From Clostridiales bacterium (lineage in GTDB: Bacteria; Bacillota; Clostridia; Peptostreptococcales; Anaerovoracaceae): 51,229 bases of DNA. Position 1 is the first letter of the stretch. Each line of letters opens with the position of its first letter. Made by a program: the position numbers and the translations under genes. Below, piece by piece: positions 1-51,229 of the stretch. The stretch is from positions 1-51,229 of the forward strand of contig JALFNS010000021.1 in NCBI GenBank assembly GCA_022773945.1. The letters are read 5' to 3'. The notes beneath the pieces are model-generated. The model was given only the letters and a program-made list of their open reading frames with translations. It was not told the origin of the DNA and did no database searches.

Positions 1-69
1 ACTGATTTGACATTTCTGGATGATTTACTGCCCTGGTCTGACACTCTTCCTGACAGCTGTAGAAGCTGA
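1..69 (+). CDS. tnpC: IS66 transposase TnpC, C-terminal fragment
   Basis: The last 22 codons of an open frame enter from the left edge and end at TGA 67-69. The peptide contains FLDDLLPWSDTLPDSCR, which matches the conserved C-terminal tail of IS66-family TnpC (xLDxLLPW). TnpC is the DDE transposase of these elements. The call rests on a short motif plus the GTAA terminus 72 bases further on. The catalytic domain is outside the window, so I cannot say whether the gene is intact. Confidence 0.55.
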   Translation, partial: TDLTFLDDLLPWSDTLPDSCRS

Positions 70-87
70 AACCCTTGATAAAAGTAA

Positions 88-113
88 CGCCCCGCTCACG
101 CGGGGCGATTTTT
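88..113 (+). terminator. intrinsic terminator after tnpC
   Basis: An 8-bp perfect GC stem (CGCCCCGC / GCGGGGCG) with a TCAC loop is followed by ATTTTT. It lies 18 bases after the tnpC stop and inside the element, so it should end transposase transcription before the host DNA. Confidence 0.85.
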
Positions 114-137
114 GTCAAGGTACATAGGTTTTACCGC

Positions 138-347
138 TTACATTACTTTTAGGTAGTGTTTTATCTCGTCTATGGAGAAGAAGAGGTCCTTGAGTGTGAG
201 AATTATCCTCATCTCTTCAACATCTCTATCTGAAAACTCGAACTGATTGCTTTCTTTTCTCGAGGGGACCAGCACGCCATTCTTAATATAATATCGAATT
301 GTTGATATGGATACATCGAATATGTTCGCGAAGTCACCTATCTTCAT
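138..347 (-). pseudogene. MerR-family regulator, truncated by the IS66 insertion
   Basis: The start ATG at 347 has a good ribosome site (GGGAGGAG, 8-base spacing). The N-terminus (MKIGDFANIFDVSISTIRYY) is the winged-helix DNA-binding part of a MerR protein, followed by the SIDEIKHYL segment. Only 69 codons remain; MerR regulators of this kind usually continue for 100-200 residues with a dimerisation helix and effector domain. The last codon and the TAA stop (138-140) are made by the first bases of the IS66 terminus (GTAA on this strand). The gene faces away from the CoA-transferase operon, the usual position of a local regulator. The DNA-binding domain may still be made, but without a dimerisation helix it is unlikely to work normally. 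Confidence 0.75.
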
Positions 348-396
348 GATTGTATCTCCTCCCGTTGTTTCTGTTTTCTACACACTTACTATATCA

Positions 397-410
397 TGGT
401 AGAAATACCA
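397..410. promoter_or_regulatory. palindrome TGGTA-N4-TACCA, candidate MerR-type operator
   Basis: A perfect 5-bp inverted repeat with a 4-base centre (TGGTAGAAATACCA) sits between the truncated merR and the CoA-transferase operon. Position and symmetry suit an operator for the divergent regulator. No clear -35/-10 pair could be placed around it, so the function is inference. Confidence 0.35.
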
Positions 411-450
411 ATATAAGTACCCAATAAGTAAACATAGGTTCAGATTTATA

Positions 451-487
451 TTGATTCAGAATTGATGCTGAGAACAAACTGAATCAA
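451..487. promoter_or_regulatory. 9-bp inverted repeat TTGATTCAG-N19-CTGAATCAA
   Basis: Two perfect 9-bp arms 19 bases apart lie about 100 bases before the CoA-transferase start. They could form a leader RNA hairpin or a spaced operator. No U-tract follows, so this is not a terminator. Confidence 0.4.
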
Positions 488-582
488 GGTGAAGATAAAT
501 GAGAAAATTCTGAATTTTATGCATTGAAGTCAAGGAAGGTCTCTGAACTAAAATGTCTGTAGTTGAAAAGGAGGCGAAGAAT

Positions 583-1797
583 ATGAATAGTTTTGAGAAA
601 GGATCGCTTACAGGAATTAAAGTGCTGGATATGACGAGGGTACTGTCAGGACCATACTGCGGCATGATGCTGGCGGACATGGGAGCAGATGTAATCAAGC
701 TCGAAATGCCCGGATACGGAGATGACTCCAGACACTACGGACCCTTCAGAAAGGATGAGGAGGGGAATGACGTAAGCGCATATTTCTCAAGTATCAACAG
801 GAACAAGAGAAGCGTGACTCTGAATCTGAAGAAGCCCGAGGCGCAGGAGATATTTAAGAGACTTGCAGCCGGCGTAGACATTGTAATTGAGAACTTCCGC
901 CCGGGCACGATGAAGAAGATGGGTATCGATTACGATGTTATCAGGGAGATAAACCCTCGCATAATATACGCTTCTATATCAGGCTTCGGGCAGAATGGTC
1001 CGTATGCAGGCAGAGCTGCATATGACGGAATCGTTCAGGCCATGGGAGGAGTCATGAGCATTACCGGACCTAAGGGCGGCAAGCCGGTTAAGGTGGGGAC
1101 ATCAATCGGAGATATTATAGCCGGAATGTTCTGTGCTTACGGAATTCTCGCGGCATATATCAATCTTCAGAAAACCGGCAAAGGCCAGTACGTGGATGTA
1201 GCTATGCTTGACTGTCAGGTGGCCATTCTGGAGAATGCCATATCCAGATATCTGGCAAGCGGTAAAATTCCGCACCCTACCGGGAATACTCATACGTCAA
1301 TATTCCCCTTCGAGACATTCGAAACAGCTACGGCTGACATTATGATAGCGGCCGGAAACAATAGTTTATGGAAGAAACTGTGTGCTGTTCTTGACATGCC
1401 GGAACTGGGGGAAGATGTACGATTCGCTGAAAATCCAGACAGAGACAGGAATCACGACGAGATGTTTGAGCTTTTAAGCGAGCGGCTCAGACTCAGAGAC
1501 GGTGAGGAATGGGTGAAACTTCTGGACGAAGCAGGTGTTCCGTGCAGCCTGATCAACACGATGGATAGGGTTCTCGAAAACGAACAACTGAAGGCGAGAA
1601 GCATGTTCATCGATATAGAGCATCCCGGAGTAGGAACGGAGAAGCTGATAGGTATACCGATTAAGATGGGCGACACTCCCGGAAGCATCAGAAAAGCCGC
1701 ACCGGACCTTGGAGAAGATACACGTAAGGTGCTTAGGGAATACGCCGGTCTTACCGATTCCGAAATGGATGCTCTTGAGTCAGAAGGTGTCATTTAG
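583..1797 (+). CDS. class III CoA-transferase (CaiB/BaiF family)
   Basis: A 404-residue protein of the family that moves CoA between carboxylic acids through an aspartyl-CoA thioester. Visible family features: GIKVLDMTRVLSGPYCGMML at the N-terminus, ADVIKLEMP, NRNKRSVTLNL, and AYDGIVQAMGG near residue 148, whose Asp matches the catalytic residue. The start at 583 is preferred over an upstream ATG at 553 because AAAGGAGG lies 8 bases before it. First gene of a seven-gene operon with a metallopeptidase and membrane proteins, so the likely substrate is an organic acid released from an imported amide or peptide. The acid cannot be named from sequence. Confidence 0.85.
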   Translation: MNSFEKGSLTGIKVLDMTRVLSGPYCGMMLADMGADVIKLEMPGYGDDSRHYGPFRKDEEGNDVSAYFSSINRNKRSVTLNLKKPEAQEIFKRLAAGVDIVIENFRPGTMKKMGIDYDVIREINPRIIYASISGFGQNGPYAGRAAYDGIVQAMGGVMSITGPKGGKPVKVGTSIGDIIAGMFCAYGILAAYINLQKTGKGQYVDVAMLDCQVAILENAISRYLASGKIPHPTGNTHTSIFPFETFETATADIMIAAGNNSLWKKLCAVLDMPELGEDVRFAENPDRDRNHDEMFELLSERLRLRDGEEWVKLLDEAGVPCSLINTMDRVLENEQLKARSMFIDIEHPGVGTEKLIGIPIKMGDTPGSIRKAAPDLGEDTRKVLREYAGLTDSEMDALESEGVI

Positions 1798-1823
1798 TAC
1801 CTGAGGAGGGAGTGAACTGACAA

Positions 1824-2552
1824 ATGAAAACAGAAAATTTAGATGCACTTCAAATTGCTAACAGTCCTGCCATATGGGCATTGTGTGCAGTGGGAGTTGT
1901 CCTGGTGTTTGTTGAAACGGTAATGTTCTTCAGGCTGGCCAGAAAGACTGCCAGAGACGGAATCGTTGATTTATCTGCTAAACAATGTACAAGAGCAGTC
2001 AGAGCCGGAGTTGTATCCGCTATAGGGCCATCGTTTGGTGTTTTTATTGTAATGATTGGACTTATAGCTGTACTGGGAGGTCCTATAGCGTGGATGCGAC
2101 TTTCTGTAATCGGAGGAGCAACCACAGAGCTTACTGCCGCACAGGTTGGTGTTTCGGCACTGGGCGGAGACCTGTCCGATGCACTGACAATGGAGCAGCT
2201 CTCCAATGCATGGTGGACCATGTCCATCAATGCCTGCGGATGGCTTCTGGTTGTGTGGATTCTGGGATCCAGAATGGAGAAAGTCAGACAGAGAATAGGC
2301 GGAAGTGACGAAAGATGGTTGAGCGTATTCTCATCTGCTGCAACGCTGGGAATATTCGGAGCATTTAACAGTGAATATATCGTTACAGCTGTTCAGTCTG
2401 CAGATATTTCCGTAATTATAGCCATGGTGGTTTCTGCAGTGGCTATGGGTATCCTTATGTGGTTATCCAAGAATAAACTCAAGTGGCTTGCTGAGTATTG
2501 TCTCGGCATTGCTATGCTGGCAGGCATACTTGTGGGCCTGGCTATTTCATAA
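1824..2552 (+). CDS. DUF5058-type integral membrane protein
   Basis: 242 residues with about six hydrophobic segments. A helix near the N-terminus is followed by a cytoplasmic Lys/Arg-rich turn, then AVRAGVVSAIGPSFGVFIVMIGLIAVLGGP. This arrangement (ISPxxGxxxV, GGP, MRLxxIGGA) recalls the uncharacterised DUF5058 family. Function unknown; pairing with the next membrane protein suggests a two-subunit permease (inference). A GAGGAGGGAG ribosome site lies rather far (about 13 bases) from the ATG. 26 bases separate it from the CoA-transferase. Confidence 0.6.
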   Translation: MKTENLDALQIANSPAIWALCAVGVVLVFVETVMFFRLARKTARDGIVDLSAKQCTRAVRAGVVSAIGPSFGVFIVMIGLIAVLGGPIAWMRLSVIGGATTELTAAQVGVSALGGDLSDALTMEQLSNAWWTMSINACGWLLVVWILGSRMEKVRQRIGGSDERWLSVFSSAATLGIFGAFNSEYIVTAVQSADISVIIAMVVSAVAMGILMWLSKNKLKWLAEYCLGIAMLAGILVGLAIS

Positions 2553-2569
2553 TGAAGGAGGGCTTGAAA

Positions 2570-3247
2570 ATGACAGATAATAATTTATCCTTTAACGAGT
2601 TATGGTCGAGAAAATGCAGAAGGATAGGCATGACACTGATTCCTTTGATTATGATTTCAATGTTTCTGCCGGTTCTGTATCTGAGAATAAAGTACGGGGT
2701 GTTTCCGGAGTGGAGCGTGGCTCTGTCTTCATGGGGTACTATTGCTGCGGCCTTTGCTACATACTATATTGTAGAACCTCTGTCATATTATCCGATTCTC
2801 GGTTTGTCGGGAACATATATGGCGTTCACGGCAGGCAGCATATCTGACATTCGTATGCCTGCATCCGCTGTAGCCCAGGAGGCTATAGGTGTTCCTTACG
2901 GATCGAAGGAAGGAGAAGTAGCATCTACTCTGGGTGTCGCCGGTTCATTGTTCACTACGCTGGTTGTGGTATTCCTGACGGCGGTGTTCGGAACTAAACT
3001 CATAGCACTGCTGCCGGCAGCTCTTGTTGCCGCTATTAAAACATATACCGTGCCTTGTGTTTTCGCGGCAGTATATGTTCAGTTATGTAAGTTTGAACCG
3101 AAGCTTTCGTGGCTTATCGTGCTGACAACAATACTCTACTTCCTGCTGGCGAAGATATATGCTCTGTTCATGGTGGCAAGTGTTGTACTGTCAGTTGTGG
3201 CTGCATGGATATGCTATAAGAAAGGACTGTTCAGAAAGGAAGCGTAA
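2570..3247 (+). CDS. membrane protein, probable partner of the DUF5058 protein
   Basis: 225 residues, about six predicted membrane segments. The segment YPILGLSGTYMAFTAGSISD, followed by MPASAVAQEAIG, is polar and glycine-rich and may be substrate-facing. The ATG at 2570 is chosen because GGAGGG lies 7 bases before it; two upstream in-frame ATGs lack a ribosome site and overlap the previous gene. I do not recognise a named family. Placement between DUF5058 and a cytoplasmic M28 peptidase fits a small-peptide or amino-acid-conjugate transporter, but this is inference. Confidence 0.55.
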   Translation: MTDNNLSFNELWSRKCRRIGMTLIPLIMISMFLPVLYLRIKYGVFPEWSVALSSWGTIAAAFATYYIVEPLSYYPILGLSGTYMAFTAGSISDIRMPASAVAQEAIGVPYGSKEGEVASTLGVAGSLFTTLVVVFLTAVFGTKLIALLPAALVAAIKTYTVPCVFAAVYVQLCKFEPKLSWLIVLTTILYFLLAKIYALFMVASVVLSVVAAWICYKKGLFRKEA

Positions 3248-3249
3248 AC

Positions 3250-5208
3250 GTGTTAAATGAGATTCTAAAACTTCAAAATACCGAATATGTGCACGAAATA
3301 ACAAGGGACATAAGTCTTCTGGGCAACGATGGAGGCAAAATGGGATTTCGTTGTGCCGGCAGCACGGGAGAATGGCATGCTTCTGACAGGATACGTACCG
3401 AGATGGAGGCAATAGGTCTCAGTGATGTAAGTGTGGAGACATTCCCGGTAAACTCATGGGAGCCTGTTTCGGCAGAGCTGACGGCTGACGGGAGAAGCAT
3501 ACCTGTGTGTCCTTATGCGGGAACGACAGGAACTCCGGATGATGGAATTACGGCTCCGTTGGTTTACGTGGGAGACGGCAGCATCAGGAACTATGAAGGC
3601 TTGGATGTTGAAGGGAAGATTGTATTATGTACCTTCGATATGCTGGAAGACTACTGGGTTAATTTTCCTGCATATCAGGCTATGAAGAAGGGTGCCGCAG
3701 CCTTCGTGTGCTGTTATTGCGGCGATGCTTATTCACTCAACGAAGGGGCGATTGGCTGTTTCGACTCCCAGATGGTTTCCGGTTTCCCTGTTGTGAATAT
3801 TTCCAGAGAAGACGGTGCATGTTTGAAGGCATGCGTTGCTGAGAAAGAAATCACTGTGAAACTGTCAGTGGATGTCAGGCTCAATATGAAAGGCGAGAGC
3901 TCCAATGTTATCGGATATATTCCGGGTAAAGATTCCTCGTCAATGATTATTCTGGCGGGACACATGGACGGATTCTTCCATGCCTATCAGGATGATGCAC
4001 TGGCAATAGGCATCAATCTGGACATTGCCAGATCCATATTGGCTTCAGGGTATGAACCTGAACATACAATTGCCGTTGTGGCACACGGCTCTGAAGAATA
4101 CGGTGTGTCGGGATCTAAATATGACTGGTGTATAGGATCCTGGAATAATGTGACTCGGAATCATCCTGAATGGTTTGGTAAGGCAGTGGCATTCTTGAAT
4201 ATTGATGCGGTCAGACCGGATACCCAGTGTTACAATATCGCATGCACTCCTGAATGGAGAAGCTTCTTCGAAGACTTTAGGAAGAATATGATGGATCCGC
4301 CTGAACCTGTATGGCCGGGAGGAACTGAAATTACACCTCCTAAAGGACCGTGGGCCGATGGTTTTAACTTCGCTAATCTGGGCGTTCCAGAGCTTATATG
4401 CGGCGGTGGACCGTCTCTGTGGAGTGCACTGAATTATCATACTCAGTACGATGACTTCTCCCTCTATGAAGAGGAGAAAGGTCTGATAGAATACGTGACG
4501 GCAAGTTATACCGAAATCCTGTTAGAAATGGATAAACTGCAGTTGCCGCCGCTGGATTTCAGTCATACTCCGGAGAACCTCCTTAAAACCCTAGAAGACA
4601 TGCCGGCAGAGGTTTCGGAAGAGTCCGGAAAGCTGGCGGAAGCTGCTGATAAGCTTGCTTCCACAGGCGGGGGTCTGTATAAGATGATAAAAAATGCCAA
4701 TAATCCGGAGTATGACAATAATCTGAAGAATGTGAAGGAAACCGCAAGGCAGCTTCTGGAGTGCTATAGAGTTGTACACAGAGATTTAATGAAGCTGGCC
4801 GTTGATGATTCGGTGGTGTTCCCTCATGAACCGGTTATAGGCAATATCGCATGTATCGATAAGGCGATAGCTGCGCTGAACGCGGACAAACCGGAAGAAG
4901 CTGTCGGAAGCATGTTCGGAATGGATCTGTTCAGAATATCATATTCATTTGATGAGGAGACGTACAGATATGCCATGAAGAATCAGGACTGCCGAAGAGA
5001 TGACCTTTTCTGGGGAACTGGTAAGATTCACCTGCTTGAGGATACGTGGAAGCTTGCCGGCCTTCTCAGGGACGGACACACTGAGGGGGCCATATCTGTT
5101 CTGAATAAAATGAGAAGTTCACAGATCAACATGCTCAGAGAGTTTATTGAGTATGAAATATCGTTAATGACTGAATTAGAAAGAAAACTTCAAGAAATGG
5201 ATTTGTAA
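3250..5208 (+). CDS. M28-family zinc metallopeptidase with PA insert
   Basis: A 652-residue protein starting at GTG 3250, two bases after the previous stop. Candidate di-zinc ligands are complete: H238 and D240 (LAGHMDGF), bridging D248/D249 (QDDA), E282/E283 (HGSEEYG), D319 (LNIDAVRPD) and H397 (NYHTQYDD). A protease-associated region occupies about residues 80-210. No signal peptide, so it should act in the cytoplasm. About 230 extra residues after the catalytic domain are helical and charged. Likely reaction: hydrolysis of an amino-terminal or amide bond in a small peptide taken up by the neighbouring membrane proteins. Substrate unknown. Confidence 0.85.
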   Translation: MLNEILKLQNTEYVHEITRDISLLGNDGGKMGFRCAGSTGEWHASDRIRTEMEAIGLSDVSVETFPVNSWEPVSAELTADGRSIPVCPYAGTTGTPDDGITAPLVYVGDGSIRNYEGLDVEGKIVLCTFDMLEDYWVNFPAYQAMKKGAAAFVCCYCGDAYSLNEGAIGCFDSQMVSGFPVVNISREDGACLKACVAEKEITVKLSVDVRLNMKGESSNVIGYIPGKDSSSMIILAGHMDGFFHAYQDDALAIGINLDIARSILASGYEPEHTIAVVAHGSEEYGVSGSKYDWCIGSWNNVTRNHPEWFGKAVAFLNIDAVRPDTQCYNIACTPEWRSFFEDFRKNMMDPPEPVWPGGTEITPPKGPWADGFNFANLGVPELICGGGPSLWSALNYHTQYDDFSLYEEEKGLIEYVTASYTEILLEMDKLQLPPLDFSHTPENLLKTLEDMPAEVSEESGKLAEAADKLASTGGGLYKMIKNANNPEYDNNLKNVKETARQLLECYRVVHRDLMKLAVDDSVVFPHEPVIGNIACIDKAIAALNADKPEEAVGSMFGMDLFRISYSFDEETYRYAMKNQDCRRDDLFWGTGKIHLLEDTWKLAGLLRDGHTEGAISVLNKMRSSQINMLREFIEYEISLMTELERKLQEMDL

Positions 5209-5212
5209 AGAT

Positions 5213-5764
5213 ATGAAAGAATTGTTGCAACTCATGGGCCTGTTTCTGAAAATCAGTATTCTCTGCCCCGGCGGAGGTGCTACGATGATGCCTTTGCTGG
5301 TGAATGACTTGTGTGAGAAGAGAGGATGGTTCACTATGGAAGAAATTGCCGAGGGCTATGCACTGGCGCAGAGCCTCCCCGGGCCGATTGCGGCCAATAC
5401 TGCGGTGTATTTCGGCGAGAAGAGAATGGGACTTAAGGGAGCAGCGGCTGCAGCTATAGGAGCCATAATTCCTGCTGTAGTATCTATAGTTGTCATATTC
5501 CGGATACTGGATGCATTTTATCTTGAAACAATCATTTCCTGGGCTCTGGCAGGCGTCAAGTCTGCATCTGTGGCACTGATATGCCACTCGGCCTACATGA
5601 TGATAAAAACCTCCATAAGAAAACCTGCGGACATTGTGCTGTTCGCAGGTTTGATTTGCCTTATGCTGTTTCTTGATGTCAGTGCTTATATCTGCGTGGT
5701 AATAGCGGCTTTTGTCGGAGCTGCGGCTTTCGCTGTCGGCAGAGTGAGAGGCGGTGACAGATGA
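5213..5764 (+). CDS. chromate-type transporter, half protein 1 (ChrA domain)
   Basis: 183 residues, the length of one ChrA half. The first helix carries the family glycine motif as CPGGGATMMPLL, followed by AQSLPGPIAANTAVYFG, the conserved PGP segment. About five to six membrane spans. Short ChrA proteins act as pairs of opposite topology, and the second half follows with a four-base overlap. The substrate may not be chromate: here the pair sits in a peptidase/CoA-transferase operon, so an organic anion is possible. Four bases separate it from the M28 gene. Confidence 0.85.
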   Translation: MKELLQLMGLFLKISILCPGGGATMMPLLVNDLCEKRGWFTMEEIAEGYALAQSLPGPIAANTAVYFGEKRMGLKGAAAAAIGAIIPAVVSIVVIFRILDAFYLETIISWALAGVKSASVALICHSAYMMIKTSIRKPADIVLFAGLICLMLFLDVSAYICVVIAAFVGAAAFAVGRVRGGDR

Positions 5765-6318
5765 TGGATTGGGCAGTGGCATTAGTTTTTTTGAAACTTG
5801 GTTGCGTGGGATTCGGAGGCGGATACGCTATTCTCTCCCTGATGTTCGAAAGCATTCAACCTCTCTCCCTTATTACAATGGAGCGGTTTCAGGATCTTAT
5901 CGCGGTATCTCAGATTACTCCCGGGCCGGTGGCAATCAATACAGCAACATACGTGGGGTACCTGTCGGGCGGATGGCTAGGGGCCTTCTTGTGCAGTATA
6001 GCTCTGTGCATACCGGGTATGACGATGATGTATCTAATGGTGGTGTTTATCAGGAAAGGCAGGAAACTGGGAATCGTGGATTCCATATTAGGCAAGGTGC
6101 GGGTGGCCGGAATTGTGCTGCTCATCGTATCCGGATTATTTATTGCCGAGGGTACGCTCTTCGATGCTGAAACTATGAGTCCGGACATTATCCAGATGTG
6201 TATATTCGCGGATTCTCTCTTCGTTTGTTTCAAGTTCAGGCCGGGGCCGGTTAAGCTCATCCTGATAATGGGCGCGGTATCCGTAGCCTCCGGTCTTGTT
6301 GTGGAGATGGTATTATGA
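5761..6318 (+). CDS. chromate-type transporter, half protein 2 (ChrA domain)
   Basis: 185 residues. Carries the canonical helix-1 motif (LGCVGFGGGYAILSLMF) and SQITPGPVAINTATYVG. Starts in an ATGA overlap with half 1, so the two are translationally coupled, as expected for subunits of a heterodimer. Specificity is unresolved for the reason given for half 1. Confidence 0.85.
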   Translation: MMDWAVALVFLKLGCVGFGGGYAILSLMFESIQPLSLITMERFQDLIAVSQITPGPVAINTATYVGYLSGGWLGAFLCSIALCIPGMTMMYLMVVFIRKGRKLGIVDSILGKVRVAGIVLLIVSGLFIAEGTLFDAETMSPDIIQMCIFADSLFVCFKFRPGPVKLILIMGAVSVASGLVVEMVL

Positions 6319-6716
6319 ACAGATTTCTGAGCAAAGGCCTCATCAAGTACGGTCTTGTCGTTATTATGGTTACCCTGGCACTGGTTGCTTACCTTAAACC
6401 GGCTGTTGAAGAAAAACTGGCTGATAACCACAGTCTTAAAATCGGCGTGGCAGGTTCGCAGGTTGTGAAATACAGTGAAGATGAACTCATGATGCTGGAC
6501 GATGAGAATCTTAAGTCGCTTGTTGAAGAAACGGGAATCAGAGGATACAGCAGGGTTGAGATTACGGGGGAATCTAAGGATGTTACTGTATCCGCCGGAG
6601 AAGTGGAGAATATCCGGATAAATGTTGATGAAGCCACCGGAGCGAGTATCATTGTTGATACATGCGAAGGTAAATCACAAATCCTAACAGGGGTAAGGTC
6701 CATACAATTTCGCTAA
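6315..6716 (+). CDS. small membrane-anchored extracytoplasmic protein, unknown function
   Basis: 133 residues: one N-terminal hydrophobic helix (about residues 11-27) followed by an outward-facing acidic domain of mostly predicted beta structure (SRVEITGESKDVTVSAGEVE, then IRINVDEATGASIIV). Begins in an ATGA overlap with the second ChrA half, making it the last gene of the operon. I recognise no family. An accessory or substrate-binding role for the transporter pair is possible but unsupported beyond position. Confidence 0.6.
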   Translation: MNRFLSKGLIKYGLVVIMVTLALVAYLKPAVEEKLADNHSLKIGVAGSQVVKYSEDELMMLDDENLKSLVEETGIRGYSRVEITGESKDVTVSAGEVENIRINVDEATGASIIVDTCEGKSQILTGVRSIQFR

Positions 6717-6770
6717 ACACATTTGGTGGCGTACGAAAAGTGTGTGACTAAATCAGATAATGGACATAAT

Positions 6771-6792
6771 GTGGTCATATGACCGCGTTTTT
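6771..6792 (+). terminator. terminator of the CoA-transferase/peptidase operon
   Basis: Stem GTGGTC / GACCGC (one G-T pair) with an ATAT loop is followed by GTTTTTC, 54 bases after the last operon stop. It directly precedes the promoter of the toxin-antitoxin pair. Confidence 0.65.
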
Positions 6793-6793
6793 C

Positions 6794-6821
6794 TTGACTT
6801 TTTAGAATTCTCGAGTATAGT
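6794..6821 (+). promoter_or_regulatory. promoter of the MqsR-like toxin/antitoxin pair
   Basis: -35 TTGACT (6794-6799), 16-base spacer, -10 TATAGT (6816-6821), with TATAAA directly after. It ends 23 bases before the toxin start. The antitoxin has a DNA-binding domain, so autorepression here is likely, although no clear operator palindrome was seen. Confidence 0.7.
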
Positions 6822-6844
6822 ATAAAGTAGACGGAGGTGAGCGA

Positions 6845-7189
6845 GTGAGTAATCAAGCAAGCAACGCGCAGATTGTAGCATATCTTGCTGATGTCAAGCG
6901 ACTGCTGTCTGCAGGAAAATATGATTTTGTTCCAAGAAGAAAAAACATGCAAGCACTGGCGCGACATGGTCTTACGATAGCGGATGCTAAGAACGAGATA
7001 TTAGGGTTAGTTGTCGGGGATTACTACAAAGGCCCTAAACAGGATCATGATCCTAATCGTCCGGGAGATATTTGGGAGTTCAAAAAGAATATTGAAGGGA
7101 TGCAATTTTACGTAAAAGTTAAAATTGTTCAGGAGAATGGAGAGAACATCTTGAAATGTATTGGATTTCACGAGGACGATTTTGCTTAG
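6845..7189 (+). CDS. MqsR-like toxin (RNase fold), type II toxin-antitoxin
   Basis: 114 residues from GTG 6845, with GGAGGTGA six bases upstream. The sequence follows the MqsR pattern: an N-terminal VKRLLSAGKYDF helix, a Lys/Arg patch (PRRK), GLTIADAKNEILGLVVGDYY, the conserved WEF, and the strands YVKVKIV and LKCIGFHEDD. MqsR toxins are mRNA interferases. It lies 17 bases before a zinc finger-HTH antitoxin gene, the MqsR-before-MqsA order. The DNA is more AT-rich than its surroundings, consistent with transfer. Family identity is by pattern, not by search. Confidence 0.6.
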   Translation: MSNQASNAQIVAYLADVKRLLSAGKYDFVPRRKNMQALARHGLTIADAKNEILGLVVGDYYKGPKQDHDPNRPGDIWEFKKNIEGMQFYVKVKIVQENGENILKCIGFHEDDFA

Positions 7190-7206
7190 GAAGGGAGGTG
7201 GCGTCG

Positions 7207-8211
7207 ATGAATAAATATTGCGAGGAATGTGGAAAAGTAGTCGAAACTAAGGTAGTTATTAAGAAGGAAACCTATGATGTTTGTGGCGAGCCAATCGATG
7301 TTGATGCTCAAGTGTTGGTTTGTGCTGAGTGTGGAGAAGAGTTCTTTTGTGAGGAATTTGATAACGCCACTCTTGTTAATGCATACAACGAATATCGCAG
7401 AAGGCATAAACTGCTGCTGCCGGAGGAAATCAAGAAAATAAGAGAACAGTATGGGCTAAGCCGGAGAGGTTTCGCTAAACTCTTGAACTGGGGAGATAAA
7501 ACTATTTACAGATACGAGAATGGATCTATCCAGGATAAGGCTCATAATAGTTTGCTTCTGTTCTTACGAGAGCCTGAAAATATGCGGACGTATCTTATGG
7601 AGAATGAGATTGTTATTGACGAAAGACAAAAGGCCAAACTGCTTGAGACTGTCGACAAACTTGAACAAGATGCAGGATATCGAGTTGAAGGTCGTTATTT
7701 TGACATGCTTTTTTCAAGAACCCCATGTGAGGAAAACGGTTTCAGGGGTTTTGATTATGAGAAACTCTGTGCCATGGTTTTGTTTTTTGCGAATAAGAGC
7801 ACTGAATTACTGAAGACCAAGCTTATGAAGTTGCTCAACTACTCGGACATGATTTTCTATAAAGAAAACGGGATATCGATATCCGGTTTGAAATATGTAC
7901 ATTTTCCTTATGGACCGGTGCCTGATCATTTTGATATAATTCTTGAAAGAATGACAGCAGATCATATTGCCCACATCGATGTGTTTTATGAAGGGTGTTA
8001 TGAAAAACATCAGGTGGTTCCGGAGTGTGAGAATCCTGAAGGTGTGCTTTCTGATGAAGAGATAGAAGTGCTGAACCGTATATACGAGAAGTTTAAATCT
8101 TTTGGCTCAGTGGAGATTTCCGATTATTCGCATAAGGAAAAAGGATATAAAGCCACAAAGACAGGAGAGGCTATTTCCTATGCATATGCAATGGACATTC
8201 AATTGAATTAA
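7207..8211 (+). CDS. MqsA-type zinc finger-HTH-Panacea (DUF4065) antitoxin
   Basis: 334 residues in three parts. Residues 1-45 hold a YgiT-type zinc finger with two CxxC pairs (YCEECG and VCAECG). Residues about 75-125 form an XRE/MqsA helix-turn-helix (REQYGLSRRGFAKLLNWGDK, then TIYRYENG). Residues about 165-330 form a Panacea/SocA-like domain (KLLNYSDMIFYKENGISISG, then YVHFPYGPVPDHF). Panacea is known as an exchangeable toxin-neutralising domain joined to many different toxins. The start at 7207 has GGAGGTG 6 bases before it; an upstream in-frame ATG overlaps the toxin and lacks one. Predicted antitoxin and autorepressor of the gene before it. Confidence 0.75.
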   Translation: MNKYCEECGKVVETKVVIKKETYDVCGEPIDVDAQVLVCAECGEEFFCEEFDNATLVNAYNEYRRRHKLLLPEEIKKIREQYGLSRRGFAKLLNWGDKTIYRYENGSIQDKAHNSLLLFLREPENMRTYLMENEIVIDERQKAKLLETVDKLEQDAGYRVEGRYFDMLFSRTPCEENGFRGFDYEKLCAMVLFFANKSTELLKTKLMKLLNYSDMIFYKENGISISGLKYVHFPYGPVPDHFDIILERMTADHIAHIDVFYEGCYEKHQVVPECENPEGVLSDEEIEVLNRIYEKFKSFGSVEISDYSHKEKGYKATKTGEAISYAYAMDIQLN

Positions 8212-8252
8212 CCTATTGCAATCCTCCCTCATATGTTATATAAATGACTAAA

Positions 8253-8268
8253 GCATTAATTTTAATGC
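8253..8268. repeat. 16-bp palindrome GCATTAATTTTAATGC before the subtilase
   Basis: A perfect 7-bp inverted repeat around TT lies 34 bases before the subtilase start. No U-tract follows. It may be an operator, but -35/-10 elements here are ambiguous (TATTAT and TATACG at 8271-8279). Confidence 0.4.
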
Positions 8269-8301
8269 ATTATTATACGGCATTGTATTGGGAGGTTTAT
8301 T

Positions 8302-11300
8302 ATGAAAGGACTAAAAGGTATTGGTAAGAGGCTCCTCGTGGCGGCTGTATCTCTGAGTCTTATTGTGACTTCAGGGGTGCCGGCTTTCGCGACGAGCGAA
8401 GGAGAGCCGGTTGAGGAACAGACTCCGGCAGTGGTTCAGGATGAGCCCGCACAGGTTACGGATAAAGGCGCCGGCGGCGATGCGGCTTTCGCGACGGAAG
8501 CATCGGAACCGGTGGCGGAGGCTGTCAATCCGGTGGACATGAGCGAGCTGGATATCGACAAGAAGGAGGACACACCGGCCTACAAGCCTAACGAGGCCGT
8601 CGTGCTTCTGGATGAGAGCATGAGCCGGAAGGAAGTTTCCTCCGAGATGAAGGCCACGGCTCAGAGTATCTCCGTTGAGGAGACCGGACAGGTATACGGC
8701 GAGGACATGACCATCGCTCTCGTGGAGTCATCCATGAGCACGAAGTCTCTTGTTGACAAGCTTAACAAGCAGGACAACGTCATTATCGCCGAGCCGAACT
8801 ACATATACAAGGCGACGGCCGCCACCTCTGACCCTTATGCGGACAGCCAGTGGGGTTACGACGCCTGTTCCGTTGACGTGCAGAGAGACAAGGGCAGCAC
8901 GGGAGCCGAGAAGGTTGTCGCTGTTGTTGACACGGGTGTGGACTACACCAACGAGGATCTGCAGAACGTCATGTGGACCAATAAATATTACCCGTCTCTC
9001 AAAGGCACCCACGGTTATGACTTCGTCAACGTTGACGGATCGCCGCTGGACGATTCGGGACACGGTTCCCACTGCGCCGGTATAATAGCGGCTGAGAGAG
9101 ACAACAGCACCGGTGTCAAGGGAATATCCGATGCCAGGATTATGGCAATCAAGGTTCTCGATGGTGACGGCTACGGAGAGCTTCAGGGAATTCTCAATGG
9201 CTACAACTACATTCTCAAAGCCCAGAGCCTGGGTGTCAACATCGTTGCTGTCAACAACTCCTGGGGAGGAGAGGGCGACAGTAAGATTCTCACAGAGATG
9301 ATCGACCTCATAGGTGAAGGCGGCGCGCTGTCCGTGTGTGCTGCAGGCAATGAGGGTATGGACAACGATGAGTTCGAATCCTATCCGGCCAACTGTGACA
9401 GCGAGTATGTCATATCCGTGGCATCAACGGGAAGTGACGGTGAGCTTTCATCCTTCTCCAACTACGGGGATGAAAGCGTCGATATAGCGGCGCCGGGTGC
9501 CAACATAGTATCCACGGTGTCTTATGATAATTTCTTCGCTGCCATATACGATGAGCAGGCGAGAAACAAACTGACCGACTATTACTACGATTGCGAAGGC
9601 GGCATGGATTCAGATGTGCAGGTTAATGCACTGGATTCCTCTGCAGAGGAAAAGGCCTCGGGCTATACGGTTACCGAGTCCGAAGGCATGAACGGTGCAG
9701 GTAAGGCAACCACACTTACCTTCAACTGTCGCGCCGGAGATCTGAATATTATCAGAATCCCGTACACAAGCGGAAGCGACAATCCTAAGCATCTCTCATC
9801 CCTGGTAAACATCGGTGGGCCGGCTTACGAGAGCGGCTTGTATTTCGTTACAGATATAAGCCGGGACGAGAGCTTCGCTGACATATACAATGACATCGAG
9901 TATTACGCCAACAAGAGCAACGCTGTGGCGGAATATCTCTATCAGGCGGACGAAACCTGGTGGAACATCGATTACGCCGAGGACGAAGCCACAGGCGAAG
10001 ACAGATACTTCTGCATAGGAGTTTATGCGGCTGCCGGCGGTAATTTCACAGTTACCATGGACGATCTGGCCGTGAGCCGTGACGTGCCTTCATCCGAATT
10101 CGGCAGGTACGATGTCTACAGCGGAACATCCATGGCAACACCATTCGTGACGGGAGCCTGTGCTCTTCAGTCCGACGAAGCAGGCAAGGACCCGACGGAT
10201 ATCAGAGCATCGCTTCTCTCCCATTCCGATTCGAGCAAAATCCTGGAAGTCAGAACCAGAGGCTCTCTGGACTTCGCGAAGGAACAGTTCTTCCCGAACG
10301 TGAGAACGGCGACCGTCAAAGGCGGCAACATTGTGATTTCAGGATTCGGTCTGGAGAATGCGAAGATCGAAATCGACGGAACTGAGGTTTCTGTCCTCGC
10401 GAGCAGCAACAAGTCTGCCACAGTGAAGAACAACAACCTGACGAACAAGGTTGTTACAATAACAGCGACCAATGACTACGGCAAAGCTGAGAGGGAGATT
10501 TATCTCGTCAAGGGCAAGAAGCAGTTCAGGAAGCTGGAAACCTCCAGAGATGAGTACGACGATTACGAGGACGAAGGCACCGCCGCTATGGCGACGAATT
10601 ACGTGACCGACGGCAGATACGTATACATGCACGACTCCGATACGGTTTACAGAATCAGTGCCTCCGAGCTGAAGAGCGGCAGCGACTGGGAAGACCTGGG
10701 CATGCTTGATAAGAGTAATTTCGGCAATCCGAAGGCTTCCAACAAGAAGGCTGAGTACGGTATCGTCATCGGCGATTCCATGGCTTACGCCAACGGCAGA
10801 ATCTATTTCATCGCCGGTTACGGCGAGCTTACCTACGCCGATGTTGAAATCGGACGCACCGAAATCGGCGGCGGCTGGTTCATGAGCGACACTGAGTTCC
10901 GCATGGATCTCTATTCGGGCACTTACCGCCTCTTCTCCATGAGCACCTCATCGGGAAGTGTGCGTGCCGAGACCAAGCTGCCTGCATCCGTCAGCAGCAG
11001 GGATTATCAGGCGTTGGCAGCATACAACGGCAAAATCTATGTCCTGGGCGGATACGATTACTCCGGCGGCAAGGAGGCTCTCTCCGCAGCTGTAAGTATC
11101 TACAATCCGTCCACTAAGAAGTGGTCAACCGGTCCGAAGATGCCTTCGGCGGGCGCTGAGGGGCAGGCAATCCAGTGCGGCGACAGGCTCGTATATATGG
11201 CGGCAGCTTCCGGCGGCGAACCGTCCCTCCAGGTTCTGAAGGGCTCATCCTGGAAGTACGCGGCAATCAAACCGGTCTGCGGACCAATGACCATCAAAAA

Positions 11301-11799
11301 AGACACGAAAACCTACAATTACTATGAAGGTCTGCTCTCCAACTACAGGAGCGGAGCCATCGTGACCGGCATACCGACCGGATACGGCGACACCTTCACA
11401 TATAACGTTTACACAGGTAAATTCAGCGATACAGGTTACCAGTACTCCGCTAAAGCCGAGTACAGCGACCTGAACGGACTTACCATCGGATCCACATTCT
11501 ACGTGGTGAACAGCGACGCGGAGGCTTCCGTTATTGCCACATCCTCGCCGCTGCTGAAGGTGACAACAAGCAAGACGGGCAAAGGCAAGGGCAAGGTTAC
11601 TTCCACCCGCTACTACGTGCCGGGAGACAAGGCCACAGTGAAGGCTAAAGCCTCCAAGCGCTCCTACGTCGCCTCAATATCCGTCAACGGTAAAGTGAAA
11701 AAGTACAAGAAAAAGTACCGCAACAGAACCCTGACCGTCAGCAGCGCCATCACCACGGACGCTAAAGTTAAAGTCAGGTTTAAGAAAAAGAGAAGATAG
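8302..11799 (+). CDS. secreted S8 subtilase with Kelch-type and C-terminal basic domains
   Basis: 1165 residues. A Sec signal peptide (residues 1-30, cleavage after AFA) is followed by an acidic linker and a propeptide (about 95-170). The catalytic domain has D210 (VVDTGVD), H254 (DSGHGSHCAG), the oxyanion Asn in CAAGNEG and S610 (SGTSMATPF). About 200 residues are inserted between the Asn and Ser blocks, resembling a pre-peptidase or jelly-roll insert. An IPT/Ig-like stretch follows, then Kelch-type repeats (IYVLGGYDYSG, IYNPSTKKWSTGPKMP). The last 80 residues are very Lys-rich, a possible wall-binding repeat. No LPxTG. Ribosome site GGGAGG. Substrate unknown; role likely extracellular proteolysis or surface processing. 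Confidence 0.9.
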   Translation: MKGLKGIGKRLLVAAVSLSLIVTSGVPAFATSEGEPVEEQTPAVVQDEPAQVTDKGAGGDAAFATEASEPVAEAVNPVDMSELDIDKKEDTPAYKPNEAVVLLDESMSRKEVSSEMKATAQSISVEETGQVYGEDMTIALVESSMSTKSLVDKLNKQDNVIIAEPNYIYKATAATSDPYADSQWGYDACSVDVQRDKGSTGAEKVVAVVDTGVDYTNEDLQNVMWTNKYYPSLKGTHGYDFVNVDGSPLDDSGHGSHCAGIIAAERDNSTGVKGISDARIMAIKVLDGDGYGELQGILNGYNYILKAQSLGVNIVAVNNSWGGEGDSKILTEMIDLIGEGGALSVCAAGNEGMDNDEFESYPANCDSEYVISVASTGSDGELSSFSNYGDESVDIAAPGANIVSTVSYDNFFAAIYDEQARNKLTDYYYDCEGGMDSDVQVNALDSSAEEKASGYTVTESEGMNGAGKATTLTFNCRAGDLNIIRIPYTSGSDNPKHLSSLVNIGGPAYESGLYFVTDISRDESFADIYNDIEYYANKSNAVAEYLYQADETWWNIDYAEDEATGEDRYFCIGVYAAAGGNFTVTMDDLAVSRDVPSSEFGRYDVYSGTSMATPFVTGACALQSDEAGKDPTDIRASLLSHSDSSKILEVRTRGSLDFAKEQFFPNVRTATVKGGNIVISGFGLENAKIEIDGTEVSVLASSNKSATVKNNNLTNKVVTITATNDYGKAEREIYLVKGKKQFRKLETSRDEYDDYEDEGTAAMATNYVTDGRYVYMHDSDTVYRISASELKSGSDWEDLGMLDKSNFGNPKASNKKAEYGIVIGDSMAYANGRIYFIAGYGELTYADVEIGRTEIGGGWFMSDTEFRMDLYSGTYRLFSMSTSSGSVRAETKLPASVSSRDYQALAAYNGKIYVLGGYDYSGGKEALSAAVSIYNPSTKKWSTGPKMPSAGAEGQAIQCGDRLVYMAAASGGEPSLQVLKGSSWKYAAIKPVCGPMTIKKDTKTYNYYEGLLSNYRSGAIVTGIPTGYGDTFTYNVYTGKFSDTGYQYSAKAEYSDLNGLTIGSTFYVVNSDAEASVIATSSPLLKVTTSKTGKGKGKVTSTRYYVPGDKATVKAKASKRSYVASISVNGKVKKYKKKYRNRTLTVSSAITTDAKVKVRFKKKRR

Positions 11800-11850
11800 A
11801 ATCGAATAGGATGAAGAGAGTGGCTGTCGCGTTAACAGGAAATAACAGTT

Positions 11851-11870
11851 AGGGCGCGGCCCTCTTCTTT
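11851..11870 (+). terminator. terminator after the Kelch subtilase
   Basis: AGGGC-GCG-GCCCT hairpin followed by CTTCTTTT, 52 bases after the stop. The stem is only 5 bp and the T-run is broken, so it may be moderate in strength. Confidence 0.55.
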
Positions 11871-12059
11871 TGGCTGACGCTAAATGTAATAGAATCTGCG
11901 ATTTATGCACTCATCCGGTATGTTTAAACGGCAGGAAATCACTTTCGCGGGGTACAGCGCTAAATAATTCTGACAAAATCTCTGATATATGAGTTTTTTT
12001 ATCAGTTTGGCGACTCCGGCAAAGGTAGCATAGAGGCATCAGGAACGCTAAGACAGAGC

Positions 12060-12096
12060 AAAACCCTCAGATATCCATTTAATGGAAATCTGAGGG
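12060..12096 (-). terminator. 33-base near-perfect hairpin, possible minus-strand terminator
   Basis: Arms CCCTCAGAT (12064-12072) and ATCTGAGGG (12088-12096) continue inwards through ATCCATT/AATGGA with one mismatch. On the minus strand the hairpin is followed by TTTTGC, so it could end transcription of the fibronectin-type subtilase about 290 bases upstream. On the plus strand no T-run follows. Confidence 0.45.
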
Positions 12097-12307
12097 GCGG
12101 ATATCGTCTCATGATTATGCATATAGACTTGTACGGGCAAGATTTACTGACAAAAAATTGCTGTCTCAGGGGTTTTTTATCAGAAATTCAGAAAGAATTG
12201 AGTCAGATAACATCGATAGTATTGCGAATGGTCATAGTGATAACTTCATATTGCGGAGATCATTGTATTGGGTACACATGGGGATGTCGTTTTGCTTGCT
12301 TATGTAA

Positions 12308-12376
12308 TCAAGCATTGCTCTTAAACAGTTCGAAGTCCACTCGTGGTTCGAGGCAGGATTCGATAATGGTTTCCAT
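12308..12376 (-). other. 22-codon frame after the minus-strand subtilase, possible gene remnant
   Basis: ATG at 12376 has an AGGGGGA ribosome site overlapping the subtilase stop codon. The frame ends after 22 codons (starts METIIESCLEPRVDFELFK). A shifted frame continues directly with LDYISKQNDIPMCTQYNDLR before its own stop, so this may be the frameshifted remains of a longer gene. Nothing recognisable. Confidence 0.25.
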
Positions 12377-12388
12377 AGATAGTTCCCC

Positions 12389-14359
12389 CTATTTCTGCCT
12401 GCAGGCTTTGACTACCGTGTAGCTTCCGTAGTACTTCTTGCCGTTCTTCTTTCGGTAGGCGCGGATTTTGTAGTAGTAGGTCTTCTTCGACTTAAGCCCG
12501 GTGATGAGGGTGGAGCCTTTGCTCGATTTCGTGATCGTCTTAACGCGCTTGAAGCCCCGGTCCGGGCGTGTGGACCTGTAGATGGCATAGCCTGAAGCAT
12601 TCGTGGCCTTGGTCCAGTAGACCCGGGCCTTTTTTTTGCCTTTGGCCTTGACCTTGATTGTTGTCGTGCCGCAGGTGACGGTGGCTCCGGCGGCTGAGCT
12701 CGTGCTGCCGTCGATTCGCTTGCCGTCCGATGACGTTCCCTTCGGCAGAACCTTGTAATAGTACTTCTTGCCGAATGTCAGGCCTGTGTTGGTCCAGGAT
12801 GTTCCCGTGGTCGTTTTGACAAGGGTGTAGCCTGAGGCGGATTTAGTCGACCTGTATATGTAATACTTGGAGGCACCCACATTGTTCCAGGTGATTTTAA
12901 TGGAGCTTTTGCTCATGCTCACCGCTTTGGCAACGGGTTTGGAGAGCAGAGTTGTCTTCGACGCAGCCGGCTTGCCTGCGGCAGCCGTTACCGCTCCGTA
13001 GGCGTTCACGTTGCCGTATCCGGTGTACTTGTCCCAGCCGGCCGTATAGAGATCCGTGGCGGTGGTGTAAAGAATGTTCTTCACTTCCTCCTGGGTGAGG
13101 TCCGGGTTCACGTAGCGCACCAGGCCTGCCACTGCAGCTGCCGAAGCCACGGAAGAGGATGTGCCCGTACTGTAAGAGTAGCCTCCCGACCGGGCTGCGT
13201 GGCGTATGTTGTGGCCCGGAGCTGAAATGTCCTTTTCGGGACCGTAGTTGGAGCTTGAGTATTTGCACCCGGAGCTGTCGATGTCAGTGTAGCGGGTGGT
13301 GTTGATGACGCTGACGCATGCGTCGAAGTCAGAGGGGTACCATGAGCCGGTACTGTTGCTGTTTCCCGCCGATGCAACGCAGACGACGTCATATTCTTCG
13401 GTAGCTTCGTTTATTGCCTCCTCGAGAGCCACATCGTCTATTGCTTGTCCGTAGCCGTCCTTGTAGCTTGAGTTGTGACCCAGACACATCATGATGACCC
13501 GGGCTCCGTTCTCACATGCGTATCTGATGCCGGCGCATATGTCTGCGGATGTGGCCTTGTGCACGGAGGTGAAGCCGGATTCGTTTCTGAAAACGTTAAT
13601 CGCCATTACCTCCGCGATGTCGTTGTGAAGGCCTGCGGCAACTCCTGCAGTGCCTTTGCCGTTGTTCGAGGTGGATCCTATTATCGAGGCTGTGGAGTGG
13701 CCGTGGGTGATTGATTTATGAGGGTAGGTAAGGTCTGCAGTTTCGGACGAGGATTCGTCTTCTGCCAGAACCGTGACGCAGTGTTCCGTGTCGAAGTTGC
13801 CTCCTTCACTGATGCCGGCCATGTCCTCGTGGTTTATGTTTATCCCGGAATCGATTGTGGCTATTCTGACTCTGGCTGCTGTGTCCGGAATCGTTCCGTC
13901 CTCACGGAAGGCTTCGATTGCCGACCAGGCTTCCGGCACGTCCATGTAGTCCAGGTACCAGCTGTCGGAGCTGCCCGCCCTGCTGTAAGTGTCGTTGCTG
14001 TAGCTGTCCGGGGTGTAGCAGTAGTTCGGCTGGGCGTATTCGACCTCAGGGTTCTCCTGAAGCTGTTCTATCATATCCATGGTGTCTGAGGTGGCGTCCG
14101 TCTCCAGGACAACTGAGTCGCCCGTGAGTTCGGTTACCTCCGGTTCGTCGGCGACATCTTCTATGATGGCTTCCATTTCCCCGCGGCTCGTGTCCTCCGT
14201 GAAGGAGACGATAACCTCTCCGGGTACATACGCAAAGTCCTCAGTGCCGGCGCTGCCGCTGCCGCTGTCTGCCGCTGCTGCCGTGCAGACTGACGGAGAC
14301 ATGAGTGTGATGATAAGTATTGCTGTGATTATGCTGTGAAAAACTCTTCTTCTGTTCAT
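12389..14359 (-). CDS. secreted S8 subtilase with two fibronectin III-like repeats
   Basis: 656 residues. Signal peptide residues 1-29, propeptide about 40-120 (YVPGEVIVSF, VEYAQPNY). The catalytic triad is visible as Asp in ATIDSGININHED, His in THGHSTASIIG and Ser in STGTSSSVASAAA; the oxyanion Asn is in VASAGNSN. The usual GTSMA motif is GTSSS here, keeping the nucleophile. Two Fn3-like repeats (about 475-655) carry the IYRSTKSASGY/IYRSTRPDRGF signature also seen in the SGNH hydrolase at 17106-18362. The Lys-rich tail lacks a sorting motif. CCGGAGG lies before the ATG. The two subtilases differ in architecture, so they are not recent tandem duplicates. Confidence 0.9.
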   Translation of the reverse strand: MNRRRVFHSIITAILIITLMSPSVCTAAAADSGSGSAGTEDFAYVPGEVIVSFTEDTSRGEMEAIIEDVADEPEVTELTGDSVVLETDATSDTMDMIEQLQENPEVEYAQPNYCYTPDSYSNDTYSRAGSSDSWYLDYMDVPEAWSAIEAFREDGTIPDTAARVRIATIDSGININHEDMAGISEGGNFDTEHCVTVLAEDESSSETADLTYPHKSITHGHSTASIIGSTSNNGKGTAGVAAGLHNDIAEVMAINVFRNESGFTSVHKATSADICAGIRYACENGARVIMMCLGHNSSYKDGYGQAIDDVALEEAINEATEEYDVVCVASAGNSNSTGSWYPSDFDACVSVINTTRYTDIDSSGCKYSSSNYGPEKDISAPGHNIRHAARSGGYSYSTGTSSSVASAAAVAGLVRYVNPDLTQEEVKNILYTTATDLYTAGWDKYTGYGNVNAYGAVTAAAGKPAASKTTLLSKPVAKAVSMSKSSIKITWNNVGASKYYIYRSTKSASGYTLVKTTTGTSWTNTGLTFGKKYYYKVLPKGTSSDGKRIDGSTSSAAGATVTCGTTTIKVKAKGKKKARVYWTKATNASGYAIYRSTRPDRGFKRVKTITKSSKGSTLITGLKSKKTYYYKIRAYRKKNGKKYYGSYTVVKACRQK

Positions 14360-14438
14360 GATTACCTCCGGGGTTTATTCTATCACATGCGAGGCGGGGG
14401 ATTGGCTCTATATTTGTTAAGGGAAGGGGAATTAGCGG

Positions 14439-14466
14439 TTGACAGATGTAAGAGAAACGGTATAAT
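14439..14466 (+). promoter_or_regulatory. consensus promoter of the SGNH/MBOAT operon
   Basis: TTGACA (14439-14444), 16-base spacer, TATAAT (14461-14466): both hexamers match consensus exactly. The start codon is 80 bases downstream, so there is a leader of about 72 bases. It contains ACCCACC and CGGTGGG arms (about 14478-14515) followed by ACTTTTA, which could form an attenuating hairpin. Confidence 0.85.
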
Positions 14467-14545
14467 AACGGTGACAGAACCCACCAAGCCTCTGGTTTTC
14501 ATGCGTAACCCGGTGGGACTTTTAATGGTTAGTAAGGGGGCAGGA

Positions 14546-15574
14546 ATGAAAAACCTGATAAAAACCTTAATATTCATATTGATTCTGGCGGTACTGGTAT
14601 TTGCCGTGCAGAGGGAGATGATTCCCTTCCAGTGGCAGGATACCATGCAGTCCGTGACATTCCACGAGAAAACGGAGGAGGATTCAGTGGACGTGCTGGT
14701 CTGCGGCACCAGCTCTGTTATGGTGGGCATTTCGCCTCTGATAATCTACGAGAAGGCGCAGATAACAGCCCACGTGAGGGGAAACTCCAGACAGCCGCCT
14801 CAGGTCATGTATCTGGACGTGAAGGATGCGCTTCGCAGCCAGAACCCTGAAATTGTGGTCTGCTCCGCCTCCATGCTTCTGGAGAACTTCGATGTTGACA
14901 GGGAGGAAGTGCGCGTGCGCCGCGGTATGGACTACATGCCCCTGACCGTCGACAAGCTCCGGGTCGCAAAGGCAATAACCGATGAGAGCAGCTGGCAGAC
15001 TCTGTCCAGCTACATAATGCCCATCGGAAGATATCACAGCAGGTGGACCGAGATAAGAGAAGGTCTTCAGGTGGGCGACAGGAACGAGTACGACTTCAAG
15101 CACGGACAGTATGCGGTGTACAAGGTCAAGGCCCAGGAGGACAACTCCGAAGAGAACATGCAGGACCGCACAGAAGTCAGTGTGACCGAATCCTCAATGA
15201 AATGGTACGAGAAGACGGCTGAGCTTTGCAGAGAAAACGGCATAGAGCTCCTGCTTGTGACGACTCCCGACCAGCGGTGGACAATGGGCAAACATGAAGC
15301 TGTCGCCGCGGCGGCGGAGAAGCTGGGCGCCGGATACCTGGACTACAATGTGGACGGTATAACGGAGAAATGCGGTCTCGACTGGGGAAGGGATTTCTAT
15401 GATGATCACCATTGCAATGCGGGAGGATCTGTCAAGCTGACGAATTATTTCACCGACTACCTGACGGATAATTACGGCCTTGAGGCAAGTGACGTTTCCG
15501 AGGCCACGCAAAAGCAGTTTGAGAAGGATATTGAGCACTTCCATGAGGTGCTGGAAAAGTACGGGTTTGAGTAA
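14546..15574 (+). CDS. membrane-anchored SGNH-like protein (AlgJ/DltD-like), O-acylation partner
   Basis: 342 residues. An N-terminal helix (about 4-21) anchors an extracytoplasmic domain with the nucleophile-like block GTSSVMVGI (about residues 54-62) and a C-terminal DDHHCN block in the place of the catalytic Asp/His. Followed with a one-base overlap by an MBOAT gene, the standard pairing in cell-surface polysaccharide O-acetylation and D-alanylation. Start at 14546 (AAGGGGGCAGGA before it) is chosen over an upstream frame extending to 14336, which would overlap the promoter and the divergent subtilase gene. Confidence 0.75.
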   Translation: MKNLIKTLIFILILAVLVFAVQREMIPFQWQDTMQSVTFHEKTEEDSVDVLVCGTSSVMVGISPLIIYEKAQITAHVRGNSRQPPQVMYLDVKDALRSQNPEIVVCSASMLLENFDVDREEVRVRRGMDYMPLTVDKLRVAKAITDESSWQTLSSYIMPIGRYHSRWTEIREGLQVGDRNEYDFKHGQYAVYKVKAQEDNSEENMQDRTEVSVTESSMKWYEKTAELCRENGIELLLVTTPDQRWTMGKHEAVAAAAEKLGAGYLDYNVDGITEKCGLDWGRDFYDDHHCNAGGSVKLTNYFTDYLTDNYGLEASDVSEATQKQFEKDIEHFHEVLEKYGFE

Positions 15575-17121
15575 TGTCTATAATTTCAATTGAGTTTCTG
15601 ATATTTCTGGGAATAGTCCTGCTTGTGTACTACATAGTGCCGGGCGGGGCACAGTGGGTGGTTCTGCTGCTGAGCAGCTGCTGCTTCTATCTCTTCGCCG
15701 GGATAACGCCGCTGATTTTCGTCCTGGCGACAACTCTGGCTGTGTATGCCGGGGGCAGATGGATGGAAGCCATCAGAGAAAAAGCGGAGAGCCGCAAGGC
15801 TGCGAAGAAGAACATGAAAAAAGTCCTCATAGGGGTCCTTATCGCGGTCTTCGGGACTTTGCTCGTGATCAAGTACCTGAATTTCATCACGGAAGCCGCA
15901 TCGGGGCTGCTGGCTCTGTTCAGGTACGATGGGGACAGGCCGCTGATAAATATAATGCTTCCTATGGGAATTTCATTCTATATGTTCCAGGCTGTGGGAT
16001 ACTGCATCGATATCTATCGCGGCAAGATTGAAGCGGAGAGGAATTTCTTCAGGTTCGCCCTGTTTCTTTCTTTCTTCCCTCAGGCGGTGCAGGGGCCGAT
16101 AAGCAGATACGATGATCTGGGCGCGCAGCTCCGGGAGTCTCACAGCTTCTCGTACAGAAATCTCACCTTCGGAGCGCAGCTGATTATCTGGGGCTTCGTC
16201 AAGAAGCTCATAATCGCGGATCGCATAGCCATACCTGTTGACGCGGTATTCGGATCCTATCAGGATTATGACGGGACGCAGATTCTCATAGCCGTAGTGC
16301 TCTATGCAATTCAGATTTATGCGGATTTCAGCGGAGGTATAGATATCGTGAGAGGTGCCGCCGAATGCATGGGCATAAATCTCACAGAAAACTTCCGCAG
16401 GCCGTATTTCGGCAATACAGTGGCCGAGTACTGGAGAAGGTGGCATATGTCCCTGACTAACTGGATGCGCGACTACGTGTTCTACTCTCTGGCGCTGTCG
16501 AAGCTGTCGAGCAAAATCGGCAAGTGGGGAAGAAAGCACCTCAGGCAGGGTAACCTGGGGAAGCAGCTTCCTTCATATCTGCCGACCTTCGTGACATTCT
16601 TCCTTATTGGAATATGGCACGGTGCCGGATGGGGATTCATAGTGTTCGGACTGTATAACGCCACGATTATAGTTCTCTCCATGGCTATGACCGATGTGTT
16701 CGCGGCGGTTAACAGGGCTCTGCACATCAGGACCGAAAGTCCGGTCTGGAGAGTATGGCAGATTATCAGGACCTTCGCCATCATGGTGATAGGTAAATGT
16801 ATAACCCGGGCGGTGAGCGTCACGGCGGGTTTTGATATGCTGGGAAGGTGTCTGGGAGCGTTTCATCTGAGCGGGCTGATGCCGCGTCTCTGTGAGATGG
16901 GTCTTGATCTGGACAACTGGTTTGTTCTGGGTCTGGCCCTCATACTCTTCTTCTGCGTCAGCCTGATGCAGGAGCGTGGTATAAATGTGCGTGAAAAAAC
17001 AGCATCCCTGCCGCTGCCCGTAAGGTGGGCGATCTATATGGCAGGAATACTGTCTGTAATTATATTCGGTGTTTATGGTGTCGGATACGATGCGGCATCC
17101 TTTATCTACAGGGGATTCTGA
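15574..17121 (+). CDS. MBOAT-family membrane O-acyltransferase (AlgI/DltB type)
   Basis: 515 residues, about ten to twelve membrane spans. Family signatures: FFPQAVQGPISRYDDL, NFRRPYFGNTVAEYWRRWHM and GIWHGAGWGFIVFGLYNA, whose His (about residue 349) is the invariant MBOAT residue. These enzymes pass acyl groups across the membrane to surface glycans, with the SGNH-like partner finishing the transfer outside. No dltA, dltC or alginate genes are near, so acetylation of an unknown exopolysaccharide or wall polymer is the best guess. The 3' end overlaps the convergent SGNH hydrolase gene by 16 bases. Confidence 0.9.
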   Translation: MSIISIEFLIFLGIVLLVYYIVPGGAQWVVLLLSSCCFYLFAGITPLIFVLATTLAVYAGGRWMEAIREKAESRKAAKKNMKKVLIGVLIAVFGTLLVIKYLNFITEAASGLLALFRYDGDRPLINIMLPMGISFYMFQAVGYCIDIYRGKIEAERNFFRFALFLSFFPQAVQGPISRYDDLGAQLRESHSFSYRNLTFGAQLIIWGFVKKLIIADRIAIPVDAVFGSYQDYDGTQILIAVVLYAIQIYADFSGGIDIVRGAAECMGINLTENFRRPYFGNTVAEYWRRWHMSLTNWMRDYVFYSLALSKLSSKIGKWGRKHLRQGNLGKQLPSYLPTFVTFFLIGIWHGAGWGFIVFGLYNATIIVLSMAMTDVFAAVNRALHIRTESPVWRVWQIIRTFAIMVIGKCITRAVSVTAGFDMLGRCLGAFHLSGLMPRLCEMGLDLDNWFVLGLALILFFCVSLMQERGINVREKTASLPLPVRWAIYMAGILSVIIFGVYGVGYDAASFIYRGF

Positions 17122-18362
17122 TCCTCTGAGTTTGAAGATTCCGCTTCATCCGTGCCGGTCTCGGAATCCGTGCTGTCCGTCGGATCTGTGGATTCCGCAG
17201 GTTCCGTGGACTCTGTCGGATCCGTTACTTCTTCTGTAGGCGGTTCTGTTTCTGTCGGAGGCTCTGTCTCTCCCGGCGGCACGTAGCTTCTGAGCGGCAT
17301 GTTCAGGAATCCCGGAATGCGCGCTTCGAAGTAAGGCGTTACCCATTTCAGATAGCCGGCCTTAAATGGGTGGAGTCTGTCGTGCATGTAGAGCCTGTAG
17401 GTTTTGCCTTTGATGGAGTATTTGTTGAGACCGTGATACAGGTCTATAACGCCGATATTCCACTTCTTCTGAACCTGTTTGAGCAGAGATAACATCTGCT
17501 TGTAACGGGGGTTGTCTATATGCATGGCCGTGTAGAATACAACCGGGCATCCCCATTTCTTGTCTGAATAGCATATGATGTATTCCATGGCTCCGGCCAC
17601 GGTTGTCGTGTCGAACTTCTCCATAGGAGTTCCCGCCGGAGTAACCTTGCCCAGCTTGATTCCTTTAGTAGCGTCGTTGGCGGAAAGCTGACAGAGGAAG
17701 AGATCCGGACGTTTCGTTCTGTTTATCAGCGAGACGGATCTTGTCACGAAATCCTTGCCGCTGCCGTTTCTGGCTGTGGTGGTTCCGCTGCGGCCGTCCT
17801 TGACAACGGTGCAGCCTGTGCGCTTAGCCAGATAATCTACGAAGGATACATTCTTGGATCTGTATCCGGCAGTGAGGGAGCTTCCTACGAAGACCAGCTT
17901 CTTGCCCTTGAGCTTGCCGTTGTAACCGGCATTTCCCAGAGCGTATTTGCCTGAGTTGCCTTTTTTGTTCGGTCTGCTGATTTTGACTTTTTTGATCTTG
18001 CTGAATTTGCTCTTCGCCGCCTTGCCATTAACCTTGCCGACACATTTCACCTTGAAGTAGAGTTTGCCGGATTTGACTGAGTCAGTGTGATAGGAATTGG
18101 TCCCGGCGGAAGCACGCATTACGAGCTTGTAGCCTTTGTGCTTCTTGGTGGACTGGTAGACCAGATATTTCTCCGCACCATTGACGCTCTTCCAGTGAAG
18201 GGTGACGTCGTATCTGCCTGAGGTTTTGACTGAAATTTTCGGTCTGGCAAGCTTGGCTGCGCCGGACTTCTTAGATTTGGCAGAGACGTCCGCGGTGCCG
18301 AATGCGGTCACCAGGAGCACAACTGCCAGAATAGCTGAAACTGTTCTGATTGCTCTTCTCAT
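17106..18362 (-). CDS. secreted Fn3-SGNH/GDSL hydrolase with acidic Thr/Ser/Pro tail
   Basis: 418 residues. Signal peptide 1-28 (ADVSA); one Fn3-like domain about 38-130 (YLVYQSTKKHKGY); SGNH hydrolase about 153-350 with block I VGSSLTAG (Ser162), block III LSANDA and block V HDRLHP. The last 60 residues are a repetitive Pro/Glu/Thr/Ser-rich tail without LPxTG. Secreted SGNH proteins are often carbohydrate esterases. Lying tail-to-tail with an MBOAT/SGNH acylation pair, it may remove the acyl groups that pair adds (inference). Confidence 0.85.
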   Translation of the reverse strand: MRRAIRTVSAILAVVLLVTAFGTADVSAKSKKSGAAKLARPKISVKTSGRYDVTLHWKSVNGAEKYLVYQSTKKHKGYKLVMRASAGTNSYHTDSVKSGKLYFKVKCVGKVNGKAAKSKFSKIKKVKISRPNKKGNSGKYALGNAGYNGKLKGKKLVFVGSSLTAGYRSKNVSFVDYLAKRTGCTVVKDGRSGTTTARNGSGKDFVTRSVSLINRTKRPDLFLCQLSANDATKGIKLGKVTPAGTPMEKFDTTTVAGAMEYIICYSDKKWGCPVVFYTAMHIDNPRYKQMLSLLKQVQKKWNIGVIDLYHGLNKYSIKGKTYRLYMHDRLHPFKAGYLKWVTPYFEARIPGFLNMPLRSYVPPGETEPPTETEPPTEEVTDPTESTEPAESTDPTDSTDSETGTDEAESSNSEDQNPL

Positions 18363-18431
18363 TCTTTTTCTCCCTCTTGTAGACCCCTATTTTAACACAA
18401 GTTAAGGCAGTGAGCAAATTTAAGTGCAGCG

Positions 18432-19679
18432 TCAAACGGACTGCGGCAGTGTAGAACCGCCGTAAGGCATTATGATGATGCTCGCGTCCTCGCCCTGCTC
18501 GGCCAGTGCATCCTCGAGCGCGGTCTGTGCGTCCGGGTAAGGTTCCATAAATATTGACTTCACGAAGCCCGGGTCCATTTCGGATACGAGCTTTATTTTA
18601 GCTTTCTCCAGAACCATGGCGATGGCTGCGGCCTTGTGTCCGCCCAGCCTGAAGTCCTCCCGGATGCGTTTTATCAGGTCCGCAGGCTTATTAGCGGAAG
18701 TTATCCACTCCTCGAAGGTTTTCTGTCCCAGTCCTTCGCTGCAGGAGCCGACCAGTATAATGGTGCCGCCTTCTTTCACCGCGTGTTTGGAATTGTCCAG
18801 CGCCTTCTGGGTCTGGTAGAGATTCAGGTCCTTCGGAGCGCCGCCCTGGGAAACGATGACGATATCGGCCTTTGCGGGAATATCCACCTTGTAGAGGCTG
18901 TCGAGAAATTCGCAGCCGCGGCGATGAGCTTCGCGCACGTGACCGGCCACGGCATGGGCTATTTTTTTGTGTTCGTCAAGCACCACATTGACGATGAAGT
19001 CGATGTGGCAGATGTTCGCAGCTTCCTCCAGGTCCTCGCGCAGAGGGTTGCCGTCCAGCTTGCCGGCGCAGGCGTTCTCGTCCACCATCATGGAGTGGTT
19101 GACCTGGATGGCTTCCGGAGTTGAGGCGCCAGGCATGAGGGCTTTGATTCCGCCTGAATATCCGGCGAAATAATGGTACTCGATGTTGCCCAGACAGATT
19201 CTCCTGTCCGCTTTGGCAACGACCCGGGTTATGTCGATAGGCGTGCCCCGGGATGTTTCTCCCATGTGAATGCAGTCTGCGGGGTTGCTGTCAACGCAGC
19301 GAATTTCCCTGTAGGCGCGCTCGCCGGCCAGCTTGCGTTTCTCTTCCTCTGTGTGAGGTCTGTGGCTGCCCAGGGCGAAAACCAGTGTGATGTCGTCCGC
19401 GCTGACGCCGGCTTCGTAGAGCTCGTCAAGCACGTGGGGCAGAACCTCCCATGTAGGCATGGGCCGCGTAATGTCGCTGGTGATAATGACAATCTTCTCT
19501 CCCGGCTTCACGATCTCGCGCAAAGGCTCCGTGCCTGCCGGCTCCGCCAGGGCCTTCCTGACGGCCGCGGCGGCATCCTCGCAGCCGGTCACCGGGTTGG
19601 GTTCAAGAATTTTTAATATGTTTTTTTCGGGCACTTCCAGGGTCTGGTACCCCGTGCCGTATCCTAGTCTGATATTCAT
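18432..19679 (-). CDS. larA: LarA-family nickel-dependent racemase (lactate racemase type)
   Basis: 415 residues. The catalytic and cofactor positions known from Lactobacillus LarA all have counterparts: D69/R72 (SDITRP), H106 (GSHRPHT), H169 (EYHYFAGYSGG), K179 (the pincer-cofactor lysine) and H195 (VNHSMM). LarA homologues interconvert D- and L-2-hydroxyacids with a nickel-pincer nucleotide; the exact substrate varies. No larB, larC or larE lies in the window. The start is set at 19679 (MNIRLGYGTG), where the family normally begins; the 48 codons upstream are non-coding in character. There is no ribosome site, and the -10 lies 6 bases before ATG, so the mRNA is probably leaderless. Confidence 0.85.
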   Translation of the reverse strand: MNIRLGYGTGYQTLEVPEKNILKILEPNPVTGCEDAAAAVRKALAEPAGTEPLREIVKPGEKIVIITSDITRPMPTWEVLPHVLDELYEAGVSADDITLVFALGSHRPHTEEEKRKLAGERAYREIRCVDSNPADCIHMGETSRGTPIDITRVVAKADRRICLGNIEYHYFAGYSGGIKALMPGASTPEAIQVNHSMMVDENACAGKLDGNPLREDLEEAANICHIDFIVNVVLDEHKKIAHAVAGHVREAHRRGCEFLDSLYKVDIPAKADIVIVSQGGAPKDLNLYQTQKALDNSKHAVKEGGTIILVGSCSEGLGQKTFEEWITSANKPADLIKRIREDFRLGGHKAAAIAMVLEKAKIKLVSEMDPGFVKSIFMEPYPDAQTALEDALAEQGEDASIIIMPYGGSTLPQSV

Positions 19680-19685
19680 AGGTGG

Positions 19686-19694
19686 ATTATAACA
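19686..19694 (-). promoter_or_regulatory. extended -10 promoter of larA, predicting a leaderless mRNA
   Basis: On the minus strand TGTTATAAT (an exact extended -10) is followed by CCACCT and then the start ATG. With the usual 6-7 base distance, transcription starts at or next to the A of the ATG. The -35 region (CTTTTC) is weak, normal for extended -10 promoters. Confidence 0.65.
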
Positions 19695-19770
19695 TAATAG
19701 AGATATTGGAAAAAGTGTAGAAGTGTTAAGATTATTATGATAATATTGAATCAAGATTGGAGGGAGGAAA

Positions 19771-20073
19771 ATGACAGATAAAATATATACGGTTGAAGAA
19801 ATACGTGACTGTATTACTCCCATAGCTAAAGAATATGGCGTGGAAAAAGTATATCTGTTTGGTTCCTATGCTCGGGGAGAAGCTACAGAGCAATCCGATT
19901 TGGACTTTAGAATTGACAAAGGGGAGATTCGAGGATATTTTGCTTTAGGAGGGCTGTATAACAAGCTGACTGACGCCTTGGACAAACCGGTAGATCTCGT
20001 TACAACTGAGAGCCTTGATGATGAATTTATCAAGAATATTGCCCCGGAGGAGGTATTGCTCTATGTCAATTAG
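19771..20073 (+). CDS. MNT-domain nucleotidyltransferase antitoxin (MntA type)
   Basis: 100 residues. The minimal nucleotidyltransferase motif is complete: LFGSYARGEATEQSDLDF, a GS-x10-DxD pattern with D43 and D45 as metal ligands. Known: MntA antitoxins neutralise HEPN toxins by AMPylating a tyrosine in the toxin active site. GGAGGGAGG precedes the ATG. The next gene, overlapping by 11 bases, is the HEPN partner. AT-rich relative to neighbours. Confidence 0.85.
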   Translation: MTDKIYTVEEIRDCITPIAKEYGVEKVYLFGSYARGEATEQSDLDFRIDKGEIRGYFALGGLYNKLTDALDKPVDLVTTESLDDEFIKNIAPEEVLLYVN

Positions 20074-20407
20074 CAGTCGCGATCAAAATGTAATCAAACA
20101 CATTATAGAGTATTGTGAACAAATTGAAGAAACGAATAAGGAGTTTGAAAATAAGTATGAAGTGTTTGTGAAAAGCAACACATATAGAAATGCGATATCC
20201 TTGTGTATTTTGCAAATAGGAGAGTTGGTGACCGTTCTTTCGGATGATTTTAAGAATAGTTATACACAAGTTCCATGGCGGGATATCAAAGCGATGCGCA
20301 ATATTGTTGCACATAGATATGGCACTGTAAACAAGGATATGTTGTGGAATACGGTTCATGAAGATATTATAGAACTGAAAAATTTCTGTAAAAATGTATT
20401 AGAATGA
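20063..20407 (+). CDS. HEPN-domain toxin (HepT, DUF86 type)
   Basis: 114 residues, mainly helical. The HEPN ribonuclease motif Rx4HxY is R79-NIVA-H84-R-Y86; Y86 is the expected AMPylation site for the neighbouring MNT protein. HEPN toxins are RNases that act on tRNA or mRNA. The start at 20063 follows GGAGG inside the antitoxin gene, giving translational coupling; an upstream in-frame start at 20015 would overlap much further and has no ribosome site. Confidence 0.85.
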   Translation: MSISSRDQNVIKHIIEYCEQIEETNKEFENKYEVFVKSNTYRNAISLCILQIGELVTVLSDDFKNSYTQVPWRDIKAMRNIVAHRYGTVNKDMLWNTVHEDIIELKNFCKNVLE

Positions 20408-20437
20408 GATTTGATGTTGTAATGTGAGACACTACTG

Positions 20438-20461
20438 CAGCGCGTAAGCGCTGTTTTTTTT
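20438..20461 (+). terminator. strong terminator after the MNT-HEPN pair
   Basis: CAGCGC-GTAA-GCGCTG hairpin followed by eight T residues, 30 bases after the HEPN stop. Confidence 0.9.
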
Positions 20462-20512
20462 CTTGCAAATTCTCTAAGCCCTCTGAAAAGACACAATGCA
20501 AGAAATGCTTGC

Positions 20513-20542
20513 TTGCCCGGCTGCGCGCCATGTCGGTATAAT
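20513..20542 (+). promoter_or_regulatory. promoter-like pair in front of the palindrome cluster
   Basis: -35 TTGCCC (20513-20518), 18-base spacer, -10 TATAAT (20537-20542). A transcript from here would contain palindromes A to C (20559-20792). No protein start with a ribosome site lies between this and 20989, so the RNA would be a long leader or a non-coding RNA. Confidence 0.45.
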
Positions 20543-20558
20543 CTGCCCGAAAGCGGTT

Positions 20559-20602
20559 CATGTATTCCTTTAGCCCTGTTTTTGCCCCTCTAGGAATACA
20601 TG
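20559..20602. repeat. extragenic palindrome, copy A
   Basis: Perfect 11-bp arms CATGTATTCCT / AGGAATACATG enclose a core that on the minus strand reads GGGGCAAAAACAGGGCT. By hand alignment it matches copy F (45182-45222) at about 33 of 42 positions, in inverted orientation. The arm bases that differ from F change in pairs, keeping the stem. Confidence 0.8.
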
Positions 20603-20687
20603 CGTGCTTAATATCAGGGGGTATGTGTACTCAAATCTTCACCATTAGCCTGTTAGGCATATAAGAGGGAGCTTCTGGGAGGATTCA

Positions 20688-20727
20688 TATACACCAAAAG
20701 GCTGTGTTTTGAGACTCTGGGTCTACA
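20688..20727. repeat. extragenic palindrome, copy B (degenerate)
   Basis: Arms TATACACC / GGTCTACA (6 of 8 paired) around a core whose minus strand reads CTCAAAACACAGCCTTTT. Same orientation as copy A, about 85 bases after it. More diverged than the others but with the same spacing between arms. Confidence 0.55.
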
Positions 20728-20750
20728 ATTGCAGCTATGTTTCGAGATGC

Positions 20751-20792
20751 ATGTATACCTAGGGCCTTGTTTTCGAGGCGAAAGGAATACAT
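20751..20792. repeat. extragenic palindrome, copy C
   Basis: Arms ATGTATACCT / AGGAATACAT (9 of 10 paired). The minus-strand core reads CGAAAACAAGGCCCTAGG and aligns with the core and right arm of copy F at about 19 of 25 positions. It ends 8 bases before the -35 of the next promoter. Confidence 0.65.
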
Positions 20793-20799
20793 CGGCACT

Positions 20800-20826
20800 T
20801 TGAAATACCCCCCTGGGGTATATAAT
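20800..20826 (+). promoter_or_regulatory. promoter overlapped by a CsoR/CstR-like operator, upstream of the XRE regulator
   Basis: -35 TTGAAA (20800-20805) and -10 TATAAT (20821-20826) have a 15-base spacer filled by the palindrome ATACCCCCCTGGGGTAT (20805-20821). Known: operators of the CsoR/RcnR/CstR repressor family have the form of A/T ends flanking C-runs and G-runs. No such repressor is encoded in the window. A 12-base palindrome GGTAATATTACC follows at 20830-20841. The downstream gene starts at 20989. Confidence 0.55.
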
Positions 20827-20988
20827 AGCGGTAATATTACCCTGAGATATGATAACATGATATACTATCACCAATTCCTGCGCACCTGCGCACCGGAGAC
20901 TACTGCTGCAACCGGGGCGGACGATAACAGCCGCATTGACAGTTATATTATTCAGCAGATACAGAATTAAGAACTAAAGGGGGTTAAA

Positions 20989-21501
20989 ATGAATTTCAGC
21001 GAACATATTAAAGCGATAAGGACAGAACGTGGATTGACTCAGGAGGAGTTCGCCGGGAGGCTGGCCGTTACGAGACAGGCGGTATCAAACTGGGAGAATG
21101 GCAAGAACCTTCCCGATATAGAGATGCTTATACTGATAGCCGGAGAATATGATGTTTCTCTTGACTATCTGATTCTGGGCGAGAACAGGGAAGTGGAAGA
21201 CATAACTAAAAAGCTTATTGACGATGGGAGTGAGGGGCGACGAGCGAAGCGAAACACCATATCCCTGGGGATAGGAGCGGCACTGCTTCTCTTCGGTATG
21301 GTTTTTCTCATCATAAAAGGGCTGTCCGTAGAGTATGTGGACGATAACGGTATTCTTCATGAAAATTTCTTCCTGCTGCCTCTGGCATTTATGAGCCTCT
21401 TCGGAAGCTTTTGCGTATTCCTGACAACAGGAATCAGATCGGCAGTAAGCAAAATAAAGAGGCATAAGGCAGGGGGTCTTGGAACAGGGGGAGGATTGTG
21501 A
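20989..21501 (+). CDS. XRE-family membrane-associated transcriptional regulator
   Basis: 170 residues. Residues 1-60 are a Cro/CI-type helix-turn-helix (TQEEFAGRLAVTRQAVSNWE, then NGKNLPD); residues about 85-160 contain two hydrophobic helices separated by an acidic loop. This HTH-plus-two-helices layout is common in Clostridia and suggests membrane anchoring or sensing. The ribosome site AAAGGGGG lies close before the ATG. Target unknown; autoregulation through GGTAATATTACC upstream is a possibility. Confidence 0.8.
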   Translation: MNFSEHIKAIRTERGLTQEEFAGRLAVTRQAVSNWENGKNLPDIEMLILIAGEYDVSLDYLILGENREVEDITKKLIDDGSEGRRAKRNTISLGIGAALLLFGMVFLIIKGLSVEYVDDNGILHENFFLLPLAFMSLFGSFCVFLTTGIRSAVSKIKRHKAGGLGTGGGL

Positions 21502-21514
21502 TAGAATCATAAGG

Positions 21515-23239
21515 ATGAAAAAGCCTTCGATAAAAAAACATACTACGAAATATTTAATCACAATATGCGCGGCTCTGGCTGCGTGTGTTGTGATATTTTT
21601 ATTGGGGCTCAGGGTGGACAGTGCATTTAACAGAGATTTCGCCGTGAAGAATCTGAAGGTGACGCAGGAGGGTGAGGGAATCCAGGCTGTATGGAAGGGG
21701 CCTGACCCGGAGAAGTTCCCCGGCAGGACCTACGAGATTGTGGTGAAGATGGGGCTGGACACATACAATATCGAGAACATCGAAGAGGATGAGGCGTACC
21801 TGACGAATGTGAAGCTGGGCGAGGAGACGGTGATTATGGTTTTCGCCAGGGACAGGGACGGCAACTATTCCCGCGCGGCAACCGGGAGCATAGACACGAA
21901 AAAGCTGGAGCAGGAGATAATCTTCGACAGGGAGAGCTACGCCGGCTTCGAGGGCAAAACCGTTGATATCGAGGTCAGCTGCCGGGGCGATGTGAGCAGC
22001 AGCTCGGCGAACAGCAAGGTGGCGGTTATCGGCAAGGATGCCACTAAGGAAAAGAACACGAAGGACGGCTCCGGACATCGGGTGTCCAATATCGACGGCA
22101 GCAGCTCCCACGGCAATCTTAAGGTGAAGCTGAAGAAGGAAGGAACGACGAAGATAAATGTACAGGCCTCGGGCAACGATATTTACAAGCCTGCAAAGGC
22201 CTCAGTGGAGATTACGGCTTACCCGGACAGCCTGGACACGCCGGTGGCCAAAGCCGAATACGTATCCGACTCCAGAGTAAAGATAAGCTGGGAGAAGGTG
22301 GAATACGCCAAGGGCTACGAGCTTCTCAAGTACAATCCGGCCAGGGAGAGCTACGTCAGGATGGCGGATTTCGATGGGAATGTGACGGAGACGGAAATAA
22401 CGCGGGACGCGGGGAAATATGCACTTTGTGCGGTAACGTCCATAGGCGATGTGACCGTGGAGAGCGACAGGTCCGAGCCGGTGACCGTGGCATCGACGGC
22501 GGAGAAGGCGAAGACCTACGGCAGCTCCACCAACATTGTGAACCTGAACAGCTCCAATCTTGATACGGTGGCGACAATCAGAGGACCGGGGAACAATCAC
22601 GTCCCTCAGTCAATGAGCCTGGTTGACGGCAATTATGTTATAACCTTCGTCAACAGCGGCGGCACATCGGCAAGTCTGGTGGCATACGACAGAGACGGGA
22701 AGAAGGTGAGCACCATGAATGTGGGGAACATCGGACATGCCAACGGCACCACCTACAATCCGAACACGGGAAACTACTACTCCGTGAGGACGCATAAGAG
22801 CTACAGATCGCCCCTTTGCACGGTGATAGACGGGGACACGGGCAAAGTCACGAAGAAGTTCAACCTGCCGCGGCAGGCTTCCGGAATCGCCTACGACGAG
22901 AGCAACAACAAGTACTACGTTTCCAAGGGCAATCAGGTCTACGTCATGGACGAGAACTTCAATATGGAGCGGACCATAGCCAAGAAGAGGTATAACCACG
23001 CGCAGGACATCGGTGCCTACAACGGAGTGGCTCTGGTGTGCACCTGGGTTAGCGGAAACACGAGCTATATAGATATGTACAGAACATCCGACGGAGCCTA
23101 TCTGGGCGGATACAACGTGTCCATCGGGGAGATTGAAAGCTGCGTTGTGGACGACGGCTATCTGGTGATCGATATGAACACGCGAGGCTCCAGAGCGGAG
23201 AAGATATACAGAACTAAAGAACGTATTGCAATACCTTGA
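21515..23239 (+). CDS. membrane-anchored surface protein with Fn3-like and beta-propeller regions
   Basis: 574 residues. One N-terminal membrane helix (about 12-30), several Ig/Fn3-like segments (about 40-330), then a C-terminal region (about 345-574) with repeated strand patterns such as SMSLVDGNYVITFVNSG and ASGIAYDESNNKYYVSKGN that look like a six-bladed propeller. I recognise no enzyme motif. The ATG at 21515 is chosen because the sequence before it is not protein-like; a TTG at 21479 inside the previous gene is the alternative and has a better purine tract. It follows the XRE gene by 13 bases and may be its target. Confidence 0.7.
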   Translation: MKKPSIKKHTTKYLITICAALAACVVIFLLGLRVDSAFNRDFAVKNLKVTQEGEGIQAVWKGPDPEKFPGRTYEIVVKMGLDTYNIENIEEDEAYLTNVKLGEETVIMVFARDRDGNYSRAATGSIDTKKLEQEIIFDRESYAGFEGKTVDIEVSCRGDVSSSSANSKVAVIGKDATKEKNTKDGSGHRVSNIDGSSSHGNLKVKLKKEGTTKINVQASGNDIYKPAKASVEITAYPDSLDTPVAKAEYVSDSRVKISWEKVEYAKGYELLKYNPARESYVRMADFDGNVTETEITRDAGKYALCAVTSIGDVTVESDRSEPVTVASTAEKAKTYGSSTNIVNLNSSNLDTVATIRGPGNNHVPQSMSLVDGNYVITFVNSGGTSASLVAYDRDGKKVSTMNVGNIGHANGTTYNPNTGNYYSVRTHKSYRSPLCTVIDGDTGKVTKKFNLPRQASGIAYDESNNKYYVSKGNQVYVMDENFNMERTIAKKRYNHAQDIGAYNGVALVCTWVSGNTSYIDMYRTSDGAYLGGYNVSIGEIESCVVDDGYLVIDMNTRGSRAEKIYRTKERIAIP

Positions 23240-23278
23240 TTCTCTGATGTATTATTGACTAAACGGAGGAGGTTTAGA

Positions 23279-24301
23279 ATGAAAAAAGTACTCATCACCG
23301 GCGGTGCCGGTTTCATCGGAGCGAACTTCATATATTACATGCAGGAGAAGCATCCGGATTACAGGCTCATATGCCTGGACAGCCTGACCTACGCGGGGAA
23401 CATGTCAACCCTGGAGGAGGCGCTGAAGAAGGATAACTTCGTGTTTTACAGGACGGACATCTGCGACAGGAAGGCGGTGTACGAGATTTTCGAGAAGGAG
23501 AAGCCGGACATAGTTGTCAACTTCGCCGCCGAGAGTCACGTGGACCGTTCCATAGAGAATCCGGAGGTGTTCCTGGACACCAACATCAAGGGAACAATGG
23601 TCATGATGGACGCGGCTCGCACCTACGGAGTGGAGCGCTATCATCAGGTTTCCACGGATGAGGTTTACGGAGATCTGCCTCTTGACAGGCCGGATATGTT
23701 CTTCACCGAGGAGACACCTATTACGACAAGCTCGCCATACAGCTCGTCAAAGGCTGCGGCGGATCTGCTCGTTCAGGCGTATCACAGGACCTACGGGCTG
23801 CCGGTTACCATATCGCGCTGCTCCAACAACTATGGGCCTTACCAGTTCCCGGAGAAGCTCATACCGCTCATGATAGCCAACGCCCTGGCGGACAAGCCGC
23901 TGCCGGTGTACGGCGAAGGACTCAACGTGCGCGACTGGCTTTACGTTGAGGATCACTGCAAAGCCATCGACATGATCATTCACGACGGTGTTGTGGGCGA
24001 GGTCTACAATATCGGCGGGCACAACGAGATGAGAAACATAGACATAGTGAAGCTCATATGCGAGGCTCTGGGCAAGTCGGAGGATCTCATAACCTACGTT
24101 ACCGACCGCAAAGGCCACGATATGCGCTACGCTATAGACCCGACCAAGATTCACAGGGAGCTGGGATGGCTTCCTGAAACAATGTTCGCCGACGGAATTC
24201 AGAAGACGATAAAGTGGTATCTGGATAACCGCCCGTGGTGGGAGCAGATTATCAGCGGCGAATATATGGACTACTACGAGAAGATGTACGGAAACAGATA
24301 G
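23279..24301 (+). CDS. dTDP-glucose 4,6-dehydratase-like SDR enzyme
   Basis: 340 residues, the normal RmlB/RfbB length. NAD-binding GGAGFIGANF at 8-17; catalytic T126-D127-E128 (STDEVYGDL); Y154 and K158 (SPYSSSKAAAD); the sugar-binding NNYGPYQFPEKLIPL segment. Converts an NDP-glucose to the 4-keto-6-deoxy sugar. No rmlA, rmlC or rmlD is nearby. Strong ribosome site GGAGGAGG. A -35/-10-like pair (TTGCAA 23226-23231, TATTAT 23250-23255) lies just upstream. Only three bases separate it from a fructoselysine kinase gene, an unusual neighbour. Confidence 0.85.
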   Translation: MKKVLITGGAGFIGANFIYYMQEKHPDYRLICLDSLTYAGNMSTLEEALKKDNFVFYRTDICDRKAVYEIFEKEKPDIVVNFAAESHVDRSIENPEVFLDTNIKGTMVMMDAARTYGVERYHQVSTDEVYGDLPLDRPDMFFTEETPITTSSPYSSSKAAADLLVQAYHRTYGLPVTISRCSNNYGPYQFPEKLIPLMIANALADKPLPVYGEGLNVRDWLYVEDHCKAIDMIIHDGVVGEVYNIGGHNEMRNIDIVKLICEALGKSEDLITYVTDRKGHDMRYAIDPTKIHRELGWLPETMFADGIQKTIKWYLDNRPWWEQIISGEYMDYYEKMYGNR

Positions 24302-24304
24302 ACT

Positions 24305-25126
24305 ATGAAGGTAATCGGAACAGGCGACAATGTCGTCGACAGATATATAGACAGAAGAATAATGTTCCCGGGAGGCAATGCGGTGAATTTCGCAGCCTAT
24401 GCGCGCCGCTGCGGTGTGGAGTCCGCCTATCTGGGAAATATAGCGGATGATCCGGAAGGACATCTGGTGAAAGAATCCCTGGAGGAGCTTGGAGTGGAGG
24501 TTTCTGAGTGCCCGTATATGGCCGGACTGGCCACGGAGCGCTGTGACGTGGTTCTCAACGAGGGAGACAGACAGTTTGTGGGCAGCACCTACGGTCCGGG
24601 AACATGGAAGCCTTTCACCATAGGCGAGGAGCACATGGATTATCTCGCAGGCTTCGATCTCATTCACTGCGGATGCTACGGCGAGATGGCCGATGAGATT
24701 CACAAGCTGGAAGGAATCGATGCCATGAAGACATATGACTTCTCATGTGAGGAGGAATACAGAACAGATGAGTATCTGGAGAAGGTCTGCCCGTATATAG
24801 ACCTGGCTCTCTTCTCCGCCGAGGAGATGAGCGAGGATGAGATGGAGACGGTCATGAGAAAGGCCCATGACCTGGGCTCAGGACTGGTGCTCGTAACCAT
24901 GGGCACGCGCGGCCAGCTTCTCTGGGACGGCGAAATTTTCCACAGAGGAAAGGTCAAGCTGATAGAAGCAGTGGACACAATGGGAGCCGGAGATTCATTC
25001 TTTACGGCTTTTGCGATATCTCTGCTGCGGGGGCTTGAGTATGAAGCGGCTTTCGAATACGCCGCGGATTTCAGCGCGAAGACATGCCTCACTGAGGGAG
25101 CCTTCGGCTTCGGGAAAGAGTACTGA
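24305..25126 (+). CDS. frlD: PfkB-family kinase, probable fructoselysine 6-kinase
   Basis: 273 residues. The N-terminus (IGTGDNVVDRYIDRRIMFPG followed by GNAVNFA) is close to FrlD, and the PfkB ATP/anion-hole motif is DTMGAGDSFFTAF. FrlD phosphorylates fructoselysine at C6. The specific call is supported by the FrlB-like deglycase downstream (26735) and UTRA regulators between. Without those neighbours only 'PfkB sugar kinase' would be safe. Confidence 0.75.
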   Translation: MKVIGTGDNVVDRYIDRRIMFPGGNAVNFAAYARRCGVESAYLGNIADDPEGHLVKESLEELGVEVSECPYMAGLATERCDVVLNEGDRQFVGSTYGPGTWKPFTIGEEHMDYLAGFDLIHCGCYGEMADEIHKLEGIDAMKTYDFSCEEEYRTDEYLEKVCPYIDLALFSAEEMSEDEMETVMRKAHDLGSGLVLVTMGTRGQLLWDGEIFHRGKVKLIEAVDTMGAGDSFFTAFAISLLRGLEYEAAFEYAADFSAKTCLTEGAFGFGKEY

Positions 25127-25127
25127 C

Positions 25128-25844
25128 ATGCCTAAGAACGCCCTCACTCTGGACATGAAAATCGCCAAGGAGATTGAATACAGAATCGACTCGGGCACAT
25201 ACGGCGAGGGGGACAGACTGCCCTCGGAGCGGGCTCTGGCAGAGGAGTTCCGAGTTCAGCGGGGAACCGTCAGGAAGGCGCTGCGGTTTCTCGCGGTTCG
25301 CGGGCGCATAGTCGCCAGGAAGGGCTCCGGGTATTACATATCGCCGCGGAGAATAACCTTCGATCTGAACGCTTTCAGCTCCAGAAAGAAGATTATGGAG
25401 AAGACGGGCAAGTCCACATTCGTTAAGCTTCTGACCATGGAGGTAATCCGGGTGCCGGAGAAGATGCTCCGCAAGACTCTCTGGCCAGAGGGAACGATGG
25501 CCCACAAAATCATGCGGCTGCGCTACGCGGCGGGACAGCCTGAAGGCCTGGAACGGGCACATATAAGATGCGATATCGTGCCGGAGCTTTCGGAGGAGGA
25601 TGTGCACAACAAGTCGATTTATTCCTTCCTGAAGAAGGAGTACGGCATTGAAATCGCCAGATCTCTGTCGACGGTGTCCGTTGTGTACACCAACGGTCTG
25701 GAGTCGGAGCTGCTGAACACCAAGTTCTCGAAGCCCGTGCTCAGATACGAGGGAATCGTGTTCGACAGGAAGAACCGGCCCATAGAGTATTTCGACGATA
25801 TCATCCTCAAGGACAGAGTGCAGTTTGTCAAAAACGATGTTTAA
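25128..25844 (+). CDS. GntR/HutC-family regulator with UTRA domain (FrlR-like), 1
   Basis: 238 residues. Winged helix about 8-70 (GDRLPSERALAEEFRVQRGT, then VRKALRFL), UTRA sugar-binding domain about 95-235. Begins one base after the kinase stop. HutC-type regulators sense sugars or amino-acid derivatives and usually repress the adjacent catabolic genes. The best candidate effector is fructoselysine or its 6-phosphate. An upstream in-frame ATG at 25011 lies inside the kinase gene and is not used. Confidence 0.85.
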   Translation: MPKNALTLDMKIAKEIEYRIDSGTYGEGDRLPSERALAEEFRVQRGTVRKALRFLAVRGRIVARKGSGYYISPRRITFDLNAFSSRKKIMEKTGKSTFVKLLTMEVIRVPEKMLRKTLWPEGTMAHKIMRLRYAAGQPEGLERAHIRCDIVPELSEEDVHNKSIYSFLKKEYGIEIARSLSTVSVVYTNGLESELLNTKFSKPVLRYEGIVFDRKNRPIEYFDDIILKDRVQFVKNDV

Positions 25845-26547
25845 CAGATTATACGAAGGCATAAAAGAATATATCGACGAGGGCAGGCTGCTGCCCGGCG
25901 AGAAGCTGCCCGGTGAGCGGGAATTCGCCGAAATCGCCGGAATCTCCAGAGGAACAGCCCGCAGGATTTACACACGGCTCAGGGAGGAAGGCTACCTCAC
26001 GGTTGTGAGGGGGAGCGGAACCTACGTCCGCCGGTCGGAGCAGAGACGAATGAATTTCGAGTTTCTCTCCGAAACGGGAAATTCAGGGATTACCGCCATG
26101 CTCAACAGCTACAAGCTGAGCATATCGAGCAAAGTCCTCAATCGCGGCTTCACCGATGAAAGCTTTTTCACGAACAGGCTCGGCCTCGATGAGGGCAGCT
26201 CCGTGTTTTTTCTCCACAGAGTCAGGTACGGTGACGGGGAGCCTCTGGTGGTGGAGTACACCTATCTTCCTGCCGATGAGTTTCAGGGGATTGAGGAGAT
26301 GGATTTCTCCCGGGTGTCTCTCTATGATTACATGGATGCCAGAGACAGGATGCCGGCATACTTCAACGAGCGCTTCATGATAATAGATGCGCCGGAGCGG
26401 GAGGGAAAGCTTCTGGGAGTGAATCCTGGGGACCCTCTCTACTACATGGAGTTCGTCTGTTTCGACAGAGACAAGCAGCGTGTTGAATACACGGAGAGCT
26501 ACGCCAGATGTGACAAGTTCCAGCTGAACTTCAGCAACAGAGTATAA
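25837..26547 (+). CDS. GntR/HutC-family regulator with UTRA domain, 2
   Basis: 236 residues from ATG 25837; a TTG at 25825 is an alternative. Winged helix about 1-65 (GEKLPGEREFAEIAGISRGT, then ARRIYTRL), UTRA about 90-235. Overlaps the first regulator by 8 bases. The two are only distantly alike, so they may recognise different operators or effectors. A terminator follows, separating them from the deglycase/transporter operon they probably control. Confidence 0.85.
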   Translation: MFNRLYEGIKEYIDEGRLLPGEKLPGEREFAEIAGISRGTARRIYTRLREEGYLTVVRGSGTYVRRSEQRRMNFEFLSETGNSGITAMLNSYKLSISSKVLNRGFTDESFFTNRLGLDEGSSVFFLHRVRYGDGEPLVVEYTYLPADEFQGIEEMDFSRVSLYDYMDARDRMPAYFNERFMIIDAPEREGKLLGVNPGDPLYYMEFVCFDRDKQRVEYTESYARCDKFQLNFSNRV

Positions 26548-26596
26548 TTTCAGATTGGTATACTCAAGTAAAAACAGGATAATTAAAGGAATCATG

Positions 26597-26624
26597 GAGT
26601 CCGATTGCGGGCTCTTTTTGTTTT
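26597..26624 (+). terminator. terminator after the GntR pair
   Basis: Stem GAGTCC / GGGCTC (one G-T pair) followed by TTTTTGTTTT, 50 bases after the second regulator. Confidence 0.75.
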
Positions 26625-26678
26625 GGTATATATAATATGGGGAATTGGTCTATTAAAAAAATTCCCGATTGCTTTTAA

Positions 26679-26710
26679 TTGACAGAAAATGTTGATATTC
26701 TATATATAAT
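26679..26710 (+). promoter_or_regulatory. promoter of the deglycase/ABC transporter operon
   Basis: -35 TTGACA (26679-26684) with -10 TATATA at 26701-26706 (16-base spacer) or TATAAT at 26705-26710 (20-base spacer). The deglycase start is 25 bases beyond. No clean GntR operator palindrome was identified. Confidence 0.75.
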
Positions 26711-26734
26711 AACCATATTTGAAAGGAGATTTGC

Positions 26735-27745
26735 ATGCGTAATTTTGATTTAGAAGAATATATGAAGGAGTCGAAGGCCGCCTACGGCAGAAGAGGAGAC
26801 ATCGAGAAGATGGCGGACACGCTCCATGCCAGAGGATACAGCAATATCGTAGTAATAGGTATAGGAGGAACCTGGGCTGAATGGCATCCGGTTGTTCACA
26901 TAGCAAGACACTACACTGATGTTCCTATCTATCTGGAGAACGCTGCGGAGCTCTGCATCAAACAGGACAAGAGATATCTGACAAAGGATTCACTCGTTGT
27001 GACTTCATCCGAATCAGGCAACACCAAGGAGGTTGTTGAAGCGGTTAAAATGTGCAAGGACATGGGAATCCAGGTGGCATGCCTCACCAAGAATGCCGAT
27101 TCACAGCTCGGACAGCTCTGTGACTACGTTGTTCCGGACTGCACGGGAGACTGCGAGCATGCATACATGATGTGCTTCATGTTCATGCTGAGACTTCTCT
27201 GGAACAGAGGTGAATTCCCTTCATACGAGAAGTTTGCCGATCAGATGGAGAAGCTGCCTGAAAATCTGGTGAGAATCAGAGAGGAGTTCGAGCCGAGAGC
27301 TGCAGAAATCGCACGTAACTATGCTAAGGAACCGTACTCAATATTCACAGGTTCCGGCGCTCTCTGGGGAGAGACATACCTCTTCACCATGTGCATTCTG
27401 GAGGAGATGCAGTGGGTCAGAACAAAGGCCGTAACTTCAGCTGACTTCTTCCACGGAACTCTCGAGCTGGTTGAGAAGGATGTTCCTGTTTTCGTTTTCA
27501 AGGGCGAGGATGAGTACAGACCTCTCGACGAGAGAGTTGAAAGATTTTGCGAGAAGCTCACTGACAAGCTGACTGTAATTGACACGAAGGAATTCGCTCT
27601 GGAGGGTATCGATGACGAGTTCCGTGTAATCTGCTCACCGATGATTCTCACTTCCATCGTGACTGAGAGACTGGCTGCTCACTATGAGCTCAACACGGGA
27701 CACAGTCTCAAGTTCAGAAGATATTACAGACAGTTCGAATATTAG
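26735..27745 (+). CDS. frlB: SIS-domain fructoselysine-6-phosphate deglycase (FrlB-like)
   Basis: 336 residues with two SIS domains (GIGGTWAEWHPVVHIA, VVTSSESGNTKEVVEAV, FTGSGALWGETYLFTM) and the C-terminal LKFRRYYRQFEY, matching the RRYYGGLVEY end of FrlB. FrlB splits fructoselysine 6-phosphate into glucose 6-phosphate and lysine. SADFFHGTLELVE corresponds to the GEFRHGPLEIVE active-site segment, so the His-Gly core is kept. AAAGGAG precedes the ATG. First gene of a five-gene operon with a complete ABC importer. Confidence 0.85.
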   Translation: MRNFDLEEYMKESKAAYGRRGDIEKMADTLHARGYSNIVVIGIGGTWAEWHPVVHIARHYTDVPIYLENAAELCIKQDKRYLTKDSLVVTSSESGNTKEVVEAVKMCKDMGIQVACLTKNADSQLGQLCDYVVPDCTGDCEHAYMMCFMFMLRLLWNRGEFPSYEKFADQMEKLPENLVRIREEFEPRAAEIARNYAKEPYSIFTGSGALWGETYLFTMCILEEMQWVRTKAVTSADFFHGTLELVEKDVPVFVFKGEDEYRPLDERVERFCEKLTDKLTVIDTKEFALEGIDDEFRVICSPMILTSIVTERLAAHYELNTGHSLKFRRYYRQFEY

Positions 27746-27754
27746 AGGTGGATT

Positions 27755-28831
27755 ATGACACAGCCTATTGTTTCATTACAGCATGTCAACAAGTACTTCG
27801 GAGACAACCACGTTATCAGAGATCTGAATCTGGAGGTCAGGGAAGGTGAGTTTCTGACTCTGCTCGGACCGTCCGGCTGCGGTAAAACCACTATTCTCAG
27901 AATGATTGCAGGATTCGAGGATGCCACTGACGGAGTGATAATGGTTGAGGGCGAGAGAGTTGAGGACAAGGAGGCTTTCGAGAGAGATGTCAACACCGTG
28001 TTCCAGAGCTACGCCCTGTTCCCGCACATGACTGTGTATGACAATATTGCCTACGGACTTAAGGTCAAGAAGGTTCCGAAGGATGAAATAAAGAAAAGAG
28101 TGCTCGAAATGCTGGATCTCGTTCAGCTGAGAGGATTCGAGGGAAGGAAGCCTGATGCAATGTCCGGCGGTCAGAAGCAGAGGGTTGCCATAGCGAGAGC
28201 ACTCATCAACAATCCGAAGGTGCTGCTCCTTGACGAGCCTCTGGGCGCGTTGGACCTGCAGCTGAGAAAGCAGATGCAGATTGAGCTGAAGAGGCTTCAG
28301 CAGAAGCTGAACATCACATTCGTATACGTTACTCACGACCAGGAGGAGGCCATGACCATGAGCGACAGAATCGCGGTTATGGATAAGGGCGTGATTCAGC
28401 ATCTGGCTTCTCCTAGTGAGATATACAACAGACCGAAGACCAGATTCGTGGCCGGATTTATCGGTGAATCCAACATATATTCGGGCGTTGTCAGGGAAAT
28501 AAGCGACGGCATCGCCTCCGTGGAAACCGAATTCGGCTTCGGACTGATGCCGGCAGAGGATTTTGCTGTCGGTGAAGGCGTGCATCTGTGCATCAGACCT
28601 GAGGTCATGCAGTACAGCAAAACTCCTGTTGAAGGTTTCTCAATATCCGGGCAGGTTAAGAACAGAATCTTCGTGGGCTCAAACCACAGGACGCTGGTTA
28701 CCATGTTCGACGGATATGATTCGAGAATCAACAGAGTAAAGAATGACGACAGCTATTCGGAGGGAGATACCCTCTATCTCTACTGGGATATGGAGGACGT
28801 TACAGGAATACACAAGCAGGAGGATGAATGA
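27755..28831 (+). CDS. potA: ABC transporter ATPase, spermidine/putrescine (PotA) type
   Basis: 358 residues. Walker [10 protein letters not shown], signature [14 protein letters not shown], Walker [13 protein letters not shown], switch His in [14 protein letters not shown], and a C-terminal TOBE-like domain (about 275-355). Starts 9 bases after the deglycase. By family a polyamine importer ATPase; the operon context argues that here it imports a fructosamine such as fructoselysine. The symbol gives the family, not proven specificity. Confidence 0.85.
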
Positions 28832-29694
28832 TGGCTAAGGGTGCTGTTAAAAGAAATGCTCCGGCTCTGGCGACTGCCGGTCCCGTATCCGCGTGGATGA
28901 TTATATTCGTCATGCTGCCGCTGATTTACATACTTCTGATCAGCTTCATGACCAGAAGCGCATACGGCGGTATCGACTACATATTCACACTGGACAATTA
29001 TAAGGAAATGTTCCAGCCGCTTTATCTGAAGGTTATAGCAAAATCTTTCAAGCTGGCTCTTATCACCACGGGTATTTGTCTGCTCGTGGGATATCCTATG
29101 GCTTACTGGATTGCCAGCAAACCTTTCAAGACGGCCGGGAATCTGCTCATGCTGGTTATGATTCCGTACTGGACGAGTTCTCTGGTAAGGCTCTACAGCA
29201 CGAATCTGCTGGTAATGCCGAACGGATTTATCAATACGGCTCTCATGAAGCTGGGACTTATAGATCAGCCTCTCGATCTGCTGTACAGCGATACTATGGT
29301 GCTTATGGGACTGCTCATAACATGCCTGCCTTTCTCGGTTCTGCCGCTTTACAGCTCAATCGAGAAGATGGACAAGTCGCTTATTGAGGCATCGAAGGAT
29401 CTGGGCGCCAATTCGATTCAGACCTTCTTCAGGGTTACGGTTCCTCAGACGGCGCCGGGAATTGCGGGCTGCATTATACTCGTGTTCATCCCTTCTCTGG
29501 GAATGTACTATGTACCGGAGATTCTGGGAGGCGGCAAGGTTATGCTTATCGGTACTCTTGTCAAGAATCAGTTCCTGGTTACGAAGAACTGGCCTTTTGG
29601 AGCTTCCATGGCCATCCTGCTGATTCTCATAACGCTGGCTATTATGCTTATATACACCAGATTTAACAAGCTGGAAGATCTGGAGGTGTGCTGA
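28831..29694 (+). CDS. potB: ABC transporter permease, PotB type
   Basis: 287 residues, six membrane spans, with the permease EAA loop as EASKDLGANSIQTFFRVTVP. Two ATG codons abut (28828 and 28831); the second is chosen because AGGAGG lies 7 bases before it. Overlaps the ATPase gene by one base. Confidence 0.85.
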   Translation: MAKGAVKRNAPALATAGPVSAWMIIFVMLPLIYILLISFMTRSAYGGIDYIFTLDNYKEMFQPLYLKVIAKSFKLALITTGICLLVGYPMAYWIASKPFKTAGNLLMLVMIPYWTSSLVRLYSTNLLVMPNGFINTALMKLGLIDQPLDLLYSDTMVLMGLLITCLPFSVLPLYSSIEKMDKSLIEASKDLGANSIQTFFRVTVPQTAPGIAGCIILVFIPSLGMYYVPEILGGGKVMLIGTLVKNQFLVTKNWPFGASMAILLILITLAIMLIYTRFNKLEDLEVC

Positions 29695-30542
29695 TGAGAA
29701 AGGATGGTGCCAAGCTGAGCAAGAGGCTGCGCCGGAAACGCACAGGAAGAATCTGGAGCAATGTTTTCGCCGTGGCGGTGTTCACATTTATATACATACC
29801 TGTCGCTATGATGGTTCTCTTCTCATTTAACGATCAGAGGACCAACTACTACTGGAACGGTTTCACCTTCGAGTGGTACGAGTACCTGTTCACCAAGTCG
29901 ACTCTCTGGGAGAACCTGGTGGTGTCACTGATTGTAGCTCTGGCTTCAGTGCTGCTCTCGCTGGTGGTAGGTGTTCTGGGCGCGATAGGTCTTTCAAGAT
30001 TCGAGTTCAAACTGAAGAAAGCAATTAACAGTTCGCTGTACATACCTATAGTTATTCCGGAGGTTGTTCTGGGTATTTCCCTGCTGCTTCTCTTCGATGT
30101 GTGCCATTTCCCTCTGGGTATATGGTCCATGATACTGGCGCATACAACCTTCTGTGTACCTTTCGTGGTTATAATCATGAGAGGTCGTATAGCGGGAATG
30201 GATATGTCGGTGGAGGAGGCTTCCATGGATCTGGGCGCCAACAGGATAGAGACATTCTTCAAGATCACTCTGCCTATGATGGTGCCGGGCATCATGTCTG
30301 CCGCCTTCATGTCCTTCACTCTGTCCATCGATGACGTTATTATAACGAACTTCGTTTCGGGACCTTATGCGACGACCCTCCCGATTAAGATTCTGTCCAT
30401 GGTTAAGGTCGGACTGAAGCCGGAGGTAAATGCGCTGACTACCATTATGGTTGTGGTTCTGGTGCTGGGAATAATTGCGAACAGTTTAATACAGGCGGCC
30501 ATGAAGAGGCGCGCCTCGAATAAAGTTGTTTCATATTTTTAA
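29694..30542 (+). CDS. potC: ABC transporter permease, PotC type
   Basis: 282 residues, six spans, EAA loop EASMDLGANRIETFFKITLP. Begins in a one-base overlap with the PotB-type gene (TGATG) with GGAGG 7 bases before the start. The basic N-terminus (KLSKRLRRKRTGR) fits the cytoplasmic side. Confidence 0.85.
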   Translation: MRKDGAKLSKRLRRKRTGRIWSNVFAVAVFTFIYIPVAMMVLFSFNDQRTNYYWNGFTFEWYEYLFTKSTLWENLVVSLIVALASVLLSLVVGVLGAIGLSRFEFKLKKAINSSLYIPIVIPEVVLGISLLLLFDVCHFPLGIWSMILAHTTFCVPFVVIIMRGRIAGMDMSVEEASMDLGANRIETFFKITLPMMVPGIMSAAFMSFTLSIDDVIITNFVSGPYATTLPIKILSMVKVGLKPEVNALTTIMVVVLVLGIIANSLIQAAMKRRASNKVVSYF

Positions 30543-30567
30543 GACTTTGCAGTTAAAGGAGGAAATG

Positions 30568-31653
30568 ATGAAAAAGCACATCAGAATTTTGGTGGCTGCG
30601 GTTCTCGTGGTGGCGATGGCTCTGTCCTTCACCGCCTGCGGCGGAAGCAGCGAGGATAACGGAGAAGTGAACATCTACATGTGGTCTGACTATATTTCTC
30701 AGGATGTAGTCGATCAGTTCACTGAGGAGACGGGAATCAAGGTTAACTTCTCCTATATGAATACTTCTGAGGAAGCTGTTGCCAAGATCACCAGCGGCGG
30801 CGGAGATGCATACGATCTGGTTATGCCGTGCGACGCTGATATCACAAGCCTTATCGAGGGAGGATATCTGGCTGAAATCAATCTTGACAATGTTCCTAAT
30901 CTTGATAATCTGGGCGACGCCTACAAGAACAGAGAGTTCGACCCGGAGAACAAGTACGCCATTCCGTATCTCATGAACTATGTATACGTGGTGTACAATC
31001 CTGAAACTTGTCCTGTTGAGATCAAGAGCTATGATGATCTCTGCGACCCGCAGCTTAAGGGTCAGATAGCTTCGGTTACCGGACAGAGAAATCTCTTCCC
31101 TATAGCTCTTGTATCTCTTGGATATGATGCCAACAGCACTGACGAGAACGAGATTAAGGAAGCTTACGAATGGCTCAAGAACTATGTGCCGAACGTTGCA
31201 GGCTTCGATTCGGACAGTGCGGAGACGATGCTCATAAACGGAGCGGCATCTGTAGGCTTCCTCTTCGACGGACAGGCTTCCAAGGCCTTCGCGGAGATGG
31301 GCGACGATGCTCTCGTAGTTGCTGAGCTTGAGGATCCTGTGCAGCTGGGTGTTGACGAGCTGGTAATCCCGGCCAATGCCAAGAACAAGGAGAATGCCGA
31401 GACGTTCCTCAACTATATTCTCGACGCACAGAACATGGCAGACAACCTTCAGACAATGATGGATCTGGACGGACAGGCTTATGCGTGCCCTAACGAGGCT
31501 GCCGTGAACCTGATGGGAGATGACTACAAGAAGGCGCCGGCTCTGGATATTCCTAAGTCTGTTAAGGAAAACTACTTCCTGCAGCTGGATGTCGGCGATG
31601 CAGCCAAGGTATATGACAAGTACTGGACAATGCTTATGTCAGACGAGCAGTAA
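30568..31653 (+). CDS. potD: ABC transporter substrate-binding lipoprotein, PotD type
   Basis: 361 residues. Lipobox SFTAC with Cys24 as the lipidated residue. Binding-protein fold of the PotD/PotF class (NIYMWSDYISQDVVDQFTEE near the N-terminus). Start at 30568 is preferred to the adjacent ATG at 30565 for ribosome-site spacing (AAAGGAGG). It determines transporter specificity; polyamine PotD proteins use a defined set of acidic and aromatic residues, which I did not map. Confidence 0.85.
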   Translation: MKKHIRILVAAVLVVAMALSFTACGGSSEDNGEVNIYMWSDYISQDVVDQFTEETGIKVNFSYMNTSEEAVAKITSGGGDAYDLVMPCDADITSLIEGGYLAEINLDNVPNLDNLGDAYKNREFDPENKYAIPYLMNYVYVVYNPETCPVEIKSYDDLCDPQLKGQIASVTGQRNLFPIALVSLGYDANSTDENEIKEAYEWLKNYVPNVAGFDSDSAETMLINGAASVGFLFDGQASKAFAEMGDDALVVAELEDPVQLGVDELVIPANAKNKENAETFLNYILDAQNMADNLQTMMDLDGQAYACPNEAAVNLMGDDYKKAPALDIPKSVKENYFLQLDVGDAAKVYDKYWTMLMSDEQ

Positions 31654-31666
31654 GAAACGGTAATGG

Positions 31667-31697
31667 GGCCGGCTCCGCAGGAGCCGGCCTCTTCTTG
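31667..31697 (+). terminator. strong terminator of the deglycase/ABC operon
   Basis: Ten-bp GC stem GGCCGGCTCC / GGAGCCGGCC with a GCA loop, then TCTTCTT, 14 bases after the potD-type stop. The 190 bases that follow contain no gene; arms ACCAC/GTGGT near 31765 form a minor hairpin. Confidence 0.85.
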
Positions 31698-31887
31698 CTG
31701 AGGTATGAAGCGATTAGCGCGCATCGCCTTGTATTTAAAGACGGATGCATTCGATCCCGATAACCACTGTAGAACATGTGGTAATTAGCATAATATTCCT
31801 TTTCGGTATGAAATGCAAGTGAATTTTAAGAATTGTTTAAATTTTCGGATTGATGTATATACTGCAGCCGCTTGCCCAAATAACATA

Positions 31888-31916
31888 TTCACAACCTCTG
31901 TCAAAATTGTTATAAT
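31888..31916 (+). promoter_or_regulatory. promoter directly abutting the second SGNH-like gene (leaderless)
   Basis: -35 TTCACA (31888-31893), 17-base spacer, extended -10 TGTTATAAT (TATAAT 31911-31916). The start codon is at 31925, only eight bases after the -10, so the transcript has at most about three untranslated bases. Same TGTTATAAT sequence as at larA. Confidence 0.7.
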
Positions 31917-31924
31917 GATTCAGT

Positions 31925-33055
31925 ATGGAAAAACAGGAAATAAAATTTACAAAGAAACGTATAGTACTGGGAATTGTAGTGTTCATGCTGGCGGCGGGGC
32001 TCATATTCGTCTATATGAACAAGGTGTTCAGCATGGGTGACGATGACGCCAACAGGCAGACCTTCAAGGCGATGTACAGCGAGGCCGAGGATACAATCGA
32101 TGTCGTCTATTTCGGCACGAGCGCGTCCAACAGATATTTCATCAATCCGATGGCCTATGAGGAGTCGGGAATGACATGCTTCACTATGGCGACCATGGGA
32201 ATGCCTATGTTCTTCATTCCTTATCTGGCTGAAGAGATTGACAAGACTCAGGACCCTCAGATGTACATCATCGAGATAAGATGGCTGCTGAAGGAGAGAG
32301 AGCAGGTTACCGACGCACACATCAGGAGGGTGACGGACAATATGAAGATGTCATTCACCAAGTTGGCGGCTGTGAACAAGGCTTTCGAGTTTATGGACGG
32401 AAGCAAGGGCATGCTGGGCGACATAAGCGACAAGAAGATCGACTACATGATACCGTTTATCAAGTATCACGGCAGACTTGCCCAGAATGACATGGCACCG
32501 GGAGATTTCGCCCTGACTTCAACGAAAAACGAGACTAAGGGATATGTACTGAGCGAAAGCACCACGAAGCAGGTTAATCAGTTCTACTCCAGGCTCAGCG
32601 ACGAGAGAGGAGAAATGTCAGAGGAAGCCGAGGTAACTCTGGAGGAGGTTCTGGACTTCTGTGATGACTGTGACAAGGAAGTGCTATTCGTGCTGTCGCC
32701 TTATTCCGTCAAGACTAACCAGATGCCTGTTTTCAACACGGCCATGGATATGATAGAGGACAGAGGATATACGGTTATAAACTTCAACACTCCGCAGATG
32801 TACGAGGAGCTTGAGATTGACTGGGACAAGGATTTTTACAACAGCAAGCACGTCAACTATCTGGGTGCGGAGAAGTACACACGCTGGCTGACGAACTATC
32901 TGGAAGAGAACTACGATCTGGCCGATCACAGAGACGAGAAGGGCTACGAGAGCTGGGATGAAGCCTATGAAGTTTACAGAGACTACGTTAAGGACGGCAT
33001 AAAGACAATAGGACACAAGGATAAAATAGGCGGGAAGGTGACAATAATTAAATGA
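31925..33055 (+). CDS. membrane-anchored SGNH-like protein (AlgJ/DltD-like), second copy
   Basis: 376 residues. N-terminal helix (about 12-31), then an extracytoplasmic domain with VYFGTSASNRYF (about 61-72) at the nucleophile position and DFYNSKHVNYLGAEKY as the C-terminal Asp/His block. Same broad family as the protein at 14546-15574 but without an adjacent MBOAT; it may work with that one. No ribosome site lies before ATG. The next gene overlaps by four bases. Confidence 0.7.
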   Translation: MEKQEIKFTKKRIVLGIVVFMLAAGLIFVYMNKVFSMGDDDANRQTFKAMYSEAEDTIDVVYFGTSASNRYFINPMAYEESGMTCFTMATMGMPMFFIPYLAEEIDKTQDPQMYIIEIRWLLKEREQVTDAHIRRVTDNMKMSFTKLAAVNKAFEFMDGSKGMLGDISDKKIDYMIPFIKYHGRLAQNDMAPGDFALTSTKNETKGYVLSESTTKQVNQFYSRLSDERGEMSEEAEVTLEEVLDFCDDCDKEVLFVLSPYSVKTNQMPVFNTAMDMIEDRGYTVINFNTPQMYEELEIDWDKDFYNSKHVNYLGAEKYTRWLTNYLEENYDLADHRDEKGYESWDEAYEVYRDYVKDGIKTIGHKDKIGGKVTIIK

Positions 33056-33993
33056 CAACACTTTTGTTGTATCTTGGAATAACGGTAATCGGATATTTTC
33101 TGGGCAGCTTCTGCAGGAAAAAGAACAGACGGATTCCCCTCGTGGGAACGATGCAGACCCTGGCCATAATGATACTGGTGTTCGTAATGGGCGCCAGAAT
33201 AGGGGGAAACGAGGAAGTCGTTTCCCAGCTTGATACCATAGGCCTGCTGGCCCTGGCGACGGCACTGATAATACTGGCGACCACTGTGGCCGCCATGTTT
33301 CTGGGAAGAAAGCTTCTGGGCTTCAACAGATACGGTCTGAGAAAAGGGGAAGTGGCGGAAGAAGATGAACACGACGGCAAAGCCGGCGGAATGAACAGGA
33401 TGACATTTATCATCGTAGGTTGTGTTGCTCTGGGAATTGCGGCCGGATATTTTGTCATGCCGTCAGGCTTTATGGATATTTCGGGAAACCTGATGACACT
33501 GTTCCTGTGCATACTCCTGATATTCGTGGGAATAGACATAGGAACCGAGGGGACACTGGGCCCGAACTTCAAGGCGGCAGGCTGGAGAGTCATAGTATTC
33601 CCGTTCATAAATATGGCGGGAATGCTCATAGGCGCTTTCATATGCGGACTCATCCTGCCTCTGGGAATGCAGGACGCCTTCTGTGTAGGCGCAGGGTTCA
33701 GCTGGTACTCGCTGGCGCCGGCAATGCTGGCATCCTATTCGACCAAGGTGAGCGCCATATCCTTCATGCACAATGTAATACGTGAGATAGTATCCATTCT
33801 TCTCATCCCTGTGGTGGCCAGAAGAGTGGGTTATATAGAGTGTTTCTCCATGCCGGGAGCCGCGTCCATGGACGTGTGCCTGCCTGTGGTGGAGAAGGCG
33901 ACAAGAGGAGATATCGCCGTATACTCCTTCATAAACGGCGCGGTTCTGTCGGCGGCAGTACCGGTGTTTGTAAGCTTTTTCATGAATCTTTAA
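33052..33993 (+). CDS. LysO-type lysine exporter (DUF340 family)
   Basis: 313 residues, eight to ten spans. Two half-signatures are visible: LVGTMQTLAIMILVFVMGAR in the first and NLMTLFLCILLIFVGIDIG, GFSWYSLAPAMLASY, SFMHNVIREIVSILLIPV and PGAASMDVCLPVVE in the second. The second half matches LysO/YbjE. Family members export L-lysine and toxic analogues. Lysine is a product of the nearby deglycase, so export of excess lysine from fructoselysine is a plausible link. Confidence 0.8.
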   Translation: MTTLLLYLGITVIGYFLGSFCRKKNRRIPLVGTMQTLAIMILVFVMGARIGGNEEVVSQLDTIGLLALATALIILATTVAAMFLGRKLLGFNRYGLRKGEVAEEDEHDGKAGGMNRMTFIIVGCVALGIAAGYFVMPSGFMDISGNLMTLFLCILLIFVGIDIGTEGTLGPNFKAAGWRVIVFPFINMAGMLIGAFICGLILPLGMQDAFCVGAGFSWYSLAPAMLASYSTKVSAISFMHNVIREIVSILLIPVVARRVGYIECFSMPGAASMDVCLPVVEKATRGDIAVYSFINGAVLSAAVPVFVSFFMNL

Positions 33994-34007
33994 GGAGACA
34001 GTAACAT

Positions 34008-34853
34008 ATGACAGAGATGATGAATCGTTTCAGCGGAAGTGACAATTACGTGGTGACCGATGATCTCATGGATGCGGTCAACATCAGCATGGCTCTGAAG
34101 AAGCCGCTGCTGATCAAGGGCGAGCCGGGCACAGGCAAGACAATGCTGGCCGAAGCCATAGCCGAATCCTTGGGAATGGAGCTCATAGTGTGGAGCATCA
34201 AGTCCACTACCAAGGCTCAGGAGGGACTCTACGTTTACGATACGGTGCAAAGGCTGTACGACTCCCAGTTCGGGGAGGGAGATGTCAAGGACATCGGCGC
34301 GTACATCAAGCTGGGCAAGCTGGGAGAGGCATTCTCCTCAGACAGGCAGGTCGTGCTTCTCATTGACGAAATAGACAAGGCGGACCTGGAGTTTCCTAAC
34401 GACCTCCTCTGGGAGCTGGACAAGATGGAATTCTACATCAACGAGACCAAGGAGACTGTTAAAGCCAAGCACAGACCGATAGTAATAATCACATCCAATG
34501 CGGAGAAGGAGCTTCCCGACGCATTCCTGAGAAGATGCATATTCCACTACATCGAATTCCCGGACAGAGAGAAGATGGAGGAGATAATCAGCGTCCACTT
34601 CGGCGATATCGACAGGAAGCTGGCGGAGAACGCACTGGAAGCATTCTATAAGATAAGAGACATGAAGGAGCTGCAGAAAAAGCCGAGCACATCAGAGCTT
34701 CTCGACTGGATACAGGCCCTCATGATAAGCGGAGTTAAAGTGGACAACCTCTTCGAGGACATGCCTTTCCGGGGAGTGCTTCTCAAGAAGAATCAGGACC
34801 TGGATGTGTTCGAAGAGATCAAGACTAAGGGCTACAGCCTGAGGAACTGGTAA
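34008..34853 (+). CDS. MoxR-family AAA+ ATPase
   Basis: 281 residues. Walker A GEPGTGKTMLAEA, Walker B VVLLIDEIDKAD, sensor 1 IIITSNAEKELPDAFLRR with the arginine finger. MoxR proteins act as chaperones that insert cofactors or remodel partners, together with VWA proteins. The VWA partner follows after four bases. No molybdenum hydroxylase or other client is in the window. Confidence 0.9.
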   Translation: MTEMMNRFSGSDNYVVTDDLMDAVNISMALKKPLLIKGEPGTGKTMLAEAIAESLGMELIVWSIKSTTKAQEGLYVYDTVQRLYDSQFGEGDVKDIGAYIKLGKLGEAFSSDRQVVLLIDEIDKADLEFPNDLLWELDKMEFYINETKETVKAKHRPIVIITSNAEKELPDAFLRRCIFHYIEFPDREKMEEIISVHFGDIDRKLAENALEAFYKIRDMKELQKKPSTSELLDWIQALMISGVKVDNLFEDMPFRGVLLKKNQDLDVFEEIKTKGYSLRNW

Positions 34854-34857
34854 AGCT

Positions 34858-36051
34858 ATGTTTCTGGAATTTTTTTATCTGCTGCGCGCCCGGGGACTCG
34901 ACGTTTCCATTAACGAGTGGATGACACTGGAAGAGGCACTGGACAAAGGCCTGGCGAAAGCGTCCCTGACGGGGTTCTACAGACTTTGCAGGAGTATACT
35001 CATCAAGTCGGAATCGGATTACGACAAGTTCGACCGCGTGTTCTGCGAGTACTTCGAGGGGATTGAGACGCCTGAGGATCTGCCGGAGGAATTCTGGAAG
35101 TGGCTCTCGGAGAGTGACAGAGAGAGGGACCTGGATGACAGAGGCGACAAGGAACTCTTCGCCAGAGAGCTGGAAGAGCTTCTGCAGATGTTCGAGGAGA
35201 GAATCAAGGAGCAGAAGGAGAAGCACGACGGCGGAAGCTACTGGATAGGAACAGGCGGAACCTCGCCTATGGGCAGAGGGGGATACAACCCTTCAGGCAT
35301 AAGAGTGGGCGGCAGGAGCCGTCACAAGAGCGCCCTTCAGGTGGCCGGCGAGAGAAACTTCAAGGACTTCAGAGAGGACACAATTCTGGACATAAGGCAG
35401 TTCCAGATGGCCTTCAGGAAGCTGAGACAGTACTCATCCCGAGTTGACGGCGCGGAGAGAGAACTGGATATAGACAAGACAATAGACGAAACCTGCGACA
35501 ACGGAGGCATGCTCAAGCTGGCCTACGAGAAGCCGAGGAAGAACACCGTGAAGGTGCTTCTGCTCATCGATTCCGACGGGTCGATGCTACCTTACAGCAG
35601 GCTTTGCAACAGGCTGTTCCAGGCGGTGCGGAAGTCGAACCACTTCAAGGATCTGAAGGTTTACTACTTCCACAATGCCATCTACGACAACCTTTATACC
35701 ACACCTCACTGCAAGCTGAGAGATTCGGTGGAGACAAACTGGGTGTTCAACAAGCTGGACAGCGACTACAAGGTTATATTCGTGGGCGATGCGGCCATGG
35801 CACCGAGCGAGCTCTACAGGCCGGGCGGCAACTCCATCATCGGTCTCTTCAACAGGGAGACGGGCATGGAATGGTTCGAGAAGTTCAAGAAGCGCTTCAA
35901 GAAGCAGATCTGGCTGAATCCTATAGAGAAGAAGAGCTGGGAGTACACCTACGGAGCCCGCACGATTCACGATATAGGTCAGGTGTTCCCTATGTTCGAG
36001 CTGACCCTGGACGGCCTGGAGGCGGGAATCAGGAAGCTTCTGGTGAAGTGA
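34858..36051 (+). CDS. CoxE-like von Willebrand factor A domain protein
   Basis: 397 residues. N-terminal helical region (1-120), a Gly-rich linker (GGTSPMGRGGYNPSG), then a VWA domain (about 215-395). The MIDAS signature is LLIDSDGSM: the family pattern DxSxS is here D-S-D-G-S, so one metal-coordinating Ser is Asp. Works with the upstream MoxR ATPase as a metal-dependent adaptor. Cytoplasmic, no signal peptide. Confidence 0.85.
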   Translation: MFLEFFYLLRARGLDVSINEWMTLEEALDKGLAKASLTGFYRLCRSILIKSESDYDKFDRVFCEYFEGIETPEDLPEEFWKWLSESDRERDLDDRGDKELFARELEELLQMFEERIKEQKEKHDGGSYWIGTGGTSPMGRGGYNPSGIRVGGRSRHKSALQVAGERNFKDFREDTILDIRQFQMAFRKLRQYSSRVDGAERELDIDKTIDETCDNGGMLKLAYEKPRKNTVKVLLLIDSDGSMLPYSRLCNRLFQAVRKSNHFKDLKVYYFHNAIYDNLYTTPHCKLRDSVETNWVFNKLDSDYKVIFVGDAAMAPSELYRPGGNSIIGLFNRETGMEWFEKFKKRFKKQIWLNPIEKKSWEYTYGARTIHDIGQVFPMFELTLDGLEAGIRKLLVK

Positions 36052-36060
36052 GGCGGAGGC

Positions 36061-36089
36061 TTGACTTTTGGCCCGCCTGCGTATATCAT
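36061..36089 (+). promoter_or_regulatory. promoter of the ileS operon
   Basis: -35 TTGACT (36061-36066), 17-base spacer, -10 TATCAT (36084-36089). Transcription would begin near 36096, giving a leader of about 260 bases that contains the T-box. Confidence 0.75.
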
Positions 36090-36120
36090 GGATACGTATG
36101 TTTTAAAAGTTAATATCGGC

Positions 36121-36313
36121 TGTGAAGGAGACAGTAGCCCCGCGTAATAACCTTACAGAGAGACTTTCGGATGCTGAGAGAAAGTCGGTGAGGCGGAATG
36201 TGAAAATCACTCCCGAGCCGGACATCTTAAGGAGAGACGGGATGATAGTCCCGTAACTAGGGTGGTACCGCGGTTAATAATCGTCCCTAACAGAATTGTT
36301 GGGGACGTTTTTC
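36121..36313 (+). promoter_or_regulatory. T-box leader, isoleucine type
   Basis: Stem I region 36121-36235; the specifier loop GTGAAAATCACTC places ATC (Ile) at 36206-36208. The conserved T-box AGGGTGGTACCGCG is at 36259-36272. The terminator hairpin (CGTCCC / GGGACG) with TTTTT is at 36282-36312. Uncharged tRNA-Ile binds specifier and T-box and favours the antiterminator, switching on ileS. All expected elements are present in the right order. Confidence 0.95.
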
Positions 36314-36354
36314 ATAGAAATATGCAGCGCCCCCGAAAGAAAAGGAGCAGAGAA

Positions 36355-39300
36355 ATGATAAAAAATCTATCGGACAGACCAATAGCCGAAGTCCAGACTG
36401 AACAGGCGGCTAAATGGAAAGATGAGGACCTTCTGGGCAAGTGCGTCAGCACGAGAGAAGGCCAGCCGTCCTTCGTGTTCTACGAGGGACCGCCGACGGC
36501 AAACGGCAAGCCGGGAATCCATCACGTTATGGCCAGAACCCTGAAGGATTCGGTGAACCGCTACAAGACCATGAAGGGCTTCAAGGTAAACAGGAAGGCA
36601 GGCTGGGACACTCACGGACTGCCTGTTGAGATTGAGGTCGAGAAGCAGCTGGGCATAGACGGCAAGCAGCAGATCGAGGAATACGGAATCGGCAAGTTCA
36701 ACGAGAAGTGCAAGGAATCCGTATTCACATACAAAGGCCTCTGGGAGCAGATGAGCGAGAGAATGGGCTACATGTGCGACATGGACGACCCGTACATCAC
36801 TCTCGACAACAACTATATCGAAACATGCTGGTGGATCATCAAGGAGTTCTTCGATGCGGGCCTCATCTACGAGGGCCACAAGATTCTCCCTTACTGTCCG
36901 AGATGCGAGACGGGACTGGCATCCCACGAGGTTGCTCAGGGCTACAAGGATGTGAAGGTAAACACGATTACAGCCAAGTTCAAGCGCAAAGGCACTGAGA
37001 ACGAATACTTCCTGGCATGGACCACGACTGCGTGGACTTTGCTGTCAAACACAGCTCTCACAGTAGGTCCTGACGTTGACTATGTGAAGGTTGAGATGAC
37101 GGAAACCGAGGAAAAGGGCAACATCTTCTATGTAGCCAAGGTTCTGGCCGACAAGGTGCTGGGCGAAGGCAACTACAAGGTTCTCGAGGAGATGAAGGGA
37201 AGCGACCTGGAGTACATTGAGTACGAGCAGCTCATGCCGTGGGTTGTGCCTGAAGAGGGCGACAAGGCTTTCTTCGTTACATGCATGGACTACGTAACCG
37301 TTGAAGACGGTACGGGAATCGTACACTCGGCTCCGGCCTTCGGTGAAGACGACTACCAGTGCGGACGCAAGTACGGACTGCCTGTATTCCAGCCTGTTGA
37401 TGAGCAGGGCAAGTTCACTCTGGGACCGTGGAAGGGTCACTTCATCATGGAGGATGGCATCGACGTCGAGATAATCAAGTGGCTCGCCGATGAGAACAAG
37501 ATTTTCGCAAAGCAGAAGATAGAACACAACTACCCGCACTGCTGGAGATGCGGAACCCCGCTTGTTTACTACGCTAAGCCTAGCTGGTATATCAAGATGA
37601 GCGCCCTGAAGGATCAACTTGTAGCCAACAACAACACGGTAAACTGGTTCCCTGAATTCGTTGGCGAGAAGCGCTTCGGCAACTGGCTCGAAGAGGTCAA
37701 GGACTGGGCTATATCCAGAAACAGATACTGGGGAACTCCTATTCCTGTATGGAGATGCGAATGCGGCCATCTGGAGTGCGTGGGCAGCAGAGCTCAGCTT
37801 GCGGAGATGGCAAACGAGGATATTGACGAGTCAATAGAGCTCCACAGACCGTATGTGGACGATGTGACCTTCACATGTCCTGAGTGCGGCGGCGTTATGC
37901 ACAGAATCCCTGAGGTTATGGACTGCTGGTTCGACTCGGGAGCAATGCCTTTCGCACAGTGGCACTACCCGTTTGAAAACAAGGAGAGATTCGACGACGA
38001 ACTCTTCCCTGCAGACTTCATATGCGAGGGTATCGACCAGACGAGAGGATGGTTCTACTCCCTCATGGCCATATCAACATTCATCAAGGGCAAGGCGCCG
38101 TACAGAAACGTTCTGGTTAACGACCTCATCCTTGACAAGGAAGGCAAGAAGATGTCCAAGCACGTGGGCAACACGGTAAATCCTTTCGAGATGCTTGACA
38201 AGTACGGAGCAGACGCCACGAGATGGTACCTGCTGCACACTTCACCTGCATGGGCACCTACCAAGTTTGACGAGGACGGCCTGATTGAAGTGGTGAGCAA
38301 GTTCTTCGGAACTCTGAAGAATGTATATAATTTCTTCGTGCTCTATTCGAACCAGGACGGTATCGAGCCTGCAGCACTGGAGGTTCCTTATGATGAGAGA
38401 CCGGAGCTCGACAGATGGATCATCTCCAAGTTCAACAGAACAGTGAGAGACGCCACGGAGTCAATGGACAAATACGACCACATGAGAACAACGAGAATCA
38501 TTCAGGATTTCGTCAACGAGGACCTGAGCAACTGGTACATCAGAAGAGCCAGAAGAAGATTCTGGGCTCCTGAAATGACTGATGACAAGAAGTCGGTATA
38601 CGCCACGACTTATGAAGTGCTCGTTGGAACGGCCAAGCTGATAGCACCGTTCGCACCGTTCATCTCAGACGAGATGTATGTGAATCTCACAGGAGAGGAA
38701 TCAGTTCATCTGGCTGACTTCCCTGTGGCTGACGAGTCACTCATTCTCGAGGATACAGAAAAGAGAATGGATCTTGTAAGAACTCTGGTGGCACTGGGAA
38801 GAGGAACCCGTGAGAAGGAGAAAATCAAGGTAAGACAGCCTCTGGCTGAGGTTATCGTCGACGGAAGATATGAATCGGTAATCGGCGATCTGACGGATCT
38901 CATCAAGGAGGAGCTGAATATCAGAGAAGTGGTGTTCGAGAAGGATCTGGACAAGTACATGAACTACTCCCTGAAGCCTAACTTCAAGGTTGCGGGACCG
39001 GTTCTCGGCAAAAACATCAAGGCCTTCGGCGGTGCTATGGCCAAGGCGGATCCTAAGGCTACAGTCGAGGAGCTGGAGAGCAGAGGCAGCATAACTCTGG
39101 AGCTCAACGGTGAGCAGGTCGAGATTACAAGCGATATGGTTGACGTTAGGATCGACGCCAAGGAAGGCTTTGCCGTAGCCATGGAGAACAACGTGTTCAC
39201 AATACTGGATACGGCAATCACTCCTGAGCTTGAGCGCGAGGGACTGGCAAGAGAGCTCATCTCCAAGGTTCAGCAGATGAGAAAGCAGCTGGATCTGGAG

Positions 39301-39477
39301 ATGATGGACAACATCACAATCTTCATGGAGGCCGACGAGGCTGTGGCTGAAGCGGTTAAGGAGCATGAGGACTACATCATGGCCGAGACTCTCGCAAAAT
39401 CCATAGAGACCGGAGCCGTTGCCGACAAGGTTAACCTTAACGGACACAGCACCGGACTGAGAATAGAGAAGAAGTAA
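36355..39477 (+). CDS. ileS: isoleucyl-tRNA synthetase, IleRS2-like, GIHH signature
   Basis: 1040 residues. The class I HIGH signature is replaced by GIHH (residues 54-57, in PPTANGKPGIHHVM); the KMSKS loop is KKMSKH around residues 599-603. CP1 editing domain about 200-400, anticodon-binding domain after about 680, long C-terminal extension. Known: IleRS2-type enzymes resist mupirocin, and naturally occurring GXHH versions are hyper-resistant. Start 36355 (AAAGGAGCAG before it) excludes an upstream frame that would translate the terminator. Confidence 0.95.
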   Translation: MIKNLSDRPIAEVQTEQAAKWKDEDLLGKCVSTREGQPSFVFYEGPPTANGKPGIHHVMARTLKDSVNRYKTMKGFKVNRKAGWDTHGLPVEIEVEKQLGIDGKQQIEEYGIGKFNEKCKESVFTYKGLWEQMSERMGYMCDMDDPYITLDNNYIETCWWIIKEFFDAGLIYEGHKILPYCPRCETGLASHEVAQGYKDVKVNTITAKFKRKGTENEYFLAWTTTAWTLLSNTALTVGPDVDYVKVEMTETEEKGNIFYVAKVLADKVLGEGNYKVLEEMKGSDLEYIEYEQLMPWVVPEEGDKAFFVTCMDYVTVEDGTGIVHSAPAFGEDDYQCGRKYGLPVFQPVDEQGKFTLGPWKGHFIMEDGIDVEIIKWLADENKIFAKQKIEHNYPHCWRCGTPLVYYAKPSWYIKMSALKDQLVANNNTVNWFPEFVGEKRFGNWLEEVKDWAISRNRYWGTPIPVWRCECGHLECVGSRAQLAEMANEDIDESIELHRPYVDDVTFTCPECGGVMHRIPEVMDCWFDSGAMPFAQWHYPFENKERFDDELFPADFICEGIDQTRGWFYSLMAISTFIKGKAPYRNVLVNDLILDKEGKKMSKHVGNTVNPFEMLDKYGADATRWYLLHTSPAWAPTKFDEDGLIEVVSKFFGTLKNVYNFFVLYSNQDGIEPAALEVPYDERPELDRWIISKFNRTVRDATESMDKYDHMRTTRIIQDFVNEDLSNWYIRRARRRFWAPEMTDDKKSVYATTYEVLVGTAKLIAPFAPFISDEMYVNLTGEESVHLADFPVADESLILEDTEKRMDLVRTLVALGRGTREKEKIKVRQPLAEVIVDGRYESVIGDLTDLIKEELNIREVVFEKDLDKYMNYSLKPNFKVAGPVLGKNIKAFGGAMAKADPKATVEELESRGSITLELNGEQVEITSDMVDVRIDAKEGFAVAMENNVFTILDTAITPELEREGLARELISKVQQMRKQLDLEMMDNITIFMEADEAVAEAVKEHEDYIMAETLAKSIETGAVADKVNLNGHSTGLRIEKK

Positions 39478-39821
39478 TGAGCACGTCAATTGAGAATTTA
39501 AGGCGGGTGGCCGAAATACCGGCAGGCGATCACATAGCATTGTTCGATCTCTACGTGACTACCGGCAGAAATGTGGAATATCTGGCAATAAGGTTCGGCA
39601 TAGACCCTCTGGATATAATACATATCCTCGAGGGCTACGGAGAGGACATGTCCACCGAGGACGGAAAGGGCAGGCTCAAGGGTCTGCACAGAAGCCTGGT
39701 GGAGGAGTATGTGAATCATTTCTATCCGGGGATAGCCTCTGAGAATCCTGAGAACGACTGGATTAACATAGAGGCTTACCTGGATGTGAAGCACCCCCAC
39801 TGGAGACAGACAACAGAATGA
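39477..39821 (+). CDS. small conserved-looking protein between ileS and rlmN, unknown function
   Basis: 114 residues, soluble, acidic. Starts in the last base of the ileS stop (TAATG) and ends in a four-base overlap with rlmN, so it is translated as part of this operon. Residues about 30-52 (GRNVEYLAIRFGIDPLDIIH) resemble a helix-turn-helix, but too weakly for a call. Confidence 0.65.
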   Translation: MSTSIENLRRVAEIPAGDHIALFDLYVTTGRNVEYLAIRFGIDPLDIIHILEGYGEDMSTEDGKGRLKGLHRSLVEEYVNHFYPGIASENPENDWINIEAYLDVKHPHWRQTTE

Positions 39822-40855
39822 AGATAAATCTTCAGGAAATGACAATTGAAGAACTTAAGGCTTTTGCCGCGGAGAAGGGCGAGAAACCTTTCCGCGGCAA
39901 GCAGCTGTTTAAATGGATTCACGGAGGCGCGGCGGATTTCGATGAGATGACGGATCTGCCGGCAGGCTTCAGGAAGCTTCTGAAGGAAGAGACGACGATT
40001 CGAAGCGCCGAAATAATCCGGTCCCAGAAGGACAGCAGGGACGGAACCGAGAAGTTTCTCTACAGGCTCGGGGACGGTGAGACGGTGGAAGGCGTATTCA
40101 TGAAATACAGATACGGCAACAGCCTCTGCCTCTCATCCCAGGTGGGATGCAGGATGGGATGCACCTTCTGCGCCTCAACCATTGACGGTCTGGTGAGGAA
40201 TCTGACGGCGGCGGAGATGCTGGCTCAGGTTTACGAGGCCGAGAGGAAAACCGGTGAGAAGATAGGACATATAGTTGTCATGGGCATGGGGGAGCCCTTC
40301 GACAATTATGAGAATCTGAACAGGTTTCTCAGGCTCCTTCACAGCCCGGAGGGGCGTAAAATGAGCTACAGAAACATGACGGTCTCCACTTCGGGGATTT
40401 TGCCGGGAATCAGGCGTTTCGGCGAGGATTTTCCCGCTGCCGGTCTGGCCGTGTCGCTGCATCGCCTCACGGATGAGGGAAGAAGCGAGATTATGCCTGT
40501 GAACAGGAGCTATCCGCTGGATGAGCTGCTGGACGCATGCAGGGAGTACACGGAGAAGACCGGAAGGAGAATCACCTTCGAATACGCGCTTATTCGCGGC
40601 GTCAACGACAGAGATGAGGATGTGGAGCTTATGAAGAGGAGGCTTCGCGGGATGCTCTGCCATGTGAATCTGATTCCTCTCAATAACGTGGAGGAGAACT
40701 CCTTCACGGGAAGCAGCCGTGCCAGAGCCGGCGAAATAGGGGAGAAGCTGATACGGAGCGGTATACCGGCAACCGTGAGAAGAGAGCTGGGAAGTGAGAT
40801 TGACGGGGCCTGCGGACAGCTGAGAAGGCGGACCGCGGCGGAAAATATGGAATAA
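39818..40855 (+). CDS. rlmN: 23S rRNA/tRNA adenine C2-methyltransferase RlmN
   Basis: 345 residues. Radical SAM Cys triad C111-x3-C115-x2-C118 (GCRMGCTFCAS); GMGEPFDNYENL; the C-terminal methyl-carrier/thiol Cys332 in DGACGQLRRR; substrate Arg/Lys-rich tail. Methylates C2 of A2503 in 23S rRNA and A37 in some tRNAs. It is RlmN rather than Cfr by context and the longer N-terminal helical domain, judged by eye. Confidence 0.9.
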   Translation: MKINLQEMTIEELKAFAAEKGEKPFRGKQLFKWIHGGAADFDEMTDLPAGFRKLLKEETTIRSAEIIRSQKDSRDGTEKFLYRLGDGETVEGVFMKYRYGNSLCLSSQVGCRMGCTFCASTIDGLVRNLTAAEMLAQVYEAERKTGEKIGHIVVMGMGEPFDNYENLNRFLRLLHSPEGRKMSYRNMTVSTSGILPGIRRFGEDFPAAGLAVSLHRLTDEGRSEIMPVNRSYPLDELLDACREYTEKTGRRITFEYALIRGVNDRDEDVELMKRRLRGMLCHVNLIPLNNVEENSFTGSSRARAGEIGEKLIRSGIPATVRRELGSEIDGACGQLRRRTAAENME

Positions 40856-40871
40856 TATATGGGGTTTGATG

Positions 40872-40900
40872 TTGCCCGAAAAACCCATTTAGTTTATAAT
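40872..40900 (+). promoter_or_regulatory. promoter of the P-loop gene
   Basis: -35 TTGCCC (40872-40877), 17-base spacer, TATAAT (40895-40900). AGGAGGGCGG ribosome site follows and the ATG is at 40929. Confidence 0.75.
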
Positions 40901-40928
40901 AATTAAAAAGCAATAGGAGGGCGGTAAT

Positions 40929-41354
40929 ATGGTCAAATTATTAATAGGTCACAAAGGCAGCGGCAAAACGAATCAGATGATTCAGCTGGCTAACGACTGC
41001 GTTTCAAACAGCGACGGAAGCGTCATTTTTATAAATAAGAATCACCGATTGATGTACGAGCTTTCATACAGAATCCGAGTGATATGCATGGAAGAATACG
41101 AACACATCACTAATATAGATGAGTATATAGGTTTTATCTACGGAATAATCAGTTCGGATCATGACATCGATACGATTTTTATCGACAGCATTCTCAAGCA
41201 TGCTGATGTATCTCTGGGAGATCTTCCGGAGTTCATCGACAGGCTGAAGGCTATCAGCAAGCTCTACGATGTTAATTTCACGGTAAGCGTCAGCGCCGAG
41301 AGAGAGGAAATGATAGGGGTTGATTTCGAAGGATGCGAAATCCTTAACCAGTAG
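40929..41354 (+). CDS. small P-loop ATP-binding protein, unknown function
   Basis: 141 residues. Walker A IGHKGSGKTNQMI at 6-18; a Walker B-like hhhhD strand DTIFIDSILKHAD near 80. No membrane segments or other domains. The size and single-domain layout resemble small 'twitching motility PilT-like' or thymidine-kinase-like ATPases of Clostridia, but I cannot assign a role. Monocistronic by promoter and following hairpin. Confidence 0.65.
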   Translation: MVKLLIGHKGSGKTNQMIQLANDCVSNSDGSVIFINKNHRLMYELSYRIRVICMEEYEHITNIDEYIGFIYGIISSDHDIDTIFIDSILKHADVSLGDLPEFIDRLKAISKLYDVNFTVSVSAEREEMIGVDFEGCEILNQ

Positions 41355-41369
41355 TTTAGCAGATGACGA

Positions 41370-41396
41370 GGGCGGTGAGATTCACCGCCCTGTATT
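41370..41396 (+). terminator. hairpin after the P-loop gene, probable weak terminator
   Basis: Eight-bp perfect stem GGGCGGTG / CACCGCCC with AGATT loop, 15 bases after the stop. Followed by TGTATT, a poor T-run, so readthrough into the EamA gene is likely. Confidence 0.6.
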
Positions 41397-41409
41397 ATTG
41401 CAGAATTTT

Positions 41410-42318
41410 ATGAAAAAGGCATATATTTTCGTTTTAATCACGGCACTTCTCTTCGGGAGCATGGAGGTTTCCTGCAAAATCGGCGGAGGCAACCTTGACT
41501 CCATGCAGCTTACCCTGATCAGATTTGTCATAGGAGGAATTGTTCTGCTGCCTTTCGCGGTTGCGGAAATAAAAAAGAATAAAATAAAAATCGGAGGGAA
41601 AGACCTGGCTGAGCTTGTGCTTACAGGAACTCTGGGCATTCCCATAAGCATGGTGCTCTTCCAGATGGGCGTGGAGATAACAAACGCCTCCACAGCTTCG
41701 GTGCTCTTCTGTGTGAACCCGGTGTTCACCATGGTTTTCGCCCATTTCATTCTGGGAGAGAAGATGAACAGCAGGAAGATTCTTATCATGGCGCTGGCTG
41801 TAATCGGAATCGTGTTCATGTTCCGTCCCTGGGACATACAGGGCGGCAACAGCGTGAAGGGCATGGTTCTCATGGTGGTGGCAGCGTTCTTCTTCTCGAT
41901 GTACACGGTTTCGGGCAAGGCGGTAATAAAGAGAATAGGACTCTTCGCCCAGGCAAGCTTCAGCTTTTTCATAGGCTCGGCGGAGCTTCTGATAATAATG
42001 CTGATAATGGGAAGACCGGTACTTCATGGAGTATTCGAAAGCGTTCCCATCATTCTCTATACGGGTCTGGTGGTTACGGGACTGGGATATTTCTGCTACT
42101 TCAAGGCGATACAGCTTGCCGATGCGACGACGGGATCCTATGCATTCTTTCTGAAGCCGGCAATAGCACCGGTATTCGCCGTGCTCATACTCGGAGAAAA
42201 CATACTATGGAACACCTTCGCGGGGATTGCCTGCGTGCTGGGTGCATCCCTGCTTAACATAGTCAACAACAGGATTGAAGCAAAGGCAATAGATGAAATT
42301 AAACCTGCAGATAATTGA
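41410..42318 (+). CDS. EamA/DMT-family transporter
   Basis: 302 residues, ten membrane spans in two EamA repeats (about 5-135 and 155-290). Typical motifs: LFGSMEVSCKIG in helix 1 and PAIAPVFAVLILGENILWNT near the end. Usually exports amino acids or other metabolites. No ribosome site precedes the ATG; the only purines are in the terminator stem. Translation may depend on readthrough from the P-loop gene or a very short leader. Confidence 0.8.
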   Translation: MKKAYIFVLITALLFGSMEVSCKIGGGNLDSMQLTLIRFVIGGIVLLPFAVAEIKKNKIKIGGKDLAELVLTGTLGIPISMVLFQMGVEITNASTASVLFCVNPVFTMVFAHFILGEKMNSRKILIMALAVIGIVFMFRPWDIQGGNSVKGMVLMVVAAFFFSMYTVSGKAVIKRIGLFAQASFSFFIGSAELLIIMLIMGRPVLHGVFESVPIILYTGLVVTGLGYFCYFKAIQLADATTGSYAFFLKPAIAPVFAVLILGENILWNTFAGIACVLGASLLNIVNNRIEAKAIDEIKPADN

Positions 42319-42934
42319 AGAGATATTTAAGGATTATTCTTCCCCGGGGGAATGCGGATTCAGGCATTTCTCCGTTCTTGTTCCTGTAGTGGAACCTGCG
42401 GAGGAGGACGGTGAACCTGAGCTGCTCTATGAAGTCAGGGCATCACGTCTGGAACGCCAGCCGGGTGAGATATGTTTCCCGGGAGGGCTGATCGAGGATG
42501 GCGAGACGCCTCGTGAATGTGCGCTCCGTGAGACGGAAGAGGAGATAGGTATATCTCCGGAAAACGTGCGGATTCTGGCCGGGCTTGGGTCGGTGTTTTC
42601 CACTTCGGGTTCTCAGATTCATGCTTTTTTGGGAGTTGTTTCCCGGGAGGCCTATGAGGGAATCAGAATAAACAGGGATGAAGTCGCCGAGGTTTTCACC
42701 GTGGGTGTGGAGGCTCTGGCGGAAGCGCCCTTTGAGATGTACGAGAACAAGCTTCGCCAGGAACCGGATCCGCGGTTTCCCTATGAGGAAGTGACGGGCG
42801 GTTCTCATACCTACAACTGGAGAAACGGTGTGTCCCCTGTGCCTGTTTACAAGGTGGACGGCAGGATAATATGGGGGCTTACAGGCCGCATCACAATGGA
42901 ATTTCTGGAGGAGGTAAGGAAATGTTCAAAATAG
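42293..42934 (+). CDS. Nudix hydrolase, CoA pyrophosphatase (NudL/YeaB) type
   Basis: 213 residues. Complete Nudix box from GGLIEDGETPRECALRE through TEEEIGI, preceded by the CoA-pyrophosphatase motif RLERQPGEICFPGG. Such enzymes split CoA or its oxidised and acyl forms to phosphopantetheine and 3',5'-ADP. Overlaps the EamA gene by 26 bases and the next gene by 13, so it is in one operon. Confidence 0.85.
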   Translation: MKLNLQIIEEIFKDYSSPGECGFRHFSVLVPVVEPAEEDGEPELLYEVRASRLERQPGEICFPGGLIEDGETPRECALRETEEEIGISPENVRILAGLGSVFSTSGSQIHAFLGVVSREAYEGIRINRDEVAEVFTVGVEALAEAPFEMYENKLRQEPDPRFPYEEVTGGSHTYNWRNGVSPVPVYKVDGRIIWGLTGRITMEFLEEVRKCSK

Positions 42935-43749
42935 CTCTTTGTCAGATTACAGGTTCGGCGGATAAGGAACTCAACATGCACAGGGCGGAGACGGCTGTGA
43001 GAGAGGCGGCCGGTGAAGGTGCCGGAATCGTGTGCCTGCCTGAAATGTGGAACTGCCCTTATTCAAATGACTATTTCAGAAAATATGCCGAGAGTGCGGA
43101 CGGACCTTCTGTGCGTTTCATGTCCTCTCTGGCTTCCGAGCTGGGAATAACCCTTATCGGCGGAACGATTGCCGAGCTTGACGATGACCGTGTATACAAC
43201 ACTTCGTTCTGCTTCGGCCCGGAGGGCGAGCTTCTGGGAAGACACAGGAAGGTGCATCTCTTCGACATAGATCTGGAAGGGAAGTTCCGTTTCATGGAGT
43301 CGGACACTCTGACTGCGGGAAAGGATGAGACCGTTTTCGACGTTATCGTTGAGGGTGACAATGGGCCTGAGACCTGCCGTGTGGGTGTGGCCATATGCTA
43401 TGATGTGAGATTCCCTGAATGGTTCAGGAAGATGGCTCTTGACGGGACGCAGCTCATATTCCTGCCGGCGGCCTTCAACACTACGACGGGACCGGCACAC
43501 TGGGATGTTACCATGAGGGCGCGCGCCGTGGACAATCAGGTGTATTTCGCCGCAAATGCCCCTGCCCGAGATGACAACGGCATTTTTAAGGCCTACGGCA
43601 ATTCCTGCATTGTGGACCCATGGGGAAAATTCCTGTCCCATGCAGACGAAAAGGAATGTATAATCTACGGAGATGTAGATCTTAATTACATAGATGAAGT
43701 GCGCAGGCAGCTGCCTCTGCTCAAGCACAGAAGAGAGGAATTATACTGA
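42922..43749 (+). CDS. nitrilase-superfamily amidase (NIT2/omega-amidase type)
   Basis: 275 residues. Catalytic triad E41 (CLPEMWNCPY), K109 (GRHRKVHLFDID), C158 (GVAICYDVRFPE). The HLFDID and FPEWFRKMAL context fits the omega-amidase group, which hydrolyses 2-oxoglutaramate and related monoamides. Start 42922 follows GGAGGAGGTAAGG; an earlier in-frame ATG at 42871 lies inside the Nudix gene. Confidence 0.85.
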   Translation: MFKIALCQITGSADKELNMHRAETAVREAAGEGAGIVCLPEMWNCPYSNDYFRKYAESADGPSVRFMSSLASELGITLIGGTIAELDDDRVYNTSFCFGPEGELLGRHRKVHLFDIDLEGKFRFMESDTLTAGKDETVFDVIVEGDNGPETCRVGVAICYDVRFPEWFRKMALDGTQLIFLPAAFNTTTGPAHWDVTMRARAVDNQVYFAANAPARDDNGIFKAYGNSCIVDPWGKFLSHADEKECIIYGDVDLNYIDEVRRQLPLLKHRREELY

Positions 43750-44822
43750 TGAAAAAGAGATATTTGGCGCCGCTGGCGGCCATGGTTATTGGACTTTGCA
43801 TATGGATGTGCGGATGCGGAGATCAGGAGGCTGTCCAGCCGGAGGAGCAGGTCAGCTATGAGATTGCACTTGTTACCGACGATGGTCTGATTAATGACGG
43901 CGGTCACAGTGAGGCGGCCTGGACGGCGATTACGCGTTACGCTGCCTCTCACGGTATTTCTCACAAGTATTACAAGGCTGTTGACTCCTCGGATGCCGCC
44001 TATGCGGAGGTGACGGATGCGGCGGTTGCCAACGGTGCGAAGCTCGTTATCGCTGACGGAAGCGACGCGGGTAATGTTATACTGAAGGCGCAGGAGAAGT
44101 ATCCGGATGTGGATTTCGTCATGATTGACGGTGAGCCTGTGGACGAGAAGACGGGCGATTTCAGGATAGCTGCGAATACTGCCGCTATTGAGTTCGATTC
44201 GGCTCAGGCGGGTTTTCTGGCTGGATATGCCGCTGTCGTTGAGGGATACAGTAAGCTGGGATTCATAGGGGAGACTGATGTGAACGATTCGAAGAATTAC
44301 GGCTTAGGTTTTCTGAAGGGTGTCGATATGGCCTCCTGGCAGGCCGGCGAAACTGCAGAGGTCAGATATGCGGAGACAGCGGAATCCCATGACAGCGTGC
44401 GCAGCAGAGCAGCAGGCTGGTACGGTGAGAGAACCGAGCTCATCTTCGTATGCGGTCAGGACATTGACAGAGCCGTAATAGAGGCTGCCGAAGCAGGCGG
44501 CGGCAAGGTCATCGCAGCGGTTTCCGACAAGAACGAGATGTCGGATTCTGTTATAACATCGGCGGTGCAGAACATAGACGGAGCTCTCACAGAGGTGCTG
44601 GAGCTCTACGGCAAGGATAAGTTCCCCGGCGGAGAGGTGCTTACCTTCAATGTGAAGGATGAAGGCGTGGGACTTTCCTTCAGGTACGACAAGCTTCAAA
44701 CGATAACAACGAAGGAATACAACGACATGGTTGAATCACTGGAGGACGGAGAGATTAAACTGGATTTCAGTGAGATAGACGATGTGAAGGATATGCAGCT
44801 GAAGGGCGTGACGATTCTGTAG
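43749..44822 (+). CDS. BMP-family (basic membrane protein) substrate-binding lipoprotein
   Basis: 357 residues. Signal sequence with Cys at 21 and 23 (IWMCGCGD); BMP/Med fold with VTDDGLINDGGHSEAAWTAI, VIADGSDAGNVILKAQEKYP, KLGFIGETDVNDS and an early D/N-rich ligand motif. Family members bind nucleosides or related solutes for ABC importers, or act as sensors. No permease or ATPase gene is next to it. One-base overlap with the amidase gene. Confidence 0.8.
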   Translation: MKKRYLAPLAAMVIGLCIWMCGCGDQEAVQPEEQVSYEIALVTDDGLINDGGHSEAAWTAITRYAASHGISHKYYKAVDSSDAAYAEVTDAAVANGAKLVIADGSDAGNVILKAQEKYPDVDFVMIDGEPVDEKTGDFRIAANTAAIEFDSAQAGFLAGYAAVVEGYSKLGFIGETDVNDSKNYGLGFLKGVDMASWQAGETAEVRYAETAESHDSVRSRAAGWYGERTELIFVCGQDIDRAVIEAAEAGGGKVIAAVSDKNEMSDSVITSAVQNIDGALTEVLELYGKDKFPGGEVLTFNVKDEGVGLSFRYDKLQTITTKEYNDMVESLEDGEIKLDFSEIDDVKDMQLKGVTIL

Positions 44823-44823
44823 G

Positions 44824-44849
44824 TGTGAAAGCTGACGTCAACTTTCACA
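44824..44849. repeat. 26-base near-perfect palindrome after the BMP gene
   Basis: Arms TGTGAAAG / CTTTCACA surround TGACGTCA, itself a palindrome, with one mismatch. It begins one base after the BMP stop. No T-run follows, so it is a poor terminator; it may protect the mRNA 3' end or be an operator. Confidence 0.45.
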
Positions 44850-44963
44850 GACTATGCTTGGGGGGAAAGAAGGCTTTGGAAGTAATTCAGGAAATTGTCC
44901 AAATGTGGATGGTTTCCTGTTTTTATTTGATCAAAAGAAAGAAGAAGTGTAAGTTGATGAAAT

Positions 44964-44980
44964 ATACCCCGGAGGGGTAT
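44964..44980. promoter_or_regulatory. CsoR/CstR-like palindrome ATACCCCGGAGGGGTAT
   Basis: Same 7-3-7 layout as the palindrome at 20805-20821. A TTGATG lies at 44954-44959 and TATTTT at 44978-44983 (18-base spacer), so it may again overlie a promoter. A half site GGGGGTAT recurs at 45167-45174, and another at 20617-20624 in the first cluster. Confidence 0.5.
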
Positions 44981-44993
44981 TTTGCCTGGTCGT

Positions 44994-45032
44994 TGTACAC
45001 TTGGGAGGGTAAAATAGGGCTTCAGGTGTACA
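44994..45032. repeat. extragenic palindrome, copy E
   Basis: Arms TGTACACTT / AGGTGTACA (8 of 9 paired, the ninth a G-T pair) with core AAAATAGGGCTTC. Matches copy F at about 31 of 39 positions without gaps, in the same orientation. Confidence 0.75.
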
Positions 45033-45063
45033 GTAGCGGCTTCAAAGAGTGCATTTGATGCGC

Positions 45064-45086
45064 AGAAAAGGGCAAAAACCGGTGTA
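45064..45086. repeat. extragenic palindrome, partial copy G
   Basis: Contains the family core GGGCAAAAAC (45070-45079) and CGGTGTA, a piece of the right arm, but no matching left arm. Probably a decayed copy between E and F. Another weak candidate lies at about 45119-45157 around a TAAAAACAAC core. Confidence 0.4.
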
Positions 45087-45181
45087 AAAGTATAGATATT
45101 TAAAGTTTTAGAGGGTATATGCATGCGTATAGGCCCTAAAAACAACATTTAGCATAGATTAAGCTAGGGGGTATCCTCATA

Positions 45182-45222
45182 ATGTACACCTGAAGGGCAA
45201 AAACAGGGCTTAAGGTGTACAT
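45182..45222. repeat. extragenic palindrome, copy F (best preserved)
   Basis: Perfect 10-bp arms ATGTACACCT / AGGTGTACAT, plus three more pairs inside, around core GGGCAAAAACAGGGCT. Used as reference for the other copies. The 637-base stretch 44823-45459 has no convincing gene; it is filled by this cluster and a promoter for the reductase gene. Confidence 0.8.
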
Positions 45223-45267
45223 GGGACAAGGAAAAACTGCGCTGTCAGCGCTCTATGTGCTACAATT

Positions 45268-45276
45268 TGGTATAAT
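45268..45276 (+). promoter_or_regulatory. extended -10 promoter upstream of the flavodoxin-fold gene
   Basis: TGGTATAAT (45268-45276) is an exact extended -10; no good -35. The reductase start is 184 bases further, leaving a long leader. A frame beginning at 45275 (62 codons) ends in ATGA overlap with the reductase start but has no ribosome site and no recognisable features, so it is not called. Confidence 0.5.
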
Positions 45277-45459
45277 GGAGGACAGGTGTTCAGCCTGTTT
45301 GGGACCTTTGCAGCCATTCGGCAGCGGTGAAGGACTGCACCGGGCATTGGCGGTGCTGCTGTCTGATACGCTTATCCTGACCGCGGATGCCATCCTTAAT
45401 CTTCCGCTACGGTGCGGAACTCGAGCAGAGAAATATGAATTACAAGGAGAGTTGATGAA

Positions 45460-46155
45460 ATGAAAATTGTGATGATTCACGGACAGAATCACGAGGGGAG
45501 CACCTGTATGGCGGCCAGGGAGCTGGCTGGCAAAGTCGGCGGTGATACGCGAGAATTTTTTCTGCCCCGGGACTTTGACCAGCCTTGTCTGGGCTGCTAT
45601 ACCTGCTTCAAAACCGACCTGACCCATTGTCCCCATTATCAGAAACTGGAGCCTTTGGTGGAGGCAATTCTGGAAGCGGACTTGCTGATTCTGGACAGCC
45701 CCGTGTATGTCTATCATGCCACGGGCCAGATGATGAGCTTTCTTGACCACTTCGGAACCTGGTGGATTGTTCACCGTCCGCGGCCGGAGATGTCAGATAA
45801 GCAGGCGGTAGTAATCTCCACCGCCGCCGGAGGAGGAATGAAAAGCACCGCAAGGGATATGGCCGACAGTCTGGAAATGTGGGGCGTCCGTAAGGTATAC
45901 AGGCTGGGCTTCGGCGTACAGGCAACAAAGCCCGAGGAAATTCCGGCACGTATCAAGGAGCGTATTCACAGAGCGACTGACCGGGTTGCAGGAAAGATTC
46001 GAGAAAACGCGGGAAAAACCGGATACAATGGGCGGGCGAAGAAGTGGTTTTATTTGATGCGTTTTGCTCATAAGCATTTTCCGCCATCAGAGCCGGACTA
46101 CGGCTATTGGGAGAAGCAGGGCTGGCATGACCGGATGAGGCCGTGGATATGTTAA
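45460..46155 (+). CDS. NADPH-dependent FMN reductase / iron-sulfur flavoprotein-like, flavodoxin fold
   Basis: 231 residues. Flavodoxin-like start MKIVMIHGQNHEGSTCMAAR (FMN phosphate loop), a Cys cluster (CLGCYTCFKTDLTHC) as in iron-sulfur flavoproteins, LILDSPVYVYHATGQMM, and AVVISTAAGGGMKST. The C-terminal extension is basic and aromatic. Probable FMN-dependent redox enzyme in the cytoplasm. Arginine codons are mainly CGN, unlike the AGA/AGG-rich neighbours, suggesting recent acquisition. GGAGAG before the ATG. Confidence 0.75.
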   Translation: MKIVMIHGQNHEGSTCMAARELAGKVGGDTREFFLPRDFDQPCLGCYTCFKTDLTHCPHYQKLEPLVEAILEADLLILDSPVYVYHATGQMMSFLDHFGTWWIVHRPRPEMSDKQAVVISTAAGGGMKSTARDMADSLEMWGVRKVYRLGFGVQATKPEEIPARIKERIHRATDRVAGKIRENAGKTGYNGRAKKWFYLMRFAHKHFPPSEPDYGYWEKQGWHDRMRPWIC

Positions 46156-46225
46156 AAGGGCAAGGAAAGTCGAGAGATAAGCAGACAGGTACAGTAAAAT
46201 ACCCTTTGTAAGGAGGAGGAACCGT

Positions 46226-46384
46226 ATGAGGGAACAAATTCTGGCGGTCCAGTATGCCATGGACAATTACGATCCCGCACCAATAGGGTACTGCTGGGAT
46301 GATGACAATCCGCGTATCCAGCTGGAACCCAGAGCGGAGCGAGGCTATATGGAACTGCGTGCAGTGAGGAGGATTGAAGAGTGA
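46226..46384 (+). CDS. 52-residue hypothetical protein
   Basis: A short frame with a very strong ribosome site (AGGAGGAGGA, 5-base spacing). The peptide is acidic with a YCWDDDNPRIQLEP stretch and a YMELRAV segment. It follows the flavodoxin-fold gene by 70 bases and shares its CGN arginine use, so it likely came with it. No family recognised. Too short for many gene callers. Confidence 0.5.
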   Translation: MREQILAVQYAMDNYDPAPIGYCWDDDNPRIQLEPRAERGYMELRAVRRIEE

Positions 46385-46439
46385 GAGTAGGAATATGCAC
46401 TGATTCCGTATAGTTAAACGGAGGATAAGAAAGCAGAAA

Positions 46440-46497
46440 AATCTCAGGCGCTGTTTGAGAGCGTGAAACTCTCGAGTTCGCCTGAGATTCTGTTTTT
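46440..46497. terminator. bidirectional terminator between the reductase cluster and citrate synthase
   Basis: Eleven-bp perfect outer stem AATCTCAGGCG / CGCCTGAGATT with an inner GAGAG/CTCTC stem. Plus strand continues CTGTTTTT; minus strand continues TTTTTCTGC. It serves the convergent genes on both sides. Confidence 0.85.
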
Positions 46498-46504
46498 GAA
46501 GGGT

Positions 46505-47935
46505 TTATTCCGGCTGTGACATGAGCTTGTTCTTCTTAAGTGTCAGTGTCGTAGGACGCTCATTAATAGGAACGTATTCCTGACACGGCTGGACGCTCTT
46601 GTATGCAGGGCGCATGAGCTTGCCGCCGGCTACCAGCTCTTCAAGTCTGTGTGCGCACCAGCCTGACAGACGGGCTGTGGCGAAGAGCGGTGTGGCTATA
46701 TCGTTAGGAATATCCAGCGCCGAATATACGAAGCCTGAGTAGAGGTCCACGTTGGCCGGCATGTTGACTTCGCGGCCGACCATTTCGGAGTAGAGCTCAG
46801 GAACACGCTTCTCTATGTAATCGCAGAGGAGATAGTCCTCGATGAGGTCCTTGCTCACTGCCAGCTTCTTGGCCATCTTCTTGAGGATGACCGCACGCGG
46901 ATCCGAAAGAGTGTATATTGCGTGGCCCATACCGTAGACGAGACCTGTTCTGTCGTTGGCTTCGCCCTTGAGGATTTTGACAAGGTAATCGTCAAGCTTT
47001 GACTTGTTGCCTGTGTCCGGAACGTGCTTCTTGATGTCATCCATCATCCTGATTACGGCAATGTTGGCACCGCCGTGCTTAGGGCCTTTGAGAGATCCTA
47101 CGGCGGCAGCGATTGCCGAGTAGGTGTCTGTGCCCGTTGACGAAATCAGGTGTGTGGTGAAGGAGGAATTGTTGCCGCCTCCGTGTTCCGCATGGAGAAT
47201 CATGCATATATCGAGAAGTTTGGCCTCCAGGTCGGTGTATTCACCCATAGGCCTGATCATGCGGAGAATGTTCTCAGAAGTGCTGAGCTCGCTGATAGGC
47301 GGGTGGAGGTGAAGGCTCTTGTTGTCGAAGAAAGAGCTCTTGGCCTGGTAGGCATATGATATTATCGCCGGGAAGTAGCCCATGAGATTTATGGACTGCC
47401 TCAGAACGTTCGTCGGAGAAATATCGTCAGGATTATCGTCATAGCAATAAAGAGCCAGCACGCTGCGTGCCAGCTTGTTCATTATATTGTTTGACGGAGC
47501 CGTGAGGATCATGTCTCTGGCGAAACCTTCCGGAAGCTCTCTGTGGCTGCCGAGAATATCGTTGAACACTTCCAGCTCACGCTTGCTCGGAAGCTTGCCC
47601 ATGAGCAGGAGGAATGAAACTTCCTCAAATCCGAAGCGGTCCTCTTCAATAATATTGTTGATAAGGTCGTCGATACTGTAGCCTCTGTAGAAGAGCTGAC
47701 CCTCGCGTGGAATCTTGTTGCCGTTCTCGTCTGTGTCGTAGCCGCAGACCTCGCCTACATGAGTGAGTCCCACGACGACACCTGTACCGTTGGAATTTCT
47801 CAATCCGCGCTTAACGTCATTCTCTTTATAAAGCTGTGGATCTATACTGTTTGTAGCGGCCAGAAGCTTGTAGCTGTTACGGTAGAGAGCCTCATGCTCA
47901 ACGGCCTGCTGTCTTGATTTTATCTTTTCAAACAT
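46505..47935 (-). CDS. gltA: citrate synthase
   Basis: 476 residues. Catalytic His in MILHAEHGGGNNSSF, second His in GLVYGMGHAIYTLSDPRA, and the catalytic Asp in NVDLYSGFVY. SLKGPKHGGAN and the C-terminal ARLSGWCAHRLEE are also canonical. Condenses oxaloacetate with acetyl-CoA. Divergent from pyruvate carboxylase, which supplies the oxaloacetate: together the entry to citrate and glutamate in an anaerobe with a partial TCA cycle. GGGAGGG precedes the ATG. Confidence 0.9.
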   Translation of the reverse strand: MFEKIKSRQQAVEHEALYRNSYKLLAATNSIDPQLYKENDVKRGLRNSNGTGVVVGLTHVGEVCGYDTDENGNKIPREGQLFYRGYSIDDLINNIIEEDRFGFEEVSFLLLMGKLPSKRELEVFNDILGSHRELPEGFARDMILTAPSNNIMNKLARSVLALYCYDDNPDDISPTNVLRQSINLMGYFPAIISYAYQAKSSFFDNKSLHLHPPISELSTSENILRMIRPMGEYTDLEAKLLDICMILHAEHGGGNNSSFTTHLISSTGTDTYSAIAAAVGSLKGPKHGGANIAVIRMMDDIKKHVPDTGNKSKLDDYLVKILKGEANDRTGLVYGMGHAIYTLSDPRAVILKKMAKKLAVSKDLIEDYLLCDYIEKRVPELYSEMVGREVNMPANVDLYSGFVYSALDIPNDIATPLFATARLSGWCAHRLEELVAGGKLMRPAYKSVQPCQEYVPINERPTTLTLKKNKLMSQPE

Positions 47936-47974
47936 TACCGATACCCTCCCTTATATCCAGCTCAGAGAGCTAAA

Positions 47975-48001
47975 ACTATACCAATTTTATCATATTGGTA
48001 T
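47975..48001 (-). promoter_or_regulatory. citrate synthase promoter overlapped by ATACCAAT-N8-ATTGGTAT palindrome
   Basis: Perfect 8-bp arms at 47978-47985 and 47994-48001. On the minus strand the extended -10 TGGTATAGT uses the downstream arm, so a bound repressor would block RNA polymerase. It lies in the shared gltA/pyc intergenic region and may control both. No regulator for it could be named. Confidence 0.6.
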
Positions 48002-48110
48002 TAAAAATACAATATAAATGCAATTTATTACCCTGCAATTTCATATAGTAAAGTGCAGAAATTTGTGGTAAAATAATATATCTATACATGAAAGAAAGGA
48101 GACTCAGAAT

Positions 48111-51100
48111 ATGGGAGAGCAGAGAAAATTCAAGAGAGTGCTTGTGGCAAACCGCGGCGAAATAGCGATCAGAATATTCAGAGCCTGCAAGGAACTGGGC
48201 ATCAGAAGTGTTGCCATATACTCGGAGGAGGATAAAAATACACTGTTCAGAACTAAGGCGGACAGATCCTACCGTATCGGTGAGGGTAAGGCTCCGATTG
48301 ATGCATATCTGGCAATAGATGAGATAATAGGACTGGCCAAGGCCAAGGGAATAGAGGCTATTCACCCGGGATACGGATTCCTGGCGGAGAATACGGATTT
48401 CGCCAGAGCGTGTGAAGAGGCGGGAATCGAGTTCATCGGTCCGGATTATCACATGATGGACAATCTGGGAGACAAGGTCAAGTCCAAGATAATAGCCAAG
48501 TCCGTAGGCGTGCCTACGATTCCGGGAATTGCGGAGACGATACCTGACGTGCAGACGGCACTGGATTTTGCGGATGAATGCGGATATCCGGTAATGCTCA
48601 AGGCGGCTGCAGGCGGCGGCGGACGCGGCATGAGAATCGTTCGCAGCAGGGAGGAGCTCCCGGCACAGTTTGAGAGTGCTAAGAGTGAGGCCGCAAAGGC
48701 TTTCGGAATAGATGACATCTTCATCGAGAAATACCTGGAGAGACCTAAGCACATAGAGGTGCAGGTTCTGGGAGATAACTACGGTAACGTGGTTCACCTT
48801 GGAGAGCGTGACTGCTCGATCCAGAGAAGGCACCAGAAGGTTATAGAGTTCACACCGGCGCTTTCCATAAGCAAAGAGCTGAGAGACAGACTTTGCGAGG
48901 ATGCCATTAAGATTGCAAAGGCCGTAAACTACAAGAGCGCAGGTACGGTGGAATTCCTCGTGGACAAGGACGAAAACCACTACTTCATAGAGATGAACCC
49001 GAGAATTCAGGTTGAGCATACGGTAACTGAGATGACTACAGGCATCGACATCGTTCAGGCTCAGATACTCATCGCTGAGGGTTACAGCCTGGATTCACCG
49101 GAGATAAACATCAAGAGCCAGGATGATATACAGCCGAGAGGATATTCAATCCAGTGCAGACTGACGACTGAGGATCCTATGAACGGCTTCGCGCCGGATA
49201 CGGGTGTTATCACCAGATACATAAGCCCGGGCGGATACGGTATCAGACTGGATGCGGGCAACGCTCAGACGGGCGCCGAGATTTCTCCTTACTACGACAG
49301 CCTGCTGGTTAAGGTGACGGCCTGGGCCAGAAGCTGGGAGGACACGGTAAACAAGGCGAGAAGAGCTCTCAGAGAGCTTAAGATACAGGGAGTCAAGTCG
49401 AACAGAACCTTCCTCCTCAACGTGCTCAATCACGAGGACTTCATGAAGGGCTGCTGCGACACGGGATTCATAGCTGACAATCCGTCCCTGCTGCGTTCAG
49501 AGCCTAGAGCCGCATCGGAGTCGAAGATACTCAACTATCTGGGAGAGCTTTATGTCAACGGAAATAAGGGCGTCAAGCCACAGTTCGACAAGCCTGTATT
49601 CCCTAAGATTCCGCAGGAGGAAATCGCAGGGCTCAGAGGCACCAAGCAGCTCATCGATGAGAAGGGACCTGAAGGCGTTGTTGAATGGATAAAGGGCAGG
49701 AAGGAGCTCCTCATCACGGACACCACCATGAGAGATGCACAGCAGTCACTCATGGCCACAAGAGTGCGTACGGTGGATATGGAGAAGATAGCGCCGGCCG
49801 TTGCCAAGTACGGTCAGAATCTGTTCTCTCTGGAGATGTGGGGCGGAGCAACCTTTGACACTGCCTACAGATTCCTGGGCGAATCTCCGTGGGAGAGACT
49901 TGAGACGCTCAGAGAGAAGATTCCTAACATAATGTTCCAGATGCTCATAAGAGGAGCCAACGGAGTAGGCTACAAGAACTATCCTGACAATGTAATCAGA
50001 AGATTTGTCAAGGAGAGTGCGGCTGCGGGAATCGACGTGTTCAGGATATTCGACTCGCTCAACTGGGTTCAGGGCATGGAAGTGGCACTGGATGAAACGC
50101 TCAACCAGGGCAAGCTGGCCGAGGCCTGCATTTGCTACACGGGAGACATTCTGGACGAGAGCAGAGACAAGTACAGCCTGAAATACTACGTGAACATGGC
50201 CAAGGAGCTGGAGAAGAGAGGCGCTCATATTCTGGGAATCAAGGACATGTCCGGACTTCTCAAGCCGATGGCGGCCAAGAAGCTCATCGAGGCGCTGAAG
50301 AACGAGATAGAGATACCTGTTCATCTCCACACTCACGATACATCCGGCAACGGAGTGGCAACACTGATGATGGCTGCCAATGCGGGAGTGGATATCATAG
50401 ATGCCGCTATAAACAGCATGTCGGGACTCACATCCCAGCCGGCACTCAACTCAATTGCCGCTGCAATGGTGGGAACAGACAGAGACACGGGTCTGGATAT
50501 CGACGGAATGCAGGAGATTTCTGACTACTGGGCTGCCGTAAGACCGGTATACAAAGGCTTCGAGTCGGATATGATGACAGGATCCGCCGAGATATACAAG
50601 TACGAGATGCCGGGAGGACAGTACTCCAACCTGAAATCGCAGGTTGAGTCCTTCGGTCTGGGCTACAAGTTCAAGGAAGTTAAGGAGATGTACAAGACTG
50701 TCAACGAGATGCTCGGAGACATCGTCAAGGTTACACCTTCATCAAAGGCTGTGGGTGACATGGCCATATTCATGGTTCAGAACGATCTGACACCGGATAA
50801 CATATACGAGAAAGCGGCCAACATGGACTTCCCTGATTCCATAGTTTCCTTCTTCGAGGGAATGATGGGACAGCCTGTGGGAGGATTCCCTGAGAAGCTT
50901 CAGAAACTGGTGCTCCACGGCAAGGAGCCTATTACCTGCAGACCGGGCGAGCTTCTGCCTGATGAGGACTTCGACGAGATCAAGAAAATGCTCAGAGAGA
51001 AGCACGGTCTTGAAGGAACTGAGCAGGAGGCACTTTCATATGCTCTCTATCCGAAGGTTTACGAGGACTTCCTGGAGAACCAGAAGAAGGTGGGCAAGTT

Positions 51101-51229
51101 CAGATACATGGGATCCGATATATTCTTCCATGGACTTTCCGAGGGAGAGACCTGCGAGATCAAGGTAAGAGAAGGAAGAGAGCTTGTTGTCAGACTGGCT
51201 GAGGTGCGTGAGGCCGACGAAGAAGGATT
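48111..51229 (+). CDS. pyc: pyruvate carboxylase (3' end outside the window)
   Basis: 1039 codons are visible and still open at the edge; full length is normally about 1140-1150. Biotin carboxylase domain 1-450 (LVANRGEIAIRIFRA, AAAGGGGRGMR ATP loop, EMNPRIQVEHTVTE), carboxyltransferase domain about 535-810 (TDTTMRDAQQSLMATRVRT, HTHDTSGNG metal site), then the PYC/OADA linker. The biotinyl domain with its AMKM motif should follow outside. Carboxylates pyruvate to oxaloacetate. AAAGAAAGGAGA before the ATG. Confidence 0.95.
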   Translation, partial: MGEQRKFKRVLVANRGEIAIRIFRACKELGIRSVAIYSEEDKNTLFRTKADRSYRIGEGKAPIDAYLAIDEIIGLAKAKGIEAIHPGYGFLAENTDFARACEEAGIEFIGPDYHMMDNLGDKVKSKIIAKSVGVPTIPGIAETIPDVQTALDFADECGYPVMLKAAAGGGGRGMRIVRSREELPAQFESAKSEAAKAFGIDDIFIEKYLERPKHIEVQVLGDNYGNVVHLGERDCSIQRRHQKVIEFTPALSISKELRDRLCEDAIKIAKAVNYKSAGTVEFLVDKDENHYFIEMNPRIQVEHTVTEMTTGIDIVQAQILIAEGYSLDSPEINIKSQDDIQPRGYSIQCRLTTEDPMNGFAPDTGVITRYISPGGYGIRLDAGNAQTGAEISPYYDSLLVKVTAWARSWEDTVNKARRALRELKIQGVKSNRTFLLNVLNHEDFMKGCCDTGFIADNPSLLRSEPRAASESKILNYLGELYVNGNKGVKPQFDKPVFPKIPQEEIAGLRGTKQLIDEKGPEGVVEWIKGRKELLITDTTMRDAQQSLMATRVRTVDMEKIAPAVAKYGQNLFSLEMWGGATFDTAYRFLGESPWERLETLREKIPNIMFQMLIRGANGVGYKNYPDNVIRRFVKESAAAGIDVFRIFDSLNWVQGMEVALDETLNQGKLAEACICYTGDILDESRDKYSLKYYVNMAKELEKRGAHILGIKDMSGLLKPMAAKKLIEALKNEIEIPVHLHTHDTSGNGVATLMMAANAGVDIIDAAINSMSGLTSQPALNSIAAAMVGTDRDTGLDIDGMQEISDYWAAVRPVYKGFESDMMTGSAEIYKYEMPGGQYSNLKSQVESFGLGYKFKEVKEMYKTVNEMLGDIVKVTPSSKAVGDMAIFMVQNDLTPDNIYEKAANMDFPDSIVSFFEGMMGQPVGGFPEKLQKLVLHGKEPITCRPGELLPDEDFDEIKKMLREKHGLEGTEQEALSYALYPKVYEDFLENQKKVGKFRYMGSDIFFHGLSEGETCEIKVREGRELVVRLAEVREADEEG

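Follow-up and report, generated by a model that had tools for sequence, protein, structure and literature searches.

A dispersed palindromic element of about 265 bp that ends in a CsoR-type operator-like palindrome in a Clostridiales genome

The analysis in this study showed that the palindromes of about 40 bp in a stretch of Clostridiales DNA (51,229 nucleotides of contig JALFNS010000021.1, assembly GCA_022773945.1; hereafter the window) are parts of a larger, directional, non-coding element of about 265 bp, which is dispersed in the genome. The element consists of eight half-site positions of alternating orientation (TGTANNCC/GGNNTACA, the inner ones degenerate), followed by a 17-bp palindrome of the CsoR type. 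From the sequence comparisons described below, we consider it likely that the element is dispersed and that its operator is a true one for CsoR.

The first-pass annotation of the window had described a cluster of three palindromic units (A, B and C) between 20559 and 20792 as one group of a repeated family. The pattern TGTANNCC-N(10-35)-GGNNTACA had three exact sites in the window (units 1 and 4 of element W1 and unit 1 of element W2 in Table 1), where 0.05 was expected, and at least three sites were reached in 0 of 100 shuffles. In the whole genome (G000; a draft of 1.83 Mb in 50 contigs, 98.6% complete) the pattern gave 20 sites, and the reversed-pattern control gave none. Since the unit pattern is palindromic, forward and reverse counts are identical sites. 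The family is therefore real, and further copies exist. The proposed inverted match 24 kb away was also found, at the head of the list of inverted repeats in the window (20559-20590 with 45192-45223, 32 nt, 88% complementary), and the core is indeed conserved between units. Units A and C are exact sites of the pattern, whereas unit B has degenerate arms only (TATACACC/GGTCTACA). A fourth, degenerate unit between A and B had been overlooked, and the cluster does not end at 20792, as the element continues to a second palindrome (Table 1). The description of the stretch as gene-free holds for long reading frames, but frames of 77 and 73 aa overlap W1 when frames of at least 70 aa are counted. The palindrome of about 40 bp is thus real, but what is repeated is an element of about 265 bp that holds four such palindromes and has a CsoR-type operator at its end.

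The 20 exact units are spread over 11 loci, and 14 loci were found when all copies were counted: nine full copies (259-265 bp), four solo copies with a single unit and one regular four-unit array, in both orientations. The full copies, which could be aligned end to end, are W1 and W2 in the window and those on contigs C3, C12, C16, C21, C41, C42 and C47. In the solo copies (C3:10469, C17:4817, C49:33208 and C50:25191), one unit is followed by 13 bp and the end palindrome. The array (C25, 18960-19191) has four units without the end palindrome; array and operator can therefore exist apart. By arm type the full copies fall into two subfamilies, TTCC (five copies) and CACC (four copies). A profile of the full element (R1), whose source sequences include W1, matched W1 over its whole length with 194.1 bits. 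As a separate observation, all five full copies of the TTCC type have a GGGGTAT half-operator after unit 1 (20618-20624 in W1). In the C12 copy it takes the form of a short palindrome, ATACCC-GG-GGGTAT, which looks like a decayed second operator.

Table 1. Positions of the two elements of the window and of their parts
Feature	Position	Strand	Description
Element W1	20559..20823	+	TTCC-arm type, 265 bp: four tandem units, 13-bp spacer, CsoR-type operator; from the nine-copy alignment
W1 unit 1 (unit A of the first-pass annotation)	20561..20600	+	Perfect arms TGTATTCC/GGAATACA
W1 unit 2, degenerate	20626..20663	+	Half-sites TGTACTCA / GGCATATA, on the 32-bp lattice
W1 unit 3 (unit B)	20688..20727	+	Degenerate left arm TATACACC, right arm GGTCTACA
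W1 unit 4 (unit C)	20752..20791	+	Arms TGTATACC/GGAATACA, one mismatch
W1 CsoR type-2 operator-like palindrome	20805..20821	+	ATACCC-N5-GGGTAT
Element W2	44962..45223	-	CACC-arm type, 262 bp, inverted relative to W1
W2 unit 1	45183..45221	-	Perfect arms TGTACACC/GGTGTACA
W2 unit 4	44994..45032	-	One arm mismatch
W2 CsoR type-2 operator-like palindrome	44964..44980	-	Pattern match

The end palindrome, ATACCC-N5-GGGTAT, lies 13 bp past the last arm (12 bp in the C12 copy). It is exact in 12 of the 13 copies that carry it and has one mismatch in the remaining one (C3a). There are 14 exact sites in the genome, namely the 12 element copies and two sites in the csoR promoter (C48:4490 and 4516), one of which lies between TTGACA and TATTCT. 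When one mismatch was allowed, 17 sites were found, against three for the reversed control; the extra three were C3a and two unrelated places. A single gene of the CsoR family was found in the genome (PF02583, E 3.4e-30), and it lies downstream of the palindrome pair of C48. Among NCBIfam models the protein was nearest RicR, FrmR and RcnR, below the cut-offs of all three. The gene after csoR presumably encodes a CopA-like protein. From the palindromes in the csoR promoter, we infer that the CsoR of this genome uses the same site. In the nine full copies the 12 contact positions of the operator are identical, while the middle 5 bp of the operator vary. Between the subfamilies, the interior is only 39% identical and the spacer next to the operator 42%. 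Contact positions that are invariant beside a diverged interior, spacer and middle form the conservation pattern of an operator. A study on streptomycetes gives the type-2 CsoR consensus as ATATACCCCTNAGGGGTATAT, in which ATACCC and GGGTAT are the conserved blocks on either side of N5 and the TAC/GTA dyad (TAC-X9-GTA) is essential (PMC3902906).

The half-sites themselves are regularly spaced. A half-site scan of the C25 array placed them exactly at 0, 32, 64, 96, 128, 160, 192 and 224, with alternating orientation. Outer units lie at 0/31-32 and 185-191/217-223 in the full elements, where the degenerate inner units tend to the same lattice of about 32 bp. The inner-lattice score was 21/24 in W1 and 19/24 in C47, each reached by 0 of 2000 dinucleotide shuffles; the fraction of shuffles was 0.0015 for C3b, 0.020 for C21 and 0.021 for C16, and the scores were weak singly for C41 (0.064), W2 (0.069), C12 (0.18) and C42 (0.21). 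Since the copies are related, these are not independent tests. The mean lattice score of the nine copies had its maximum, 15.7, at slide 0, compared with 8.2-12.4 at 12 other offsets. Because the spacing within units equals that between units, exactly so in the C25 array, the arrangement is better explained by helical phasing, with three turns in 32 bp, than by separate hairpins. Among the ideas put forward in the first-pass annotation, two half-sites about three helical turns apart fit best. Such a lattice can be read as DNA wrapping, and the exact 32-bp lattice of the C25 array would point to a DNA-wrapping protein.

The element was then sought in related genomes and in sequence collections. 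The operator together with a half-site was found in one of 41 genomes of the genus, that of the window (nine sites; control 0). The unit pattern stood out in two of 349 genomes of the family, G000 with 20 sites and G079 with 15, while the others had at most three. The same two stood out among 393 genomes of the order (the sets overlap), where the next highest count was four. A pattern with a wider gap had at least one site in 53 of 61 genomes, with up to five sites outside G000 and up to four in controls. The profile R1 was strong only in G000 among 296 genomes; scoring was limited to six candidates per genome, so that its matches include six of the nine full copies and weaker relatives could have escaped it. 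Four weak R1 matches in genome G157 belonged to a different tandem element with GTATAC half-sites, and one in G216 (E 6.0e-5) lay inside a putative transposase-like frame. There were six other weak matches (E 0.003-0.008), of which that in G079 showed no unit. The G157 element is itself dispersed, being present at four places (L074:1053-1171, L075, L076 and L077) with GTATAC and GTACCC half-sites and TTTTG cores. Palindromes of the TGTATTCC type in genome G004 lie upstream of an open frame, which we take to be an IS1634-like transposase, and look unrelated. With W1 as the query (the TTCC type), plasmid records gave no match, and a 23-bp phage match (E 0.08, four related records) was taken as chance. 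In a genome-contig collection, which may omit G000 or very near genomes, the operator-plus-unit pattern had no match, and the unit-plus-core pattern had two (Cyanaurora and a Bacillales MAG), about the chance number as estimated by hand. Neither pattern had a match in a viral-contig collection, to which the same limit applies.

In G079, which belongs to another genus of the same family, 12 of 16 sites were palindromes with TGTAAACC/GGTTTACA arms, one of them with TGTAATCC, at nine loci. These tandem TGTAAACC...GGTTTACA palindromes (L079-L087) constitute a second family. They have the same half-site grammar (TGTANNCC/GGNNTACA), units of 39-40 bp and a tandem arrangement. They differ from the element of G000, however, in a period of 83 bp where tandem, in the core and in an extra GC-rich hairpin between units, and no CsoR palindrome was found in the nine loci. 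Another repeat was noticed in a different family of the order (G037, contig C1), a 35-bp TGTA(T/C)TCC...GGGCTACA in four copies (424875, 838235, 1021335 and 3043229).

The neighbours of the element vary from copy to copy, and several copies lie 15-48 bp from the edge of a reading frame. Open reading frames of at least 70 aa overlap nine of the 14 copies, and frames of at least 130 aa touch the element by at most 14 bp. The C12 copy lies about 16 bp upstream of a box, GAACGTTTGTTTGC, in the uvrB promoter, which we take to be SOS-like. In G027, whose uvrB is the most similar among the congeners (92% identity, compared with 88% or less in the others), the box and the -10 region are kept, and no element is present in the 101 bp that remain before the contig ends. 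Among 30 uvrB loci of the genus, some of them cut by contig ends, unit and operator occur only in that of G000, and the box occurs in 11. The difference at uvrB thus appears insertion-like, at one locus and in congeners rather than in strains of the same species. At the W1 locus no synteny was found in five congeners, which leaves no empty site to compare. In front of the C49 solo (L043:3187-3240) stands, in inverted orientation, the flank that usually comes after unit 1. This inverted flank matches W2 at 15 of 22 positions and C21 at 14 of 22; of 20,000 letter shuffles, one did as well for W2 and three did for C21. It matches C41 at 13 positions and C16 at 12. These facts suggest that the C49 solo may be an inversion or fold-back derivative, and that the palindromes may have been points of rearrangement.

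Other features were noted near the copies. A small gene pair resembling an MNT nucleotidyltransferase/HEPN (HepT) toxin-antitoxin system adjoins W1 in the window (19771-20407); its second gene matched the HepT model NF047751 with an E value of 1e-6, below the cut-off. Other repeats of the genome, GCGACGAGGACT or CACCGGGAGGGAA...CTGCCCAT, often stand beside elements as judged by eye (L041:1-120, L043:3290-3560, L040, L050, L046 and L047), and the GCGACGAGGACT motif is absent from the window.

There is another possible interpretation of these results. The element might be a selfish MITE- or REPIN-like element without a regulatory role, and its CsoR-like palindrome might be a transposase site or end that arose by convergence. 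Dispersal, the absence of coding capacity, sharp ends, two subfamilies and solo derivatives would all suit such an element, and an end motif that is invariant in the full copies is what is expected of a transposase end. The motif, however, is the same as in the palindromes of the csoR promoter and in the published consensus, and the variable middle of 5 bp is shared as well. In addition, no transposase partner was found, and the two ends are unlike: by eye there are no terminal inverted repeats (left end CATGTANNCC, reverse complement of the right end ATATACCC). As judged by eye within this one draft genome, the 13 operator-bearing copies show no target-site duplication. All 20 exact units belong to small elements and none to a parent IS, as far as draft contigs and a search for Y1 among the IS families can tell. 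We consider the purely selfish reading rather unlikely, although it survives best among the rivals.

The element could also be a copper-responsive promoter cassette, in which the operator overlaps an outward promoter and each insertion brings the neighbouring gene under CsoR control. At W1, a loose scan found an outward TTGAAA-15-TATAAT (11/12) or TTTGAA-16-TATAAT that overlaps the operator, as in the csoR promoter, and faces an HTH gene at 20989. Outward candidates were present in seven of the 13 copies by this loose rule, which was run without a chance control. Inward candidates, however, were equally frequent (7/13), five copies had none (C12, C3a, C50, C17 and C49), and the candidates of the seven copies other than W1 were weak (8-9/12). 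A stricter scan gave no promoter at the operator of W1 or W2. Near W1 it found 20513-20542 and 20924-20951 (two matches, compared with 1.7 by chance), and near W2 only 44841-44814 (one, compared with 1.1 by chance), which does not lead into W2. Moreover, the nearest reading frames are convergent around four of the 14 copies (C3a, C3b, C16 and C25). A CsoR-controlled outward promoter thus looks plausible only at W1, where it would read toward the HTH gene, and a general role as a promoter cassette is improbable.

The first-pass annotation had also taken paired changes between the arms (TT/AA and CA/TG) as a sign that base pairing is under selection, and had considered a structured RNA. The element would then encode a non-coding RNA of four hairpins. 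The paired changes are present, the units are palindromic and individual units fold. In a set of 26 units (outer units, solos and the C25 units) with ten arm pairs, the 10-bp arm pairs were kept in 92.3% of cells, and 22 cells were changed on both sides. Arm pairing, the number of doubly changed cells and the covariation score were each reached by 0 of 500 shuffles, while two of five arm covariation measures were at chance (doubly changed pairs 152/500, further pair types 321/500). The next pairs inward, of which four have letters in most rows, were paired in 47.6% of cases, compared with 47.2% in shuffles. Mismatches in the arms (CA 6, TG 3, GT 1, AA 3 and AG 1 in 225 cells of 25 units) showed no strand preference for wobble pairs, with CA at 6 against 4 for TG plus GT. 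Because pairing is strong in the arms but no better than chance farther in, there is little support for an RNA hairpin, and the symmetry of the units suits DNA half-sites no less than it suits a hairpin.

The arm symmetry is thus kept by paired changes, as had been claimed, but selection on pairing does not follow from such changes alone. In each full element the outer units have a common arm type, except for the left arm of unit 4 of W1, and a common arm type may spread by duplication, conversion or quasipalindrome repair. Each of these processes can generate paired arm changes. For the same reason, an RNAalifold fold of the full element, in which the arms of unit 1 pair with those of unit 4, was rejected as an artefact of the common arm type. 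A promoter-like TTGCCC-18-TATAAT (10/12) stops 16 bp short of W1 and would drive transcription into the element; this is the first of the two chance-level matches near W1 mentioned above, and no promoter-like match leads into W2. No Rfam family matched the window above the gathering score. A structured RNA would also leave the equal spacing within and between units unexplained. These facts make it quite improbable.

A REP- or BIME-type repeat spread by a RAYT transposase, as suggested by clustered palindromes of about 40 bp, several of them near the edges of reading frames, is very improbable and was rejected, because no Y1 transposase (PF01797) was found in the 98.6% complete assembly, although five of 14 control genomes matched, and because the 26 aligned units begin with TGTA and end with TACA, without GTAG or CGTC tags, at 14 loci (20 exact units) instead of more than 100 copies.

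We therefore return to the dispersed element with a CsoR operator. In the mechanism that we propose, the element would be mobile, or would have been until recently, but non-autonomous, with an enzyme acting in trans to move it, and an oligomeric protein would bind the phased half-sites on one helical face of double-stranded DNA. CsoR would sit at the right end of the element in low copper and leave it in high copper. Occupancy of the element end would then depend on copper, and this occupancy could gate the movement of the element, draw CsoR off its own promoter, or do both. We regard these two consequences, copper-gated mobility and CsoR titration, as the most sensible ones, with no preference between them. 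That the operator acts in either of these ways is a tentative proposal. The combined reading, a dispersed and probably mobile non-autonomous element with a phased nucleoprotein array, a CsoR-bound end, and gating or titration, seems to us evenly poised. It is unlikely, in turn, that the element is a copper-gated mobile or chromosome-organising element in the fuller sense, in which a multimeric protein wraps the array of eight half-sites and copper frees more than 12 copies, or the copies serve as a CsoR sponge.

If the sponge version were true, the element copies, which would raise the number of CsoR-type sites from two to about 15, would set the copper threshold of the CsoR regulon. If the gating version were true, copper stress would unlock copper efflux and at the same time free element copies for movement. 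An operator kept in every full and solo copy, with a single mismatch, would tie genome dynamics to the sensing of copper. The element would also offer a simple way to test whether repeats can serve as sponges for a repressor or as mobile DNA gated by stress.

Finally, the element was compared with known systems. Small dispersed non-coding elements are a known kind, and the combination of a metal-sensor operator with a three-turn lattice was not met in the literature searched, which lay mostly outside subscription journals. Within it, work on CsoR together with repeats or mobile elements, and on regulator-site or decoy repeats, contained no CsoR site in a repeat, and work on palindromic intergenic repeats contained no matching family. 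To our knowledge, sites of nucleoid proteins aside, it is rare for a small repeat to contain a recognisable site for one particular host regulator.

REP, BIME and REPIN sequences are likewise extragenic palindromes of about 40 bp that occur in groups. REP palindromes are reported to bear a GTAG or CGTC tag at one end (PMC3733652), and REP/RAYT systems usually to have more than 100 copies per genome (PMC2817692). The element of this genome differs from them in the lack of a detectable Y1 transposase and of the tag, in its few copies, in its fixed four-unit architecture of 265 bp and in the protein operator at one end. The prokaryotic MITEs (Correia, RUP, CIR and BrickBuilt) are likewise small, non-coding and dispersed, and Correia elements also carry a site for a host protein, IHF (PMC10969869). 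In contrast to these MITEs, no terminal inverted repeat or target duplication was seen here, the site is that of a specific metal sensor instead of a nucleoid protein, and the half-sites form a phased lattice. The type-2 operator of CsoR has the same ATACCC-N5-GGGTAT, TAC-X9-GTA dyad and variable middle as the element end, and the csoR promoter of this genome carries the same palindrome. Three CsoR sites described in S. lividans take their names from csoR and from two copZA operons, and two of these sites are stated to be upstream of copZA-like operons (PMC3902906). Here, in contrast, the site forms the end of a dispersed repeat.
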